DNA of 64,000 bases from Natronolimnobius baerhuensis (GTDB taxonomy: Archaea > Halobacteriota > Halobacteria > Halobacteriales > Natrialbaceae): the NCBI RefSeq assembly GCF_002177135.1, contig NZ_MWPH01000003.1, forward strand, positions 1 to 64,000, given 5' to 3'. Each line of letters opens with the position of its first letter. Position 1 is the stretch's first letter. The notes beneath the pieces are model-generated. The model saw only the letters and a program-made list of their open reading frames with translations, did no database searches and was not told the origin of the DNA. The position numbers and the translations under genes were made by a program. Below are positions 1-64,000 of the stretch, piece by piece.

Positions 1-18
1 CTTAACCCCTTCGGACCA

Positions 19-162
19 TCAGTCCGAGTCGACCTCGAGGCCGATGACCGATCCCCGGTCGTCGGTGAGGTCGAACACATCACATCCGAGTGCCCTTATA
101 CACTTAAGGGCATCGGATCGGTCGCCCACCGGAAATCGCAACCGGGGAGCGCCGTTGCGTAC
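19..162 (-). pseudogene. Possible 3' remnant of an unidentified gene
   Basis: On the minus strand a frame stays open from 162 down to a TGA at 19-21. Its composition is haloarchaeal, with an acidic end (segments such as FDLTDDRGSVIGLEVDSD). The only possible starts are a TTG and GTGs, no domain is recognisable, and an in-frame stop at 163-165 closes the upstream side. It may be the degraded tail of a gene or a very short real gene. Confidence is low. Confidence 0.2.
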
Positions 163-846
163 TCAACCAGACGCACCCTGATTACTTAAGGGCAACGTCT
201 TGGAGTCGCGTCCGATCCGCGTTGTGGATGTGAGTTCCTACCTCCGCGCCGGGAACCGGCCGGAGGGAACGTGGCGGCGTGCGCCACGTCGTTCGCATTC
301 AATACGAGTGCCGGGTCAATATATAAGGCCGTCGGACTGTCGGGACTTCGGAAACCGGTACCATGAGACGGGGTTCCACCACGCTATCGATGAGAATTGA
401 ATGACATTCTTGTTGACTCTGACTGTTCGTCAGGGCAGACTCTCCAGCGGCCTGTTTCAGTATTGCACTGCTCTAAACGCCTCTCAAATCGCACTGAGAG
501 CCAGAGATAGAGTGGGCCAGATATGACACGGCGATGGTCCAGAATGTGTGAGAGTGAGTTGGGTGGGCAGAGGGCAACAAGGAGACGTCTCTCGAGTAGA
601 CTGAGATATTGCGCGGGCGGAGGTCGGTTGGTCATTCCGTCCTTGCAGACGCGGTCGAACCGAATGATACCCGCGCGTTCGCACAGGAATTGGTACATGC
701 GCATGAAGGCTTCGGGTTCGCGCTTGCAGTTTGAGTCTCGTGTGCTCGGCGGCGTAACGAACACGTTCGGAAATCAGTGTCTAACGGCGTCACAGGGCGA
801 CGTGCATCGATGCGAATAAACCGCATGCGTTGTAAGGGACGAACGA
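163..846. other. Gene-poor stretch with degraded-looking sequence
   Basis: No convincing gene is visible in about 680 bases. Several overlapping open frames exist on both strands (for example minus 384-764), but none has haloarchaeal acidic composition or a recognisable motif. GC content appears lower from about 400 to 830. The stretch could be an old insertion remnant or a regulatory/intergenic desert. An 11-base direct repeat, ACTTAAGGGCA, begins at 102 and again at 184. Confidence 0.4.
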
Positions 847-1224
847 ATGGTCCGGGACCCGACCGTATCGGAGTCGGAACCATCGGCGACCGAGATCTGT
901 GCCGCGCTTGATGATCCCGATTGTCTCGAGATTATCCGGACTCTCGAGGAGCCGATGACGGCCTCTGAGCTCGTCGATCAGTGCGAGATCCCACAGTCCA
1001 CACTGTACCGGAAACTCGAGTTGCTGACTGAGGCCACGTTACTCGAGGAGTCGACCGAGATCAGGCGGGATGGACATCACGCGAGCAAATATACGGTCGC
1101 GTTCGAGGATATCACGCTGTCATTGGACGAGAATCGCGAGTTGGCAGTGGAGATTGATCGACCGGCCCGGACGGCGGATGAACGACTTGCGGAACTGTGG
1201 TCGGAGGTGCGAAAGGAGACATGA
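847..1224 (+). CDS. Winged-helix transcriptional regulator (ArsR/TrmB-like)
   Basis: This 125-residue acidic protein has a helix-turn-helix core at about residues 30-75. A predicted recognition segment, SELVDQCEIPQSTLYRKLELL, is followed by a wing-like stretch around HHASKYTV. It lacks an obvious ligand domain. Its stop codon overlaps the start of the next gene (ATGA at 1221-1224), so the two are translationally coupled. In haloarchaea such small HTH proteins are often paired with a small membrane protein, and the regulator probably acts on its own operon. The regulated function is unknown. Confidence 0.75.
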   Translation: MVRDPTVSESEPSATEICAALDDPDCLEIIRTLEEPMTASELVDQCEIPQSTLYRKLELLTEATLLEESTEIRRDGHHASKYTVAFEDITLSLDENRELAVEIDRPARTADERLAELWSEVRKET

Positions 1225-1520
1225 GCCCCCTCACAACAATCGGAGAGATGGAGGTAACGCTTGCGCTGGCGGTGGTCAAGACGCTTGTGCTCGTCGTAGG
1301 CGGAGTGATTACCTACTTCGCGTTCAAGGCCTATCGACGCACGCGCCAGCGAGCGCTTGGCTATCTCGCAATCGGATTTGGGTTGGTGACGCTCGGGTTC
1401 GTGCTGGCAGGCATGCTCTATGAGATTCTCAACGTCACGCTCGCGCTTGGCGTCTTACTCGAGAGTCTGCTCGTCCTGGCGGGCTTTCTGGTGATTGCGT
1501 ATTCGCTGTACGTGCAGTAG
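1221..1520 (+). CDS. Small membrane protein coupled to HTH regulator
   Basis: The protein has 99 residues with three hydrophobic segments, at about residues 12-35, 47-70 and 75-97. The start at 1221 is chosen because ATG overlaps the regulator's stop in an ATGA; an upstream TTG in the same frame would lie inside the regulator. Regulator/membrane-protein pairs of this layout are common in Halobacteria (DUF7521-like). The function is unknown, but sensing or modulating the coupled regulator at the membrane is plausible. Confidence 0.7.
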   Translation: MSPLTTIGEMEVTLALAVVKTLVLVVGGVITYFAFKAYRRTRQRALGYLAIGFGLVTLGFVLAGMLYEILNVTLALGVLLESLLVLAGFLVIAYSLYVQ

Positions 1521-1528
1521 GGCAGGTC

Positions 1529-2692
1529 TTATCCTTCGAAGCCGGCGTCGTCCATAATTTCGGCGAACTCGTCGGTTTCCATCGCCTGTTCGTAGACGAT
1601 AGCCGTCGCCATCCCACCGGGATAGCGGCCCTCGGTCGTCACGTGGTGGACTTTGTGACAGTGAGCCGGGTAGATACCCGGATCGGCGGTCGCTTCGAAC
1701 TCGAGAGTGTAGCGCTCAGCGGGGGCGATGTTGATGACGTCTTCTTCATACTGTGCGGCTTCGGGGATCGGTGAGCCGTCTTTTTCGATGACGGTGAATC
1801 GGTGGCCGTGGGTGTGGAACGGATGGGTTTCGTAGCCGTTGTTCGCGATGTTGAGGTGGACAGTGTCGCCTTCGGAAACGATCAGTGGCGTGCCCTCCTC
1901 TGGGTGGAACGTCGTTGGCGCGCTGCGGCCGTTGATCGTGTAGGCGTCGGAGGATCGGTCGGTTGGACTGTAGTCGGCATCGCCTCCGGCGTACATGTCG
2001 TGAAGGTTGGTGTCCCAGTCTCGGAGCGTAAAGAAGTACTCGCGGTCCGGTGGCTCGTAGTCCTCGGGATCGACACGGAGAATGCCGTACATCCCCATAT
2101 CGAGGTGATTGTGCGTCTGGTAGTGACAGTGATAGACGTGCGTTCCCGGCACGTCGCCCTCGAGGACGTAGGTTTCGCTCTCACCGCTATCGACACGGTC
2201 GCGGTTGGTCACCGGGGCGCCGTCGTCCTCCCAGGATTTGCCGACGGCGTGGACGTGGACGGTGTGTGGTCGGCCGTGATTGTTCTCGTAGGTGAGTTCG
2301 AACGTCTCGCCCTCGCGCATGCGATAGATCGGGCCGGGAACGGACGGCGCGTAGTCGTCTGCCTGCCAGGCCCAGACCTCTGGGAGTTCGACGGGACCAC
2401 CGGCTGCCTCGTCAGTGACGAGTTGATGGCGAGCGGAAACCGTCCGAAGCGTCGATTCGTGGTTTTGTTCGGCGAGGTCGATGATCTGCGGTGACTCAGT
2501 GTAGTCGTAATCCGTCAGTGGCACGTCTGCCGAGTCGTCATCGCTTGTCTCGCTCGAGTCCGCGTCCTCGGTCGGCTCGTCGGAGTCACCGGTGAACGTC
2601 GAGAGACACCCTGCAAGCGTACCGAGTGTGCCAACACCGGCAAGTGAGAGGACGGCACGGCGACGCATTCCTGGCGACGAAGAGTCTGTCAT
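1529..2692 (-). CDS. Multicopper oxidase, Tat-exported lipoprotein
   Basis: This 387-residue protein is likely exported and membrane-anchored. The N-terminus has a twin-arginine signal (MRRRAVLSLAG) and a lipobox ending LAGC, followed by an acidic linker. Copper-ligand motifs appear in order: HTVHVHAVGK, THVYHCHYQTHNHLDMGM, HPFHTHGHRF and, near the C-terminus, YPAHCHKVHHVTTEG followed by a Met. These are the four histidine clusters of multicopper oxidases (type 1, 2 and 3 copper). The size suggests a two-domain enzyme rather than a large three-domain laccase. The start at 2692 (MTDSSS) places the signal peptide correctly. The substrate is unknown; organic electron donors or metal ions are possible. 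It stands alone and ends 8 bases from the facing upstream gene. Confidence 0.85.
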   Translation of the reverse strand: MTDSSSPGMRRRAVLSLAGVGTLGTLAGCLSTFTGDSDEPTEDADSSETSDDDSADVPLTDYDYTESPQIIDLAEQNHESTLRTVSARHQLVTDEAAGGPVELPEVWAWQADDYAPSVPGPIYRMREGETFELTYENNHGRPHTVHVHAVGKSWEDDGAPVTNRDRVDSGESETYVLEGDVPGTHVYHCHYQTHNHLDMGMYGILRVDPEDYEPPDREYFFTLRDWDTNLHDMYAGGDADYSPTDRSSDAYTINGRSAPTTFHPEEGTPLIVSEGDTVHLNIANNGYETHPFHTHGHRFTVIEKDGSPIPEAAQYEEDVINIAPAERYTLEFEATADPGIYPAHCHKVHHVTTEGRYPGGMATAIVYEQAMETDEFAEIMDDAGFEG

Positions 2693-2814
2693 TGGTCTAG
2701 GTGGACCATTGGACTCCTCCAAAAGAGGTTGCTCGGTAATTCCTACGGACCGGGAACAAAACCGAATACAGCGGCAGTGTACGACGTATTATTCCACGAA
2801 TACCAACGCTCGAG

Positions 2815-4278
2815 TTAGCGATTGAGCGTATGGATCGCCTGTCCGAGCGCATTTTCGGCGGCCTCCATCACGGATTCGGAGAGCGTCGGATGAGCGTGAA
2901 TCGTCGAGGCAACATCCTCGAGCGTCGCACCGAGTTCGATAGCGAGGCCGAGTTCGGCGATCAGCTCGGAGGCTTCGGGACCGACAATTGCTGCCCCAAG
3001 AACGTACTCCTCCTCGGCGTCAGCAACGATCTTGACGAAGCCATCGCTCTCGCCGGTCGTCAGCGCACGCCCGCTGGCGCGGAACGGGAACTGTCCGACG
3101 AGTGGCTCGAAGCCGGCGTCCTCGGCGTCCGTCTCGGTCATCCCGACGGTCGCAATCTCGGGGTCGGTAAAGACGACCGCGGGCATCGCCTGGTGATCGA
3201 GCGCGGCGGGTTCGCTGGCGATCACTTCGGCTGCGACTTGTCCCTCCGCGCTGCCCTTGTGTGCGAGCATCGGCTCGCCGGCTACGTCGCCGACCGCGAA
3301 GATATGATCGACGCTCGTTCGTGCGCGCGAATCAGTTTCGATGAAGCCGCGGTCGTCCGTCTCGAGGCCGACGTTTTCAATCTCGAGCGTGTCGGAGACG
3401 GGTTCCCGGCCGACGGCGACGAGGACCTTCTCGACGTCGAGTTCGAGGCGTTCTTCCTCGATGGCGGCCTCGCTCCCCCCATTCGCCGCGGCACCGTCGA
3501 CTGGCTCGGCGACAACGCGGATGCCGTCGCCGGGTTCGTACCACTCCGAGGCGGTGTGTTCGAAGTGAAAGTCGATGCCGAGATCGTTCGCGCGCTGTTT
3601 GACCGGCCGTTTGAGGTCGTCGTCGTAGCCCGGCAGGGTGGACTCGAGCATTTCGATGACGGTGACGTCCGTCCCGAGTTTCGCGAAGACGCTGGCGAGT
3701 TCCATCCCGATGTAGCCCGCGCCGACAACGGCCAACGAGTCGGGGACCGAGTCAAGCGAGAGTGCTTGTCTGGAATTCAGTACGGGCGGATTCTCGAACG
3801 AGAAGTCGGGGATCGAGATGGGGCGGGAGCCGGTTGCGATGATCGCGTGTTCGAACTCGATAGTTTCGGAGCCTTGGCCCTCGCCGCCGTGGGAAATGCG
3901 GGCGGTGTGCTCGTCGACGAACGTCGCGGTGCCCTCCATCAAATTGACCTGGTTCGCTTTGCAGAGCTTTTCGACGCCGCTGGTGAGTTGGTCCACCACA
4001 TCATCTTTCCACCCGACCATCCCAGCGAGGTCGATTGCGGGGTCGGCGTGGATGCCCATTTCCTCGGCGTGGCGGGCGTCATGCGCGATATCGGTGGCAG
4101 TGATCATCGCCTTCGAAGGGATGCAGCCGTGATTCAGGCAGGTGCCGCCGTAGGCCTCCTTCTCGACGAGCGTCACGTCGAGGTCGAGTTGCCCGGCGCG
4201 GATCGCAGCCACGTAGCCTGCGGGACCCGCACCGATGATCAATACGTCCGTTCCCGTGGTGACGTCTCCGACGACCAT
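2815..4278 (-). CDS. lpdA: Dihydrolipoyl dehydrogenase (E3)
   Basis: This 487-residue flavoprotein reoxidises dihydrolipoamide on E2 with NAD+. Visible motifs are an N-terminal FAD-binding GAGPAGYVAA (about residues 16-25), the redox disulfide GGTCLNHGCIPSK (Cys47 and Cys52) and a second nucleotide-binding GAGYIGMELA. The C-terminal HAHPTLSE carries the active-site His-Glu pair. It is the last gene of the E1alpha-E1beta-E2-E3 cluster on the minus strand. The 72-base gap from E2 suggests the same transcript. Length is normal for the family. Confidence 0.95.
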   Translation of the reverse strand: MVVGDVTTGTDVLIIGAGPAGYVAAIRAGQLDLDVTLVEKEAYGGTCLNHGCIPSKAMITATDIAHDARHAEEMGIHADPAIDLAGMVGWKDDVVDQLTSGVEKLCKANQVNLMEGTATFVDEHTARISHGGEGQGSETIEFEHAIIATGSRPISIPDFSFENPPVLNSRQALSLDSVPDSLAVVGAGYIGMELASVFAKLGTDVTVIEMLESTLPGYDDDLKRPVKQRANDLGIDFHFEHTASEWYEPGDGIRVVAEPVDGAAANGGSEAAIEEERLELDVEKVLVAVGREPVSDTLEIENVGLETDDRGFIETDSRARTSVDHIFAVGDVAGEPMLAHKGSAEGQVAAEVIASEPAALDHQAMPAVVFTDPEIATVGMTETDAEDAGFEPLVGQFPFRASGRALTTGESDGFVKIVADAEEEYVLGAAIVGPEASELIAELGLAIELGATLEDVASTIHAHPTLSESVMEAAENALGQAIHTLNR

Positions 4279-4350
4279 TAGATCGATCCTCCCTGCGAAG
4301 TCGTAGCGGCAGTGATGACGTGCTTCATGCGTTGGTAGGTTGCTGTAGGC

Positions 4351-5988
4351 TCACTCGAGCAATAGTAGCTGTGGGTTCTCGAGGTACTCCATGACGGTGT
4401 TGGTAAATCGCGCGCCGACCGCGCCGTCGATGAGTCGGTGGTCGAACGACAGCGACAGCGTCAGGATGGAACGGGGTTCAATCGACTCCCCTCCGTCTCG
4501 TTCGATGACACGCGGTTTGCGCTTGATCTCGCCAATCGCCAGAATGCCCGACTCGGGGTAGTTCAAGATCGGCGTCGCGTACTCCCCGCCGATGCCGCCA
4601 ACGTTAGTGATCGTAAACGTCGAGCCCTGCAGTTCGCCGGGCGATATCGTGCGCTCGCGGGCTTTTTGGACCAGTTCGTTCATCTCCGAGGAGAGTTGAA
4701 GCAGGCCCTTCTCGTCGGCGTTCTCGAGAACGGGAACCATCAACCCGGCGTCCGTCGCGGTGGCGACGCCGATGTTGTAGTAATCGCGGTAGACGATTTC
4801 CTGGTGTTCGTCGTCGAGGACCGCGTTCATCTCAGGGAAATCTTTCAGGGCGGCGACGACGGCTTTCATGATGAACGGCATGTAGGTCAGTCGAATGCCC
4901 CGCTCTTCGGCGCGCGGTTTGAGTGCCTCGCGCGCTTCGACGAGTTCCGTGACATCCACTTCGTCGTGGTGGGTGACGTGGGGCGCGCTCTCTTTCGACT
5001 CGACCATCGCCTCGGCGATGCGCTTGCGGACACCGCCGAAGGGTTCGCGTCGCTCGCGCTCGTCGGGGTCGAACTCGGTTCCCTTACTTGTGCTCGCGTC
5101 GCCAGCCTCGAGCGCCGCTGCATCTGCTTGTTGAGCCTGTTTCTGTGCCTCAGCGTACTCCTGAACCGCTTCAGGCGTGACAAACGCCCCGCCATCGCGG
5201 TCCTCAGTTGCGGGCACAGAATTGATATCGACGCCTTCCTCCTCTGCGAGCCGGCGGGTTGCAGGCGCGGCGAGCGTCCGGTCGCGGTCGGCGGACTCGA
5301 GCGACGAGGGCGCGTCCGGAGCGTCCGTGCCCGTGGCCTTCCCGACGCCTGTGGATTCGCTCCCAGTCGATTCGTCGTCGGCATCGCTCGAGGTCGTTGT
5401 GTCAGCCGAGTCAGCAGCGACGTCTTCCGCCTCCCCCTCCGCTTCCGTTCCACTGGAAACAGGGGGATCGCCGCCTGCAGCAGCCTTGATATCTGCAGTC
5501 GTAAGCCGTCCGCCGGGGCCGCTGCCCGCGACACTCGAGAGGTCGACCCCTTCTTCGCGGGCTAACCGGCGCACTCGAGGCGGGGCGAAGACCCGATCCT
5601 GTGGCGTGTCGACGGTCGCGGTTTCGCTGCCGGTTGCCCCTGCGTCACCAGCGCCAGCGGCGTCGGGTTCGCCATCGTCAGGTTCCGTATCGTCGGAATC
5701 CGACGCATCAGCAGTACCTGAGTCGGCTTCAGACGTGGGTGACTCCTCGCCCGCCACGTCGAAAGAGATGATGACCGTGCCAACAGGGACGACCTCGCCA
5801 GCCTCAACGTGCAACTCCCGAACGGAGCCGTTGACGGGCGCAGGCACCTCCACAAGCGCCTTGTCCGTCTCGACCTCCGCAACTGGCTGGTCTTCGCTCA
5901 CCTCATCGCCCGCGTCGACGAGCCACGAGACCAACTCGCCCTCTGCAACGCCCTCGCCGACATCGGGAAGTTCAAACTCGCGAACCAT
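4351..5988 (-). CDS. 2-oxoacid dehydrogenase E2, dihydrolipoamide acyltransferase
   Basis: This 545-residue core subunit carries acyl groups on a lipoyl arm. A lipoyl domain occupies residues 1-78, with ETDKA giving Lys43 as the attachment site. A long acidic Ser/Asp/Glu-rich linker follows. There are two peripheral-subunit-binding-like segments, at about 132-170 (APPRVRRLAREEGVDL, GSGPGGR) and about 238-280 (APATRRLAEEEGVDI). The catalytic domain runs from about 315 to the end, with FDHRLIDGA holding the catalytic His and Asp. The start at 5988 is chosen because MVREFELPDVGEG is the canonical lipoyl-domain beginning and lies one base past the end of E1beta. The second binding segment lacks the usual GxGxxGR and is unusual. 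Confidence 0.93.
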   Translation of the reverse strand: MVREFELPDVGEGVAEGELVSWLVDAGDEVSEDQPVAEVETDKALVEVPAPVNGSVRELHVEAGEVVPVGTVIISFDVAGEESPTSEADSGTADASDSDDTEPDDGEPDAAGAGDAGATGSETATVDTPQDRVFAPPRVRRLAREEGVDLSSVAGSGPGGRLTTADIKAAAGGDPPVSSGTEAEGEAEDVAADSADTTTSSDADDESTGSESTGVGKATGTDAPDAPSSLESADRDRTLAAPATRRLAEEEGVDINSVPATEDRDGGAFVTPEAVQEYAEAQKQAQQADAAALEAGDASTSKGTEFDPDERERREPFGGVRKRIAEAMVESKESAPHVTHHDEVDVTELVEAREALKPRAEERGIRLTYMPFIMKAVVAALKDFPEMNAVLDDEHQEIVYRDYYNIGVATATDAGLMVPVLENADEKGLLQLSSEMNELVQKARERTISPGELQGSTFTITNVGGIGGEYATPILNYPESGILAIGEIKRKPRVIERDGGESIEPRSILTLSLSFDHRLIDGAVGARFTNTVMEYLENPQLLLLE

Positions 5989-5989
5989 C

Positions 5990-7012
5990 TTAGAACCCCA
6001 TCGCGTTGCGGATGCCCGTCTCGATTCGTGCCGCCTCAGGCAGGTAGTAGTCCTCGAGTGCGTACAGCGGGAACGGCGTGTCAAAGCCAGTAATGCGCTC
6101 GACCGGTGCTTCCTGATAGAGGAGTGCCTCCTCCTGTAGCGTCGCGGTGATCTCCGCGCCCAACCCGCTCGTCTTCGGCGCTTCGTGGACGACCGCGGCG
6201 CGCCCGGTCTTTTTGAATGAGTCGACGATGGTCTCTTCGTCCAGCGGCGAGAGCGTTCGCAGGTCGATCACCTCCACGTCGATCTCACCCTCGAGGTTCT
6301 GGGCGGCCTCGAGCGTCGGCCTCGTCATCGCGCCCCAGGTGTAGACCGAAATGTCGCTGCCCTCGCGGCGAACGGCGGCTTCGCCGAGCGGGACTTCGTA
6401 CGATTCCGTGGGCACGTCCTCGCGGAAGGCCCGGTAGATGAGCTTTGGCTCGAGGAAAATCACGGGGTCGGGGGAGCGGATCGCACTGGTCAGTAGCCCC
6501 TTCGTATCGTAGGGTGTCGAAGGCATTACGACTTTGAGGCCGGGCTGGTGAACGAACATCGCCTCGCTCGATTCGGAGTGGTGTTCGGGGGCGCGAATGC
6601 CGCCGCCGTAGGGCGCGCGGACCACCAGCGGACAGGTGTATCGCCCGCGCGAGCGCGTCCGCAAGCGCGCGGCGTGGGAGACGATCTGGTCGAATGCGGG
6701 ATAGATGAATCCGAGAAACTGCATCTCGGCAACCGGCCGGAGGCCGTAGGCGGCCATCCCGATTGCCGTCCCAACGATGCCCGATTCCGCGAGCGGGGTG
6801 TCGATAACGCGGTCTTCGCCGAACTCGTCGTACAGCCCCTCGGTCGCCCGGAAAACGCCGCCGTTCTTGCCCACGTCCTCGCCCATGACGAGCACGTCCT
6901 CGTCGCGGCTCATCTCGGTCTGCAGGCCGTCTTGGACAGCCTGAACGAGGGTGAGACTCTCCGTTTCGGTCGTCGATTCGCCGTCCGTCTCAGTGCGTGC
7001 GTCCGTCGCCAT
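5990..7012 (-). CDS. 2-oxoacid dehydrogenase E1 component, beta subunit
   Basis: This 340-residue protein is the beta half of the thiamine-diphosphate-dependent E1, which decarboxylates a 2-oxoacid and acylates lipoyl-E2. Typical segments are visible: EDVGKNGGVFRAT, DTPLAESGIVGTAIGMA (with the conserved Glu that activates thiamine), AEMQFLGFIYPAFDQI and, in the C-terminal transketolase domain, IDLRTLSPLDEETI. It lies between E1alpha (2-base gap) and E2 (1-base gap), so the genes form one operon. The exact 2-oxoacid (pyruvate or branched-chain) cannot be told from sequence alone. Confidence 0.94.
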   Translation of the reverse strand: MATDARTETDGESTTETESLTLVQAVQDGLQTEMSRDEDVLVMGEDVGKNGGVFRATEGLYDEFGEDRVIDTPLAESGIVGTAIGMAAYGLRPVAEMQFLGFIYPAFDQIVSHAARLRTRSRGRYTCPLVVRAPYGGGIRAPEHHSESSEAMFVHQPGLKVVMPSTPYDTKGLLTSAIRSPDPVIFLEPKLIYRAFREDVPTESYEVPLGEAAVRREGSDISVYTWGAMTRPTLEAAQNLEGEIDVEVIDLRTLSPLDEETIVDSFKKTGRAAVVHEAPKTSGLGAEITATLQEEALLYQEAPVERITGFDTPFPLYALEDYYLPEAARIETGIRNAMGF

Positions 7013-7014
7013 TG

Positions 7015-8124
7015 TTAGCCCTCCAGAAGTGTGTCGTCGCCGTGCGTTTCGCGGATCGATTCGAAGTACTCGAGTTGCTGTTGGAGTCGCCGGGGCATTC
7101 CCTCGTAGACGTGTGCAAAGATTTCCTCAGGATCGGGTTGTGCGACCGACTCGGCGCTCTCGATGGCGTCGGCGACGTCCTCGCGGATGCGCGCCTCGAT
7201 TGCGTCGACGCGTTCGTCGTCGAGCAGGCCGTTGTCCCGCAGGAACGTCTCGAGACGCGGAATCGGATCCTTGGCCTTCCAGCGTTCGACTTCGTCGTCG
7301 TCGCGGTAGACCGACGGGTCGTCGGCGGTCGTGTGCGCGCCAAAGCGGTACTGGACGGCCTCGATGAGCGTCGGCCGCAGTTCGTCGTCTTCGGGGCTCT
7401 TCGACTTCTCGACGGCGTCTCGAGTGACGTTGTAGACCGCCAGCGGGTCCATTCCGTCGACTTGCACGCCCTCGAAGCCGTATGCTTTTGCTTTCTGTGC
7501 TAAGGTGGCGCTTGCGGTCTGGCGCTCTCGAGGAACCGAAATCGCCCACTGGTTGTTGTTACAGAAGAAGACCGTCGGTGTGTCGAAGACGCCGGCGAAG
7601 TTCAGCCCTTCGTGGAAATCGCCCTCCGAGGTCGCGCCGTCACCGAAGTAGCAGACAAACGTTTTCTCCTCGCCTTTCAGTTTCGACGCCCAGGCAGCAC
7701 CCGTTGCGTGTGGGATCTGGGTTGCAATCGGCACCGCGACGGTGAAGATGTTGGCATCCTCAGGGATGTAGTTGCCCTGCTCGTGACCCATCCAGTAGAG
7801 GAGGGTGCGCTCGAGTGAGAGGCCACGAACCAGCCCGACGCCGTGTTCGCGGTAGCTTGGAAATACCCAGTCGCTATCATCTAAGGCGTGGGCGCTCCCA
7901 ATCTGTGCGCCTTCCTGTCCAGAAAGCGGCGGGTAGGTCCCCATCCGCCCCTGGCGCTGCAGGCTCACCGCCCGCTCGTCGAAATGGCGAACCAACCGCA
8001 TCTGCTCGTACATCTCGACGAACGCCTCGTCGGAGAGGTCGGGGACCCTGGCACCCTCGAGGACCTGCCCGTCCTCGTCGAGGACCTGTACTCGGTCTCG
8101 GGGGTCGCGCTGTATCGTACTCAC
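7015..8124 (-). CDS. 2-oxoacid dehydrogenase E1 component, alpha subunit
   Basis: This 369-residue protein is the thiamine-diphosphate-binding half of E1. It shows the ThDP motif [19 protein letters not shown] ending in [10 protein letters not shown], and the phosphorylation-loop-like region around [19 protein letters not shown] start at 8124 is preferred (VSTIQRDP). A GGTGGG-like ribosome-binding site at 8131-8136 precedes it by about 7 bases; the open frame further upstream has no haloarchaeal character. It is the first gene of the operon and is followed two bases later by E1beta. Haloarchaea are known to oxidise pyruvate by ferredoxin oxidoreductase, so this complex may serve other 2-oxoacids. 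Confidence 0.93.
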
Positions 8125-8338
8125 GGGTGAACCCACCTGAACATAGGTAATGATTGTATCGCACAGGATAAAGGGGTTTTCCCGATCTGCAGTACGACCC
8201 ACGAGACAGACACTACACGAGCGTAATGATTCCGGCCATCAGTAGACAAACATGGACATCGGGACGATATCGTACAGTGTTCGGTCGCAGAGGGTAACAA
8301 GAAATTAAGCGCTCTCGCGGTTGATGTGATGGACCAGT

Positions 8339-8596
8339 TCAGAGATTGTACGCCCACCAGAACACGCCACAACCGAACGCGATACTTGCGATACCGAAAA
8401 CAACGTCAGCCGTTCCTGACGATTCGACGGTCGATTGGCTACCAGCGATCACGAAAACCGCAGTGAATACGAATCCGAGACACAAGGCTGCAATACGCAA
8501 AAGCGCGTTTTCGACGGCATCTTGGACTGCTGTCTGAAACTCATCAGCATCCATCTCAAGGGAAACAGTCCCTGGGTCAGCGGTTTCATCTGTCAT
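8339..8596 (-). CDS. Hypothetical small membrane protein
   Basis: This 85-residue protein begins with an acidic segment of about 30 residues (TDETADPGTVSLEMDADEF). Two hydrophobic helices follow, at about residues 34-52 and 63-82, ending in FWWAYNL. Such short acidic-head, two-helix proteins are common orphan genes in haloarchaea. It stands alone between the dehydrogenase operon and lipoyl synthase on the same strand. No function can be assigned. Confidence 0.6.
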   Translation of the reverse strand: MTDETADPGTVSLEMDADEFQTAVQDAVENALLRIAALCLGFVFTAVFVIAGSQSTVESSGTADVVFGIASIAFGCGVFWWAYNL

Positions 8597-8658
8597 TGAT
8601 ACGCTACGTTTCGGTCAAGCTACAATAAAACCGGGATATCGACCGATGCGATCCGAGG

Positions 8659-9600
8659 TCACTCGGCGCGCGCTACCGTCCGCGCCTCTGTGACGCTTTT
8701 GCCCTCGCGCAAGACGGCATCGACGAACAGTTCGCCCGCTTTGTAGGACGACCGAACCATCGGGCCGCTGGCGCAGTACAGAAATCCTAACTCGTCCTCG
8801 GCCACCCGTCGCCACGTCTCGTACTTGTCCGGATGATCGTACCGGCGGACCTCGAGGTGGCTTCTCGAGGGCTGGAGGTACTGCCCGAGCGTGACGATGT
8901 CGACGCCGCGCTCGCGACAGTCCGCCAACGTCTGGTAGACCTCGTGGTCGTACTCGCCGTGGCCGAGCATGATCGACGTTTTCGTGTAAATGTCGGATTC
9001 GCGTTCGACCTGCTCGAGCACCCCGAGACTTTGATCGTACCCCGCACGTCGGTCTCGAACCGGGAACTGCAGGCGTTCGACGGTCTCGACATTGTGCGCG
9101 ATGACGTCCGGGTCGGCGTCGATGATTTTTCGGACGAGGCGCTCCTCACCCTGGAAGTCCGGGATGAGTACCTCGACGAGAATCCCCGGATGTCTGGCTT
9201 TGATCTCGCGGATCGTCTCGGCGAAGTGACCAGCCCCCTGATCCGGCAGGTCGTCCCGGTCGACCGACGTCAGAACGACGTAATCGAGTCCGATTTCGGC
9301 GACCGCCTCGGCGACGTTTGCGGGTTCATCCGGGTCCAACGGCTCCATTCCGCCCGTTTCGACGTCACAGAAGTTACAGCCTCGAGAGCACCGATCACCC
9401 ATAAGCATGAACGTCGCGGTGCCGCCGTCGCCGTCGCCGGTTCCGTCGCCACCGGACCAACACTCGCCCAAATTCGGGCAGTTGGCTTCCTCACAGACGG
9501 TGTGGAGATTCCGCTCGCGCAGCGTCTCACGAATGTCGGCGAACTCTCGGCCCGACGGTGGGCGCATCTTCAGCCACTCGGGCTTTCGAGCGCTGCTCAT
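8659..9600 (-). CDS. lipA: Lipoyl synthase
   Basis: This 313-residue radical-SAM enzyme inserts two sulfurs into octanoyl chains on lipoyl domains. It has both cluster motifs: the auxiliary CEEANCPNLGECW and the radical-SAM CSRGCNFCDVETG, plus the C-terminal YKAGE region near the end. The start at 9600 (MSSARKPEWLK) fits the family; the in-frame extension upstream lacks conservation. Its nearness to the E2 gene, whose Lys43 needs lipoylation, fits its role. No octanoyl transferase or lipoate ligase is visible nearby. Confidence 0.95.
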   Translation of the reverse strand: MSSARKPEWLKMRPPSGREFADIRETLRERNLHTVCEEANCPNLGECWSGGDGTGDGDGGTATFMLMGDRCSRGCNFCDVETGGMEPLDPDEPANVAEAVAEIGLDYVVLTSVDRDDLPDQGAGHFAETIREIKARHPGILVEVLIPDFQGEERLVRKIIDADPDVIAHNVETVERLQFPVRDRRAGYDQSLGVLEQVERESDIYTKTSIMLGHGEYDHEVYQTLADCRERGVDIVTLGQYLQPSRSHLEVRRYDHPDKYETWRRVAEDELGFLYCASGPMVRSSYKAGELFVDAVLREGKSVTEARTVARAE

Positions 9601-9689
9601 ATCTTTCCTGTCGGGGCGGGACGGAAAAGTCGTTTCGTCACCGCACGCACGCGGGCAGCACTCATATGACGTATTCACAATAAGTCAGG

Positions 9690-9700
9690 TAAATTTATAT
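9690..9700 (+). promoter_or_regulatory. TATA-like promoter of the MATE gene
   Basis: An AAATTTATAT block lies about 27-36 bases upstream of the ATG at 9726. That spacing implies transcription starting at or next to the start codon, giving a leaderless mRNA as is common in haloarchaea. It supports choosing 9726 over the in-frame TTG at 9714. Confidence 0.5.
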
Positions 9701-9725
9701 CTATCAGCCATACTTGTGGTTAGGA

Positions 9726-11128
9726 ATGTTCGATCTCGAGCGCGACGAGATCACCAGCGGGTCGATTCCACGGACGCTCGCCGTGCTTGCCGCGCCACTG
9801 TTCGTCCAGAACCTCGTGCAAGTCCTCCAGCAGGTCATCGACACCCTCTGGCTCGGCCGCCACAGCCTCGAGGCCGTCGCGGCTGTCGGGTTGATCTTCC
9901 CGATTGCAGGATTGCTCGCTGCCGTTGCAGTTGGTGTCAGCGTCGGGACGCAGGTGCTCGTCTCCCAGCGCGTCGGCGCGGACGAGTCGAGGGCTGGTCG
10001 CCGGGCCGCGTTCAACGGCACGCTCGTTGGCCTGCTCGCGGGCGGTGTGACTGGCCTCGTTATCTTCGTCTTCGCCTACGAAATCGTCTCCATCTTCGGT
10101 GCAGACGAGACAGTAACTGATCTGGCAGCCTCGTATCTCGCCGTCTACGCCCTGTTGTTTTTCGTCCTGACCGCGAGTGATACCCTCGAGTCGGGCTTCG
10201 TCGGCTGGGGCGATACGCGGGCCGCGCTGTACATTAACGTGGTCGCGGTCGCGGTGAACATCGTCCTCGATCCGTTCTTGATCTTCGGCTGGTGGGCGTT
10301 CCCCGAACTCGGCGTCGCGGGCGCAGCGCTGGCGACCGGGATCGGCTACGGGTTCGGCCTGTCGCTTGGCGTCGCCATGGCGACGCACGGACGCGATGGG
10401 TTCGTCTTTACGCGCGAAAGTTGTCGTCTCTCGCTCGAGGACTGGCGCGAGATCGTCGACATCGGCTGGCCGACGGCTGGCCAACATGTCTCGAGTCAGT
10501 CGGCCCGCGTCGGAATGATATGGCTCGTCACGCTCGTCGGCGGCACGGCGGGGCTGGCGGCATTTACCATCGGCGCGCGCGCGTGGCGACGATTGCGTTC
10601 GTGCCGGCGATTGGCCTCCAGCAGGCCGCACAGAGTATGGTCGGCCAGAATCTCGGTGCAGAACTGCCAGAACGAGCGCGCCGGACGACGTGGGTCGGCG
10701 TCGCCATCGCGAGTGGCGGGCTCTGTCTCGTCGGCGCAGTTCAGTGGTTCATCCCCGAAACGCTGTCGGTGGTGTTCGTCCCCGACGCAACGCCCGCAGA
10801 GGTCGCCCTCGCCGCAGAGTACCTGCGGATTCTCGCCTATGGCTACTGGGCAATCGGCGCGACCTACCTCCTGCAGGCCGGATTCAACGGTGCCCGGCGC
10901 ACCCGAACGAGTCTCATCGCGACGCTGTTGCAGTACTGGATCATCCGCCTGCCAGTTGCCGCCGCGTTCGGCTACCTCCTCGAGCCAAGCGTTATCGGCG
11001 TCTTCTGGGGCGTGACGATTTCGAACATCGTCGCCGCACTTGGACTCGGCTGGTACTACTGGTACGAGACCTCGAACGGCATGAACGCTCGAGCGGCCGA
11101 GACGGCAGCCACAGAGGCAGCAGACTGA
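9726..11128 (+). pseudogene. MATE-family efflux transporter, frameshifted
   Basis: Two overlapping frames together encode a complete MATE exporter of about 466 residues. These multi-helix membrane proteins exchange cations for drugs or metabolites. The first half (MFDLERDEITSGSIPRTLAV through AAFTIGAR) is read from 9726. After a GC tract at 10573-10583 the family sequence (VATIAFVPAIGLQQAAQS) continues two bases out of frame. One extra GC unit explains the shift. Both halves have intact membrane segments and no other damage. That suggests a recent mutation, a slippage-controlled gene or a sequencing error. As read, the protein would lose its C-terminal half and acquire an unrelated Arg/Ser-rich tail. 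Confidence 0.85.
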
Positions 11129-11201
11129 CGAGTCTACTCGCTCGAGAAACCACCCCCTACCACGGGTAGTTTTACAGTCGTGAACGGAATAGCGCCAGCG
11201 T

Positions 11202-11720
11202 ATGAGTCGTTCGACGCCGGACTGGCTGCATCTCTCCGACGACGAGGACATCGTCTGGGAGAGTCGGCCGCACCCGATTACGATGGGACCGCGAGTACCG
11301 CTCGCGCTGGCAATTGTCCTCGTCGGCGTCGTCCTCGCCGGGTGGGGCGTCACCGACGGCGGCATTGCAATCGTCGCGCTGTTCGGCGTCGTCTTGATGG
11401 CTGCTGGCCTCATCGTCGCGAGCGTCCAGTACATCATCTGGACGAACACACGCTATGTGATCACCTCCGACGAGTTGTACAAAAAGTACGGCATCATCTC
11501 GAGAGACGTGACCCAGTTTCGCCTCGACCGCGTCCAGAACACGAGTCTGCAGCAGTCAACCGTGGGGCGCGTGCTCGGCTACGGGAACCTGACGGTGTAC
11601 ACCGCCGGCTCCGGCGAACCCGAACTCACCTTCGAGCGCGTCTCGAGTCCGGAGCGGGCCGCGAGCGTCCTGAACGAGTACCTTGGGACCGTGAGTGCGC
11701 CGAACGATCAGACGGTGTGA
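11202..11720 (+). CDS. PH domain-containing membrane protein
   Basis: This 172-residue protein starts with an acidic segment including DDEDIVWESRPHP. Two transmembrane helices follow at about residues 31-51 and 54-77. A bacterial-type PH (bPH2/YdbT) domain comes next: TNTRYVITSDELYKKYGIIS, then RLDRVQNTSLQQSTVGRVLG. This domain architecture is typical of small membrane proteins of unknown function. The gene stands between the MATE gene and an unrelated membrane protein on the same strand. Confidence 0.8.
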   Translation: MSRSTPDWLHLSDDEDIVWESRPHPITMGPRVPLALAIVLVGVVLAGWGVTDGGIAIVALFGVVLMAAGLIVASVQYIIWTNTRYVITSDELYKKYGIISRDVTQFRLDRVQNTSLQQSTVGRVLGYGNLTVYTAGSGEPELTFERVSSPERAASVLNEYLGTVSAPNDQTV

Positions 11721-11860
11721 GACTGACTCTTGTCAGTCACTACTACCCCGACGGTAAGCGCTCCTGTATGTTATCAGACATACAGGTGTAGCAGGTCGTA
11801 TGAGACGGATTTCGATTTCCAGGTGCTGAGATGGCTATAATCCTCATCGACAGGTGGCAT

Positions 11861-11873
11861 TATATATTTCCTA
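11861..11873 (+). promoter_or_regulatory. TATA-rich element upstream of the 11930 gene
   Basis: An ATTATATATTTCC block is the only strong AT-rich core in the 200-base gap. Transcription would begin near 11893-11897. That leaves a short leader for ATG 11930, or almost none for an alternative GTG at 11903. Confidence 0.4.
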
Positions 11874-11929
11874 ACTGAACAGACGGAACACAAAGCTCAT
11901 ATGTGAGAGTAGATTCTGCCAACGACACT

Positions 11930-12526
11930 ATGGCATCTCAGCCTGTGCTGTCGAACGACCAGAGTGAGTCGAACCGGACGAGTGTCGCCGCGAGTGCCGG
12001 ACTCGGAGTGGTGACCGCAGCGATTGGCTACCTGCTCACGGCGGTCCTGATCGCAGGGGAGGCTGGCCACGCAGTCGGTGAGGAGATTGCCGACTGGAAG
12101 GGCATCGCCTGGCACTACTACAACGGCCACATGGTCGATATCGGCGGCTCCGGGTCGATTGGCGGATTCAGCAGCAGCGACGCCGTCAATTTCCTCGCTG
12201 AGTCGAGTTCGACGAGTGCCACACTCGTGTACGTCATCCCACCAGTTGTCCTTCTCGCGACCGGGGCAGCCCTCGCGTACCACTTCGGTGCGCGAGACAT
12301 TGGCTCCGCCGTCCTGATCGGCGCACCGGTCACGATTGGCTACGCCGTCGTGATGGGCCTCGGTGCGGTCGTCACGGAAGCAAGCGGCGAGTGGTCGGCG
12401 TTCGGCATCGACGCGACGGTCTCGATGGCACCCGAACTGATGCCCGCAATCGTCCTCGCGGGCCTCCTCTACCCGCTCGTGTTCGCTACGGCTGGAGCTG
12501 TCCTGACCGCAGTGCTTCGTTCCTAA
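11930..12526 (+). CDS. Hypothetical multi-pass membrane protein
   Basis: This protein has 198 residues and about four predicted membrane segments, around residues 20-41, 99-120, 130-153 and 170-195. An extracytoplasmic-looking Ser/Gly-rich loop contains GGSGSIGGFSSS. The ATG at 11930 (MASQPVLSND) is preferred; a GTG at 11903 would add nine residues. No family is recognised. The Ser/Thr-rich polar head and small-residue-rich helices are typical of haloarchaeal orphan membrane proteins. Confidence 0.6.
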   Translation: MASQPVLSNDQSESNRTSVAASAGLGVVTAAIGYLLTAVLIAGEAGHAVGEEIADWKGIAWHYYNGHMVDIGGSGSIGGFSSSDAVNFLAESSSTSATLVYVIPPVVLLATGAALAYHFGARDIGSAVLIGAPVTIGYAVVMGLGAVVTEASGEWSAFGIDATVSMAPELMPAIVLAGLLYPLVFATAGAVLTAVLRS

Positions 12527-12620
12527 GAAGCGCCGCTCGACACTCGGCACTCGCCACTCGAGGGCGGCCGTGCCGACTCGAAGGAAACGCCTTTCACTGC
12601 TGACTCCCCGTGTTCGCCTG

Positions 12621-14975
12621 ATGGAGGTCGCCGAGGTTCTCCCAGAGTTCGCCGACGCCTTTGCCTTTGAGGAGTTCAATCGAATGCAACGCGAGGCCGT
12701 GCCCGCCTTACTCGAGTCCGATGACAACGTCGTCGCGAGCGCGCCGACGGCTGCGGGCAAGACCGCCCTCGCGGAACTCGCGATCTGTAAGGCACTCGCG
12801 GATGGCGGAACCGCACTGTTTATCGCGCCGATGCGAGCCCTGACGAACGAGAAAGAAGACGACTGGGACCGATTTGAGGACCTCGAGTACTCGGTGTACG
12901 TCGTCACGGGCGAACGGGATCTGAACCCGCGGCGCGCGCGACGCGCGGACATCCTCGTGATGACACCCGAGAAACTCGACTCGGCGACCCGCAAACACGA
13001 TTCGCGACGCTATGACTTCGTCACCGACGTCGACGTCTGCGTTATCGACGAAGTCCACTTACTCGACGCCGACCGACGGGGATCGGTGCTCGAGGTGACG
13101 ATTTCCCGACTGCGGCGACTCTGTGCGCCACGCGTCGTGGCGCTGTCGGCGACGATGCCGAACATCGACGACGTAGCGGCCTGGCTCGACGCGCCCGCGG
13201 AGACCACCTTCGAGTTCGGCGACGAGTACCGGCCGGTCGAGCTGAACGCGGGCGTCAAGACTTACACGCACGGCGAGAACTCCTTTGCCGACAAGTATCG
13301 TCGCCTCTATCGCGCACTCGACCTTGCTGAACCGCACCTCAGGGAGGACGGCCAATCACTCGTGTTCGTCTCCTCGAGACAGGATACCGTCCGCGCGGCC
13401 GAGAAAGCCCGCGACGAGATCGCCGAACGCGACATTCCAATGGGTGCACGCGGCAACTACGATTTCCATACTGACTCGAAAGCACTCGAGAACGAGACGC
13501 TCCGAAACTCCGTCCTCGACGGCGTCGCCTTCCACCATGCCGGCCTCTCGAAGAACGACCGCGACCTCGTCGAGGAGTGGTTCAAGGAGGGCATCGTCGA
13601 ATTGCTCTTTTCAACCTCAACGCTGGCCTGGGGTGTGAACCTGCCCGCCCGCTGTGTCGTGATCCGGGATACGAAACTCCACGACCCGCTCGAGGGCGAA
13701 GTCGACATGAGTCCCCTCGACGTGCTCCAGATGCTCGGGCGGGCGGGTCGGCCGGGCTACGACGACGTGGGCTACGGCTGGGTCGTCTGCGACACGGCGG
13801 AGGCGGACAAGTACCGCCGCCTGCTGCGCGATGGCAAAGAGATCGAATCCCGCCTCGCAGACAGCCTCGAGACCCACCTGAACGCCGAAATTGCAATGGG
13901 GACGATTACCGACCTTGACGATGTAATGGACTGGCTCGAGACGACCTTTTACTACGTCCGCGGGCAGTCCAAACCCGAGGCATACGAGTTCCCGAACCTC
14001 CGCGAGCGCGTCCGTGATTGCCTCGAGGACCTCGTTTCCCACGGCTTCGTCGAGACCGGCGAGGACCTCTCCATCGAGGCGACGCAACGAGGCGTCCTCG
14101 CCTCGAAGTACTACCTGCGCCTCGAGACGGCGGCGACGTTCGCCCGACTCTGTGACCGGATCGACGACGGCGACGATCTCGAGACGAACGACATTCTCGA
14201 GGCGGTCGCGACGGCCGGCGAGTTCGACTCCGTCTCGTCCAGACAGGACGAACGCGACGCCATCGACGCCGTGTTAGTTGGCCAGGAGTACGGCGACCTC
14301 GAGGCCGGCCAGCGGAAAGTGCTCGCTATCTTGCGGGGTGCAGCCAGCGGGACAACCCCGACGGAACTCGCGAGCGATTCGTGGGTGATCCGCCAGAACG
14401 CGACCCGCCTGCTGTCGGCGCTGGGTGCGTTTCTCGACCGCTTTGTCGGCCCGCACGCGGCAAATCGCTCGCGACGTGTCGAGGCACGCATCGAAAACGG
14501 CGTCTCGGCGGATGCCGTCGGGCTAACCGCCATCGACGGCGTTGGTGCTGGCCGCGCGAGCAAACTCGCAACAGAAGGGCTGGCGACGCCCGGTGACGTC
14601 GTCGGGGCCGGCATTTCCGGGTTGACCGAAGCCGGACTTTCGGAAGGCGTCGCCGAACGCGTCTACGAAGGCGCACAGTCGCTCCCCTCGCTCGAACTCG
14701 AGTGGGGCGACTTCCCCGAACAGATTGAAACGGGCGAGAACGAGGTCTGTGAGGTAACCGTTCGAAACGTCGGCGAACCCGAACGCGCCGGTATCCGCGT
14801 CACCGTCAACGGCCGCGAGATGACGAGTACGAACACCTATCTTCGCGATACCGAAACCGTCCCCGTCGGCGTCTTCGGCGCAGATGCGGACGAACTCGAG
14901 TATACGGTGAGTGTTGCGTTTCCCGAGGAGCCACTGGTGCCGGTCGAGCAGACCAGACACGTCAATATCGCGTGA
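12621..14975 (+). CDS. Ski2/Hel308-like DEAD/DEAH-box helicase
   Basis: This 784-residue ATP-dependent helicase has Walker A APTAAGKT (about residue 42), Walker B DEVH, motif III SATMPN, a HHAGLSKNDRD block and motif VI QMLGRAGRPGYD. A winged-helix region follows. Near the C-terminus a helix-hairpin-helix-like segment (IDGVGAGRASKL) and a beta-rich tail are visible. The arrangement matches Hel308/Ski2 helicases, which act on stalled forks or structured RNA. The start at 12621 (MEVAEVLPEFADAF) is the family-like one. The gene stands alone, convergent with the urease operon. Confidence 0.85.
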   Translation: MEVAEVLPEFADAFAFEEFNRMQREAVPALLESDDNVVASAPTAAGKTALAELAICKALADGGTALFIAPMRALTNEKEDDWDRFEDLEYSVYVVTGERDLNPRRARRADILVMTPEKLDSATRKHDSRRYDFVTDVDVCVIDEVHLLDADRRGSVLEVTISRLRRLCAPRVVALSATMPNIDDVAAWLDAPAETTFEFGDEYRPVELNAGVKTYTHGENSFADKYRRLYRALDLAEPHLREDGQSLVFVSSRQDTVRAAEKARDEIAERDIPMGARGNYDFHTDSKALENETLRNSVLDGVAFHHAGLSKNDRDLVEEWFKEGIVELLFSTSTLAWGVNLPARCVVIRDTKLHDPLEGEVDMSPLDVLQMLGRAGRPGYDDVGYGWVVCDTAEADKYRRLLRDGKEIESRLADSLETHLNAEIAMGTITDLDDVMDWLETTFYYVRGQSKPEAYEFPNLRERVRDCLEDLVSHGFVETGEDLSIEATQRGVLASKYYLRLETAATFARLCDRIDDGDDLETNDILEAVATAGEFDSVSSRQDERDAIDAVLVGQEYGDLEAGQRKVLAILRGAASGTTPTELASDSWVIRQNATRLLSALGAFLDRFVGPHAANRSRRVEARIENGVSADAVGLTAIDGVGAGRASKLATEGLATPGDVVGAGISGLTEAGLSEGVAERVYEGAQSLPSLELEWGDFPEQIETGENEVCEVTVRNVGEPERAGIRVTVNGREMTSTNTYLRDTETVPVGVFGADADELEYTVSVAFPEEPLVPVEQTRHVNIA

Positions 14976-15016
14976 TCGGACTCGGGCCATCACCTTCTGT
15001 GGGCTACAGCCGTCTT

Positions 15017-15715
15017 TCAACTCATGAACAGCCGTCGACCCGCCCGTTCGTGGCGCATTCCCATGATTTCGGCGAACGGCGCGAACGATGCCATCGCAGA
15101 GACATCGGACTCGAGATACTGCTCACAGACTTCAGTCACGACCGACTGGAGCGACTCGAGGGTCGATTGAATCGCCGTGTGACCAAATCGCCCGAGTCGC
15201 TGGGCTGCACCGAGCAGTCCCGTAACGAACGAGTGGGCGTAGGCAAGACAGGCATCTCGGCGTGAGAGGCCACGCGACTGGGCGATGACGCCAAAGACCA
15301 CCGGGTAGTGACCCGGCGTCTCGTCGGTTGCGACTGCCGTCGCGAGAGTCGTCTCGACCCCTTGCTCGATGTCTGTCTCGAGGAACAATTCAGAGAGCTT
15401 CGCGCCCGCTTTCGTCGAACTCTCACGGAACTCGCGGGGCATCGTCACGGCGTGGAGCCGTTCGTCGACAGTCCGTACCGCCTCGAGATCGTTTGCCTCA
15501 CTCGCTGCATGGGCGTTCGACAACGCCACGAGTTCACAGGGTCCGACGACACGCCGGAGATACGCAGCGATCACGGCCTCGAGGTCATCACGGTCATCGA
15601 TTTTATCCTCGTTCAGGTACTGCTCGAGGCCGTATGAGGCCGTGTAGCCACCGACTGGCAGAAACGAGTCTGCAAGCCGAAGGGCCGACAGGAACGCATC
15701 GGGGTCAGTGGTCAT
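15017..15715 (-). CDS. ureF: Urease accessory protein UreF
   Basis: This 232-residue protein is part of the UreD-UreF-UreG complex that loads nickel into apo-urease. Motifs include LRLADSFLPVGGYTASYGLEQ at the N-terminus and MGMRHE near the end. The start at 15715 is chosen because DPDAFLSALRLADS is the family-like beginning; upstream in-frame sequence is the shadow of ureE's His-rich tail. It overlaps ureE by 11 bases and is the last gene of the operon. Confidence 0.9.
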   Translation of the reverse strand: MTTDPDAFLSALRLADSFLPVGGYTASYGLEQYLNEDKIDDRDDLEAVIAAYLRRVVGPCELVALSNAHAASEANDLEAVRTVDERLHAVTMPREFRESSTKAGAKLSELFLETDIEQGVETTLATAVATDETPGHYPVVFGVIAQSRGLSRRDACLAYAHSFVTGLLGAAQRLGRFGHTAIQSTLESLQSVVTEVCEQYLESDVSAMASFAPFAEIMGMRHERAGRRLFMS

Positions 15716-16394
15716 GGTTGTGGGTGTGGTCGTGGTCATGACCATGGTCGTGAGTGTGCGTCTGTGTGTCTCCGGCCTCGCCATGAGAACCCTCGTGGGG
15801 TCCATCGTGAGCGTGGTCAGTTCCGTGGCCGTGCGTGTGACCATCCTCATGAGCGTGGTCATGGCCAGCCTCGCTTCCGTGAGTGTGGTCGTGCTCCGGC
15901 GTTTCCGCAGTATCCGAGACGAATCGTTCTGCGTCGACCGTCACTCCCTCGACGGTCGCACCCGGAATCACGTCCGCGACGACCCGCTCGACGATGTGTC
16001 GATCCGCTGCGAGTGGGACGTAGACGACGCCGTCTTCGACCGCCAGATCCCAGTGTTGGTTGCCGACCCGATGGCCGAGTTCGACTGCGGCCTCGAGTAC
16101 CTGTGGCGTCGCCTCGGGCAGCGTCACGGCAAGCGCCTCGCGTGGCTCGAACGCGATGACGATCATTCGGTCGTCGGTGACGAGCAACACGTCGCCCGCG
16201 GAGACGGCCGCGCTGTCGACGACGACGCCGACCTCGGTTCCCATATCGGTCGTTTCACGAAAGCGCGAGCGTCTGCGCCGGTTGACATCGAGAACAACGC
16301 GCTCGAGCGTGCCTGCATCGGCGTGTGCAGCACGTAACGCGGCGAGTTCGTCGTCGGCGTGGACGTTGCCGACGATGCCGTCGATTCGCTCCAT
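15705..16394 (-). CDS. ureE: Urease accessory nickel metallochaperone UreE
   Basis: This 229-residue protein delivers nickel to the UreG/urease complex. The N-terminal and central domains (about residues 1-150) fit UreE, including GHRVGNQHWDLAVEDG. The last roughly 65 residues form a repetitive His/Asp/Glu/Gly tail (HDHTHG, HDHAHEDGH, HDHGHDHDHTHNHDH) with about 30 histidines, expected to bind several metal ions. It overlaps ureD by one base and ureF by eleven. Confidence 0.92.
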   Translation of the reverse strand: MERIDGIVGNVHADDELAALRAAHADAGTLERVVLDVNRRRRSRFRETTDMGTEVGVVVDSAAVSAGDVLLVTDDRMIVIAFEPREALAVTLPEATPQVLEAAVELGHRVGNQHWDLAVEDGVVYVPLAADRHIVERVVADVIPGATVEGVTVDAERFVSDTAETPEHDHTHGSEAGHDHAHEDGHTHGHGTDHAHDGPHEGSHGEAGDTQTHTHDHGHDHDHTHNHDH

Positions 16395-17392
16395 CAGTAT
16401 CGCCGGTCGGCAGGTGCGCCGACCCCCAGTATCTGTTGTCGTGTTTCGTCCCAGGCCTGTCGCATCGCCTCGGTAACGTCCGCTTCTCGATGCCCGAGTA
16501 TGCGAACAATCGCGCCCGACTCGTAGGGCAACGTGGAGACACCGCCATGGACGGCGTCACACGCCTCGAGACACTCGGCGATAGCGTCAGTGAGCGCCTC
16601 GAGGTCGATCCCGTCGCTGGATTCGGTGTCATCCGTCTCGGCTTCGACACGCTCGGCGGGTTCGTCAGCATCGACACCCGGTGTGAAGACATACAGCGAG
16701 CCGACAACGCCGTACTCACCGACGGTCGCCGGGTCGCGCGGGTCGCGTTCTGCCGGGCGGAGATCAACCGCATCAGCACAGATGAGTCGCCCGTCGTGGT
16801 CGGCCTCGACGCGTGCGTGATAGTGGTCGAAGCTAAACGGATCGTGATCGGACAGTCCGCTCGGAACGAGCACGTCGGCGACGACAGCAACAGCGCCGTC
16901 TTCGAGGTCGACGGCCACCGTCTGCAAGCACCGAGCATCCTCGTTGACGATGGTCGGACCCGGCATGTACTCGAGGTAGCCACCCGCAGACACCGACAGC
17001 GAAGCGTCCAAATGGGCGTAGTTCGCGCGCATACTGTGGACTTTCGTCGCACTTTGGGTCGTCACGTGTGCGCGTGCGCCTGCTCGAGCATCGATTCGCA
17101 TCCGGTGGCGATCACCCTGTGCGACGCCGCCTGTCGGTTCTTGGGCGACGAGCGTCGTGAGTCCCGGCGCTGGATCGGTCTCGAGCGTCCCGGTGTGATG
17201 GTAAGGCACTTTCGCCCGGTCGCGAACGAGTCTCGTCGGCCCGTCACCGGCGCGGGCAAACGTCGCCTCGAGGAGTCCGTTCTTTCCGGGACCGCCAGCG
17301 GGAGCCTGTGCAAGGGACTCTGCGGCGTAGTCGTCGAACGCTGGCGGCAGGGCTGCCGGTTCGAGTGCGCCGGTCGTTTCGGCACCGCTCAC
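16394..17392 (-). CDS. ureD: Urease accessory protein UreD
   Basis: This 332-residue scaffold protein binds apo-urease and recruits UreF and UreG. Family segments are visible: [31 protein letters not shown], and [16 protein letters not shown]. It overlaps ureG by four bases and ureE by one. An acidic insertion around residues 255-275 ([16 protein letters not shown]) reflects haloadaptation. Length is slightly above the bacterial norm. Confidence 0.92.
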
Positions 17393-18009
17393 GCGAACAG
17401 CACCTCCCGCTCGATATGCTCGAGGGTTTCATCGATTCCCGAGCCGTCCTTGCAGTTGGTGAAAACGAAGGGGTCGTCGCCACGAACCGTGGCTGCGTCC
17501 GCTTCGATCACGTCCAGATCGGCGTCGACGTGGGGCGCGAGGTCGGTTTTGTTGACGACCAGCAGATCGGCCTGCGTGACGCCGGGACCGCGCTTTCGCG
17601 GGATATCCTCGCCTTCCGCGACCGAGATGATGAACAGGAAGTAATCGGCGAGTTCGGGGTTGAAGGTTGCGGCGAGGTTGTCACCGCCGCTCTCGATCAA
17701 GACGACGTCAAGGTCAGGGTGGCGCTCGGTGAACTCGTCGATTGCTGCGAGGTTCATCGACGGATCTTCGCGAATGCCAGTGTGCGGACAGGCACCCGTT
17801 TCGACCCCGTCAACGAGGTCCTCGGGGAGAAGGTCGGCGAACGTCTCCCGGAATACGTCGGCATCTTCCTGGGTCATAATGTCGTTCGCGATGACGCCGA
17901 CCTCGTAGCCTTCCTCGACGAGCGCCGGCACGAGATGTTTGACCAGTGCGGTCTTTCCCGAGCCGACTGGGCCGCCGAGACCGACTTTCGCGACGTCTCT
18001 GTAGCCCAT
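17389..18009 (-). CDS. ureG: Urease accessory GTPase UreG
   Basis: This 206-residue GTPase uses GTP hydrolysis to hand nickel to urease. The P-loop GGPVGSGKT lies near residues 12-20. The nickel-binding Cys-Pro-His motif appears in GACPHTGIR, and [20 protein letters not shown] supplies the guanine-specificity motif NKTD. It overlaps ureA by one base and ureD by four. All key residues are present. Confidence 0.95.
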
Positions 18010-18437
18010 CAGGAACCCCTCTCCGCGGATTCATCGGCTGCGCCAGACGGCTCGTTTCCATCGGTCTCGAGCGCTCGAGCCGTCGGATTCGGATCCGGCG
18101 TCGGCGATTCGCCCTCGAGTTGGTCGCGACTATCGGCTCGGATCGGGTCGTGGATCGTCACGAGTTTCGTGCCGTCGGGAAAGACAGGTTCGACCTGGAT
18201 CATGTCGACCATTTCGGGGACGCCGCTCATCACGTCCTCGCGGGTGAGCAACTGGGTTGCGTCTGCGCGAATCTGTGAGACGGATTTACCGTCACGGGCG
18301 GCCTCGCAGGCCCAGTCGGAGATATAGGCCACCGTTTCGGGATGATTCAACTTGACGCCGCGAGACTTGCGGCGTCGAGCGAGCTCTGCAGCCATGAAGA
18401 TCGTCAGTCGTTCGGATTCTTTGGGTGAGAGATTCAT
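18009..18437 (-). CDS. ureA: Urease gamma subunit UreA with acidic tail
   Basis: This 142-residue structural subunit starts [11 protein letters not shown], as the family does. The body ends in a normal VTIHDPI at about residue 102. A further 40 or so Pro/Asp/Glu/Ser residues follow ([18 protein letters not shown] and on), which standard gamma subunits lack. The gene follows the second ureC with a four-base overlap. Its place after ureC rather than before it is unusual compared with bacterial ureABC. Confidence 0.92.
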
Positions 18438-20146
18438 AGTGTGTATCGCTGTGCGAGCGCGACGCGCTCGGCTGGGTCGCATGTCGCTGGTTCGCCGTCG
18501 ATCGACACCTCGAACGTCTGCGAGTCGACATCGACGGACGGGCTGTACGTGTTGTGAACGAGGTCATCGGTCGAGAGCGACCGCGTATTTGCGACGGGAA
18601 GCGTCATCGAGGAGAGACCGTACGCGTCGCCGATGTCCGCGTCGTAGGCCTGCTGGCTGACGAACTGGACGCTCGTTGCATGCTTTGCTGAGCCGAAGGC
18701 ACCGTACTGAGGCCGTTGCATCATCGGCTCGCAGGTCATCAACGAGGCGTTTGCCTCGCCCATCGAGGCGTACGCGGGGAAGCCACCTTTGATGACGACC
18801 TCGGGTTGCAGCCCGAAGAAGGCCGGCTTCCAGAGTACGATATCTGCGAGTTTCCCCGGCTCGAGGCTGCCGACGTAGGTGTCGATTCCCGCCGTGATCG
18901 CCGGGTTGATCGTGTACTTCGCCAGATAGCGCTTGATTCGGAAGTTGTCGTTGTCGCTGTCCGCATCGGGCTCGAGCGGCCCGCGCTGTTGTTTCATCTT
19001 ATCCGCAGTCTGCCAGGTTCGGGAGATCAGTTCGCCCATCCGCCCCATCGCCTGGGAGTCAGTCGTCATCATCGCGATTGCGCCCTTGTCGTGGAGTACG
19101 TCTTCTGCGGCAATCGTTTCGGCACGAATGCGTGACTCGGCAAACGCGACATCCTCCGGTACGTCCGGGTTCAGGTGATGACAGACCATCACCATGTCCA
19201 GGTGCTCGTCGAAGGTGTTCTCCGTGTAGGGCATCGACGGGTTCGTCGACGAGGGCAGCATATGCTTCTTCCCGACCAACTCGAGTACGTCGGGTGCGTG
19301 ACCGCCCCCAGCGCCCTCGATGTGGAACGCATGGATCGTCCGGCCGTCGATGGCGTCGAACGTGTGCTCGACGAAGCCGGACTCGTTCAGCGTGTCCGTG
19401 TGAATCGCCACCTGCACACCGGTCTCGTCGGCGACCTCGAGACAGGTGTCGATGACGGCCGGCGTGGCACCCCAGTCCTCGTGGATCTTCAGTGCAACCG
19501 CGCCGGCGTCGACTTGCTCGTGGATGACTGCGGGTTTCGAGGAGTTGCCCTTGCCGTAGAAGCCGAAGTTAATTGGCCAGGCCTCAGCCGCTTTCATCAT
19601 CAGTTTCAGGTTTCGCGCGCCGCTCGTGATGATGCCGACCGTCGATGGGCCGACGCCGCCGCCGAACATCGTCGTTATGCCCGATGCGATGGCGTGAGTC
19701 GGCAACTGTGCGGAGTTGAAGTGAACGTGAGCGTCGATACCACCCGCGGTCGCGATCAGTCCCTCCGCGGAGATAACCTCGGTGTTCGCGCTGACGATCA
19801 ACTCGTCGTCGACATCGTTCATCGTCTCTGGATTGCCGGCGTTACCAACGCCCGCGATGTAGCCGTCTTTGATGCCGATGTCGGCTTTCTGAATTCCGAG
19901 GACTGGATCGAGAATGGTCAGGTTCGTCAGCACCCAGTCAAGCGCACCCTCCTCGGCCGTAAATCCCGGCTTGAGTCCGAGGCCGTCGCGAAGCGTCTTT
20001 CCGCCACCAAAAACGGCTTCGTCTCCGCGAGCAATCTGATCGTGCTCGATTTCCGCGATCAGCGACGTGTCCGCAAGCCTGACCTGATCGCCCGTCGTCG
20101 GCCCGTACAGGTCGGCGTACTCGCCAGCCTCGAGATCGCGTGTCAT
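18434..20146 (-). CDS. ureC: Urease alpha subunit UreC, second copy
   Basis: This 570-residue paralog of the upstream ureC hydrolyses urea at a dinickel site if active. Metal ligands and catalytic residues are all present: His140 and His142 (DAHVHF), carbamylatable Lys220 and His222 (LKIHEDWG), His249 (AIHTDTLNE), His275 ([10 protein letters not shown]), flap His323 (VCHHLNPD), Arg339 (FAESRIR) and Asp363 (TTDSQAMGR). It differs from normal ureases around residues 165-180, where the usual ATTCTPGP is replaced by [12 protein letters not shown]. It overlaps the first ureC and ureA by four bases each. It may be a neofunctionalised subunit, a dosage copy or part of a mixed enzyme. Confidence 0.93.
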
Positions 20147-21849
20147 AGCAAGTACCGCTGGGCCAGTGGAATTTCGTCGGCTGGATCGCAGGTGACGTGT
20201 TCGCCGTCAACTTCAACCTCGAAGGTCTGTGCGTCGATGTCGATGTCGTCTGGACAGTGATCGTTATGCAACATATCTGATTTCTCGACGGATCGCGTTC
20301 CGGAAACCGGTTCGACGGGCGTTTTCAGGTCGTAGGCCTCGCCGACGCCGTTCTCGGCGGCAGCCTCGCTGACGAACGTCACGGAGAGACCGTGTTTCGC
20401 TCGCCCCTGCGCGCCGGCGCGTTCCCGTCCTTTCACCGGTTCGCAGGTCATCAGCGAGCCGTTGGCTTCGCCCATCTGAGACCAAACTGGGAAGCCGCCC
20501 TTGATGACCGCCTTCGGCTTGACCCCGAAGAAGGCCGGCTTCCAGAGCACGATATCCGCGAGTTTGCCGGGCTCGAGGCTGCCGACGTAGTCGTCGATCC
20601 CCGCCGTAATCGCCGGGTTGATCGTATATTTCGCGACGTAGCGCTTGATTCGGGCGTTATCGGCCTCGCTTCCCTCGTCGGCCTCGAGCGGCCCGCGTTG
20701 ATTCTTCATCTTGTGGGCAGTCTGCCACGTTCGGCTGATGACTTCGGCCATCCGACCCATCGCCTGCGAGTCCGAGGTCATCATCGAAATCGCGCCGGTG
20801 TCGTGGAGCACGTCCTCCGCGCCGATGGTCTCCGCGCGGATGCGCGACTCGGCGAAGGCGACGTCTTCGGGCACGTCGGGGTTCAGGTGATGACAGACCA
20901 TCACCATATCCAAGTGTTCGTCGAAGGTGTTCTCCGTGTAGGGCATCGACGGGTTCGTCGACGACGGCAGCATGTGCTCGTAGCCGATCAACTCGAGCAC
21001 GTCGGGTGCGTGACCGCCCCCAGCGCCCTCGATGTGGAACGTGTGGATCGTCCGGCCGTCGATGGCGTCGAAGGTGTGTTCGACGAAGCCGGACTCGTTC
21101 AGCGTGTCCGTGTGGATACAGACCTGCACGTCTTCCTCGTCAGCGACCTCGAGGCAGGTGTCGATTGCGGCGGGCGTCGACCCCCAGTCCTCGTGGAGTT
21201 TGAGTCCGGCGACGCCAGCCTCGATCTGCTCGTAGAGGGAATCAGGCTGACTGCTGTTTCCTTTGCCGTAGAAGCCGACGTTGACCGGCCACTCCTCGGC
21301 GGCCTGCAGGAATCGCTTGATGTTTTCGGGACCAGGCGTACAGGTCGTTGCACCACCGCCGAAGCCGCCGCCGAACATCGTCGTGATCCCTGAAGCGACC
21401 GCGTGATCGACGAGTTGCGGGCTGTTGAAGTGGACGTGAATATCGAGCGCACCGGCCGTCGCGATCAGCCCGTCAGCCGGAATGGTATCGGTGCTCGCGC
21501 CGATGACCATATCCACGTCGTCCATCGTATCGGGATTGCCGGCCTTGCCGACGCCGACGATCTCGCCGTTTCGAACGCCAATGTCACCCTTTCGTACGCC
21601 GAGGACGGGGTCAATGATGACGACGTTCGTAAACACCCAGTCGAGGGTGCCCTCGGCCTGTGTCGTGCCCGACTGCATCCCCATCCCATCGCGCATCGTC
21701 TTCCCGCCGCCGAAAACCGCCTCCTCGCCGGGAACCGTGTGATCCGTTTCGATCTTCGCGAACAGATTCGTATCACCGAGTCGGAGCCGATCCCCTTCTG
21801 TCGCGCCGAACAGGTCCGTATACTCGCGTCTCGAGAGGTCCCGGCTCAT
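20143..21849 (-). CDS. ureC: Urease alpha subunit UreC, first copy
   Basis: This 568-residue catalytic subunit is numbered as in Klebsiella urease from Lys217 onward. Ligands are His138 and His140 (DIHVHF), Lys217 and His219 (LKLHEDWG), His246 (CIHTDTLNE), His272 ([10 protein letters not shown]) and Asp360 (TSDSQAMGR). Catalytic His320 and Arg336 are present. Unlike the second copy it keeps ATTCTPGP near residue 167, so it is the more canonical one. It overlaps ureB and the second ureC by four bases, which gives a fully coupled operon. The two copies are very similar in the central catalytic region and more diverged toward both ends. Confidence 0.95.
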
Positions 21850-22238
21850 TCGTCACCGTCCTCCGCCGAGAGATAGCCACGCTCTCGAGCGCGGTCCATC
21901 GCCCGTGTTTTCACGTCTTCATCGTCGAGGTCGCCGTTGACGAGCCCGCCCATTCCGTGGACGATCCGGTCGCCGCCGATAGCGACGAGGGCAACGTCGC
22001 GCTCGCACCCAGGCTCGAATCGAACGGCCGTGCCCGCCGGGATATCGAGTCGCATGCCGTAGGCACTCTCGCGGTCGAACGCAAGGCCGGGATTGACCTC
22101 GAAAAAGTGAAAGTGCGAGCCAACCTGTGCGGGGCGGTCACCGGTGTTTTCGACCGTAACGGTCGCCGTTTCCCGTCCCTCGTTAATACGAACAGGCTCG
22201 TCTGCTGGGCGCAACTCACCCGGAATTCGGTCACTCAT
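21846..22238 (-). CDS. ureB: Urease beta subunit UreB
   Basis: This 130-residue structural subunit starts at [13 protein letters not shown] and is the first gene of the urease operon. Family motifs are visible: [23 protein letters not shown] and [18 protein letters not shown]. An acidic C-terminal stretch ends in SAEDGDE. It overlaps the following ureC by four bases. The operon promoter should lie in the AT-rich gap separating it from the divergent urea transporter. Confidence 0.93.
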
Positions 22239-22755
22239 TCGCACTCACCGCCGACGTGGCTACAGACAGTTGCTCGGGATAATAGTGTCTCACGCCCCAC
22301 CGTATGAAGACGTTCGATGTAAATACACGGCTGTAGGACAATATTTGCCCACCTACGTAGTCTTTTGAGTGAATAGTATAATTTATATACAGATTTGTCA
22401 CAACAACGGATACGTATTCAGTGCGTATCGCCAACGGCGTCTGCGGACATATCCTGTTGTACGACTATCAAGAGAGCAGACTAGTGTACGAACCGGGGCC
22501 GCCTCGAGTCAGAACAGAAAGCGATGAAGCTATAGAAAGAAAACATACGTCCAGTATAATAGGGTGTTCACAGAGGTTCTACCTGATTAGAGTGACTTTC
22601 ATTCTACCTAATGTTCTATATATCCTTGAAGCAATCCTTTTATATCTCTCGTCTTTCCGTGATAAGTGGCTAATGAACGGACACATGTTGTCTACTATTG
22701 GGGAATCAGGTTACGATCAGCATATGAAGTCGAACGAAATTTGCGGTGGGGCACA
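22239..22755. promoter_or_regulatory. AT-rich divergent control region between ure and urt operons
   Basis: This 517-base gap is much richer in A/T than its surroundings. It separates the minus-strand urease operon from the plus-strand urea transporter. Several TATA-like blocks are visible, including TAATTTATATAC around 22379-22390 and CTTTTATATC around 22637-22646. Open frames inside it (for example 22421-22759) have no haloarchaeal character. It most likely holds the promoters and nitrogen-responsive operator sites. No perfect long palindrome was found. Confidence 0.55.
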
Positions 22756-24024
22756 ATGAGTCGTCGCTCACTGTCACGTCGTGACATTCTCGCTGCCGGT
22801 ACTGCCGGGACAGCCATCGGGCTATCCGGTTGTCTCAGCGATGGTGGCGTTCTCGGTGGTTCAGACGACGAGGATGGAGCGCCAACCATCGGCATTCTCG
22901 AGGATCGATCCGGTGAGTTCGCGCTCAACGGCGAATCAAAGTGGCAGGCGTCACTGCTTGCCGTCGAGGAACTCAACGCAAACGGAGGCGTTCTCGGCGA
23001 GGAAATCGAGGTGTACGATCCGGATCCACAGTCGGACAACCAGCGCTACCAGGAACTCACTCGAGAGGCGATCAACAGCGAAAACGTCGACGCACTCTGG
23101 GCAGGCTACTCGAGCGCAACGCGTGAGGCGATTCGCCCGATCATCAACGACGAAGAGCAGCTGTACTTCTACACGACGCAGTACGAGGGTGGCGTCTGTG
23201 ATAGTACGACGTTCGCGATGGGGGCAACCGCCCGCCAGCAACTAGGTGCAGTGATCCCGTACATGATCGAAGAATACGGCCCGCGCATCTACACGATTGC
23301 CGCAGACTACAACTTCGGGCAGATTTCGGGAGACTGGGTCCGCATTCTCGCCGAAGAACACGGTGCAGAGGTCGTCGGCGAAGAGTACATCCCACTGGGT
23401 GAGACCGACTTCGGGTCGACGATCAACAATATTCAGGGTGAAGATCCCGACTTCATCGCCTCAATGCTCGTCGGTGACAGTCACGCCAACTTCTACGAAC
23501 AGCGTGCCGACACCGGCCTCGACATTCCCATGGGATCGTCGACAACGATGGCCCAAGGGTACGAACACCTGCGTCTTGATCCACCCGCCCTCGAGGACAT
23601 GTACGTTGGCGTCAACTACATGGAGGAACTCGAGACCGAGGAGAGTCAAACGTTCGTCGACGCCTTCTACGAGGAGTACCCAGATGCGGACTACCTCAAC
23701 CAGGAGGCCCAGAACAACTACTTCTCGATCCACATGTGGGCCGACGCCGTCGAAGCCGCTGGCACGTTCGATCAAGAGGCAGTCATTGCCGAACTCGAGA
23801 GCGGAATGGAAATCGATGCTCCCGAGGGGACAATCGAACTCGATCCAGCGACCCATCACATGACTCACCACATGCGAATCGGTCATGCAGACGAAAATCA
23901 CGAGGTAACCTTCGACGAGGAACAGTACATCGAGCCGACGTTCCTCCACGAGGTTGGGTGTGACTTGACTGAGGAGGCCGAACAAACCCAGTACGAGCCA
24001 GAAGAGTTCTACGATCTGATCTAG
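22756..24024 (+). CDS. urtA: Urea ABC transporter substrate-binding protein UrtA
   Basis: This 422-residue lipoprotein is predicted to capture urea outside the cell. The start MSRRSLSRRDILAAG carries a twin-arginine signal, followed by a lipobox ending LSGC. The body is a type I periplasmic-binding fold of the branched-chain amino acid/amide family (GILEDRSGEFALNG, QSDNQRYQELTREAI, TTMAQGYEHLRLDPP). The start at 22756 places the signal peptide correctly; the in-frame upstream extension lacks sense. It heads the five-gene urt operon, divergent from urease. Confidence 0.92.
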   Translation: MSRRSLSRRDILAAGTAGTAIGLSGCLSDGGVLGGSDDEDGAPTIGILEDRSGEFALNGESKWQASLLAVEELNANGGVLGEEIEVYDPDPQSDNQRYQELTREAINSENVDALWAGYSSATREAIRPIINDEEQLYFYTTQYEGGVCDSTTFAMGATARQQLGAVIPYMIEEYGPRIYTIAADYNFGQISGDWVRILAEEHGAEVVGEEYIPLGETDFGSTINNIQGEDPDFIASMLVGDSHANFYEQRADTGLDIPMGSSTTMAQGYEHLRLDPPALEDMYVGVNYMEELETEESQTFVDAFYEEYPDADYLNQEAQNNYFSIHMWADAVEAAGTFDQEAVIAELESGMEIDAPEGTIELDPATHHMTHHMRIGHADENHEVTFDEEQYIEPTFLHEVGCDLTEEAEQTQYEPEEFYDLI

Positions 24025-24025
24025 A

Positions 24026-24919
24026 ATGGACGCCCTCTACGAACTGCTGAACTTCGGCTTTCAGTTCCTCGATAGCTTCGCGTTTATCGTCCTCGCGACA
24101 ATAGGGTTAGCGATCATCTTCGGGATGATGGGCATCATCAACCTCGCACATGGCGAGTTTATCCTCGTCGGGGCGTACGCGACGACGCTATCGTTTCACG
24201 CTGGCTTGCCACTCCCGCTTGCGATGGTTGCCGGCGTTGTCGTGACGACGATTTTCGGCGTGATCCTCGAGCGAACGATTATCCGTCACCTCTACGGGCG
24301 GTTGCTCGATTCGATGGTGGTTACGTTCGGGATTAGCCTCGTCATGGTTCAGTTGACCAGAATCGTCTTTGGCAACTCGCTGAACCAGATCGGGACGCCG
24401 TTTGGCGGTATCAGCTACGGTCCGTACTCCTACTCGACGTACCGGAGCGTCTTTCTCGCATCGGCTGCGATAGTGACGCTCGTCGCACTGTACGTCGTGT
24501 TCACTCGAACAACGTTCGGCGTTCGGGCTCGAGCGACGATTCAGGACGAAGAGACAGCCCGCAGCATGGGCGTCGACACCGATCGGATGTACCTCTCGAC
24601 GTTTGCAATCGGGTCAGCACTGGCTGGGTTGACTGGGGCACTGTACGCGCCAGCAACCACCATGTCACCCGAACTCGGGACGTACTTCCTCGTCGAGGCC
24701 TTCGTCGCCGTCGTCGTCGGTGGGCCGTCGGTCCTGCTCGGAACGCCACTGGCTGGCGCACTGCTCGGGGCCGTCGACGCGTTTTTCGCCAACCTGTGGG
24801 GCCAGTTCATCGGAACCGTCTTCTTGCTCCTGACGGCAATCATCGCAATTCGGGTCATGCCGGATGGAATCACCGGCTTGCTCAGAGATCTGCGTGAAAA
24901 GTGGGGGCAGTCAGAATGA
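24026..24919 (+). CDS. urtB: Urea ABC transporter permease UrtB
   Basis: This 297-residue protein has about eight hydrophobic segments and the LivH-type signature (MGIINLAHGEFILVGAYA). The EEA-like coupling region is visible as TTFGVRARATIQDEETAR. It follows urtA by one base and overlaps urtC in an ATGA. It forms half of the translocation channel for urea. Confidence 0.92.
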   Translation: MDALYELLNFGFQFLDSFAFIVLATIGLAIIFGMMGIINLAHGEFILVGAYATTLSFHAGLPLPLAMVAGVVVTTIFGVILERTIIRHLYGRLLDSMVVTFGISLVMVQLTRIVFGNSLNQIGTPFGGISYGPYSYSTYRSVFLASAAIVTLVALYVVFTRTTFGVRARATIQDEETARSMGVDTDRMYLSTFAIGSALAGLTGALYAPATTMSPELGTYFLVEAFVAVVVGGPSVLLGTPLAGALLGAVDAFFANLWGQFIGTVFLLLTAIIAIRVMPDGITGLLRDLREKWGQSE

Positions 24920-26013
24920 GTTCGAAATCCGATTCATCGCTCCTTGCCAGTGTTCGCGCACCGTTCGAAGGGCCGAACACCATCGGGAACTCGAATGCGT
25001 TCTGGGCGAGTTTCGCACTGGGAGTCGCCTTGCTCGCACTCTACCCGCTGTTGTTCGGCGCGTACGCCGCAGAGTCGAGTTCGGTGTATCTCGTCTACGC
25101 GCTGTTGGGTGTGAGTCTGGCGTTCATCTGGGGATTCTGTGGCATCCTCAGTTTCGGCCAGGTCGCCTTCTTCGGCATTGCTGGCTACACGTTCGGGATC
25201 GTCTCAATCAACATCTCGACGTACACCGGCGCGACCCTCGGGATCGTCACTGGCGTTCTCGTCGCAACATTATTCGCAGCCCTGCTCGGCTACTTCATGT
25301 TCTACGGAGGCATCCGCGAGGTCTACGTGACGATCATTACGCTGGTCGTCGCGCTCGTGTTACACACCTTCATGGGACAGACCGCAGGCAGCGAGTGGGC
25401 CATCGGCGAGGCCCGACTGGGCGGGTTCAACGGCATGGTCGGCGTTCCCGACCTCGCAGTCGGTATCGGCACCACCGGCCTCGAGTTCGCCGGTGCGATG
25501 CACTACTACGTGGTGCTGCTTGTCCTCGTGGCGACGGTACTTGGACTCCGCGCGCTCGTCAACAGCCAGTTTGGCTACGCGATGGTCGCCACGCGAGAGG
25601 ACGAAGCCCGAACCGAGATGTTTGGCTACAACACGACATTTATCAAGTTCGTGACGTTCACACTCGGCGGTGCACTCGCCGGACTCAGCGGTGTTCTGTT
25701 CGTCACGTGGGGGAACTACATCGACCCAAGCGAGTTCGCGATTACCGCTGCTGCAATGCCGGTCATCTGGGCCAGCATCGGCGGTCGCGAGTCAATTGCT
25801 GGAACAGTCGCTGCGGCGATTGCCATCCAATGGCTCCAGATCCAACTCACCGGTGAGTGGGCGCTCGTCATCGTTGGCTCCCTCCTCATCGTCGTCATGC
25901 TCGTCCTTCCTGACGGGATCGCCCCAGGCATCCGTGATCTGGTCGTCTCCCTCCGGGAACGCCGCCACGACGACTCCGGAACACCCGCTGCGACCGAGGA
26001 GGTGAGCGACTGA
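24916..26013 (+). CDS. urtC: Urea ABC transporter permease UrtC
   Basis: This 365-residue LivM-type permease has about nine hydrophobic segments. Motifs are GFCGILSFGQVAFFGIAGY near the start of the channel domain and MVATREDEARTEMFGYN as the ATPase-coupling loop. The start at 24916 is the ATGA overlapping urtB's stop. An acidic or polar tail (RERRHDDSGTPAATEEVSD) ends the protein. Its stop overlaps the start of urtD. Confidence 0.92.
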   Translation: MSSKSDSSLLASVRAPFEGPNTIGNSNAFWASFALGVALLALYPLLFGAYAAESSSVYLVYALLGVSLAFIWGFCGILSFGQVAFFGIAGYTFGIVSINISTYTGATLGIVTGVLVATLFAALLGYFMFYGGIREVYVTIITLVVALVLHTFMGQTAGSEWAIGEARLGGFNGMVGVPDLAVGIGTTGLEFAGAMHYYVVLLVLVATVLGLRALVNSQFGYAMVATREDEARTEMFGYNTTFIKFVTFTLGGALAGLSGVLFVTWGNYIDPSEFAITAAAMPVIWASIGGRESIAGTVAAAIAIQWLQIQLTGEWALVIVGSLLIVVMLVLPDGIAPGIRDLVVSLRERRHDDSGTPAATEEVSD

Positions 26014-26792
26014 TGGGAACCAGCGATCCAACAGTCAAAACCAACGTCGCAGTCGACGAAACCGGTGTCGACACGGAGACCATTCTCCAGACACGCGACC
26101 TTCGCAAGGAGTTCGGTGGACTGACCGCAACCGACGACATCGACTTCGGCATCGACGAGGGCGAACTTCGCTGTCTGATCGGCCCGAACGGCGCTGGAAA
26201 GAGTACTTTCGTCAAACTCCTCACCGGCCGCCTCGAGCCAACTGATGGCTCGATCTACTACGATGGAAGCGAGATCACGACGCTTCCGTCCCACGAACGA
26301 GTCACACGTGGAATCAGTATCAAGTTCCAAGTGCCGAGTATCTACCCGAATCTGACCGTCCGCGAAAACATTCGGATTCCGCTCCAGACCGTCGCCGACC
26401 CCGCGAACTTCGAGGAGCGAACACACGAACTCCTCGAGCGATTCCACCTGGCCGAAACGGGCGATGAGATGGCGTCTACTCTCTCACATGGCCAACAACA
26501 GCGCCTCGAGATCGCGATGGCGATGAGTCTCGAGCCGAATCTCATGTTGCTCGACGAACCGGTCGCGGGACTGTCAGTCGAAGAGACCAGCGAAATCGCT
26601 GATCTCCTGACGACGATCAACGAGGAAGACGGCGTCGCGTTCATCGTCATCGAACACGACATCGACTTCGTCGAGTCGATTGCAGATCAAGTGACGGTCT
26701 TGCACCAAGGTGAGATCTTCACCGAAGGATCGATTGCGGACATTCGAAACGATCCCGATGTCAGACGAATCTACCTGGGTGAAGAAGAATGA
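26013..26792 (+). CDS. urtD: Urea ABC transporter ATP-binding protein UrtD
   Basis: This 259-residue ATPase has Walker A GPNGAGKST, a signature-like LSHGQQQRLEIAMAM, Walker B LMLLDEPVAGLS and a switch His in VIEHDIDFV. An N-terminal extension of about 25 residues precedes the usual LRKEFGGL. It overlaps urtC by one base and urtE by four. It powers urea import together with UrtE. Confidence 0.92.
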   Translation: MGTSDPTVKTNVAVDETGVDTETILQTRDLRKEFGGLTATDDIDFGIDEGELRCLIGPNGAGKSTFVKLLTGRLEPTDGSIYYDGSEITTLPSHERVTRGISIKFQVPSIYPNLTVRENIRIPLQTVADPANFEERTHELLERFHLAETGDEMASTLSHGQQQRLEIAMAMSLEPNLMLLDEPVAGLSVEETSEIADLLTTINEEDGVAFIVIEHDIDFVESIADQVTVLHQGEIFTEGSIADIRNDPDVRRIYLGEEE

Positions 26793-27583
26793 TGCTCACA
26801 GTCGAAAACCTCGATGTATCGTACGGCAAGACACCGATATTGCGAGATATCTCGCTCACTGTCGACGACGGCGAAATCGTCGGCATCATGGGGAAAAACG
26901 GCGTCGGAAAAACGACGCTCATCAAAGCGATCATGGGCCTGCTCGAGGCCAGTTCCGGCCGAATCGTCTTCAAGGGCGAACGCGTCGCCGACGCGGCTGC
27001 GTCTGAGACGGGCACTGCGGACTCGAGCGAGTTCAGAGCCCGTCTTGCCAGCGTCTTCAACACCAGTTCGAAGTCGAATATCTGGGTCAGCGCTGACGAA
27101 CGCGCTCGCCGTGGGATGGGCTACATTCCACAGGGACGAGACGTCTTTCCCGATCTGACTGTCGAGGAAAATCTCCGGATGGGTGAGGGAATCAACGAGG
27201 ACGATTCGACAATTCGGTACAACGACGTCTACAACTATTTCCCCATTCTCGAGGAGCGACGCACGCAACAGGCGGGAACGATGTCCGGCGGGCAACAGCA
27301 GATGCTCGCAATCGGCCGGGCACTGATCGGCAATCCGGACCTCCTGTTGCTCGATGAACCCTCCGAAGGGGTCCAGCCGTCAATCGTCCAGGACATTACG
27401 CGCGACCTCAAACAGGTCAATCGCGACCTCGGAACGACGATTCTGTTCGTCGAGCAAAATCTCCACGTCGTCCAGAATCTCGCCGAACGATGTTACGCAA
27501 TCGACAAGGGAACGATCATCGACGAACTGGGACCTGACCGAATCCAGTCGCGCGAAGAAGTCACGGAGTACCTGGCTGTCTAA
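26789..27583 (+). CDS. urtE: Urea ABC transporter ATP-binding protein UrtE
   Basis: This 264-residue LivF-type ATPase has Walker A GKNGVGKTT, signature MSGGQQQMLAIGRAL, Walker B LLLLDEPSEGVQPS and switch EQNLHVV. An insertion around residues 65-110 (AAASETGTADSSEFRARLASVF) precedes the Q-loop region GYIPQGRDVFPDLTVEENL and is longer than in typical UrtE. The gene ends the urt operon and overlaps the convergent HAD gene by four bases. Confidence 0.92.
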   Translation: MMLTVENLDVSYGKTPILRDISLTVDDGEIVGIMGKNGVGKTTLIKAIMGLLEASSGRIVFKGERVADAAASETGTADSSEFRARLASVFNTSSKSNIWVSADERARRGMGYIPQGRDVFPDLTVEENLRMGEGINEDDSTIRYNDVYNYFPILEERRTQQAGTMSGGQQQMLAIGRALIGNPDLLLLDEPSEGVQPSIVQDITRDLKQVNRDLGTTILFVEQNLHVVQNLAERCYAIDKGTIIDELGPDRIQSREEVTEYLAV

Positions 27584-28233
27584 CGCTCGCTCGCCTCGAG
27601 CACCGTCTCCCGCAACTCGGCCGGCGAATCGGCCACGTCGTCCGCGGGCGAGAGATCCAACCCATCGTGGGCATCGATTCGATAGGCGACAACAAACGCA
27701 CCCGCTCGAGCGCCTGCCTCGACGCCATTTTCGGAGTCCTCAACCACAACGCACTCAGCAGCCGACGCGCCAACCTCGCTCGCGGCGTACTCGAAGACGT
27801 CCGGTGCAGGTTTTCCGGCGGCGTCGATATCTTCGGCGCTGATGACTTCATCGAAGTCATCTTCAAGCTCGAATCGCTCGAGTACCCAGCCGATCCACTC
27901 CTGGGGTGACGAGGAGACGACAGCCGTCTCGAGGCCGCGATCCTCGAGTCGCTCAAGCAGGCCGGGGAGACCGTCCAGCAGGTCGACGTGGTCGCGATAC
28001 ATCGCTCGGGCCGCCGTCTCGAAGCGGTCTTCGAAGTCATCGCGCCCGATAGCGGTGCCGTAGGTTTCCTCGAGATAGTCGTAGGTTTCGCGGTAGTTCA
28101 TCCCGGTGACTTCGGCGACGTCGACGTCGCCGTCGGGAACCGCCGCGGGAAGGAGTTGGTCGCGCTGGAACTCGGTCCAGTAATCTTCGCTGTTGACGAG
28201 CACGCCGTCCATATCAAAGAGCACTGCCTGCAT
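27580..28233 (-). CDS. HAD-family phosphatase
   Basis: This 217-residue haloacid-dehalogenase hydrolase has catalytic DMDGVLVNSED at the N-terminus (Asp8 and Asp10), motif II VVSSSP, a Lys region around AAGKPAPDVF and motif IV VVVEDSENGVEAG. A helical cap between residues 20 and 85 places it with phosphoglycolate phosphatase/beta-phosphoglucomutase-like enzymes. The substrate is a small phosphate ester not identifiable from sequence. It faces urtE and overlaps its 3' end by four bases. Confidence 0.85.
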   Translation of the reverse strand: MQAVLFDMDGVLVNSEDYWTEFQRDQLLPAAVPDGDVDVAEVTGMNYRETYDYLEETYGTAIGRDDFEDRFETAARAMYRDHVDLLDGLPGLLERLEDRGLETAVVSSSPQEWIGWVLERFELEDDFDEVISAEDIDAAGKPAPDVFEYAASEVGASAAECVVVEDSENGVEAGARAGAFVVAYRIDAHDGLDLSPADDVADSPAELRETVLEASER

Positions 28234-28288
28234 TGGTACCTCGGCGTACCCGGTGGGCGCGTATAGCCGTTTGGCCGGTCAGAAAGGA

Positions 28289-28882
28289 TCAGGCAAAGAC
28301 CGAACCGCGCCGGTCGTGAGCCATCTCGTCGCTGACTGCATCCGCAATATCTGCGCCGAACTCGCGTTCGACGAGCCACAGTGCCAGATCAATCCCCGAC
28401 GTGACGCCACCCGCAGTCAGGATGTCGCCGTCGTCGACGACGCGCTCGTCGACCACCGTCGCGGTCTCTGCGAGGTCCTCGAGTGCGACATCGTGGGTTG
28501 TGGCAGGCCGGCCCTCGAGCAGGCCAGCCTCGGCGAAGATCATCGCCCCCGTACAGACCGACGCAACGGTCGCGCCCTTGGTATAGGTTTCATCGACTGC
28601 TTCAGGGAGCACGCCGTCGTCGACCGCCGCGCGAACGCCACCATCCGCGGTCGTCCACCCACCACCGGGAACGACGAGGAGGTCAGGCTCGCCCAGTGTC
28701 CCATCCGGTTCGACCCGGAGACCGTGACTCGCCGTCACGAGATCGGTCTCCTCGAGCGTGACCAGATCCGTCTCGAGCGATGCGCCAGCCTGCGCCGCGT
28801 TCTCGAAGACCTCGTAGGGGCCGATTGCATCGAGTTCGTCGAACCCCTCAAAAAGAACGATCTCGGCGGTTGTATCGGTCAT
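28289..28882 (-). CDS. DJ-1/PfpI family protein
   Basis: This 197-residue protein has a class-I glutamine-amidotransferase-like fold. It shows FEGFDELDAIGPYEVFENA near the N-terminus, LLVVPGGGW, and the nucleophile elbow VCTGAMIF with the conserved Cys. A later GGVTSGIDLALWLVE matches isonitrile-hydratase-like and AraC-associated members of the family. The exact reaction is unknown. It precedes the HAD gene by 55 bases on the same strand, so the two may be cotranscribed. Confidence 0.82.
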   Translation of the reverse strand: MTDTTAEIVLFEGFDELDAIGPYEVFENAAQAGASLETDLVTLEETDLVTASHGLRVEPDGTLGEPDLLVVPGGGWTTADGGVRAAVDDGVLPEAVDETYTKGATVASVCTGAMIFAEAGLLEGRPATTHDVALEDLAETATVVDERVVDDGDILTAGGVTSGIDLALWLVEREFGADIADAVSDEMAHDRRGSVFA

Positions 28883-28990
28883 AGACTATGATTTCGGTCG
28901 GCAGTGAAACGTGTTTTGCTGGACGATATCGAGACCAACACTCCGGCGACGCTTTCGTTATTTGTTCGCTGAGGAGGTACCTACGAGAGA

Positions 28991-29221
28991 ATGAGACACA
29001 CATACACACTGGTCAGCACCTCGGCTGGAATGTCCGAAGCTGTGTGTCGAACGCTCCGTGAGACTGACGGGGTTGTCGACGCATTCGTCATCGCGGGCGA
29101 CTTCGATATCATGGTCGAACTCGAGGGAGACGACTCCCACGCTGTCCTTTCGACGGTTACAAAACGCATTCGACCGCTCGAGGGCGTCGGAACAACGCGG
29201 ACATATGTTTGTCTCGAGTGA
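28991..29221 (+). CDS. Stand-alone Lrp/AsnC ligand-binding (RAM) domain protein
   Basis: The protein has only 76 residues and consists of a single alpha-beta ligand-binding domain of Lrp type (AFVIAGDFDIMVELEGDD, then IRPLEGVGTTRTYVCLE). It has no DNA-binding part. Such stand-alone domains bind amino acids and may mix with full Lrp regulators. It starts 108 bases from the divergent DJ-1 gene and 48 bases before the MazG-like gene. Confidence 0.82.
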   Translation: MRHTYTLVSTSAGMSEAVCRTLRETDGVVDAFVIAGDFDIMVELEGDDSHAVLSTVTKRIRPLEGVGTTRTYVCLE

Positions 29222-29269
29222 GTCGATAGAAGCGAATTATATTTCTTCCAAGGGAATCGACCCGAGTAC

Positions 29270-29578
29270 ATGGACGATCACCAACAACGAGTCGCAGACT
29301 TCATCCACACCTACGACCTCGAGACGCCACCCGAATACAGACTGCTCGATCTCGTCTCCGAGATCGGCGAACTCGCCAAGGACGCAAACACCTCGACAGG
29401 GTACGGCTCGAGTCCTGACGCCCTCGCAATCGAATCCGACGAAATCGGTGACGTCCTCTTTGCCCTGCTCGCGCTCGCAGATGACCTCGAGATTGACGCG
29501 GACGCAGCGCTCGAGGAAGCACTCGAGAAGTACGAACAGCGGTTAGACGAACGAGATTCTGCCGGTTCGGGTCAGTAA
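29270..29578 (+). CDS. MazG-like nucleotide pyrophosphohydrolase
   Basis: This 102-residue all-alpha NTP-pyrophosphatase-like protein carries the metal-binding pattern SEIGELAKD followed by SDEIGDVLFALL. It is expected to hydrolyse nucleoside triphosphates to monophosphates and pyrophosphate, so it could clean the nucleotide pool. An AATTATATTT element near 29234-29243 would place the transcript start at or close to the ATG. It ends two bases before a convergent HD-domain gene. Confidence 0.82.
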   Translation: MDDHQQRVADFIHTYDLETPPEYRLLDLVSEIGELAKDANTSTGYGSSPDALAIESDEIGDVLFALLALADDLEIDADAALEEALEKYEQRLDERDSAGSGQ

Positions 29579-29579
29579 C

Positions 29580-30755
29580 TTACGGCGCAATAACCGGGTC
29601 GACCGTCAAGACGTCCGCTGCTGCCTCGCGAACGTCGTCGACGACGGCCGGTGGCGCATAGACACCGAGTCGCCAAATTTCTCGAGCACAGGCGTCGAGA
29701 CCGGCGACGAGCGACGAGCGCTCCTCGAGTCGCTGCAGTTCGCCGTCGACAACGAGTCGGGCGCGAGATTCGGGCGAACTCGGTTCCGAGGGGCTGTCGA
29801 CGATAACTGCCGATGGATCGACACCTGCGAAATCGGCGATTTCACGCTCGAGAGCGCGTGTTCGGTCGTACTCGAGGCCGGCGAATCGGTCGGGAACGTC
29901 CTGTCGGCGCGCCCAGATAGCCCGTTTGTAGAGGTCGCGCTCGCGGATGCGAGTCGCCATATCAGCCGTCGGCTCGTAGTCGGCGAACGTCGCGAGCAGT
30001 TCTGCATCCGTGAGCCGCGCGAATCGGTCAGGATTGACGTGGCCGTCCGCGAGCAGTCGTTCGCTTGCTCTGTCGAGCATCGCGCCGGCGATCCGGGAGA
30101 CGTGGTGGCGATAGACGGTCGCGTTCATCAGCGTCCGGGCGATCAGCGCGCTCTCTGCGGTCGCGACGTTGCCCGCCTCGAGTGCGAGTTCGCCGTCGAC
30201 GATTCGCAGGGCGTAGAGCAAGCGCGCGTGGTCGATTGTCCCGTAGGGAACGCCGGTGTGGTGGGCGTCACGGACGAGGTAGTCCATTCGGTCGACATCG
30301 AGCGAGCCGGAGACGAGTTCGCCGAGCGGGCCGCGGCCGTCGACCGTGGCTGCGACGGCCTCAGGCTCGAGGCCGTGGTTCTCGAGGACGGCACCGATTT
30401 CGCTGTCGGCGAGCAGCCACTCGATTTCGTCGTGATGGCGACCGATGTGGCGCTCGATGGCGGCTTCGGTCTGGTGGCCGAAGGGGCCGTGACCGACGTC
30501 GTGGACGAGTGCTGCTGCCCGCAGTCGCTCGGCTAACGGCTCGTCGACCTCGAGTCGGTCGACAGCTCTCGAGGCGAGGTGATAGACGCCGAGGCTGTGC
30601 TCGAAGCGGGTGTGGTTCGCCGAGGGATAGACGAGTTGGACGGTGCTCAGTTGTCGAATGGTTCGCAGTCGCTGCATTGCAGCGGTATCGAGCAGCGCCT
30701 CAGCGGTCGGGTCGAGTTCGATATAGTCGTGAACGCTGTCTTTGATCGTAGTCAT
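29580..30755 (-). CDS. HD-domain phosphohydrolase
   Basis: This 391-residue protein has the HD motif in ALVHDVGHGPFGHQTE, preceded by NHTRFEHSLGVYHLASR. These are hallmarks of the dGTPase/SAMHD1-like HD superfamily. A second conserved His-Asp stretch appears near SLDVDRMDYLVRDAHHTGV. The likely function is hydrolysis of (deoxy)nucleoside triphosphates, not verified. It neighbours a MazG-like gene convergently, so both may maintain nucleotide pools. Confidence 0.85.
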   Translation of the reverse strand: MTTIKDSVHDYIELDPTAEALLDTAAMQRLRTIRQLSTVQLVYPSANHTRFEHSLGVYHLASRAVDRLEVDEPLAERLRAAALVHDVGHGPFGHQTEAAIERHIGRHHDEIEWLLADSEIGAVLENHGLEPEAVAATVDGRGPLGELVSGSLDVDRMDYLVRDAHHTGVPYGTIDHARLLYALRIVDGELALEAGNVATAESALIARTLMNATVYRHHVSRIAGAMLDRASERLLADGHVNPDRFARLTDAELLATFADYEPTADMATRIRERDLYKRAIWARRQDVPDRFAGLEYDRTRALEREIADFAGVDPSAVIVDSPSEPSSPESRARLVVDGELQRLEERSSLVAGLDACAREIWRLGVYAPPAVVDDVREAAADVLTVDPVIAP

Positions 30756-30784
30756 GGCATAGTCAGAGCGTCGTCAGAGGCGAG

Positions 30785-31300
30785 TTACGCGTTACTCACT
30801 GCCAGAATCGAGTGGTCGATCTGTCGATAGGTCTCCTCGAGCGTGCCGGAGTTGTCGATGACGACGTGGTCGCGTTCGATTGGTTCGAACGAATCGCGAA
30901 CGAGGTTGTGGACGCGGACGTCGGCATCGCTGACGGAGTCCGTGCGACTCTCGATGCGGTCGATGACGATATCAGAATCGCAGGTGACATGGACGATGTC
31001 GAAGCCGACGCCGACAGCATCGGCGAGGTCGGCTGCTCGCGCTCGTAACTGCTGTGAACGGAAGGTCGCATCACAGACGACGGTCTCGCCGGCCTCGAGG
31101 TCGCGACGGGCGCGGTCGAACAGTTCGTCGTAGGTTGTGGCGGTTTCTTCGGCGGTATACTCCGGATCGTCGAACAGTTGCTTGCGGATTTCGTCAGTCC
31201 GGTAGCGAGTTGCTGAACACTGGTCTGCGGTGTAGGCGGAGGCTGCCGACTTTCCAACCCCAGGCAGGCCACAGTAGACGAGGAGTCGTTGACGGGGCAC
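30785..31300 (-). CDS. P-loop kinase (AAA family)
   Basis: This 171-residue protein has Walker A GLPGVGKSA near the N-terminus, a TDEIRK segment and DATFRSQQLR, typical of small ATP-dependent kinases of the zeta-toxin/polynucleotide-kinase-like superfamily. A GTG start at 31300 is preferred because it precedes the beta-strand before the P-loop. An ATTTAGTA element near 31325 would give a leaderless transcript. The substrate is unknown. It is upstream of the HD-domain gene on the same strand with a 29-base gap. Confidence 0.78.
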   Translation of the reverse strand: MPRQRLLVYCGLPGVGKSAASAYTADQCSATRYRTDEIRKQLFDDPEYTAEETATTYDELFDRARRDLEAGETVVCDATFRSQQLRARAADLADAVGVGFDIVHVTCDSDIVIDRIESRTDSVSDADVRVHNLVRDSFEPIERDHVVIDNSGTLEETYRQIDHSILAVSNA

Positions 31301-31432
31301 GAGTACAGTCTGGGAGCGGACGGTACTAAATGAAACCGATTCGTCGAAACGAGGACTCGCGGTGGCAGATGCCACGCGATTCGCAGAAGAGAAACACAAC
31401 GGAGAGTCGAAAAAACGAGCGACAGCAACGCG

Positions 31433-32533
31433 TTACTTCATCAGCGAGTCGGCAAAGCGATTCGGCATGCCGACGATGAGTTCGCGCCACCCCATCTTCT
31501 CTTCGTCAGACCGCAGTCGGGCGCGAAGGCGCTGACTGAACAGTTCGACGAGAAAGATGAGGACGAAGATGACGAGCAGCGTCGCCATCATATTCGCGAA
31601 GTTGAAGAAGTTCTCCTGTGCGGCGACGACCGCACCGAGTCCGCCGGCACCGATAACACCGACGGTCACGGCGGCCCGAACGTTGATCTCGAAGATGTAC
31701 AGCGTCCAGGCGATGAACGAGGTCTTGACCTGGCTCAACATCCCGAAGAAGACAATCTGGGACTTGTTCGCACCGGTCATCTGCATCGCCTCGATAGGAC
31801 CTTCCTCGAGTTCCTCGAGTTCTTCGACGAAGAGGCGGCCGAGGTTCCCGATGGTGTTCAACGCAATCGCGAGCGTCGCAGCTGCGGCACCGAGTCCGAC
31901 GAGGGCGATGAAGATCAGCGCCCAGATGATCGCCGGAATCGCACGGATAAAGGACATGATTCCGCGGAAGATGAAGTTGATCGGGAACGGTGTGACCCGC
32001 TCGGAGCCGAGGATACTGAACAGTAACGCAAGCGGGAAGCCGAGAATCGTCCCGACTAACCCCATTGCGAGCGTGATCCCGGCCTCACCGAAGATCGCGA
32101 ACATGCCGAGTTCCTGGAAGAAGAACGCATAGAGATCCGCGCCGCTGGGTGGGAACTGAAAGAGCAAGCCACCGATATCGGAATCGTAGATCAGGTCGTT
32201 AACCCAGATGAACTCCCAGTACCGACCAACATCGAGGAACGGAATCCCGCCGTAGTCTGTAACAGGGAAGTAATCGCCCATCCGACCCGAGAAGTGACTC
32301 CAAGTGAACTCCGTGCCGTCGTCGAAGAACTCCGTTGCCGCAAGCCCCTGCAACAAGATGAACACGAGCGCAGCCACGCCAGCAAGCCAGCCAAGTGCTC
32401 GTTGACGGCGCGTTTGCCGAATGTTCTCGAGTTGTTCGTTGACACCGTCACTTGCGGACTCGAGCCGTTGAGAGTGGTCAGTACCGCCGTCGGTTGCGGG
32501 GTCCGGACGGTCGTTGTCAGTCGAGTCAGTCAC
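31433..32533 (-). CDS. phnE: Phosphonate-type ABC transporter permease PhnE
   Basis: This 366-residue permease has an N-terminal acidic head, a first membrane helix near residue 50 and a channel domain with about five further helices. The coupling loop includes EALQMTG-like GPIEAMQMTGANK. A GTG start at 32533 overlaps the ATPase stop in a GTGA. The head of about 40 residues rich in Asp, Thr and Ser is longer than in bacterial members. It works with PhnC and PhnD. Confidence 0.88.
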   Translation of the reverse strand: MTDSTDNDRPDPATDGGTDHSQRLESASDGVNEQLENIRQTRRQRALGWLAGVAALVFILLQGLAATEFFDDGTEFTWSHFSGRMGDYFPVTDYGGIPFLDVGRYWEFIWVNDLIYDSDIGGLLFQFPPSGADLYAFFFQELGMFAIFGEAGITLAMGLVGTILGFPLALLFSILGSERVTPFPINFIFRGIMSFIRAIPAIIWALIFIALVGLGAAAATLAIALNTIGNLGRLFVEELEELEEGPIEAMQMTGANKSQIVFFGMLSQVKTSFIAWTLYIFEINVRAAVTVGVIGAGGLGAVVAAQENFFNFANMMATLLVIFVLIFLVELFSQRLRARLRSDEEKMGWRELIVGMPNRFADSLMK

Positions 32534-33324
32534 AGTGTCGCCCCCGTTTCGTTGTTCTCATCGGTTGGGTCAGTCTGGTCGTCGGTTTGGACGAACATGC
32601 CGTCCGTGTCGATATCGCCATAGATTCTGTCGATAACGTCGAGTGTCAACTCGTCTCGATAGCCGTCGAAGACCTTCTGGCCGTTGTGAAGACCGATAAA
32701 TCGCTGGCCGTACTTTCGAGCGATGTTGACCTGATGGAGACTGATAAACGTCGTCAGTTCCCGTTCGTTTGCTGCATGGTGGAGATACTGCATCACGTCC
32801 TGTGCGCTCCCGGGATCGAGACTCGCGACCGGTTCGTCGGCGAGCAACACCTCCGGTTGCTGCGTTAGCGCGCGGGCGATGCCAACACGCTGTTGTTGCC
32901 CCCCACTCATTCGGCGTGCTTTCTGTTCGGCTTCCTCCAGAAGCCCGACGGTATCGAGTGCCTCGAGTGCGCGCTGTTTTTCCTCGAGGTCCTGTAACTG
33001 CAGGACGCTCTCGGTGAACGAGCAGCGATTGATTCCACCCGAGAGCGCGTTCGAGTAGGCGCTCATATCGCCAACGATGTTGTGTTGCTGGAAAATCATT
33101 GCCAGTTCCGGCCGTGGCTGGACCATCGGCTCACCATCGACAATGACCTCCCCAGCAGTTGGCGTCGTAAGCGAAGAGAGACAGCGCAATAGTGTCGATT
33201 TCCCCGACCCGGAGACACCGAGGATAATAACGAACTCACCCGCAGGCACCTCGAATGAAACATCATCGAGTGCAACGGTATCCCCGTACGTTTTTCGTAG
33301 ATTATCAACGACAATTTTGCTCAT
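32530..33324 (-). CDS. phnC: Phosphonate-type ABC transporter ATP-binding protein PhnC
   Basis: This 264-residue ATPase has Walker A GVSGSGKST, a Q-loop FQQHNIVGDMSAYSNAL, signature MSGGQQQRVGIARAL, Walker B VLLADEPVASLD and switch SLHQVNIA. The QHNIV and SLHQV segments are characteristic of PhnC. It overlaps phnE by four bases and follows phnD by 61 bases. It energises import of phosphonates or related oxyanions. Confidence 0.92.
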   Translation of the reverse strand: MSKIVVDNLRKTYGDTVALDDVSFEVPAGEFVIILGVSGSGKSTLLRCLSSLTTPTAGEVIVDGEPMVQPRPELAMIFQQHNIVGDMSAYSNALSGGINRCSFTESVLQLQDLEEKQRALEALDTVGLLEEAEQKARRMSGGQQQRVGIARALTQQPEVLLADEPVASLDPGSAQDVMQYLHHAANERELTTFISLHQVNIARKYGQRFIGLHNGQKVFDGYRDELTLDVIDRIYGDIDTDGMFVQTDDQTDPTDENNETGATL

Positions 33325-33385
33325 TAGTTAGCCTGGGTTCGAATTCAGATTAGTTGTGGCCTATCCAATCCCCTGATCGACCGTG

Positions 33386-34561
33386 TTACAAGTCCCCGAG
33401 ATCGATACCGAGTTCGTCCGCAAAGTCACCAATCGGCTCGTAGTCGTCGTGATCGGCCTCAATGATGTCGGTGAACCAGAGCGTGTGGTCGTCGAAGTCG
33501 TCCCAGTCGTCCTGTTGGTCTTCACTCAGGTCGTACTCGTCAGGGTCAGCACTCGCATCCGGATCGTTGTAATCCTCGAGCAGGCCCTCAGGTAGGTCGA
33601 GGTTGAGGTCATCGGCGAGATCGAACGCATCGTGATCGAGGTCTTCGGTCTCGAGACCGATCATGAACTCCTCGATATCGTAGCGGATGTCGTCTTCCCA
33701 CTGGGCGTTGACGAGAATCGGTGCGCGTGGGATCGGTGGCGAGGCACCGAGCAGGCGAAGTTCTGGATCACGGGATCCAGCGCCGTCCATCTCCGCAGAG
33801 ATGTCGGCGACTTCTGGGAAGCCGTCTTCAATCTGGTCGGCTGGAACGTGTGGAAGCGTCGCGAATCCACCTGCGCCCGCCGCTGCAATCGTGTCGTCCT
33901 GAATCAGTTCCTCGACAGCGAGGTCGTGTGCAACGCCGCCACGCCACTCGAAGTCATTGGCACTGCCACCCTGTGCGGCGTTACCAATGTCAAGTCCGGC
34001 ATCCTGGAGAATCCACAGCGGCGCAATACCGCCCGAAACCGAGCCGGTATCGCCTGTTGCAATCGCTTCACCCTCGAGGTCCGAGATATCCGTAATACCG
34101 CTGTCAGCGGTCGTCACGAGGGTTCCGAAGTACTGCTCTGCGCCGTGTTGTTCGCGCATGCCGACTACATCGACAACATCGGGACCAAGCAGCGGAACGG
34201 CGTTTGGCGACGTATCAGCCAGAATCGCATCACCTTCACTGGCACGATCCAGTTCCTCAAGCGTTCCTGAGTAACTCGATGTCGGCTCGCCATCGATTTC
34301 GACATCGAACTCCTCTTCGATGCGGTCGAACAGCGGCTGGTACTGGATTTCGATGTCAATCGTTTCTTCGGCAGGGTTCATCACCCACGTAATGGTCTCA
34401 ACGTCGTCGCTGCCACCGTTTCCACCGTTTCCACCATTACCGTCATCATCATCAGAATCGCCCATACAGCCAGCCAGTGCAACCGATCCGATACCAACAG
34501 CACCGGTTTTTGTCAAAAAGCTACGCCGAGTGTTATTCGAACCACCACGTTCTCGAGACAT
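33386..34561 (-). CDS. phnD: Phosphonate-type substrate-binding lipoprotein PhnD
   Basis: This 391-residue extracellular receptor has a Tat signal (NNTRRSFLTKTGAVGIG) and a lipobox ending LAGC. A Gly/Asn/Asp-rich linker (GNGGNGGNGG) leads into the PhnD fold. Family segments include QYQPLFDRIEEEF and LVTTADSGITDISDLEGEAIA. It is the first gene of phnD-phnC-phnE. No carbon-phosphorus lyase or phosphonatase is in the window, so the ligand could be phosphonate, phosphite or phosphate esters. Confidence 0.88.
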   Translation of the reverse strand: MSRERGGSNNTRRSFLTKTGAVGIGSVALAGCMGDSDDDDGNGGNGGNGGSDDVETITWVMNPAEETIDIEIQYQPLFDRIEEEFDVEIDGEPTSSYSGTLEELDRASEGDAILADTSPNAVPLLGPDVVDVVGMREQHGAEQYFGTLVTTADSGITDISDLEGEAIATGDTGSVSGGIAPLWILQDAGLDIGNAAQGGSANDFEWRGGVAHDLAVEELIQDDTIAAAGAGGFATLPHVPADQIEDGFPEVADISAEMDGAGSRDPELRLLGASPPIPRAPILVNAQWEDDIRYDIEEFMIGLETEDLDHDAFDLADDLNLDLPEGLLEDYNDPDASADPDEYDLSEDQQDDWDDFDDHTLWFTDIIEADHDDYEPIGDFADELGIDLGDL

Positions 34562-34779
34562 TCGTATAGTGGATACGACAACACCAACAAGTATTTTTCT
34601 AATTGAGGTACTGAGTGATACATTGTCTAGGTGTGAGACGCTTCATGTTACCAGACCACTGAATCCGTTTCACTGCTGGCGATTGTCACAGCAGAACGAC
34701 TCTCCAGCGCAGTCAAACGGTGCTCACGGTCGGGCCCAACTCTGCACTGAGTGAACCAGTCAACTGTCTATGCGACGAA

Positions 34780-35733
34780 CTACGCTTCTGGCAACTTGAG
34801 TACCTCACCATCCACGTAGACCCTTGGCTCGCGAACAATGCCGTCCAGGTGGAGGGGTGCTTCCGTCTCGCCGCCGATCCCGGCGTTGTCGCCGATGGCA
34901 ATATGAACGGTTCCCGCGGCCTTTTCATCCAGCAAGACAGACCCCACGAGTTCCGTCACGCCAACGTTCGTTCCGATGCCGAGTTCAGCAAGGTTGTACG
35001 CCGCGTCACCGGCTTCCGCAGCGCCTTCTTCAACCTGTTGGCGAATCGCATCGTCCGATATTTCGGTGACGTAGCCGTCTTCGACGACGAACTCGAGGTC
35101 CTGGCCCTCCTCGAGTAAGCCGTGGGGACGCATCGTCCCGTCGACGACATAGGTCCCGTTTGCGGATTCAGGGCTGATGAATACCTCGCCAGCGGGCAGG
35201 TTCGAAAACGAACTGGGCTCGCTCACGTCGCCGGTGTCGTCGAACCACTCGCGGTCGCCCAATTTGAACGTGATGTCGGTGCCCCGGTCGGTCGTAACAC
35301 GGATTTCGTCGGCTCCCGAAACGCGCTCGATGGTGCGTTCGCACTCTGTCCGAATGCGGTCGTAGTCGGCGTCAAGGCCGGTAATAAAGACTTCTTCAGT
35401 GATTCCCGGTAAGGTTGCTCCGCGTGCGCCTGCGTCAGTCGCCTCGGACCGAGCGCGGGTGTGGCTCAGACTCTTTGTTGTCGGCGCGAGGAAGGTATCG
35501 GCTCCCTGTAGCGCCGCAGCGACGGGCGCGGGTGGCTCGGCACCGTGTTGGTCGCCCGGCGGATAGCGAAGCAACGCTACGTCGTCACTGATCTCGCTTG
35601 CAACCTCGTACAGCGCGTTCCCAATCGGTTCACGCTTGTCGTCAGTAACGATCACACACGACTCATCAGCACCAAGCTCGAGACACTGTCGCACGGCAGT
35701 TTCAGCACCAGCACGAAGTTCGGACATATCCAT
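34780..35733 (-). CDS. M29-like aminopeptidase family protein
   Basis: This 317-residue protein resembles the thermophilic aminopeptidase (M29) fold, which also includes dihydroxypyridine dioxygenase-like proteins. The C-terminal half has NLPAGEVFISPESANGTYV and later AELGIGTN, with conserved Glu, His and Asp residues in AIGDNAGIGG and LHLDGI. Starts at 35733 (MDMSEL) or 35727 are both possible; the longer open frame upstream (to 35919) overlaps pgk and lacks sense. The gene stands between phnD and pgk. Substrate unknown. Confidence 0.7.
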   Translation of the reverse strand: MDMSELRAGAETAVRQCLELGADESCVIVTDDKREPIGNALYEVASEISDDVALLRYPPGDQHGAEPPAPVAAALQGADTFLAPTTKSLSHTRARSEATDAGARGATLPGITEEVFITGLDADYDRIRTECERTIERVSGADEIRVTTDRGTDITFKLGDREWFDDTGDVSEPSSFSNLPAGEVFISPESANGTYVVDGTMRPHGLLEEGQDLEFVVEDGYVTEISDDAIRQQVEEGAAEAGDAAYNLAELGIGTNVGVTELVGSVLLDEKAAGTVHIAIGDNAGIGGETEAPLHLDGIVREPRVYVDGEVLKLPEA

Positions 35734-35896
35734 ATCTCTGTCGAACGCCCCGATAGAAGTTACCCCCGATTCGGTTCCCTCGGCCGATTTCAGTGGACAG
35801 TTTCCATCGTTGATACGTCCCGCACTCGAGAGCGGCGGGACACAGTGACAGCAGTCCGTCTCACCCAGGAAAACCGACTCGCAAAACAACCCGGCG

Positions 35897-37108
35897 CTAT
35901 GGATCCTGCTCGAGGACATCGACGCCGACCAGTCCCTCGCCGGTCAGCGCGCGGACGTAGGCCCCGCCAGCGACGGAGACGTGGCCAAAGTCCGCTTCCT
36001 CGAGTCCGTACATCGAAATCGAGCGGGAGGTGTCGCCGCCGCCGATGACCGAGAAGCAGTCAGTGTCGGCGATAGCTGAGAGGACGGTGACGGTGCCATC
36101 AGCGAAGCGGTCGTCCTCGAAGACGCCGAGTGCGCCCTTGACGAAGACGGCGTCGGAGTCGGCGACGAGGTCGGCGTACTCCTCGGCGGTGTCGGAACCG
36201 ATGTCGAGATAGGAGGTCTCCTTCTCGATTGCCACAACAGGTTCCTCGGCCCGCTCGCCCTCGGTACCCTCGTAGGCGAGGTCGCTGGCCAGGTGGAGTC
36301 GGTCGCCATACTCGGAGAGCACGCGCTCGAGGGTCTCCTGGTGATCCTCCCACTGCTGGTCGAAGAAGTCGGTGCCGTCGACGTCATAGCCGACGTCGTG
36401 GCCATCAGCCCGGAGGAAGAGTTCGCCGACGATACCGCCGAGACAGAACCGGTCGACGGTGTCATCGACCTGCTCGATGACGGGGATGAGGTCCTCGGCT
36501 TTCGTCCCGCCAAGTACCATCGTCACGGGGCCGTCGAACTCGCGCTCTTGGATCGCCGAGTTCGCGGTGTACTCGGCTTCCATCACGCGACCCGCGTAGG
36601 CGTTCATTACCTGCGGGAAGCCCACGAGCGAGGCGTGCGAGCGATGTGCCGCCGAGTAGGCGTCATTAATGTAGGCGTCGAACTCGGGGGCGAGCGTTTG
36701 GACGAACGCCGTCTTGGCTTTCACGTCTGGGTCTTCTTCGGGTAACTCCTCGTCGCACATGCGCGCGTTCTCGAGGACGAGCGCCTCGCCGCCCTCGAGA
36801 GCCGACACTGCAGCGAGGGCGTCCTCACCAAACGTGTCGGCGACGAATCCAACATCCTGCTCGAGGTGGTCGCCAAGAATGTCGGCGTGTTGCTCGAGCG
36901 AGACGAAGGTGTCTCGGCCCGGCCGGCCCTGATGGGCGAGGATGGCGACCGCGTGGTCTGCCTCGAGCAGTTCGGCAATGGTGTCGGCGTGGCGCTCGAA
37001 TCGGCGGTTGTCCTGAACGACCCCGTCCTCGACGGGGGCGTTGATGTCGATGCGTACCAGCACGCGCTGGCCTGACTCGAGGTCGTCGATGGTCTGAAAT
37101 GTCGTCAT
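35897..37108 (-). CDS. pgk: Phosphoglycerate kinase
   Basis: This 403-residue enzyme interconverts 1,3-bisphosphoglycerate and 3-phosphoglycerate with ADP/ATP. Family segments are visible: RVLVRIDINAPVEDG, ILAHQGRPGR, DAYSAAHRSHASLVGFP, VTMVLGGTKAEDLI and, near the end, FSVIGGGDTSRSISMYGL. It follows the type I GAPDH gene by 50 bases, so the pair forms a glycolytic operon. Length is normal. Confidence 0.95.
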   Translation of the reverse strand: MTTFQTIDDLESGQRVLVRIDINAPVEDGVVQDNRRFERHADTIAELLEADHAVAILAHQGRPGRDTFVSLEQHADILGDHLEQDVGFVADTFGEDALAAVSALEGGEALVLENARMCDEELPEEDPDVKAKTAFVQTLAPEFDAYINDAYSAAHRSHASLVGFPQVMNAYAGRVMEAEYTANSAIQEREFDGPVTMVLGGTKAEDLIPVIEQVDDTVDRFCLGGIVGELFLRADGHDVGYDVDGTDFFDQQWEDHQETLERVLSEYGDRLHLASDLAYEGTEGERAEEPVVAIEKETSYLDIGSDTAEEYADLVADSDAVFVKGALGVFEDDRFADGTVTVLSAIADTDCFSVIGGGDTSRSISMYGLEEADFGHVSVAGGAYVRALTGEGLVGVDVLEQDP

Positions 37109-37158
37109 AGGTACTGTCAGTTGGCGACGTTGCTTAAACGTTCAAAGAGCAGCGGCGA

Positions 37159-38232
37159 TCAGTGAGTTGCGGCCTCTTCGGCGTTAACATCGTCGGCTTC
37201 GGCGATGACGTACTCAGCCAGATCGAGCATCCGGTTCGAGAAGCCGTACTCGTTGTCGTACCAGGTGATGACCTTCACGAGGCCGTCCTCGAGAACCATC
37301 GACCCCTCGAGGTCGACGTAGGACGAAAACGGCAGCCCGACGATATCTCGAGAGACGATCTCTTCGTCGGTGTAGCCAAGAATGCCGGCGAGTTCGTCGT
37401 CAGCGGCGTCGCGAATCGCATCAGCGAGTTCGTCTTTCGTCACGTCGGCCTCAAGGTCGACGGTCAGGTCGGTGATCGAGCCGTTCGGAACGGGCACACG
37501 CATCGCCATCCCGTCGAGTTTGCCCTCGAGTTGTGGGAGGACTTCGGTTGTGGCGATGGCAGCGCCGGTCGAGGTCGGGATGATGTTTTCGGCGGCGGCA
37601 CGGCCACGGCGGCGCTTGCCGCTTGGGCCGTCGATGAGGTTCTGCGTGCCGGTGTAGGCGTGGACGGTCGTCAGCAGGCCAGAGTCAATACCGAACTCCT
37701 CGTCGAGCACCTTCACGACAGGGGCAACGGAGTTCGTGGTACAGGAGGCGTTCGAGACGACGTCCTCGCCGTCGTAGTCGTCGTGGTTGACGCCGTAAAC
37801 GATGGTCTGGACCTCCTTTTCGCCTTTCGGCGGTGCGGAGATCAGGACCTTCTTCGCACCAGCCTCGAGATGTTGTACGGCCTCGTCGTGTGTGCGAAAC
37901 AGGCCCGTTGCCTCGAAGGCAACGTCGACGTCGAGGTCGTCCCATGGGAGTTCCGAGGGGTCGCGCTCGGAGAGCAGTTGCACGTCGTGGTCGCCAACCG
38001 AGAGCACGTCATCGTCGCGGGAAACGTCCTCGAGGCGGCCGTGGACGGAGTCATACTGGAACAGATATTCCATATCGTCGTTGTCCATCACGTCGTTGAT
38101 GGCGACGATGTCGACGGCGTCGTTCTCGAGTGAGGCGCGCAAGACGTTCCGCCCGATTCGGCCGAACCCGTTAAGCCCGATTCGGAGCGGCTCATCTCGC
38201 TCCGCATCCCCGGAGTACGAATGTTCACTCAT
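37159..38232 (-). CDS. gapA: Glyceraldehyde-3-phosphate dehydrogenase, type I (bacterial-type)
   Basis: This 357-residue NAD-type GAPDH has the Rossmann motif LNGFGRIGRNVLRAS, catalytic SNASCTTNSVAPV (Cys nucleophile) and the C-terminal WYDNEYGFSNRMLDL. It is the phosphorylating enzyme used in the lower glycolytic direction in other haloarchaea. It is transcribed with pgk and diverges from the type II enzyme, so both GAPDH types sit back to back. Confidence 0.93.
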   Translation of the reverse strand: MSEHSYSGDAERDEPLRIGLNGFGRIGRNVLRASLENDAVDIVAINDVMDNDDMEYLFQYDSVHGRLEDVSRDDDVLSVGDHDVQLLSERDPSELPWDDLDVDVAFEATGLFRTHDEAVQHLEAGAKKVLISAPPKGEKEVQTIVYGVNHDDYDGEDVVSNASCTTNSVAPVVKVLDEEFGIDSGLLTTVHAYTGTQNLIDGPSGKRRRGRAAAENIIPTSTGAAIATTEVLPQLEGKLDGMAMRVPVPNGSITDLTVDLEADVTKDELADAIRDAADDELAGILGYTDEEIVSRDIVGLPFSSYVDLEGSMVLEDGLVKVITWYDNEYGFSNRMLDLAEYVIAEADDVNAEEAATH

Positions 38233-38416
38233 AAGCGAGTTGTAGGTGTTCCATCGTTAAAGTCGTTGTCCCATCGAAGACGAGCAGGGCTTGTAAACAT
38301 ATAGCATGCATGATGTGAGTAGGCTGCCATTGACCAATACATCAGAACCAAGATAGGTCTCTAGTCATTGGTGTGTACACGTTACCATGTGGTTGTATCC
38401 CATTATACTCCCCAGA

Positions 38417-38431
38417 TACTCAATTACGAGT
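38417..38431. promoter_or_regulatory. TrmB-like operator candidate upstream of type II GAPDH
   Basis: The sequence TACT, seven bases, GAGT matches the haloarchaeal sugar-metabolism regulator TrmB consensus (TACT-N7/8-GAGTA) except that the final base is T rather than A. It lies about 60 bases before the gene start. In Halobacterium, TrmB regulates gluconeogenic genes including GAPDH. The match is short, so it is a candidate only. Confidence 0.35.
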
Positions 38432-38490
38432 TAAGATATGTAACTTACCTGCAAAACAGTTATGAGTGTCGCCGGTGGAGTTTGACCCGT

Positions 38491-39558
38491 ATGATACGGG
38501 TCGGAATCAACGGGTACGGAACCATCGGCAAACGCGTTGCGGATGCAGTCCGGGCACAGCCCGATATGACGGTCCACGGCGTCGCAAAGCGAAGCCCGGA
38601 CTACGTCGCAGTGGGCGCTGCCGAGGCAGAGTACCCCGTCTACGCCGCCGACGAGGACCGCACCGATGGCTTCCGCGAAATCGGTATCGACCTCGCCGGC
38701 ATGGTTGATGACCTGGTTGCCGAAAGCGACGTCATTGTCGATGCAACGCCCTCCGGAATCGGTGCACAGAACCGCCCGCTGTACGAACGCCACGAGACGC
38801 CGGCACTCTTTCAGGGCGGCGAGGATGCGACCGTCGCAGAAGTGAGTTTCAACGCGCGCGCCAACTACGACGAGGCCGAAGACGCTGACTACGTTCGCGT
38901 CGTCTCCTGTAACACGACCGGACTCTCGCGCTTTCTCGCGCCGCTGTACGAGAATTACGGTATCGAAAAGGCCCGCGTAACACTGGTCCGTCGCGGCGGC
39001 GACCCCAACCAGACCGGCCGCGGCCCAATCAACGACGCCGTGCCGGACCCGGTGTCAATTCCCTCTCACCACGGCCCCGACGTTCAGACGGTCTTTCCCG
39101 AACTCGACATTGATACCATCGGCCTGAAGGTGCCGACGACGATGATGCACCTCCACACCGTCAACGTCACCCTCGAGAACGCGCCCGAGGACATCGCGGC
39201 TGTTCGCGAGCAACTCCAGGACGAGGACCGACTCCTCACCATCCCCGAGTACGCCGGCATCGACGGCGCTGGCACACTCAAGGACTTCGCACTCGACGCC
39301 GGCCGCCCACGTGGCGACATCTGGGAGAACTGCATCTGGGAGGAGTCACTCACCCTCGAGGGCAACGACCTCTACTGTATGCAGGCGATTCACCAGGAAT
39401 CCGACGTCGTGCCCGAAAACGTCGACGCGATTCGCGCGCTCACCGGCCATCTTCCCGGTCCGGAGAGTCGCGCGCTCACGAACGAGACACTCGGCATCGA
39501 CAGCGGCCGACTGAGCAAGCGCGACGAACTCGCCATTGACCGACAGACCGCCGACTGA
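38491..39558 (+). CDS. gapB: Glyceraldehyde-3-phosphate dehydrogenase, type II (archaeal)
   Basis: This 355-residue archaeal-type enzyme has [18 protein letters not shown] at the N-terminus, catalytic [11 protein letters not shown] and [19 protein letters not shown]. In haloarchaea it serves gluconeogenesis, with NADPH, while the type I enzyme serves glycolysis. The start at 38491 is the family start; the in-frame region upstream is AT-rich promoter. It diverges from gapA. Confidence 0.94.
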
Positions 39559-39689
39559 CCGCTACTCGAGTCCGAGTACAGGCCAGTCAGTTTCATCGGC
39601 GACCAGTACGGACTTCTTCATCAAGACGCAGTATCACAAACAGCAGACGGCGGGGAAAGTTTTTGCACCTCCCTTCCCTATGGACACCC

Positions 39690-40091
39690 ATGCGACGAGA
39701 CGACCGCGACGAACCCTTCGACGACCTGTTTCGCGAAATTGAACGGATGATGAACGACATGATGAACGGTGCCGACGCCAACGTCGACTTCGACTCATCG
39801 ACTGCGACCGACAACGGATTCGGCATGGACACCCACGTCGATATCCACGAAACCGACGAGGAACTCCGTGTCGTTGCCGACCTCCCCGGTGTCGAAAAAG
39901 ACAACATCGAACTCGAGTGTGACGGCACAACCCTGACCATCTCCGCCGGCAGCGAACACCGCCAGTACGACGAACGCGTCTCACTGCCGACCCGCGTCAA
40001 CGAACACACGGCCTCTGCCACCTACAACAACGGCGTCCTCGAGGTCGTCTTCGATTCAGCCGAGGAATCGTCCGACATCAGCCTCGAGTAG
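39690..40091 (+). CDS. Hsp20/alpha-crystallin small heat-shock protein
   Basis: This 133-residue chaperone has a Met/Asp-rich N-terminus (EIERMMNDMMNG) and an alpha-crystallin domain: VDIHETDEELRVVADLPGVEKDN, LTISAGSEHRQYDERVSLP, YNNGVLEVVFDS. The start at 39690 (MRRDDRDEPFDD) is preferred. No clear conserved I-X-I/V tail is present. It stands alone with a normal size. Confidence 0.9.
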   Translation: MRRDDRDEPFDDLFREIERMMNDMMNGADANVDFDSSTATDNGFGMDTHVDIHETDEELRVVADLPGVEKDNIELECDGTTLTISAGSEHRQYDERVSLPTRVNEHTASATYNNGVLEVVFDSAEESSDISLE

Positions 40092-40173
40092 GCACGGCGT
40101 CGCGGTCGCTCCGGTTTCGTTTTCCGTCGACATCCCACCACTGCACGCGCACAACTATGCAGACAGTCCGACG

Positions 40174-41046
40174 CTATGTCGATGACGAACGCGACCGAAT
40201 TGTGGCTGCCAACCGGTCGTAAAATCCCGACTCGTACTTCGTCTCCTCGTCAATTGTCGGCCGGGCATTCGTTTCGTTGACCACCAGCCGGCCTTCAGTC
40301 TCGAGTAAATCAACACCGAGAAACGGAATCTCGAGTTCATCAGCAACGGTCTCAGCGAGTTCACGATGCTGGTCTGGCAGGGACACACCCGTCGCCTCAG
40401 CTCCACGGTGAACGTTGTGCTTCCACTGGCCGTCCGACACGGCTGCCTCGGGGAGTCGACGCTCGACCGCCCCAACGTACTCGCCCTCGAGCACCATTAC
40501 CCGATAGTCGACCGCATCCGGCAGGTACTCCTGGACCAGAAACGAGCGATCACCGGTCGCTTTGTAGTCGTGAACCAGCGAGAGGTAGTCACAAATTCCC
40601 AGAAACGAGTCGACGTCGTGAGCTTTCGCGACGCCCGTCCCGCGCGTCGTCGAGTTCGGCTTGACGACGACCGGTGGCTCGAACCGCTCGAACACGTCCG
40701 TCAGCGTCGCCTCACTCACGTCGTTCGAGACGTAGACGGACCGCGGCACCGGCAGGCCGGCCCGCTCGAGGCGGGCGATCACTTCAGCCTTATTTCGCGA
40801 GGTCAACACCGCCTCGTGGTCATTGAGCCACGGCACCTCGAGGAACGCATCCGCAACGCCACCCTCCATGATCCGGCCGGGGTAGACGTAGCCGGCATCG
40901 TACTCGTCGGGATCCCACGGCGGCTCCGCGAGGTCGACAATGCGCTCGCTCGCGGGCACGTGATGAACCTGCACACCGCGTTCGGCGAGCGGGTCGCGCA
41001 TCCGCTGGAACGTCTCCGTGTCGTTGGCGACCGCGAGATCGATCAT
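40174..41046 (-). CDS. ATP-grasp family ligase (RimK-like)
   Basis: This 290-residue enzyme has ATP-grasp segments: VVVKPNSTTRGTGVAK (ATP-binding), FLVQEYLPDAVDYRV and the metal-binding C-terminal VNETNARP. It resembles RimK-like carboxylate-amine ligases that attach amino acids such as glutamate. The start at 41046 (MIDLAVANDTETF) is the natural one; the longer frame upstream has no sense. The substrate is unknown. Confidence 0.82.
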   Translation of the reverse strand: MIDLAVANDTETFQRMRDPLAERGVQVHHVPASERIVDLAEPPWDPDEYDAGYVYPGRIMEGGVADAFLEVPWLNDHEAVLTSRNKAEVIARLERAGLPVPRSVYVSNDVSEATLTDVFERFEPPVVVKPNSTTRGTGVAKAHDVDSFLGICDYLSLVHDYKATGDRSFLVQEYLPDAVDYRVMVLEGEYVGAVERRLPEAAVSDGQWKHNVHRGAEATGVSLPDQHRELAETVADELEIPFLGVDLLETEGRLVVNETNARPTIDEETKYESGFYDRLAATIRSRSSST

Positions 41047-41327
41047 ACCGAGATTCAGGATGGAAGCGATAAAAAGGTGCCTCGAACCGAGTGGCCACCC
41101 GTTCCACTCGTTTGGCCGGGAGCGCGTCTCGAGCAACCGCGAGGGACGCGCAACTCGGGGGAGGGCAGGCCACCACACCGGTCTCGACCGCGAGCGAACC
41201 AAGTGAGCGAGCGGGCCGACGACTGATGTGGAGAACGCTATGCGTTCGGAACGGAAGGAGGAGTGCTTTTCATCGAAGTTTTCCCGAGGGTGCGCCGAAG
41301 GCGCACCCGTAGAGGAAAAGTTCGTTT
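41047..41327. other. Intergenic region with extended inverted repeat after L10e
   Basis: About 280 bases without a gene. On the minus strand, 20-54 bases past the L10e stop, lies a strong hairpin: a perfect 9-base inner stem (41288-41296 with 41300-41308, loop GAA) and an 11-base outer stem with one mismatch (41274-41284 with 41314-41324). It may end or process the L10e transcript. The remainder (41047-41270) shows no other clear motif. Confidence 0.5.
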
Positions 41328-41858
41328 CTAGGCGATCAGTTCTTCTTCGCCCTTCTCGACGACGATACGGCACGGCGGCGAGATCTTGTTGTAGGCGCGG
41401 CGGAACGCTTCCTTTGCGAACTCGGCGTCTTCAACGTCACACCAGACGGTGAAGATGCGCTCGCCTTCGTCGATACGGGCTGCCGTTCCGACGATCTTCC
41501 CGAATGCCTGTCGCATCCCGTCGGAAACACGGTCTGCACCCGCACCGGTTGCCTGCTTGTTCTCTCGGATAACGTGGTGAGGGAACTTGCGCAGGATCAT
41601 CTTGTACTGGAACTCGCCGGCGTTTTTCAGCATGTGGCGGTTCGCAGACAGGCGCGAGGCCTCGAGCGATCCGTGACGGAGCTGGACTTCCTCTTCGGTG
41701 ATGAGGCTGATCTGAATCGGGTAATCCTCGGGGTCTTTGGTGAGGTCGCCCATTTTGTGCTGTGCAATCTTCGATCCGGGGATCCCAGTAATGTACTCGC
41801 GGCGCGTGTAGGCCGGCTTACTGATCTCCCGGTACATGGAGGCAGGTTTGTCGGACAT
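41328..41858 (-). CDS. rpl10e: Large ribosomal subunit protein L10e (uL16)
   Basis: This 176-residue ribosomal protein of the archaeal L10e/L16 family starts [21 protein letters not shown]. It contains [34 protein letters not shown] and a final [13 protein letters not shown]. It is a core part of the large subunit near the peptidyl-transferase centre. The gene is monocistronic here. The composition is typical for highly expressed genes. Confidence 0.96.
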
Positions 41859-42233
41859 GGTGGTTACTTACGAAAACGGAAGCCTACCGTGCGGATAAAG
41901 CCTTCGAACCGCGTCCTCGAGTGGTGCCATCCCACAGCGGAGGTACAGAACGCGAAATCGGTACGTCTCGAGGGCAATCGCGGCCGCCTCGAGTAGGCAG
42001 AGACTGGCTGTGATGAGTGTGATTAGACTGTGAGATTGTGGCACGGAGAGCGTGAACGGTGTCAGACGGATTGCTGTACCGATCTACCGCGTACCCGCTG
42101 CCCGGATCGCGGTTGGGCCGAGAATGACGGGCAGTGAACCGTATCAGCACCCGGCTAGTGGCGGCACTCGAGGCCGGTGACGCGAAACCTCTTACCGTCG
42201 GCGTCTCTAAGAGAAAGACAGGTAGCATACCGC

Positions 42234-43412
42234 ATGATGAGGAGTTTCCGGATTGGCTCGCTGTTTGGCATTCCTATCAAGCTAGATATCACGTTCTTAC
42301 TGGTATTACCGTTCTTTGCGTACCTTATTGGGTTCCAGATCGATGTCGTCTCCGAGTTGCTCAATACGGCACTCGGTGCGGGAATCGATATTGACGCCGT
42401 AACTGGCGGCATGATGCCCTGGATTCTGGGCTTTACCGCTGCTGTCGGACTGTTCGTCGGTGTGATCCTCCACGAACTGGGCCACTCGCTGACTGCCCAG
42501 CGATACGGCTTTCCAATCGATTCGATCACGCTCTGGTTGTTCGGCGGCATTGCAGCACTCTCCGAGATGCCCGAAGACTGGCGACAGGAGTTCAACATCG
42601 CGATTGCCGGCCCAATCGTCTCGATTCTCGTCGGCATCGCCTCCTTTGGCCTCTTTTATCTCACGCCTGCTAGTTTCGACGGCGCACGCTTCGTCCTCGG
42701 CTATCTTGCAATCTTGAATATCGCGCTCGCCGGGTTCAACATGCTCCCCGCGTTCCCGATGGACGGCGGCCGTGTCCTGCGGGCGTTTCTGGCCCGTTCG
42801 AAGCCCTACGCGAAAGCCACGCAGCAAGCCGCAACCGTCGGCAAAATCTTCGCGGTGCTCATGGGAATCTTCGGCATCCTCCCACCGTTCAACATCGTCC
42901 TCGTCGGGGTTGCCTTCTTTGTCTACATCGCCGCCTCGAGCGAGGCCCAGCAAGTAACGATGAAAGCAGCCTTCCAAGACGTGACTGTCGCGGACATTAT
43001 GACGCCCGCAGGCGATCTCCACACGGTCGCCCCAGACACATCGGTCGCAACGCTGATCCAGCGCATGTTCACCGAACGCCACACCGGCTATCCGGTCATC
43101 GAGAGCAGCGGCTGGGAGGATGAGCGACTGATCGGCCTCGTAACACTCACTGACGCCCGTTCGATTGATCCCGTCGAACGCGAGGCCTACACGGTCGAAG
43201 ACGTGATGACGACCGACCTCGAGACCATTTCCCCCGAGTCGAACGCGATGGAAGCAATCGAGAAAATGCGCGACAACGATATCGGCCGCCTGCTCGTCGT
43301 CGACAACGGTGACCTCATTGGGCTGATCTCGCGCTCAGATCTGATGACGGCGTTCGACATCGTCCAGAAAAGCGGCGCAATCGATCCCTCGAGACAGCCC
43401 CGGACGGCCGAC
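42234..43412 (+). CDS. Site-2 protease (M50) with CBS domains
   Basis: This 392-residue intramembrane metalloprotease has the zinc motif HELGH (His80, Glu81, His84) inside a hydrophobic helix and the second motif FNMLPAFPMDGGRVLRAF with the third ligand Asp. About six hydrophobic segments precede two CBS repeats (from about residue 245), each with a DxMT-like start (VADIMTPAGDL, VEDVMTTDLETI). CBS pairs bind adenosyl ligands, suggesting energy-dependent regulation. The start at 42234 is preferred over an upstream GTG. Substrates are unknown. Confidence 0.9.
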
Positions 43413-43531
43413 TAGGCCGACTAAGACGACGGCGACGACGAGAGCAGACAGAAACCGGCCGTACTCGCCGCCTCGAGGCTCGAGGACCAACATTCTTAAC
43501 CGCAGTCGGGGCCGACGATTCGGCGATACTG

Positions 43532-44530
43532 ATGCCACCGGCTATCGAGACCGTCGATCTCGTCAAGGAGTATGGGGAGTTACGCGCGTTACAGGGATTA
43601 TCGCTCACAGTCGAGGAAGGCGAGTTCTTCGGCCTGCTCGGCCCCAACGGCGCGGGCAAGACGACGTTCATCAACACGCTGGTCGGTCTCGTCCGCAAGA
43701 GCGGCGGCGACGCACGCGTGTTCGGCTACGACGTCGAAGACGACTACCGACAGGCTCGAGACGCAATTGGGCTCGCGCCACAGGAGTTCAACGTGGATCG
43801 ATTCTTCCCGATCAAAGAAGTCCTCCAGCACAAGGCGGGCTACCACGGTCTGCCCGAAGATGAGGCGGCCGAACGCGCCGACGAAGTGCTCAAACGCGTC
43901 GGCATCTACGATAAGCGCGACGAACGCTTCGACTGGCTCTCCGGCGGGATGAAACGCCGACTCCTTCTCGCGCGTGCGCTCGTGACCGATCCCGACCTGC
44001 TCATTCTGGACGAACCGACGGCGGGCGTCGACGTGCAACTGCGCCACGACCTCTGGGAACTGGTGACCGAACTCAACGAGGAAGGGACGACTGTCCTGTT
44101 GACGACGCACTACATTGAGGAGGCCGAACGCCTCTGTGACCGCGTCGCGATCATGAACGAAGGTCGGAAAGTCACCGTTGCGACGCCGGACGAACTCAAA
44201 ACCCGCGGCACGGACACGATTTCGGTTCGCCTCGAGTCGCCGCCGGCTACTGCACCCGTCCTCGACGGCTACGCTCACGAGGTGTCGCTGTCAGGCGAGA
44301 CGCTCGAGGTGCGCGTCGATGACGGCGGCTCGACCGCGCCACAGTTACTCAACGACTTGGAGGCGATGGGCCACGAGATTGGTGATCTCGAGATCAGCCG
44401 AACATCGCTCGAGGAGATTTTCGTCGATCTCACGAGAAGCGAGGACCGGACGGTGACCCGGTCGTCGGCCTCGAGTGCGGACGACGACTCGTCGTCGGAT
44501 CGCGAACTCGAGCAGGAGGGGGTCGCCTGA
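43532..44530 (+). CDS. ABC transporter ATP-binding protein
   Basis: This 332-residue ATPase of the DrrA/NodI type has Walker A GPNGAGKTT, signature-like WLSGGMKRRLLLARAL, Walker B LLILDEPTAGVD and switch TTHYIEEAE. A C-terminal domain of about 110 residues with an acidic Ser/Asp tail (SASSADDDSSSDRELEQ) follows the core. Its stop overlaps the permease start by one base (TGATG). Together they form an exporter with an unknown substrate. Confidence 0.88.
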   Translation: MPPAIETVDLVKEYGELRALQGLSLTVEEGEFFGLLGPNGAGKTTFINTLVGLVRKSGGDARVFGYDVEDDYRQARDAIGLAPQEFNVDRFFPIKEVLQHKAGYHGLPEDEAAERADEVLKRVGIYDKRDERFDWLSGGMKRRLLLARALVTDPDLLILDEPTAGVDVQLRHDLWELVTELNEEGTTVLLTTHYIEEAERLCDRVAIMNEGRKVTVATPDELKTRGTDTISVRLESPPATAPVLDGYAHEVSLSGETLEVRVDDGGSTAPQLLNDLEAMGHEIGDLEISRTSLEEIFVDLTRSEDRTVTRSSASSADDDSSSDRELEQEGVA

Positions 44531-45327
44531 TGCTCTCGGTCGGCTTTCGCGCGCTGTTCAAGCGCGAGATTTTGCGGTTCGTCCGCCGCCCCAAGAACAC
44601 GTTCATGCCGCCGGCGATCACGAACGTGCTCTACTTCGCCGTCTTCGGTGTGATTCTGGGCGGGCGGATCGACGAACCCGTCGCGGGGATCGGCTACATC
44701 CTCTTTCTGATCCCCGGACTCGTCGTGCTTGGCACGATTTCGAACGCCTTCGAGAACGCCTCGTTTTCGATCTTCCACGGGCGCTGGAACGAGTACATCC
44801 ACGAGACGCTGACCTCGCCGCTGTCCTATCTCGAGATGGTGGTCGCCTACGTCGCCGCCAGCGCGGTTCGCGGACTGATTGTCGGCGTCATCGTCGCCAT
44901 CATCGGCGCGCTGTTCGTCCCGATCACGGTCGCGAACGCCGTCTTCCTCGTCGCGACGATGATCGTCATCTCGGCGTTGTTCGCCGGCTTCGGGATCATC
45001 GGCGGGCTCGTCGCCAGGGACTTCGACGATCTGACGGTGATGAACCAGTTCATCCTCCGGCCGCTGGTGTTCTTCGGCGCAGTCTTTTACTCGCTGACGA
45101 TGCTCGAGCCGCTCTGGCAGGCCGTCTCCCTGCTGAATCCGATGGTCTACATGGTCGACAGCGTGCGCTACGGACTGCTCGGGTATTCGGATCTTCACCA
45201 GGTCGCACCGGCCGCCTACGCTGATATCGCGCCGTGGCTCTCACTCGGCGTGCTGACGGCACTAACCGCAGTCGTGCTCGCAATTGATGTCTATCTGTTC
45301 AAGATCGGCTACGGGCTGACGGACTAG
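44530..45327 (+). CDS. ABC-2 type transporter permease
   Basis: This 265-residue integral membrane protein has six hydrophobic segments and the ABC-2 signature-like region LVARDFDDLTVMNQFILRPLVFFGAVFYS. It follows the ATPase directly and ends seven bases before a convergent hydrolase gene. DrrB/NodJ relatives export lipids, drugs or polysaccharides. The precise cargo cannot be told. Confidence 0.85.
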   Translation: MLSVGFRALFKREILRFVRRPKNTFMPPAITNVLYFAVFGVILGGRIDEPVAGIGYILFLIPGLVVLGTISNAFENASFSIFHGRWNEYIHETLTSPLSYLEMVVAYVAASAVRGLIVGVIVAIIGALFVPITVANAVFLVATMIVISALFAGFGIIGGLVARDFDDLTVMNQFILRPLVFFGAVFYSLTMLEPLWQAVSLLNPMVYMVDSVRYGLLGYSDLHQVAPAAYADIAPWLSLGVLTALTAVVLAIDVYLFKIGYGLTD

Positions 45328-45333
45328 AACGCC

Positions 45334-46230
45334 TTATTCTGCGATTGCGACGAGATCTTTTCGAACCGAAATCAGAGTCCCCAGATGGTCGTTCTCGACC
45401 GTGTGAAACGTCGTGTGTTCTCGCTCCGCGTAGACGGATCGCACGGGCTCGAGCGCCACGTTCGTATCACCGGTCCCGTGCCAGACGGTCGTCTCGACAG
45501 CAGAGCCAGGATCGGGTAGTGACCACTCGCCCGCGAGCAGGCGACTCTCGCGGACCGCGCCCGCAGGGCCGTTCTCGAGTGCAGTCCGAAAGTCTCGACC
45601 AACGATTCGGACGGTGATGTCATGCAGCGAGCGCTCGGTGAGTTGGTCGACAACGAACTCGTCGCCGCGGTAGCGCGCGAAGGCGTTGCTCGCACGGAAT
45701 GCGAGCCCGAGTAGTCGCGGGAATCGAGCGAGCGTCCCGAACACGCCCGCGCTCTCGGGCACCGGCGCGCTCACGATGCCCGCGGCCGTGACGCGCTCGG
45801 GGAGGGCGTCGGCGACGGCCAACGCGTAGGGGCCACCACCCGAAAAGCCCGCGACGGCAAACGACTCGAGGCCGAGTTCGTCGGCCAGTTCCGCACAGTC
45901 GTCGGCCCACGTCTCGAGGGTACCCTCCGGGTAGGGATCGGAGCGGCCGTAGCCGGGTCTGGTCGGCGCAATCAGGCGCACGCCCTGTCCGCGGGCGGCG
46001 TAGGAGAGTACCGCACCGAGGATGCTCGAGCCGGGTGTGCCGTGATGAAAGACCAGTGGGGTGCCATCTGCAGGGCCGAACGTTGCGTAGGCGAGCGTGC
46101 GACCATCGGACAGGGTGAGCGTCTCCGTGTCCTCGAGGCCGGAATCAGACGTGTTCGCCTCCCGCGGGTCGCCATCGGACTCGCTGCTCGAGTCAGGAAT
46201 CGACTCCGCGTGGGTGTCAGTTTGGTCCAT
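45334..46230 (-). CDS. Alpha/beta hydrolase
   Basis: This 298-residue protein has the oxyanion-hole region VFHHGTPGSS, the nucleophile elbow GFSGGGPYA (Ser) and a late His in VENDHLGTL. An N-terminal acidic linker of about 40 residues (MDQTDTHAESIPDSSSESDG) precedes the fold. The start at 46230 is supported by this acidic start. Substrate unknown; epoxide hydrolase or lactonase-like activity would be consistent with the fold. Confidence 0.85.
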   Translation of the reverse strand: MDQTDTHAESIPDSSSESDGDPREANTSDSGLEDTETLTLSDGRTLAYATFGPADGTPLVFHHGTPGSSILGAVLSYAARGQGVRLIAPTRPGYGRSDPYPEGTLETWADDCAELADELGLESFAVAGFSGGGPYALAVADALPERVTAAGIVSAPVPESAGVFGTLARFPRLLGLAFRASNAFARYRGDEFVVDQLTERSLHDITVRIVGRDFRTALENGPAGAVRESRLLAGEWSLPDPGSAVETTVWHGTGDTNVALEPVRSVYAEREHTTFHTVENDHLGTLISVRKDLVAIAE

Positions 46231-46307
46231 CGTCGTCGGTATAGCTGTATGATAGCAGAATCGGCGCAAAAAGCTTCGGGACCGGCGCTGTGTGGGCGCT
46301 GATCGGG

Positions 46308-47324
46308 TTACACGTCGCGTTCAGCCACCTTCACGAGCTGTTTGCCGATGTTCTCGCCCTCGAACAGCCCGAGGAAGGCGTCGGGCGCGTTCTCGAAGCC
46401 ATCAACGACGTGCTCGCGGTACTGCAACTCGTCTTCGTGGATGAACCCCGAGAGGCGCTCGAGTGCCTCTCCCCAGCGTCCCTGATAGTCGCCGACGAGG
46501 AATCCCTCCACGCGAGCGCGGGACTCGACGAGTTTGCCGAGCTTTCGCGGCCCGGTCGGCTGCTCAGTCGCGTTGTACTGTGAGATCTGCCCGCAGACGG
46601 CTACGCGGGCGCGAACGTTTAGAAGTGGCCAGACCGCGTCCGTGATCGGGCCGCCGACGTTATCAAAGTAGGCGTCGACGCCATCCGGGCAGGCCTCGGC
46701 CATCGCACCTGCGAGGTCGTCCGTCTCCGTGTAGTTGATCGCGGCGTCGAATCCCAACTCGTCGGTGAGCCAGTCGGTTTTCTCGTCGCTTCCCGCGGTG
46801 CCGACGACGCGAGCACCCGACAGGCGCGCGAGTTGTCCCGCGACGGAGCCGACTGCGCCCGCTGCGCCGGAGACGACAACGGTATCGCCGGGGGTCGGTT
46901 CGGCGACATCAAGCATGCCGAAGTAGGCCGTGATGCCGGGCATTCCGAGCACGCCGAGCGCGCTCGAGACGGGGCCGAGGTCGGGGTTGACGCGTCGGAG
47001 TTCGTCAGCGTCCGCGACCGCGTGTTCGGCCCACAACAGGTTGCCCGTGACGACGTCGCCCGCCTCGAGCGAATCAGCCTCGGACTCGAGGACTTCGCCG
47101 ACGACGCCGGCCTGCATCGGTTCGCCAACATCCCACGGCTCGGCGTATGATTCGGCGTCGCGCATCCGTCCGCGCATATAGGGGTCGACTGACTGGTACA
47201 GCGTTCGGACGAGGACCTCGCCCGGCCCGGGTTCCGGGCGCTCGACGGTGACGAGGTCGAAGTTCTCCGCTGTCGGTGTGCCAGTTGGACGGCTCGCAAG
47301 TCGCCACTGTCTGGTGTCGGCCAT
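46308..47324 (-). CDS. NADP-dependent medium-chain reductase (leukotriene B4 dehydrogenase-like)
   Basis: This 338-residue member of the zinc-independent medium-chain dehydrogenase/reductase group has a first-domain SVDPYMRGRM segment, the nucleotide-binding VVSGAAGAVGSVAGQLARL and YFDNVGGPITDAVW. These are typical of prostaglandin reductase/CurA-like enzymes that reduce alpha,beta-unsaturated carbonyls with NADPH. The start at 47324 (MADTRQW) is natural. No substrate is indicated by neighbours. Confidence 0.88.
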   Translation of the reverse strand: MADTRQWRLASRPTGTPTAENFDLVTVERPEPGPGEVLVRTLYQSVDPYMRGRMRDAESYAEPWDVGEPMQAGVVGEVLESEADSLEAGDVVTGNLLWAEHAVADADELRRVNPDLGPVSSALGVLGMPGITAYFGMLDVAEPTPGDTVVVSGAAGAVGSVAGQLARLSGARVVGTAGSDEKTDWLTDELGFDAAINYTETDDLAGAMAEACPDGVDAYFDNVGGPITDAVWPLLNVRARVAVCGQISQYNATEQPTGPRKLGKLVESRARVEGFLVGDYQGRWGEALERLSGFIHEDELQYREHVVDGFENAPDAFLGLFEGENIGKQLVKVAERDV

Positions 47325-47450
47325 ACACGTTTGTAGTATCTCTCGCGTGAAGAGACACAGGATTGCGGAACGGAGTCGACGGGTCACGTGCCACTCGAGT
47401 ACGACCAAGGGTGCCGGAGGAACTTTTCATGACCGGGGTGTAGGAAGCCC

Positions 47451-48197
47451 ATGGGACCCGATAGCGAATCGAGCCACGAATGCGGCGACGATTCTGACGA
47501 CAGCGAGCACGATATTCTCGAGGAGTTGCTCGCGGGCAATCGCCACCACGTCGACGCCTTGCCGGAAGACTACTTCGCGGACGTTCAGGTGGACCAGCAC
47601 CCAGGCATCGTCGCCATCTCCTGTTCGGACTCGCGGGTGCCACAGGAAGATATGTGGGGCGTCGACCATCCGGGACAGGTCTTTACGCCGAGCAACATCG
47701 GCAATCAGGTCTGGGATGACGACAACGGCGAGCGGATCGTCGACGGCGGGTTGCTCTATCCGATCCATCACACGGACACCGAGGTCGCGGCTGTCGTCGG
47801 CCATACCGGCTGTGGAGCTATCACCGCAGCCTATCGCGTCGCAATGGGCGAACCGCTACCCGGTCCTCAGGGCGTTGATAAGTGGGTCCGCATGCTCGTT
47901 CCCGTCGTCGAGGACGCCCTCGAGAGCGGCCTGATCGACACTGACGCGGACGATGAACTGGTGGTCAACCAACTCGTCGAGTACAACGTCGACCACCAGG
48001 CGCGGTTCCTCCGCGAGTCCGCGGACGTCCCAGACGACGTCGACATCTACGGCTTCGTGTACGACTTTCAGGGCATCTACGGGAACGACTACGGCTGCAC
48101 GTACCTGGTCAACGTAAACGGGGAGACCGATCCCGACGAGATCACCGAGCAGATTCCCGCGACGTACGAGGCAGTCGCCCAAAGTCTGCTATACTAA
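47451..48197 (+). CDS. Beta-class carbonic anhydrase
   Basis: This 248-residue zinc enzyme interconverts CO2 and bicarbonate. Zinc ligands are visible as Cys58 in SCSDSRVP (with Asp60 and Arg62), His118 and Cys121 in GHTGCGA. The acidic start MGPDSESSHECGDDSDDSEH is haloarchaeal. It lies just before a small membrane protein and converges with dabA, so it could complete an inorganic-carbon uptake or retention system. Confidence 0.93.
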   Translation: MGPDSESSHECGDDSDDSEHDILEELLAGNRHHVDALPEDYFADVQVDQHPGIVAISCSDSRVPQEDMWGVDHPGQVFTPSNIGNQVWDDDNGERIVDGGLLYPIHHTDTEVAAVVGHTGCGAITAAYRVAMGEPLPGPQGVDKWVRMLVPVVEDALESGLIDTDADDELVVNQLVEYNVDHQARFLRESADVPDDVDIYGFVYDFQGIYGNDYGCTYLVNVNGETDPDEITEQIPATYEAVAQSLLY

Positions 48198-48268
48198 CCA
48201 GATCCCCGCAAGCCGAGAAAATCCGAACGTCGGTACTGTTTTGGCGACTCGAGGCGAATTTTCAGCCA

Positions 48269-48487
48269 ATGCGAGACCGATTCGAGTCCGATATCGGCTT
48301 CTACTACGCCGTTGGGACGTTCACGGCCGCGATATTCATCCTCGCTCTGGTGGCGCTGGCCGTGCTCTCACCTGCCGGAATTGGGACGGTCGAACTCGGC
48401 GGTCTCGTCGTCGGCTTCCTGCTGTTTATGCTGGTTTACTTCGTCTCCGTAACCGTCCACCAACTCGAGGAGCGCGAAGGACTGTAG
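48269..48487 (+). CDS. Small two-helix membrane protein
   Basis: The protein has 72 residues with two hydrophobic helices, at about 12-34 and 42-62, and a charged C-terminus (QLEEREGL). It lies 71 bases after the carbonic anhydrase and ends eight bases from the convergent dabA. The neighbourhood suggests a link with bicarbonate handling, but nothing in the sequence shows it. Confidence 0.65.
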   Translation: MRDRFESDIGFYYAVGTFTAAIFILALVALAVLSPAGIGTVELGGLVVGFLLFMLVYFVSVTVHQLEEREGL

Positions 48488-48494
48488 CTGTCAA

Positions 48495-51002
48495 TCAGTT
48501 CATTGCCGGCGCGACCGGCGAGTCCCACTCGAGGTCGCCCTGATAGTGGAACGCCTGATTGTCTTGCTCGGGGTCGATAACCGTCAGCCCGCCGATCCAG
48601 TCATTGTCAAGCAACTGCGTGACATCATCGTGGCGGCTGAGAATGTCGGTCACGCGCTCGAGTGGCGCGTGGATCACAGTCGAGAGACGCAGCGGCTGAT
48701 GATACGGCTGGTCGTCGTCGATCTTGAGCGACTGCAGCGGTAGGCCGGTCATTAGGTCGCCGCCGTTGCCCTGGACGACACCGACGTTCCCGACTGGGTT
48801 CTGCGTGACCTTCGAGCCGCTGCCGTAGACGCCGTTGTCGACGGTCGCGAAGTAGTACTGGCTGTTGATCCACTGCGTGACCACGAGCGGCCCCGTCAGA
48901 ATGGCCTCGAGTGCGTCGCCTTCGGCGTCGGTCGTCCAGTCGTAGGAGTGGAGGAATGCGCGCCCGTCCAGATTCTCACCCTCGGTCAACTCACGCGGGC
49001 CGATGACGAACGAGGCGTTGCCGGCCAGCCCCCACTCCGGGCGGGTCTCCGCCCAGTCAGCGGACTTGCGCTCGACCTCCTCGACGGCCGTTTCGGGGTC
49101 GGGGTCGTCCGCATCAGTCATCGACTCGAGGCGTTCGGCGGCTGCGCCAGCTTGAGCGCGCTCGAGGTCAGCACGGAGTTGCTCGAGGTCCTCGTGGTGG
49201 CTCTCGGGGACGTCGCCGTCGAACAGCGTAATCTCGTCGGTCGTCGTGTCATGTTCGCCAGCGAGGAAGACGGTGTCCTCAGGGATGTGGAAGCCGCGCT
49301 CACGGAGTTCGGCTGTGACGTTCTCGTCGTTACAGATAGTCGCGAGCACGCGGGCGTTCGGCCCGCCGGCATTGCCGGCACAGGCCCCGCAGTCGAGACT
49401 CGAGCCGAAGGGGTTGTTCGTCGTGTGGCTCGCATGGCCCGTAAAGACAACCAAGCGGGCGAACTCGGTCCAACCCATGAGCTCGAAGGCGGTTTCGGCG
49501 TAGGAGACTTTCTCCTCGAAGGTCATCCCCTGCGGAAGGTCGTGATCCGCGTGCGTGTGATCGTCGTGCTCATGGGCCTCGAGGGTCGGTGTACAGACCT
49601 CGCCGGGACTGGGAACGCGCTCATCAACGGCGCGACGGAGTTTCGCGACCGTCGAGGGGAACAGCGTGCGCGTGGCCATCGCTGAGCCGTAGGCACCGCC
49701 AGCGCCCTCGACAAACGGGAAGGCGGCGACGGCATGGGTCTTGAGCTGTTTGAAGTGCTTCCGGGTCGCGGTCGTCAGACCAGTCCAGCGCTCGCGGGCG
49801 GCGACATCGTCGTCTGCTTCGGCCGGCTGGTCGACGATGCGGTGCTGGGCGTCGACAATTGGCGGACACGCGTCGGTCTCGGCAGCCGAGTCATGGCCCT
49901 GATAGCGCATCGGGACGCCGAAGAAGCCTGCGTAGCCGTGCGTCTCGTAGCCGCCCTGGCCCTCGAGGTGACGGCGGATGATCTCCGAGCGCGTGTCGAT
50001 GCAGAACACGAACTGGGCCGCCGGTCGCGCGTTGTCGCCAGCCGTCGACGGATCAGTTACCGAGGTGTCGATGTTGGCCAGCAGGCGCTCGCGGTAGCTA
50101 CGCTCCCAGGCCGTCAGCCAGCAGTCTGCGAGTGGCTCCGTCTCGAGAGTCGTCTCCTCCGCCGAATCGGATTTTGTTTCGAGTTCGAGTGGCGCGTCCA
50201 GCAGGTCAACGAGCATCAGGCGGACTGCGAGGTACTCGCGCAGGGTGATTGGATACTCAGTCTGCCAGGGGTCAGTGTCATCCGCAGCGCGTTGCTTGAT
50301 GAGTCCGGTCCAGCCCGGCAGCGCAGCGAGGTGGTGTTCTGCGATATCGGTCCAGCGGCTTTCGGGGGCGTCGGTGAGGATCGACTCGAGCGCCTCGAGT
50401 GCAGTCTCGGGAAGCGCTTTGGAGTCGTCACAGGGGACGTTGCTGTCAAGGGGCGCGACTGCGCGCCAGGCAGCGTAAAATCCCTCGTCACGGTCAGGCA
50501 TCGGCCAGGCGGCCCTGCCCTCGTCGACGAACGCGGCGAGCCACTTCGAGAGCACCCGGTCAACGGCCTCCGTTGCGGGGTCGGTATCGGCCTCGGCTGC
50601 TTGTGCTGCGTCAGCGTCGGCTAGCTCCTCGAGCAACGTCTCGGGGTCGCCGTCGATGCCGTGAGACTCGAGTTCGTCCGCTAGAATCTCGGGACTGATC
50701 TGTCCGTTCTCCCAAGCCTGCCGGAAGACTGCGGGCGTTGGATAACCGCGGCCGCCGAACAGCCGTTCGGCCTCGGCGACGGCCTCGTGGAACGGGTGGT
50801 CTTCGAACCCCGAGAGCGGATTAGCGGTGACGAACGAGTGGATCGGCCAGACCGCCCCGATTCGCTCGGCCGCACGGTCGATGCTGTCATCGATGTAGTC
50901 GCCAAGTTGGGACGACTGCGAGTGCTCGCGGGACTTGGTGGTCAGTTGCTGTGCGGACTGGGACTCGGACTCGAGGTGGGTTTGGGATTGCTGGCTAGAC
51001 AT
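48495..51002 (-). CDS. dabA: Inorganic-carbon transporter subunit DabA (DUF2309)
   Basis: This 835-residue protein is the carbonic-anhydrase-like cytoplasmic subunit of the DAB complex, which traps CO2 as bicarbonate using a cation gradient. The zinc site is visible: Cys334 and Asp336 in FCIDTRSE, His523 in FTGHASHTTNNPF and Cys538 in LDCGACAGNAGG, in near-identical positions to bacterial DabA (Cys351, Asp353, His524, Cys539). It contains a His-rich insertion (EHDDHTHADHD, about residue 478). It overlaps dabB by eight bases. Confidence 0.92.
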   Translation of the reverse strand: MSSQQSQTHLESESQSAQQLTTKSREHSQSSQLGDYIDDSIDRAAERIGAVWPIHSFVTANPLSGFEDHPFHEAVAEAERLFGGRGYPTPAVFRQAWENGQISPEILADELESHGIDGDPETLLEELADADAAQAAEADTDPATEAVDRVLSKWLAAFVDEGRAAWPMPDRDEGFYAAWRAVAPLDSNVPCDDSKALPETALEALESILTDAPESRWTDIAEHHLAALPGWTGLIKQRAADDTDPWQTEYPITLREYLAVRLMLVDLLDAPLELETKSDSAEETTLETEPLADCWLTAWERSYRERLLANIDTSVTDPSTAGDNARPAAQFVFCIDTRSEIIRRHLEGQGGYETHGYAGFFGVPMRYQGHDSAAETDACPPIVDAQHRIVDQPAEADDDVAARERWTGLTTATRKHFKQLKTHAVAAFPFVEGAGGAYGSAMATRTLFPSTVAKLRRAVDERVPSPGEVCTPTLEAHEHDDHTHADHDLPQGMTFEEKVSYAETAFELMGWTEFARLVVFTGHASHTTNNPFGSSLDCGACAGNAGGPNARVLATICNDENVTAELRERGFHIPEDTVFLAGEHDTTTDEITLFDGDVPESHHEDLEQLRADLERAQAGAAAERLESMTDADDPDPETAVEEVERKSADWAETRPEWGLAGNASFVIGPRELTEGENLDGRAFLHSYDWTTDAEGDALEAILTGPLVVTQWINSQYYFATVDNGVYGSGSKVTQNPVGNVGVVQGNGGDLMTGLPLQSLKIDDDQPYHQPLRLSTVIHAPLERVTDILSRHDDVTQLLDNDWIGGLTVIDPEQDNQAFHYQGDLEWDSPVAPAMN

Positions 51003-52491
51003 CGTTGTACTCCTCTTTGGTGGTGAGGACGGTCGACGGATCCGGCTGGGAGCGGTTCAACAGGAAGACGTAGAGACGCGTGCTCGAGCGGTGCCAGCTG
51101 AACTCCGTCGCGAGATACGCGCCGACGAATAGGGCGAGTGCGAGGAAGTGTGCGACCGTCAGTTCTGTCGGTGCGTCGGCCATCGGCACGCCTGAGAGTA
51201 TCGCCGATATCGCGTTGTACAGCAGGGCGTATCCAGTGATCGCGGTCAGCACGACGGTCGGCACGGCGGCGACTCTGAGCGCCGACGAGAGGACGGTCCG
51301 ATGGAGGATGTCCCGCGCCGCGGTCAACGTCGTCAGGACCACGACGAGTACGAGGATTGTGCCGCTGTCGAACGCCAGCAGCGGTTTGCCGGTGAGCGTG
51401 GCGAACACCACTCCGGCACCAATGGCCGTGAGCAGGCTGATGGCGACGCTCGAGACGCCGGTCTCGGTCGATTTGGATTTGTTGGGAACGGTTTGTTCGA
51501 CTGCAGCGCCGGCAGAGAGGAAGAGGTAGGCCTTGTAGAAGCCATGAAGGATGAGGTGGGCGATTGCGGCGGCGAAAAAGCCAAGCCCACATTGCATGAT
51601 CATAAAGCCCATCTGGGCGATTGTCGAACTGCCGAGTTTGCGCTTGATGTCGGTCTGGACGAGCCCCATTGCCTGGCCCAGCAGCGCGCTGACCGCGCCG
51701 ATGAGGACGACGGCCGACATGACGGCAATCTCGAGGGTGACGACCGGCGCGAACCGGGTCAACAGGATGCCGCCCGCGTTGACGAAGCCGGCGTGCATCA
51801 GCGCGGACGCCGGCGTCGGAGCCGTCATTGAGGAGAGTAGCCAGTTGTGGAAGGGAAAGAGGGCGGACTGGATCAACGCCGCGAGGACGAGCGCACTGAC
51901 GGCGACGAGTGCGACAGTCATCGAGAGTTCGTCTGCCTGCGCGAGAATCCCGCTAATTGTGGTCGTCCCTGTCGCCCAGGCCAGCAGGCCCAGACTGCCG
52001 GCAAGCAACGCGCTGCTGGCGAGGAAGTACCGACGGGCCAACGCGGCCGCGGCTCGAGCCTGCGTCCAGTCGCGAACGTGGCCGATGAGGGCGGCCATCA
52101 GCAGCCCCATCGCGAGCCACGCCGCCGCGAATAGCGCGACGTGGTTGGCTGCCGTCATCGTCATCACGACGAGTGTAAACCCGAACACGCGGGCGTAGAA
52201 CAACTCGAGATCGCGGTCGCCCGCCATGTAGCGCCGAGAGTAGCTGTGGACGATGCCGCTGAAGAAGGTGACGACGACCCACATGACCGCGGTCAGGCCG
52301 TCGACCACCAGCACGTTCGAAACAGCCCATTCTCCCCCTCGCAGCGCTGCGAGAGCGAGGACGCCGACGCTCAGACAAAAGAGCGCCCAGATCGACCAGG
52401 TCGATGCCCGGGGGATGACCGAAGACGGCTGGCTCGTCGTCTCGGCGAGTTGTACGGAATCTGGGTCGCGTGAATCGTTGTCCACTGTCAT
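50995..52491 (-). CDS. dabB: DabB, proton-channel-like subunit of the DAB complex
   Basis: This 498-residue integral membrane protein has about thirteen hydrophobic segments and belongs to the NuoL/Mrp antiporter-like family. Segments such as FFSGIVHSYSRRYM, LFPFHNWLLSSMTAPTPASALMHAGFVNAGG and a lysine-bearing GLVQTDIKRKLGSSTIAQMG are visible. It supplies cation flow to DabA. The start at 52491 (MTVDNDSRDP) is preferred; the upstream extension is nonsense. It heads dabB-dabA, downstream of an Lrp gene on the same strand with a 272-base gap. Confidence 0.92.
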   Translation of the reverse strand: MTVDNDSRDPDSVQLAETTSQPSSVIPRASTWSIWALFCLSVGVLALAALRGGEWAVSNVLVVDGLTAVMWVVVTFFSGIVHSYSRRYMAGDRDLELFYARVFGFTLVVMTMTAANHVALFAAAWLAMGLLMAALIGHVRDWTQARAAAALARRYFLASSALLAGSLGLLAWATGTTTISGILAQADELSMTVALVAVSALVLAALIQSALFPFHNWLLSSMTAPTPASALMHAGFVNAGGILLTRFAPVVTLEIAVMSAVVLIGAVSALLGQAMGLVQTDIKRKLGSSTIAQMGFMIMQCGLGFFAAAIAHLILHGFYKAYLFLSAGAAVEQTVPNKSKSTETGVSSVAISLLTAIGAGVVFATLTGKPLLAFDSGTILVLVVVLTTLTAARDILHRTVLSSALRVAAVPTVVLTAITGYALLYNAISAILSGVPMADAPTELTVAHFLALALFVGAYLATEFSWHRSSTRLYVFLLNRSQPDPSTVLTTKEEYNDV

Positions 52492-52763
52492 TCGTTGGGT
52501 GGTCCTCCGACCAGTACGGCGTTTTCGCCGGGTATCCAACCTGTCTCCGGGGAAACGGGTGTACGGACTGGTCTTCGCTACAACCACATTGAACAGAGCG
52601 GTTATTATACTCTTCTATTCGAACAAACTGTTCGCCATAAGCCAAGTTAAAGAACATTATGGTCCTTATATGTGGTATAGGAGACTGTCTCTGAGTCGTG
52701 AAACTCTAATAAAAGTATGGAACCAGTACTCGAGCGAACACTCAGTTACTGTTGACCGGCGAC

Positions 52764-53228
52764 TCACTCGCCCGAGAAGTCGTCGAACGTCGTCGTCTCG
52801 TGGCTGCGGACGAGTACCTCGTCGGTGATCGTCAGCCCCAGATCCGACAGGTCCTGTGCGACCGGCGTGATGTCCCTGTCCGTCTCGCCGATGGCCGTCA
52901 CGAGCAGGTTCTCCTCGCCGGTGACGAGTTCCTGCACCGAAATAACCCGCGGAATGTCCAGAATGTCCTCGCGGTACTCGCCGCGTTCGGGAATCGGGGC
53001 CGTACAGAACAGCAGCATCCGGATTGGATACCCCGACCGCGTGTAATCGATCTCCGTACTGTAGCGCTTGATGATCCCCTCCGATTCGAGGCGCTGGATA
53101 CGCTTTCGGACCGTACTCGAGGATGCATCGGTCCGCTCGGCGATTTCACTCGAGGAGAGATTTCGCGCCTCCTCCTGAAGTGCATAGAGGATCTCCCGAT
53201 CCACCGCGTCGAGTTCGTACTCCGTCAT
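52764..53228 (-). CDS. Lrp/AsnC-family transcriptional regulator
   Basis: This 154-residue regulator has an N-terminal helix-turn-helix (LSSSEIAERTDASSSTVRKRI, about residues 20-42) and a C-terminal ligand-binding RAM domain (VQELVTGEENLLVTAIGETD). The start MTEYELDAVDREIL at 53228 is the family-like beginning. A CTTATAGG element at 53250-53257 suggests a leaderless transcript. Close palindromes lie in its upstream region (53299-53336). It is upstream of dabBA and may regulate it. Confidence 0.9.
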   Translation of the reverse strand: MTEYELDAVDREILYALQEEARNLSSSEIAERTDASSSTVRKRIQRLESEGIIKRYSTEIDYTRSGYPIRMLLFCTAPIPERGEYREDILDIPRVISVQELVTGEENLLVTAIGETDRDITPVAQDLSDLGLTITDEVLVRSHETTTFDDFSGE

Positions 53229-53298
53229 AGACGGTGGATTCGGCGGGAGCCTATAAGGGGCTTCGGCTGTCGGAACCGGCGACGGCGGACCCGTCATG

Positions 53299-53336
53299 CT
53301 CGAGTCGTACTCAGTCGCGGTACGACTCGAGTCGTA
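53299..53336. promoter_or_regulatory. Palindromic operator cluster between lrp and cspA
   Basis: The 38-base site contains three copies of the half-site GAGTCGTA (or its complement), at 53302-53309, 53321-53328 and 53329-53336. The last two form a perfect 16-base palindrome (53321-53336). In addition 53299-53310 and 53320-53331 form a perfect 12-base inverted repeat. It ends two bases before the cspA TATA box, so a regulator bound here would affect cspA. Autoregulation by the adjacent Lrp is the simplest idea. Confidence 0.5.
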
Positions 53337-53337
53337 G

Positions 53338-53345
53338 TGTTTATA
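53338..53345 (+). promoter_or_regulatory. TATA box of the cold-shock gene
   Basis: The sequence around GTTTATAC lies 28-35 bases before the ATG of the cold-shock gene, giving a near-leaderless start. It directly follows the palindromic operator. Confidence 0.5.
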
Positions 53346-53372
53346 CGTAACGGGACAGTATATACAGAAGCA

Positions 53373-53567
53373 ATGGCGAAAGGAACCGTTGATTTCTTCA
53401 ACGACACTGGCGGCTACGGATTCATCGAGACTGAGGACGCAGACGACGACGTATTCTTCCACATGGAAGACATCGGCGGTCCGGACCTCGAAGAAGGGCA
53501 GGAACTCGAGTTCGACATCGAGCAGGCTCCAAAGGGCCCACGCGCGACGAACGTCGAGCGCCTGTAA
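53373..53567 (+). CDS. cspA: Cold-shock domain protein (CspA-like)
   Basis: This 64-residue single-stranded nucleic-acid-binding protein has the RNP1-like GGYGFIE and RNP2-like DVFFHMED motifs. It ends PKGPRATNVERL as other CspA proteins do. The start at 53373 (MAKGTVDFF) is the true one; the in-frame upstream extension has no sense. High Asp/Glu content suits the halophilic cytoplasm. It stands divergent from the lrp gene. Confidence 0.93.
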   Translation: MAKGTVDFFNDTGGYGFIETEDADDDVFFHMEDIGGPDLEEGQELEFDIEQAPKGPRATNVERL

Positions 53568-53842
53568 GGTAGTCAAAACTGACCGGCTGGCGTCCTCGCA
53601 CAGTCCGTGCGGACGGATGACTTCGGCTCAGTTGGACTATCAATTCGTACTAGTATCGGCACTTGATTGCAGTATTTTATACCGGTGAGCGACGGCGTTG
53701 TGGCTCCAGACCCACGGTATCAATTGAGCGTTGTCATCGAGCCGCGGTACTCGGTCGTCTCATACGGTTTACTGTAAGTCATTTCCGGTGCAACCGCCGG
53801 CCGGGTCGCGGTTGCACCGGTAAATCGTTACAGCAACCCGTA
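53568..53842. other. Intergenic region with a 13-base inverted repeat
   Basis: The 275-base gap holds a perfect inverted repeat of 13 bases, 53785-53797 with 53808-53820, around a 10-base centre. It lies between cspA and the 3' end of the convergent histidine kinase gene, 22 bases past the kinase stop. Either gene could use it as a transcription terminator or RNA-stability element. No open frame of note is present. Confidence 0.5.
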
Positions 53843-55129
53843 TCAATCACTGACTTCTGCAGTATTGCTCTCAGAAGTCGGCGAGGCAGTCCCAGGAGTT
53901 GTCGTCTCGGATGTCGGCTGGGACACGTCTGTCTCGAGAGTGTGAGCAGCTGGGTCCGCTGTGTCGGTTGTGACGACCGCTTCCGCTGTGCCAGGCAGTT
54001 CGAGAGAAACGAGCGTCCCCCGTGGCTCGTTCTCCGCAAAGGTGACCGTTCCGTTGTACCGCTCAACTACCGTATCGACGATTGCCAATCCGATTCCTGC
54101 GCTCTCGTCTTCTTCGCGTTTGCTTTCCCACTCGAGAAGCGAGTCGTACTGCTCGGCTGGAATTCCGGGACCGTTATCGGCGATTTCGACGAGGACGAAC
54201 TCGTCGTCGGTGTCATCAGTAGTGTTGTCGGTGACCGACACCTCGACTTGAGGCTGGTCGCGGTCGTTATGAACGATTGCGTTCGTCAACAGGTTCTCGA
54301 ACACCTGATCGAGCAACTCGTCGGCAAGCACTGTCACACCATCCGGAATGTCCGCCTGAATCTGTGCGTGCTCGTAGGACTGTGCCGTGATCGTCACTCG
54401 TCGAGAGAGGTCAGCAGACAGATCTCGAGGCTGCAGTTCCGTCTCGTCGAGCAACGCCTGCGTGAGATAGCGAAACTTCCGAACGATATCAGCGACGTCC
54501 TCGCTTTGATCGCGGATCACATCAACGTGTTCACGGCCGGCAGGGCCGACAGAGCCGGTAAGAAGGGTGAGATGGCCCGTGATGATGTTGACGCCGTTTA
54601 AAACATAGTGGCGAAGCATCCGATTGAGAAACGCCAGTTTCGCCCGTTCGTCCGCCAGTTTCGCCCGTTCTTGCTCGAGTTCGCGTTGATACCGTTTCCC
54701 CCGGACATCGTAGAGGCCGATTGCGATACCAAGGACGCCACCCGCGACGAGCGTGTTCGCGAGCACGAAATGTGCCTGTGCCATTGTCTCACCGTGGGCA
54801 AGTTGATGGGTGAGCGTCCACAGAAATAGTGTCCCGAGGCTAGCCATCCCGATGACCATCCAGCCAGCAATACGGAGGACATTCTGTGGTGAGATGGACT
54901 GGCGCCACAGCCAGAGTCCAACGAGACCCAACACGAGCGCCAGTAGGATCGACAGTGACGAAGTAATCGCCAACTCCGGACTCGAGGCCAGTGACGGTCG
55001 GTTGATGAGTGCAACGAGTGCGAGAATGAACCCACAGCCACAGATACTACAGACGCCGATGAACCGCTTTGCTGTCGGCGACAGCAACCCCTGCCCGAAA
55101 ACAGGCGTATCAGCCCATCGTTCTGCCAT
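53843..55129 (-). CDS. Membrane histidine kinase
   Basis: This 428-residue sensor kinase has about four N-terminal hydrophobic helices, a coiled linker (QRELEQERAKLADERAKLA) and a degenerate H-box FLNRMLRHYVLNGVNIITGH with the phospho-acceptor His. The HATPase domain shows NLLTNAIVHN, DNGPGIP and GIGLAIVDTVVERYNGTV. A Thr/Ala/Glu-rich tail ends the protein. The start at 55129 (MAERWAD) is preferred. No response regulator is adjacent, so it may signal to a distant partner. Confidence 0.85.
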   Translation of the reverse strand: MAERWADTPVFGQGLLSPTAKRFIGVCSICGCGFILALVALINRPSLASSPELAITSSLSILLALVLGLVGLWLWRQSISPQNVLRIAGWMVIGMASLGTLFLWTLTHQLAHGETMAQAHFVLANTLVAGGVLGIAIGLYDVRGKRYQRELEQERAKLADERAKLAFLNRMLRHYVLNGVNIITGHLTLLTGSVGPAGREHVDVIRDQSEDVADIVRKFRYLTQALLDETELQPRDLSADLSRRVTITAQSYEHAQIQADIPDGVTVLADELLDQVFENLLTNAIVHNDRDQPQVEVSVTDNTTDDTDDEFVLVEIADNGPGIPAEQYDSLLEWESKREEDESAGIGLAIVDTVVERYNGTVTFAENEPRGTLVSLELPGTAEAVVTTDTADPAAHTLETDVSQPTSETTTPGTASPTSESNTAEVSD

Positions 55130-55183
55130 GTATGGTGTAGTTTCGATTACCAATACATAACCGTGCTGGCCAGTCGGATTCCT

Positions 55184-55203
55184 CCCACGACTGAAGTCGT
55201 GGG
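55184..55203. repeat. Orphan hairpin resembling IS200/IS605-type element end
   Basis: A perfect 8-base stem (CCCACGAC with GTCGTGGG) encloses a TGAA loop. Flanks GATTCCTC on the left and CTTCCTCC on the right resemble the right-end hairpins of haloarchaeal IS605/IS1341 TnpB elements. No transposase or TnpB gene is adjacent, so it is probably a solo relic or a miniature element. Confidence 0.4.
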
Positions 55204-55401
55204 CTTCCTCCTTGCATTTCTGTGAGCGTACCAGCTGACTACTGAGGAGACTTACCCAACCGCCATGAATTGATGCGCTACCACAGGAGCCACTGAAAAT
55301 TGGTGCCGATGGTAGCCTGAGAGAATACTGTGCTCGAGTATGGGGAAGGGTGCAGCCTCGAGTCCGAATCGCTCAAGTACGCTACCGTTCTATCAGGGAC
55401 C

Positions 55402-57468
55402 GTGTCGAAGCAGGTCCAGCAGGTCGAGACAATATTCTGCCACGAAACGGGCGACGACTACCTCGTCGTCGTCCAGCGCGACGGCAAGCGACTGTTCCGG
55501 GCAAAGCTCGGGCTTTCCGAGACCTCGGCCGGTCCCCGACCCGCCAAATTCCGGCTCAAAGACGGCTCGAGCGAGGAGCCTCGCCAACCCGACGAGTTCG
55601 TCGAACTCGCCCGGCGCGCCAAACGCATTCGCATTTCGGAGCAAACCTCTCGGACCGGCCGAGACGAACTGATCGAAATGTTCGAAGGGTACCAACTCGA
55701 GGACAAGGCAACAGCCGTTCGGACCTGCCGGTACTGCGCCTCCGCGGGTCGGTACTCGCCGATCACCACCGAGACGGCAGTCAAAGACGATCAGGACTGG
55801 ATCTGCCAGGACTGCGCTCGCCAGGAACTCGAGCGCCAACTCTCCTATTCGGGCAGCGGGAAGGTCACCGGCGCAGCGAAGGATCGACTCGAGGATCTCA
55901 TGATGGAGGTCCAGGACTTAGAACGGATCGTCAACCTGCTAAAGGGACAACTCGATCCCGATTTGACGAAGTTCGATACGATTTCGGCGACGACCGACGA
56001 GGTCGATCCCGTCCGAATCGACTCGCTCAATTTGCACCCGGGACTGCAGGGACTGCTCGAGGATCGATTCGAAACACTGCTGCCGGTCCAGAGTCTGGCG
56101 GTTGACCACGGCTTGTTCGACGGGGACGACCAGATGGTGGTCTCCGCGACGGCGACCGGGAAGACGCTGGTCGGCGAGATGACCGGGATTGATCGCGTGC
56201 TTAACGGGAAGGGGAAGATGCTGTTTCTCGTTCCCCTCGTTGCACTCGCGAACCAGAAATACGAGGACTTTCAGGACGAATACGGCCACCTCGTGGACGT
56301 CTCGATCCGCGTCGGCGCAAGCCGAATTACGGACGACGGCAACCAGTTCGATCCCAACGCCGACGTGATCGTCGGCACCTACGAAGGGATCGATCACGCC
56401 CTGCGGACGGGCAAGGACATGGGCGACATCGGGACCGTCGTCATCGACGAGGTTCACACGCTCAAAGAGGACGAACGGGGCCACCGCCTCGACGGGCTCA
56501 TTTCGCGGCTCAAGTACACCTGCGAGCAGCGGGCGAAACGCCGCGATGACTACGGCGGCGCACAGTGGATCTACCTCTCTGCAACCGTCGGCAATCCCGA
56601 GCAACTCGCCGCAACGCTCGAGTCAACGCTTATCGAGTTCGAGGAGCGCCCCGTGCCAATCGAGCGCCACGTCACCTTCGCAGACGGCCAGGAAAAACTC
56701 CGTATCGAGAACAAACTCGTCAGACGCGAGTTCGACACCGAATCCTCGAAGGGGTATCGCGGGCAGACGATTATCTTCACGAACTCCCGAAGACGGTGCC
56801 ACGAGATTTCCCGGAAACTCGAGTATTCATCAGCGCCGTATCACGCGGGACTTGATTACAAACGTCGCAAACGAGTCGAACGCCAGTTCGGCGAGCAAGA
56901 TCTCGCCGCCGTCGTGACGACTGCCGCACTCGCCGCCGGTGTTGACTTCCCGGCCTCGCAAGTCGTCTTCGACTCACTGGCGATGGGAATCGAGTGGCTC
57001 TCGGTCCAGGAGTTCCACCAGATGCTCGGCCGTGCGGGCCGTCCGGATTATCACGACAAAGGGACCGTCTACGTGCTGGTCGAACCCGATTGTGCGTATC
57101 ACAACTCCATGGAGATGAGCGAGGACGAAGTCGCGTTCAAACTCCTCAAAGGCGATATGGAGTCGGTGATGACCCACTACGACGAAGATGCAGCCATCGA
57201 GGAGACGCTGGCAAACGTCACCGTCGGCGGCAAAGCCGCAAAAGCGCTCAACGACCGCATGCTCGGAGAAGTCCCGACGAAACACGCCGTCGGGAAGCTC
57301 TTGCAGTATGAGTTCATCGACGGCCTCGAGCCGACACCCCTTGGAAAGGTCGTCACGCGTCACTTCCTGAATCCAGGCGAGGCGTTCTCGCTCATCGACG
57401 GCATCCGCAAGGACGCCCATCCGTACGAACTCATCGCGGAGATCGAACTGCGCGACGAGGACCTGTAG
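55402..57468 (+). CDS. Second Ski2-like DEAD/DEAH-box helicase with zinc finger
   Basis: This 688-residue protein has a novel N-terminal region: a beta-rich part, then a four-cysteine zinc-finger-like segment (CRYCASAG and CQDCA) before the helicase core. Core motifs are Walker A ATATGKT, Walker B DEVH, SATVGNPEQL, TNSRRRCHEI and QMLGRAGRPDYHD. A GTG start at 55402 (VSKQVQQVETIF) is preferred to the more distant in-frame alternatives. A DNA- or RNA-remodelling role is expected, but the precise one is unknown. Confidence 0.85.
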   Translation: MSKQVQQVETIFCHETGDDYLVVVQRDGKRLFRAKLGLSETSAGPRPAKFRLKDGSSEEPRQPDEFVELARRAKRIRISEQTSRTGRDELIEMFEGYQLEDKATAVRTCRYCASAGRYSPITTETAVKDDQDWICQDCARQELERQLSYSGSGKVTGAAKDRLEDLMMEVQDLERIVNLLKGQLDPDLTKFDTISATTDEVDPVRIDSLNLHPGLQGLLEDRFETLLPVQSLAVDHGLFDGDDQMVVSATATGKTLVGEMTGIDRVLNGKGKMLFLVPLVALANQKYEDFQDEYGHLVDVSIRVGASRITDDGNQFDPNADVIVGTYEGIDHALRTGKDMGDIGTVVIDEVHTLKEDERGHRLDGLISRLKYTCEQRAKRRDDYGGAQWIYLSATVGNPEQLAATLESTLIEFEERPVPIERHVTFADGQEKLRIENKLVRREFDTESSKGYRGQTIIFTNSRRRCHEISRKLEYSSAPYHAGLDYKRRKRVERQFGEQDLAAVVTTAALAAGVDFPASQVVFDSLAMGIEWLSVQEFHQMLGRAGRPDYHDKGTVYVLVEPDCAYHNSMEMSEDEVAFKLLKGDMESVMTHYDEDAAIEETLANVTVGGKAAKALNDRMLGEVPTKHAVGKLLQYEFIDGLEPTPLGKVVTRHFLNPGEAFSLIDGIRKDAHPYELIAEIELRDEDL

Positions 57469-57507
57469 CACGGGGAGGAATCGTTTCTCGAGGGGTTCGC
57501 GTCGGCG

Positions 57508-57762
57508 TCAGGGGACAAATGCAACGCCAAACAGCGAGAGCAAGATCACCAGTAGCGAGCCGGGGACGCCGCCGATAGCGACGATTGCGAGTGCAATTGG
57601 TGTCACGGCGACCTGCAACCCGAATATCGCCTGTGCGAGAAACAAGACGAGCAGTCCGACTGCAGCGTTGACGATAAACGGACGAACCGTCTGGATGATC
57701 GTCGACGCACCGAGGACGACCACCAACACGAGGATCAGGAGGAGGATCTCGAGGCCGGTCAT
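57508..57762 (-). CDS. BofA-family small membrane protein
   Basis: This 84-residue, very hydrophobic protein shows MTGLEILLLILVLVVVLGAS, then RPFIVNAAVGLLVLFLAQAIFG. It matches the pro-sigmaK-processing inhibitor BofA-like family of short membrane proteins, whose role outside spore formers is unknown. The start at 57762 is natural. It converges with the helicase gene, 39 bases apart. Confidence 0.8.
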   Translation of the reverse strand: MTGLEILLLILVLVVVLGASTIIQTVRPFIVNAAVGLLVLFLAQAIFGLQVAVTPIALAIVAIGGVPGSLLVILLSLFGVAFVP

Positions 57763-57923
57763 AGACGACCTGGGAGTAGTCACTGCACCTACTTACACTG
57801 CTCGCACAGTTGCGCGCTGTGACAGTGTCGACAAGACGGCTCACGAGGGCCGTTTGCGTGATCCGAACCGGACCGCCTGCACTCGTGTCGAGTCCGCCAC
57901 ATGCTCTGGTCCAGAACGAAACC

Positions 57924-57932
57924 CTTTATATG
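57924..57932 (+). promoter_or_regulatory. TATA promoter of tRNA-Pro
   Basis: CTTTATATG lies about 25-32 bases before the first tRNA base, the expected archaeal spacing for a start near the 5' end. Confidence 0.55.
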
Positions 57933-57955
57933 TTCCACGCGCAAGCGATAGGTAC

Positions 57956-58028
57956 GGGATCGTGGGTTAGCCTGGTATACTTCGGGCCTTGGGTGCCCGT
58001 GACCCCGGTTCAAATCCGGGCGATCCCA
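57956..58028 (+). tRNA. tRNA-Pro (anticodon TGG)
   Basis: The 73-base sequence folds fully. The acceptor GGGATCG pairs with CGATCCC, the anticodon stem CGGGC pairs with GCCCG around the loop CTTGGGT (anticodon TGG, codon CCA), and the T arm CCCGG/CCGGG encloses TTCAAAT. No intron is seen and CCA is not encoded. Its 3' end is the insertion target (attL) of the element to the right and is still intact. Confidence 0.93.
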
Positions 58029-58030
58029 TA
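58016..58030. other. attL: tRNA-Pro 3' end
   Basis: CCGGGCGATCCCATA at the tRNA 3' end recurs identically at 62928-62942. A longer near match is found at 63035-63051. The repeated sequence marks the left boundary of the integrated element, and the tRNA stays functional. Confidence 0.75.
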
Positions 58031-58093
58031 GCGAGATTAAGCGTTTCGGTGGGTTTTACCCGTTGTTGCTATTTCCTCCAGAGCTGTTGCTCC

Positions 58094-58117
58094 CGACCCA
58101 CCCACCGACCCACCCAG
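58094..58117. repeat. Tandem 12-base repeats near the rep gene
   Basis: Two adjacent copies CGACCCACCCAC and CGACCCACCCAG (11 of 12 bases alike) lie upstream of the rep cluster, within the 230-base segment after the tRNA. They could be Rep-binding iterons. Nearby 58050-58060 holds GGGT-TTT-ACCC. The rest of 58029-58257 shows no gene. Confidence 0.4.
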
Positions 58118-58257
58118 ACCGACGCGGGGCCCTTCAATGGGTCCCGCGAGGTCTATTGGCCGTTTGATCCCTGCCAATTCGTCCCTGCGTCTGTACTTTA
58201 CAGTCTCAGTGATGATGCGACAGATCTCGAAGTAAGGGCGGCCCTGGAGGGGGTTCG

Positions 58258-58620
58258 ATGACGGATTGGAGTCAGTACTTGGCGTACAAGTGCCGGCACT
58301 GTCGCGAGGACTGCATCAATCCGCGCAACTCTGAATTCTCTCGCGATCGCGAGTGCCGGACTTGTGGAGCTGTTCCTGAGTTGGAGGACGCAGAAGAGAT
58401 CGACTCCTACCAGCTCGATGCATTCGACACCCCAAGCGAGGGAGAGTCGGCGATCGCCCGGAGCGCGCGCGGTGCCAACGCGCGCGCTCAGATCGCTGAC
58501 CGCCGGAAGCGGGGGCTTGCCCCCGACCCGGAAGCCCGAGCGCACAGCGCGCCCCGTGGGCGCGCAAATCGTGTGCGGTGCGGTGAGCAGTTGACGTTTG
58601 ATGAGGTGGAGGGACAATGA
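58258..58620 (+). CDS. Zinc-ribbon protein of the element
   Basis: The first 43 of 120 residues contain four cysteines (CRHCREDC and CRTCGAV), which form a likely zinc ribbon. The remainder is acidic, then Arg/Ala-rich. It overlaps rep by four bases, so it is translationally coupled to it. In haloarchaeal small replicons such proteins sit beside rep and may help replication or control copy number. No direct function can be shown. Confidence 0.6.
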   Translation: MTDWSQYLAYKCRHCREDCINPRNSEFSRDRECRTCGAVPELEDAEEIDSYQLDAFDTPSEGESAIARSARGANARAQIADRRKRGLAPDPEARAHSAPRGRANRVRCGEQLTFDEVEGQ

Positions 58621-59954
58621 GTCGGCACACCGATGCATCCACCGCTATCGGGAACGCCGACCTAGAGGATGCTGTCTCTCGGCCTTCCAAGACTAACTGT
58701 ACAACCGGCGATAGAGACACTAAGAACGCGATTCCCGATTCGTGGCACACCTACTGGTGGCAAGAAAAGAACGAGATTGTAGATGACTTTATCGCGACCC
58801 GACCTAGTCGGGCTGCGCGTCCGATCTCTGTCCGAGACGACCAGAAGCTTCGCGAGGAATGCACAACCGAACGCCATGCCGGTGGCCGCCGAGCAAAGAC
58901 CTGGAGTAGCGTACTGAACGAGTTTCTCGACTGGTACAACGGCTATCGACACGCGCATCTCATCTTCACCGATCCTGACGGCAACGAAGTACGCACGCAG
59001 ATGCCGAACTCGCACCAACCACGGTATGGAAACAAGTACTACGCCCGGCTGAAGGCCCTCGAACGCCAGATGGTTCGCGAGTACGACGATCTCCATATTG
59101 CCATGCTAACGTTCACTGGGTCGACGAAGAACGACAATGGTGGCTGGCGCTGTCCAGCTGATCACCTCCGCGACGTCGTGGACTCATGGCGACCGAATCG
59201 AGGACGAGGTGTCTACCACGCGCTGCGTAGTTCCCTCGACGGAATGGAGTGGGAATATGGGCTCGTTGTCGAGAAGCACAAATCCGGATATGGTCACGTT
59301 CACTGTGCAGTCTTCATTGATGGCGAAGTGAATGAGTCTGATTTTCATCCGGCGATCGACGCACACCTCCGTCAGTGCGAGATTGCTCATCGAGATGCCC
59401 ACAACTACCATGCTGACGACGAATCCGCGCGACCAATTTCGATTCGTTCCGTTGACCCGAACCTCGACTCGGACGAGCTCGATAGCAATAGAGACGACGT
59501 AGTCGGGAATGTTGGCAGTTATATTGGCGAGTACATCGGTGCATATGGTGAGCCGTTGTTCGATCGCGGCCTCGACGAGCTGCAATTCCGCGCAGCCGTC
59601 TGGGCAACTGGTACACAAGTCGTTCGATTCAGTGAGGGTGCGAACGAACTGATCCAGCGTGAACGTGACGATCGTGATGATGAAGAAGAAATTCTAGTGC
59701 CAAACCCAGAGTTCGACCCAGATAAGCATGCAAACCCGGAAAGTGATGTGCTGCCGTTCGAGGTCGTCAATCCAGGTTGGTCAATTACTGCAGTTGGTCG
59801 CGTTGATCAGGACGGAGAAGAACGACATGACGTAACTCGGTCTGGCGTAGTGTTTACTACAATCGAAGATGCTCGGCACCTAGATCCACCGAATACACAG
59901 CCAAGTACACCACCACAGCCAAAATACAACACAACAACGCTGGACAACTATTGA
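58617..59954 (+). CDS. Rolling-circle replication initiator (HUH Rep)
   Basis: This 445-residue protein has RCR motifs. Motif I is LTFTGST near residue 165. Motif II is the metal-binding HVH at 227-229 in SGYGHVHCAVFIDG. Motif III has several tyrosines in SYIGEYIGAYG (Tyr302, 306 and 310), one being the likely nicking residue. It should nick the double-strand origin and start rolling-circle replication. Similar Rep proteins are found in haloarchaeal plasmids and pleolipoviruses. The C-terminus (from about 370) is low-complexity and polar. Starts overlap the zinc-ribbon gene. Confidence 0.85.
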   Translation: MSRHTDASTAIGNADLEDAVSRPSKTNCTTGDRDTKNAIPDSWHTYWWQEKNEIVDDFIATRPSRAARPISVRDDQKLREECTTERHAGGRRAKTWSSVLNEFLDWYNGYRHAHLIFTDPDGNEVRTQMPNSHQPRYGNKYYARLKALERQMVREYDDLHIAMLTFTGSTKNDNGGWRCPADHLRDVVDSWRPNRGRGVYHALRSSLDGMEWEYGLVVEKHKSGYGHVHCAVFIDGEVNESDFHPAIDAHLRQCEIAHRDAHNYHADDESARPISIRSVDPNLDSDELDSNRDDVVGNVGSYIGEYIGAYGEPLFDRGLDELQFRAAVWATGTQVVRFSEGANELIQRERDDRDDEEEILVPNPEFDPDKHANPESDVLPFEVVNPGWSITAVGRVDQDGEERHDVTRSGVVFTTIEDARHLDPPNTQPSTPPQPKYNTTTLDNY

Positions 59955-60027
59955 GGCCAGTTTCCAGTGGTTTCTGTTCCACTGAGACGAGACTGGTATT
60001 TATAATCCAGCAGTGTGAGTGACAACT

Positions 60028-60249
60028 ATGTCGGAATTTCCGGAAACGAAAGAGGTTCCTTGCCCATTTTGTGACGATACTGTTGAGATTGAGCTGATCG
60101 ATCCTGAACGTGGTGAGTACGAGGAAGTACCCCCGGATGGTCACTTCTGTGGTGATGAACCTAATATGGTTGAGATCAGCGGTAACGAAGATCGTGACCC
60201 TGCCCCAGAATTATCTTCAGAACCACCAAGACCGCCTGAAGAAAGATAG
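60028..60249 (+). CDS. Small zinc-binding protein
   Basis: This 73-residue protein has CPFC at residues 12-15 and a later HFC, a likely Cys2His-Cys zinc site, and ends with a Pro/Glu/Arg-rich tail. A TATTTATAAT block at 59998-60007 places transcription near the ATG at 60028, supporting this start over the GTG at 60019. It is downstream of rep and faces the AT-rich gene. Role unknown. Confidence 0.6.
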   Translation: MSEFPETKEVPCPFCDDTVEIELIDPERGEYEEVPPDGHFCGDEPNMVEISGNEDRDPAPELSSEPPRPPEER

Positions 60250-61122
60250 TTATCCTATATTCTGAAGTGAGGCTTTTCTAGCTGATTCACCATCGTCGTT
60301 GATCCAAATTGGTGAATCAAATAGGTCGCTCACGTCCTTTGTTTCTTCGACAAAGACCGTTCGTACTGGGAATTCCTCCGTGTATTCATCACCATAGACA
60401 TCTTCATAACTCACCTTGAATTGAATATATACTATTTCTATCCCATCCTCTTTTAAATATTCCAGTAGTTTACTGAAGACTATTATTCCGGGCTCACCAC
60501 CATTTCCATTAATAATATCTCTCACGGATTTATTTTTATTCGAAAAATCCACCCGGTATTCAAATCGACCACTGGAACCTTCCCGTAATATTCCTCCAGA
60601 AGGATTCATACCAGAACCTTTGACATCATTATTTTTGTATATTCCAGATGGTTGTGTTTCCAATGGTGGAACGGACGAATTAGAAATTAGTTGTGGTATC
60701 TCTGTGTCGGTTGCAGTATTAACCCCTAATTCGGGTATGCATATATCCGCCTGGAATTTTATATTATACGCTGTCCCTTCACCAATATTTTCGAGTTTAA
60801 AGGACACGAGACTATGCTTGCCAAGGGCTTCGAAATCGTTAATTTGACGAAGAACTGGTCTTGAACGGGCCCGTTGATGTTTAATTTGCTGCTGTTGATG
60901 CTTGATTAGTTTCTCATTCTGTTTAATAGTCCCAAAAGTAAACCATGCTAACATTAATGTTCCAAATGCACCCATTGCACTCGCAATGACACTCATATTT
61001 TGGACTGATACCCATCCAGCGAATTCATTCAGTATTATTAAAGATAATAGAATAGCGAAAGACAAAAACATCAAATTTGCAGAAATCTCATATGCCTTCT
61101 TTATGATTTTACCTACGTCCAT
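60250..61122 (-). CDS. AT-rich hypothetical membrane protein (possible accessory gene)
   Basis: This 290-residue protein has two hydrophobic helices at about residues 15-32 and 43-66, a Gln/Lys/His coiled stretch (KQNEKLIKHQQQQIKHQR) and a beta-rich soluble C-terminal domain. Its base composition and basic character are unlike the host's genes, pointing to foreign origin. It follows the repressor gene by two bases on the same strand, so the two are probably cotranscribed. Roles in immunity or phage defence are possible, but nothing in the sequence proves it. Confidence 0.65.
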   Translation of the reverse strand: MDVGKIIKKAYEISANLMFLSFAILLSLIILNEFAGWVSVQNMSVIASAMGAFGTLMLAWFTFGTIKQNEKLIKHQQQQIKHQRARSRPVLRQINDFEALGKHSLVSFKLENIGEGTAYNIKFQADICIPELGVNTATDTEIPQLISNSSVPPLETQPSGIYKNNDVKGSGMNPSGGILREGSSGRFEYRVDFSNKNKSVRDIINGNGGEPGIIVFSKLLEYLKEDGIEIVYIQFKVSYEDVYGDEYTEEFPVRTVFVEETKDVSDLFDSPIWINDDGESARKASLQNIG

Positions 61123-61124
61123 TT

Positions 61125-61466
61125 TTATCCATTCCTCTCTGGATTGATTGACCAGTCATCATTCTCGGGCAGTACTCTTCCTTCAAGGAATTCCATACCT
61201 TCTTCTGTGATTTTATATCTACCTCTTCCAGTCTTTTTGACGTAGCTCGCTGCTTGTAGAGTGTTCAATCGGCGAGAAATTGCTTCTCTAGATTTATCTG
61301 TGTTATCTGCTATGATTTTCGGAGACAGAATAAGCCCCCTACCTAATGCATCCATTATCTGAAGATCAGTTTCTGTCATCCAATCTGGCTGCTTTAATAC
61401 TCGGAACGACCCGATCTCAATCCAATCATCGGGGTCAGTGTCTTCAAACAGATCTTCATCACTCAT
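61125..61466 (-). CDS. PhiH1-type winged-helix repressor
   Basis: This 113-residue protein has a winged helix-turn-helix: LQIMDALGRG, SREAISRRLNTLQAA as recognition helix and a wing with GRGRYKITEEGMEFLEG. Haloarchaeal PhiH1-like repressors have the same shape and control lysogeny in phage PhiH. The start codon is at 61466, divergent from the integrase, separated by a palindrome at 61520-61535. A TTTTTAGG element on the minus strand (61489-61496) would make the transcript leaderless. Confidence 0.8.
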   Translation of the reverse strand: MSDEDLFEDTDPDDWIEIGSFRVLKQPDWMTETDLQIMDALGRGLILSPKIIADNTDKSREAISRRLNTLQAASYVKKTGRGRYKITEEGMEFLEGRVLPENDDWSINPERNG

Positions 61467-61519
61467 TGGGAGATGCTTAACAGTGAACCCTAAAAAGTGA
61501 CTGCCTCTTTTGAGACCGT

Positions 61520-61535
61520 GATCGTGATCACGATC
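61520..61535. promoter_or_regulatory. Perfect 16-base palindromic operator
   Basis: GATCGTGATCACGATC is its own reverse complement. It lies between the repressor gene and the zinc-finger/integrase genes, with extra GTGAT half-sites at 61518-61522 and 61524-61528 and later around 61538 and 61554. A TATA-like GGTTATATT at 61560-61568 follows. This is the natural binding site for the adjacent repressor. Confidence 0.6.
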
Positions 61536-61624
61536 TAGTGATAACGTTTATGTGGTGATGGTTATATTCTCGATATGCGGAACTACCCAGCAGGGTGACG
61601 ATGATTCTGTAGGGAAGTGAAGGA

Positions 61625-61699
61625 GGCCAGCGCTGCAACGCTGGCCCGAGGTGGTTCCATCAGGAATCCATGAGTGGAACCAGTCAGGGGCAAAGCCCC
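61625..61699 (+). repeat. Cluster of three tandem hairpins
   Basis: Stem 1 is 61625-61632 with 61639-61646 (8 bases). Stem 2 is 61652-61659 with 61675-61682 (8 bases, loop 15). Stem 3 is 61687-61691 with 61695-61699 (5 bases, loop AAA). All are perfect. The ATG at 61670 of the small zinc ORF lies in the loop of the second. They may control translation or be recombination arms. Confidence 0.5.
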
Positions 61700-61828
61700 A
61701 ATGAAAGAGACAGGTGCATCGCAGATAACTTCAGTGGGACATGTGTCTGCTGCGGCGATCGAGCTGAAGGAATTGATGCTCAGGGTCCAGCTGCATCGTG
61801 CCGGGATTGCGCTACGAAGCGGTGGTGA
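61670..61828 (+). CDS. Small zinc-finger ORF before integrase
   Basis: A 52-residue frame with CVCCGDRAEG and CRDCA, a likely Cys4 zinc finger, starts at ATG 61670 and ends TGA 61828, seven bases before the GTG of the integrase. An in-frame stop at 61610-61612 closes the upstream side. The position suggests it is cotranscribed with the integrase and could be an excision or regulatory factor. No family is recognised. Confidence 0.6.
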   Translation: MSGTSQGQSPNERDRCIADNFSGTCVCCGDRAEGIDAQGPAASCRDCATKRW

Positions 61829-61834
61829 CCTACT

Positions 61835-62860
61835 GTGGTTGAACCTGAGGAACTCCCTCCACGCGAAGCCTGGCACCGTTACCTCAACGGTCGCCGCACA
61901 GAGCTGACAGAGGAAACTGCGTCGACGTACCACTACCGGCTGAAACTCTTCGCCGAGTGGTGCGAAGACAACGGGATCGAGACGGTTGCTGACCTGAACG
62001 GCTGGGTCCTCGACGAGTACGAGTCCTACCGGGCCGGGCAGGACGTCGCCTCGACGACGCTCCACAACGAGATGGAGACGCTGAAGAACTTCATCGAATA
62101 CCTTGAACGAATCGAGGCCGTCGACGACGATCTTGCCGACCGGGTGAACGTTCCGCACGTTCCCCGCGGCGAACGGTCCCGCGAAACGCGGTTGTCGACC
62201 GACCGCGCGCTCGCGCTGATCCGGCACTACCGCTCGACCGACGCGGTGCACGGGTGTCGACGGCACGCGCTGCTCGAAACGGCGTGGCACACCGGCGCGC
62301 GACTCGGTGGCCTTCGAGCGCTGGATCTCCGCGACTTCAATCGCGAAGAGCAGACGGTCGAGTTCATCCACCGGCCAGAATCGGGAACGGTCCTGAAGAA
62401 TAAGCGCGAGGGCGAACGTGTAGTCGCGCTGAACGAGCGGGTCTGTGAGACGATCGGGACGTACATCCAGACCGATCGGTACGACGTACACGACGACCAC
62501 GGCCGCCAGCCACTATTCTCGTCGCTGCAGGGTCGTCCGAACCCGAACACGATTCGTGTCTGGATGTACCTCGCGACATTCCCCTGTGTCCAGGGCGAGT
62601 GCCCGCACAGGTACGATCCCGATTCCTGCGAGTTCCGGAATCACTCGAAGGCCAGTCAGTGCCCCTCGTCACGTGCTCCGCACCACGTCCGGACGGGTTC
62701 GATCACGTGGCACTGCGATCGAGGTGTCCCCCGCGAGGTGACCGCTGAGCGGGTGAACGCCTCCCAGGACGTGATCGATGAATACTACGACAAAGCCGAG
62801 GAGCGCGACCGGATGGAAAAGCGCCGCCGACCCCACCTTAATAAACTCACCATCGAATAA
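61835..62860 (+). CDS. int: Tyrosine-type integrase
   Basis: This 341-residue recombinase has an N-terminal SAM-like DNA-binding domain (TASTYHYRLKLFAEWC) and the catalytic domain. Catalytic residues are Arg156 (HTGARLGGLRALD), a lysine around 188-190, His283 and Arg286 (HHVRTGS), His293 and the tyrosine 317/318 (DEYYDK). A zinc-like cluster of Cys251, Cys256, His258, Cys265, His270 and Cys276 precedes HxxR. The start is GTG 61835. The gene is next to attR and intact. Confidence 0.88.
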   Translation: MVEPEELPPREAWHRYLNGRRTELTEETASTYHYRLKLFAEWCEDNGIETVADLNGWVLDEYESYRAGQDVASTTLHNEMETLKNFIEYLERIEAVDDDLADRVNVPHVPRGERSRETRLSTDRALALIRHYRSTDAVHGCRRHALLETAWHTGARLGGLRALDLRDFNREEQTVEFIHRPESGTVLKNKREGERVVALNERVCETIGTYIQTDRYDVHDDHGRQPLFSSLQGRPNPNTIRVWMYLATFPCVQGECPHRYDPDSCEFRNHSKASQCPSSRAPHHVRTGSITWHCDRGVPREVTAERVNASQDVIDEYYDKAEERDRMEKRRRPHLNKLTIE

Positions 62861-62920
62861 CGCCATGACAACCGCTAAAACCACTACGTACGCCGCTCTA
62901 CACCGTAAAAACAGCCATAA

Positions 62921-62942
62921 TTCAACCCCGGGCGATCCCATA
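62921..62942. other. attR candidate 1
   Basis: TTCAA, two changed bases, then CCGGGCGATCCCATA repeat the tRNA-Pro 3' end (20 of 22 bases). It is the nearest copy beyond the integrase and thus the likely right end of the element. Confidence 0.65.
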
Positions 62943-63027
62943 TTACTGTCGCGAACAAACTCGTGAGCGACAGTCATTGGAAAAGCGCGGATTTGAATCA
63001 GGGAGTGGAGCAACGCGGAACGACCGT

Positions 63028-63051
63028 GGTTCACAATCCGGGCGATCCCAT
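63028..63051. other. attR candidate 2
   Basis: GGTTCA, one extra base, then AATCCGGGCGATCCCAT match the tRNA-Pro 3' end. It is 110 bases beyond the first copy. It could be the older boundary from an earlier integration or the original chromosomal junction. Confidence 0.6.
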
Positions 63052-63139
63052 CAGTTTTGTCGCAAATACGTTCGCGAGCGATGGCTTTACTCCTCTCCAC
63101 TCGAGTCGAGAAGTCAGCGACGCCACTCGAAGTGAGGGG

Positions 63140-63412
63140 CTACTGCCCGTAGATGGGTTCAGTCTGTGTGTCGGACTGGTGTGTGTTGTCGACGCTGATG
63201 GCGTCCGGGCCGTCGACGCGGATACGATAGCCGTTGTAGGTGAACTCGACTGTTGGGTAGGCACGGTCGCCATCGGTGGTTCGAAAGAGGGTCTCGAGTG
63301 CGTCGGTGTCGACGGCGGTATGCAGTGGTGGCTGCATCGCTTCGGGTGCGACCCCCTTGTGTTCGGCGACTGTTGCAACGACGGTGTAACAGATCGACTG
63401 CTCCCCATCCAT
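63140..63412 (-). CDS. HalOD1 output-domain protein
   Basis: This 90-residue protein matches the haloarchaeal output domain HalOD1: VVATVAEHKGVAPEAMQPPLHTAVD, then FTYNGYRIRVDG. Start ATG 63412 is favoured because a TTTATATG element (63436-63443 on the minus strand) would give a leaderless mRNA. It usually ends signalling proteins; here it stands alone. Function unknown. Confidence 0.75.
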   Translation of the reverse strand: MDGEQSICYTVVATVAEHKGVAPEAMQPPLHTAVDTDALETLFRTTDGDRAYPTVEFTYNGYRIRVDGPDAISVDNTHQSDTQTEPIYGQ

Positions 63413-63601
63413 ATGCACCGGTCCCACAACCCCACATATAAAGTTCTGTGATTGTACCGTGATAGGTGCATGACGAGCGTCAGACAACAGGGGCTGGTGG
63501 ATCACACAGCGCTGAGACAGCAGTCGGATACCTGTGAGAGAGTACCACGAGTAGGAATAGTTAAGTGGTGTTAGCCAAGGAACAGTACGCAAGAGCATTG
63601 A

Positions 63602-63853
63602 ATGGCAGTTAGTGACCGTGCGACCACGCCGCGAGCCAAACTGGGGCTGTACCACACCGCGCGGTGGGTCGGACGTCTGTACCTGTTTGCAGTGGTCGTG
63701 GCGCTCGCGTATGGCAGTAACTGGATTATCGAGACGGCAGGTCTCATCCCGGATGGCTACATCGGGACGCTGTGGGCGAGCCTCTCGGTCCTGCTCGTGA
63801 TCATCGGCGCAGTATTTGTGCCACTATTACTCGCAACGACGTCGGACATATGA
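63602..63853 (+). CDS. Small membrane protein
   Basis: This 83-residue protein has a polar start of about 23 residues and two hydrophobic helices, at about 25-42 and 57-78. It ends LLLATTSDI. No family is recognised. Its upstream region, 190 bases from the divergent HalOD1 gene, contains no clear operator. Confidence 0.55.
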   Translation: MAVSDRATTPRAKLGLYHTARWVGRLYLFAVVVALAYGSNWIIETAGLIPDGYIGTLWASLSVLLVIIGAVFVPLLLATTSDI

Positions 63854-63903
63854 GACTGGAAGAGTTCAAGTGACGGCGTTTCGACGGAACAGGCGGTCGA
63901 AAA

Positions 63904-64000
63904 TTACTCAACTCGAATGGTACCTGCTGCAGTAACACGGATCGTCAACTCGAGATACTGAAATTGGATCGAGCCACTCGAGTCATCGTGAAACAGGGCC
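63904..64000 (-). CDS. Partial gene cut by the window edge
   Basis: A minus-strand frame enters from the right edge and ends at TAA 63904-63906. The final 31 residues (including FQYLELTIRVTAAGTIRVE) have plausible coding character. It may be the end of a gene outside the window. No family can be named. Confidence 0.35.
   Translation of the reverse strand, partial: ALFHDDSSGSIQFQYLELTIRVTAAGTIRVE

Follow-up and report, generated by a model that had tools for sequence, protein, structure and literature searches.

DAB systems, originally described in autotrophs as a means of concentrating carbon, were later found in heterotrophic bacteria too. DAB2 of Halothiobacillus neapolitanus (DabA2/DabB2; PDB 9rd0, 9rd8, 9rd9) has zinc ligands C351, H524, and C539, an Asp-Arg dyad (D353/R355), and the finger residue E444 in DabA, and its DabB subunit has key residues S256, H260, K310, S316, H339, H343, and K347 (PMC13144422). 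Most mutants of these zinc-site, dyad, finger, and proton-path residues are impaired. Mutants of DabA Leu658 are unimpaired, and disruption of the K235/D185 ion pair in DabB cut growth yield by 30-60% (PMC13144422).

MpsAB of Staphylococcus aureus is a DAB homologue that supplies bicarbonate in a heterotroph and that is reported to be interchangeable with carbonic anhydrase (CA) in staphylococci (PMC8552792; PMC6689103). Na+ coupling has been proposed for it (discussed in PMC13144422), a point of difference. Several Firmicutes have a CA gene just downstream of mpsAB (PMC8552792). The occurrence of dabAB in the class Halobacteria is already in print (PMC10880623). Haloferax volcanii, of this class, has a dabAB pair of the same family (HVO_2410/HVO_2411) that is a predicted CO2 transporter, and the excerpts of that account mention no regulator, operator, or CA (PMC8305020). 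No experiment on DAB in any haloarchaeon was found in the literature. The pump type, haloarchaeal dabAB, and the presence of CA beside mpsAB are therefore prior knowledge, and what is added here is a regulator, its putative operator, and a CA paralogue that lacks the catalytic Asp; no description of any of these three was found in the open-licence PMC literature.

The window, meaning the whole stretch of DNA analyzed, comprises positions 1 to 64,000 of contig NZ_MWPH01000003.1 from Natronolimnobius baerhuensis. It probably holds a complete regulated DAB module consisting of the regulator gene, here named dabR, an operator, dabB, and dabA, with the CA and small membrane protein genes forming a separate unit (Table 1). 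A sequence-only reading of this DNA had named CA, the small membrane ORF, dabA, and dabB, and each was found where it had been placed. Its description of dabA as lying opposite a beta-CA and a small membrane protein agrees with the strands: CA and dabA are convergent, and the small ORF is co-directional with CA. The dabB and dabA genes overlap by 8 bp. The sequence-only reading ended one gene short, before the putative operator and DabR, which we place in the module. DabR is the first gene of a conserved regulator-dabB-dabA cassette; its ORF as scanned spans 52767-53309, and the start in Table 1 is a methionine conserved in relatives. The window CA keeps all of the active-site Q, C, D, R, H, C, and N residues and has the CxDxR and HxxC motifs, and no signal peptide is evident in it by eye. 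At E 0.001, neither Pfam nor NCBIfam gave a match to the small ORF.

Table 1. Features of the dab locus and its neighborhood in the window
Feature	Position	Strand	Size and evidence
CA, canonical beta-carbonic anhydrase	47451-48197	+	248 aa; Pfam Pro_CA (PF00484) 86 bits; PDB beta-CA matches
Small two-helix membrane protein ORF	48269-48487	+	72 aa; two hydrophobic stretches (hydropathy)
dabA, predicted cytoplasmic zinc subunit of vectorial CO2 hydratase	48495-51002	-	835 aa; PF10070 897 bits
dabB, predicted NuoL/Mrp-like proton-conducting membrane subunit	50995-52491	-	498 aa; PF00361 137 bits, PF00662
Putative dabB operator array, GAAC-N5-GTTC dyads	52591-52664	-	Position, phasing, conservation
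DabR stop codon	52764-52766		
dabR, AsnC/Lrp-type regulator	52767-53228	-	154 aa from conserved Met; HTH_24, AsnC-type HTH

The locus was compared with 292 genomes drawn from the class and with 121 dabA loci, made up of the window and 120 fetched loci that are a genus-spread subset among the dabA matches listed. CA was surveyed across the genomes as the beta class, and Haloferax volcanii was positive for both DabA and beta-CA as a control of the profile surveys. The dabA loci of G007, G013, G044, G046, G054, and G059 were placed from a separate search, and loci L246-L248, as well as the only three loci that a genome-contig scan gave, lie outside the analysis. CA loci from dabA-lacking genomes numbered 40, of which 20 are in the window's family, and seven bacterial plasmid copies were picked from 40 listed of 123 records.

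Like DAB2, the window has a dabB-dabA pair with PF10070 and PF00361 domains. The sole PDB sequence relative of its DabA at E up to 0.001 is the DabA2 chain 9rd0_A (E 3e-116), and positions 1-747 of the 747-position PF10070 model are all covered; DabB matches 9rd0_B (E 6.6e-36). Both systems share the Cys2His zinc site, the Asp-Arg dyad, the finger Glu, and a Leu at the Gln/His position. The zinc site is intact in the window (C334, D336, R338, H523, and C538), and these residues and the finger Glu432 are invariant in all 121 haloarchaeal loci, as is L659, the equivalent of DAB2 Leu658. The earlier statement that dabA keeps its zinc-site residues is thus upheld for the window and beyond it; loss of the ligands in relatives, which the same reading had named as counting against it, was looked for in the 121 loci, and the ligands are kept in every one.

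Seven Ser, His, and Lys residues of the DAB2 proton path have DabB equivalents (S229, H233, K283, S289, H312, H316, and K320) that are likewise kept in 121 of 121 loci. Given this conservation in DabA and DabB, the window pair is predicted to be a DAB-type CO2 hydratase. Haloarchaeal DabB differs from DAB2 at the ion pair: K235 is replaced by Gln in 120 of the 121 proteins, and Leu (87/121) and Ser (99/121) predominate at R182 and D185, respectively. The seven bacterial plasmid copies have K, K, R, R, R, A, and P at the K235 site, with no basic residue in those from Staphylococcus pettenkoferi and Leisingera. Gln is therefore a haloarchaeal signature, yet at a site that varies across the family. 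Because of this substitution, coupling in haloarchaeal DAB may differ in detail from that in DAB2.

A co-directional AsnC/Lrp-type gene stands upstream of dabB at 119 of the 121 dabA loci. For G046 and G218, which make up the remainder, the contig starts too near dabB to show a regulator, and a strong DabR match was not found elsewhere in either genome with a 29-protein profile. This profile was built from alignment A2, which left out three mis-trimmed regulator rows (L072, L093, and L123) and rows not picked, and matches were counted at E up to 1e-55. Of 292 genomes, 184 have a match; 183 of these are among the 188 dabA-bearing genomes, and 1 is among the 104 that lack dabA. The dabA-bearing genomes without a match at this cut-off are G046, G059, G218, G227, and G288. 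For G227 and G288, dabA too is matched only in fragments (best E 1e-15 and 1e-18), and a weaker regulator match adjoins dabB in G059. The sole dabA-lacking genome with DabR, G045, has no match to DabA or beta-CA, and its orphan DabR adjoins a gene of the Prismane/CO-dehydrogenase family and a CooC-like ATPase gene (family matches; finer names by eye).

DabR carries an AsnC-type helix-turn-helix (PF13412, PF13404) and matches Lrp proteins in the PDB. It has the N-terminal helix-turn-helix and general length in common with archaeal Lrp/AsnC proteins of known structure (e.g., PDB 9w4v PH0140 and 2cyy PH1519), but differs from them in forming a tight separate group tied to dabBA, with 28 rows 66-87% identical to the window copy. 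A Pfam match to a C-terminal RAM/AsnC ligand domain was not found in DabR at E 0.001, and some PDB profile matches reach positions 117-140. The structure model of DabR (pLDDT 60.5) was too poor for a structure search. Bacterial DAB genes are regulated by LysR proteins. Annotation shows a divergent LysR gene upstream of dabB in five of the seven plasmid loci (Leisingera, Pantoea, Dysgonomonadaceae, Ideonella, and Salinivibrio). The other two records, from Staphylococcus and Mycolicibacterium, have no LysR gene annotated there, and the first of them, a Staphylococcus pettenkoferi copy related to MpsAB, has no AsnC regulator annotated within about 4 kb. The AsnC/Lrp-type gene beside dabB sets the window apart from DAB2 as well. 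The haloarchaeal DAB module has what looks like a dedicated regulator gene.

Three GAAC-N5-GTTC dyads precede dabB in the window, one exact (52621-52633), one with a single mismatch (52652-52664), and one with two mismatches (52591-52603), at spacings of 30 and 31 bp. Across the 121 loci, the 320 bp upstream of dabB contain an exact dyad in 44 cases, compared with a mean of 1.2 and a maximum of 4 in 200 first-order resamplings. Pairs 29-32 bp apart, with two mismatches allowed per dyad, occur at 103 of 121 loci (resampled mean 4.6, maximum 11), a count that overstates independent support because the upstream regions are related sequences. The histogram of spacings over all loci peaks sharply at 30 bp. 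Single exact dyads in the window alone are at chance level (2 found, 1.65 expected); the weight rests on phasing and conservation.

The strict dyad pair occurs once in the 3.9 Mb genome of Natronolimnobius baerhuensis, at the putative dabB operator. Over 41 genomes it gave 22 rows, 5 before dabB and 17 elsewhere, and it precedes dabB in 5 of the 13 dabA-bearing genomes of this set; 8 of the 17 other rows are in G017 and are mostly one repeated sequence. The strict pattern is unspecific outside the window's own genome. Near-perfect pairs in 2.44 Mb of loci lie within 320 bp before dabB in 57 cases, in the regulator-dabB gap in 5, and elsewhere in 8. None is close to the CO-dehydrogenase genes of G045, where there is only a weak pair ~9 kb off. 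Spacing by three helical turns would fit a multimeric Lrp-type protein bound along one face of the DNA, and the position and phasing of the dyads suggest that DabR binds them.

At 54 of the 121 loci, a CA homologue is found no more than 5 kb from dabA, 8 of these being a degenerate paralogue, and 67 loci have none; G158 (7 kb), G040 (11 kb), and G240 (about 4.5 kb; just over the limit by the coordinates used) were counted as unlinked. Chance adjacency was rejected, as ~0.3 linked loci are expected (10 kb in 3.5 Mb). The homologues take five arrangements: 31 follow dabA and converge with it, 8 stand divergently ahead of the regulator, 8 lie immediately ahead of dabB, 5 follow dabA co-directionally, and 2 precede the regulator co-directionally. 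On the DabA tree, linkage changes state at least 16 times. That CA and dabAB stay together in other Halobacteria holds in part: they occur together in 27 of 33 dabA-carrying loci of the window's family and recurrently elsewhere.

The history of the locus can be followed within the window's family. In 14 of 20 dabA-lacking loci, CA, the small protein, and a cold-shock gene (csp) are contiguous, in this order, on one strand. In 29 of 33 dabA-carrying loci, the cassette sits beside csp at this CA-small-csp locus; it precedes or follows the small gene, except where that gene is missing. These 29 cassettes form one supported DabA clade in a 37-row tree with four outside rows, so a single acquisition with later losses is the simplest reading, and two independent insertions are not needed. 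The two gene orders around the small membrane gene may reflect later rearrangement. In G208, CA is gone from the locus and dabAB stays; that genome has no beta-CA match. Homologues of the small protein, counted from a single-pass search, adjoin CA in dabA-lacking relatives. A role for the small protein as a third DAB subunit like hneap_0908 was rejected, as it follows CA and not dabAB.

Control of CA by a dabB-type operator was also rejected. Phased pairs precede only 2 of 98 CA ORFs, one divergent and one dabA-lacking, and none of the 31 convergent CAs. Single dyads with at most one mismatch precede 8 of 31 convergent CAs and 6 of 40 CAs of dabA-lacking genomes. The corresponding counts are 2 of 2 for co-directional upstream CAs, 0 of 8 for divergent, 0 of 5 for co-directional downstream, 2 of 9 for degenerate-paralogue ORFs, and 0 of 3 for other CAs. 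Of the 292 genomes, 161 have both dabA and beta-CA, 27 have only dabA, 102 have only CA, and 2 have neither (10.3 expected). This complementarity (Fisher p 3.6e-4) is weak once relatedness is considered: with each of the 14 CA-less genera counted a single time, p rises to 0.08. The tendency would fit, by analogy, the interchangeability of MpsAB and CA in staphylococci. According to carbon-concentrating reasoning, a pump that accumulates bicarbonate would tend to be counteracted by CA free in the cytosol. Because the phased operator is missing before CA in 96 of 98 cases and CA is retained in the absence of dabAB, CA and dabAB look like alternative sources of bicarbonate rather than one machine.

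The genome of Natronolimnobius baerhuensis differs from the setting of DAB2 in having no RuBisCO match (PF00016). It has two carboxyltransferase genes and one PEP carboxylase. The presence of these bicarbonate-using enzymes and the lack of RuBisCO make bicarbonate supply for carboxylations the likely role of DAB here and the best reading of it, as had been suggested for a heterotroph. More broadly, 188 of 292 haloarchaeal genomes carry dabA, and because 113 of the 188 have no RuBisCO match, the supply of bicarbonate for uses other than RuBisCO must be a frequent role of DAB in the class. The suggestion that DAB works with CO2 from urease found no support. The urease genes (beta subunit 21852-22238; alpha-type ORFs 18440-20146 and 20149-21849) lie about 25 kb from the dab locus, and co-residence in the window is all that is behind the link.

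Several other explanations bear on how this locus is read. One is that CA and DAB form a single inorganic-carbon module in which CA feeds or buffers the pump, perhaps with CO2 from urease. The recurrent linkage in five arrangements, far above expectation, speaks for it, as do the Mycolicibacterium plasmid, in which CA lies downstream of dabBA with one small gene between, and the Firmicutes in which CA follows mpsAB. The same CA, small protein, and cold-shock genes stay contiguous in family members lacking dabA, 27 dabA-bearing genomes have no beta-CA match, 67 of the 121 dabA loci have no CA in range, and the phased operator is missing before nearly all CAs. Furthermore, co-expression of MpsAB and CA reportedly gave no growth benefit in staphylococci (PMC8552792). 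A single working module, as first proposed, is accordingly unlikely. Service to RuBisCO-based CO2 fixation or recycling, as in autotrophs, is highly improbable and for the window's genome was rejected on the missing match. The large-subunit family does occur in 105 of the 292 genomes, 75 of which also have dabA, but dabA is present in 113 of the 187 others, and the association is weak (odds ratio 1.6, p 0.07); DAB is thus only loosely tied to RuBisCO.

The molar NaCl in which haloarchaea live favors the proposal that dabAB is a Na+/HCO3- symporter, as suggested for MpsAB, or chiefly a device for pH or sodium homeostasis in brine. The Gln at K235 points the same way, as does the lack of a basic residue there in the copies from Staphylococcus pettenkoferi and Leisingera, and sodium use has been argued for MpsAB (discussed in PMC13144422). 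Against this, DAB2 function depends on the zinc site and the finger Glu, both of which are fully conserved here, and sodium is unneeded for DAB2 (PMC13144422), leaving a sodium-based reading distinctly doubtful. It is also rather unlikely that the AsnC/Lrp gene encodes a global regulator merely travelling with dabBA. Haloarchaea have many AsnC paralogues, with 16 AsnC-family regulators reported in Natrialba magadii (PMC3403918). The orphan copy of G045 sits beside CO-dehydrogenase genes in a genome lacking dabA, and strict pairs also occur away from dabB in other genomes. The near-exclusive distribution of DabR among dabA-bearing genomes and the single strict pair in the window's genome argue for a dedicated role instead.

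For the preferred reading, a regulated DAB module with CA as a separate unit, the following sequence of events is proposed. DabB would pass protons down the membrane gradient, and this flow, acting through the DabA membrane finger (Glu432), would drive the zinc site of DabA to hydrate CO2 in one direction, yielding cytoplasmic bicarbonate. The bicarbonate would feed PEP carboxylase and biotin-dependent carboxylases. DabR would bind the phased dyads just upstream of dabB and switch the pair with inorganic-carbon status, whichever the sign of its response. CA and the small membrane protein would equilibrate CO2 and bicarbonate without energy, as a partly redundant alternative and not as a subunit. 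The regulator and its candidate operator offer a handle on archaeal inorganic-carbon sensing that is testable in Haloferax volcanii.

The eight CA homologues directly before dabB are degenerate, unlike ordinary CAs. Intact copies keep the C..H..C zinc ligands and replace the Asp of CxDxR with Met or Leu; the Arg survives only in G078. Within the beta-CA family (PF00484), the window CA with all examined active-site residues and this paralogue thus stand apart. A profile of seven paralogue sequences had hits of at least 247 bits in 11 of 292 genomes, and the next-best hit scored 171. All 11 carry dabA, and none of the 104 dabA-lacking genomes has the paralogue (p 0.009). It lies just upstream of a same-direction dabB frame in 11 of 11 cases (dabB identified by eye in three of these), the catalytic Asp is lost in 10 of 10 intact copies, and the eleventh copy (G100) is broken. 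Ten of the 11 genomes also have another CA, seen as a second profile match. Structure prediction gives a beta-CA fold (pLDDT 79.8; Foldseek probability 1.00, TM about 0.5).

An Asp-less paralogue tied to dabB is a natural probe of DAB assembly or control. A tentative extension is that haloarchaea possess an inorganic-carbon circuit of their own, in which DabR might be a dedicated CO2/bicarbonate sensor acting through a 30-bp-phased operator and the paralogue of some lineages might be a zinc-binding but catalytically dead accessory or sensor of DAB. If so, the orphan DabR by the CO-dehydrogenase genes of G045 would represent the same sensor reused on another CO2-related pathway. One example of the paralogue, WP_128478739.1 on the Halorussus pelagicus plasmid NZ_CP035120.1, is annotated just as "carbonic anhydrase", and in G102 a 173-residue reverse ORF lies between the paralogue and dabB.

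Some haloarchaeal dabA loci carry an additional gene in front of dabB. A beta-carbonic anhydrase (CA) paralogue lacking the catalytic Asp lies immediately upstream of dabB in 11 of the 292 genomes surveyed, with ten copies intact and one broken, and a second CA is present in ten of these 11 genomes. A different gene, of ∼338 residues and amidohydrolase-like by eye (Pfam was run on one copy), occupies the opposite strand between the regulator and dabB at 22 of the 121 dabA loci, spread over several families.

Of 121 haloarchaeal DabB sequences, 120 carry Gln where the solved DAB2 complex of Halothiobacillus neapolitanus has the lysine K235 (residue 208 in the window DabB). On a plasmid of Mycolicibacterium aubagnense (L250 6511-7450), the dabB-dabA pair precedes a small, possibly PII-like protein annotated as a regulator and a CA whose CxDxR motif is intact. 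An orphan regulator of the DabR type (AsnC/Lrp-type) adjoins CO-dehydrogenase-family and CooC-like genes in genome G045 (L245 7623-11061), which contains no dabA match and no beta-CA match.

Features of the window and of the fetched loci (L-numbers)
Feature	Location	Strand	Remarks
Urease alpha-type ORF 1	18440-20146	-	Urease alpha N-terminal domain and amidohydrolase matches; usual length
Urease alpha-type ORF 2	20149-21849	-	Urease alpha N-terminal domain and amidohydrolase matches; usual length
Urease beta gene (single)	21852-22238		Beside the two alpha-type ORFs
Integrase-like ORF	61829-62857		Edge of low-GC stretch 60001-62000; named by eye
∼338-residue amidohydrolase-like gene	L081, L115; also L205:2325-3341		L081 and L115 are examples of the 22 loci
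Asp-less beta-CA paralogue	L124, L138, L200, L205, L137, L132, L045, L080, L076, L211, L212		

Elsewhere in the window, the neighbouring alpha-type ORFs appear to encode a tandem pair of urease alpha subunits. Near the window end, GC content falls to 0.44 over 60001-62000, and 60001-62857 is perhaps an integrated element.
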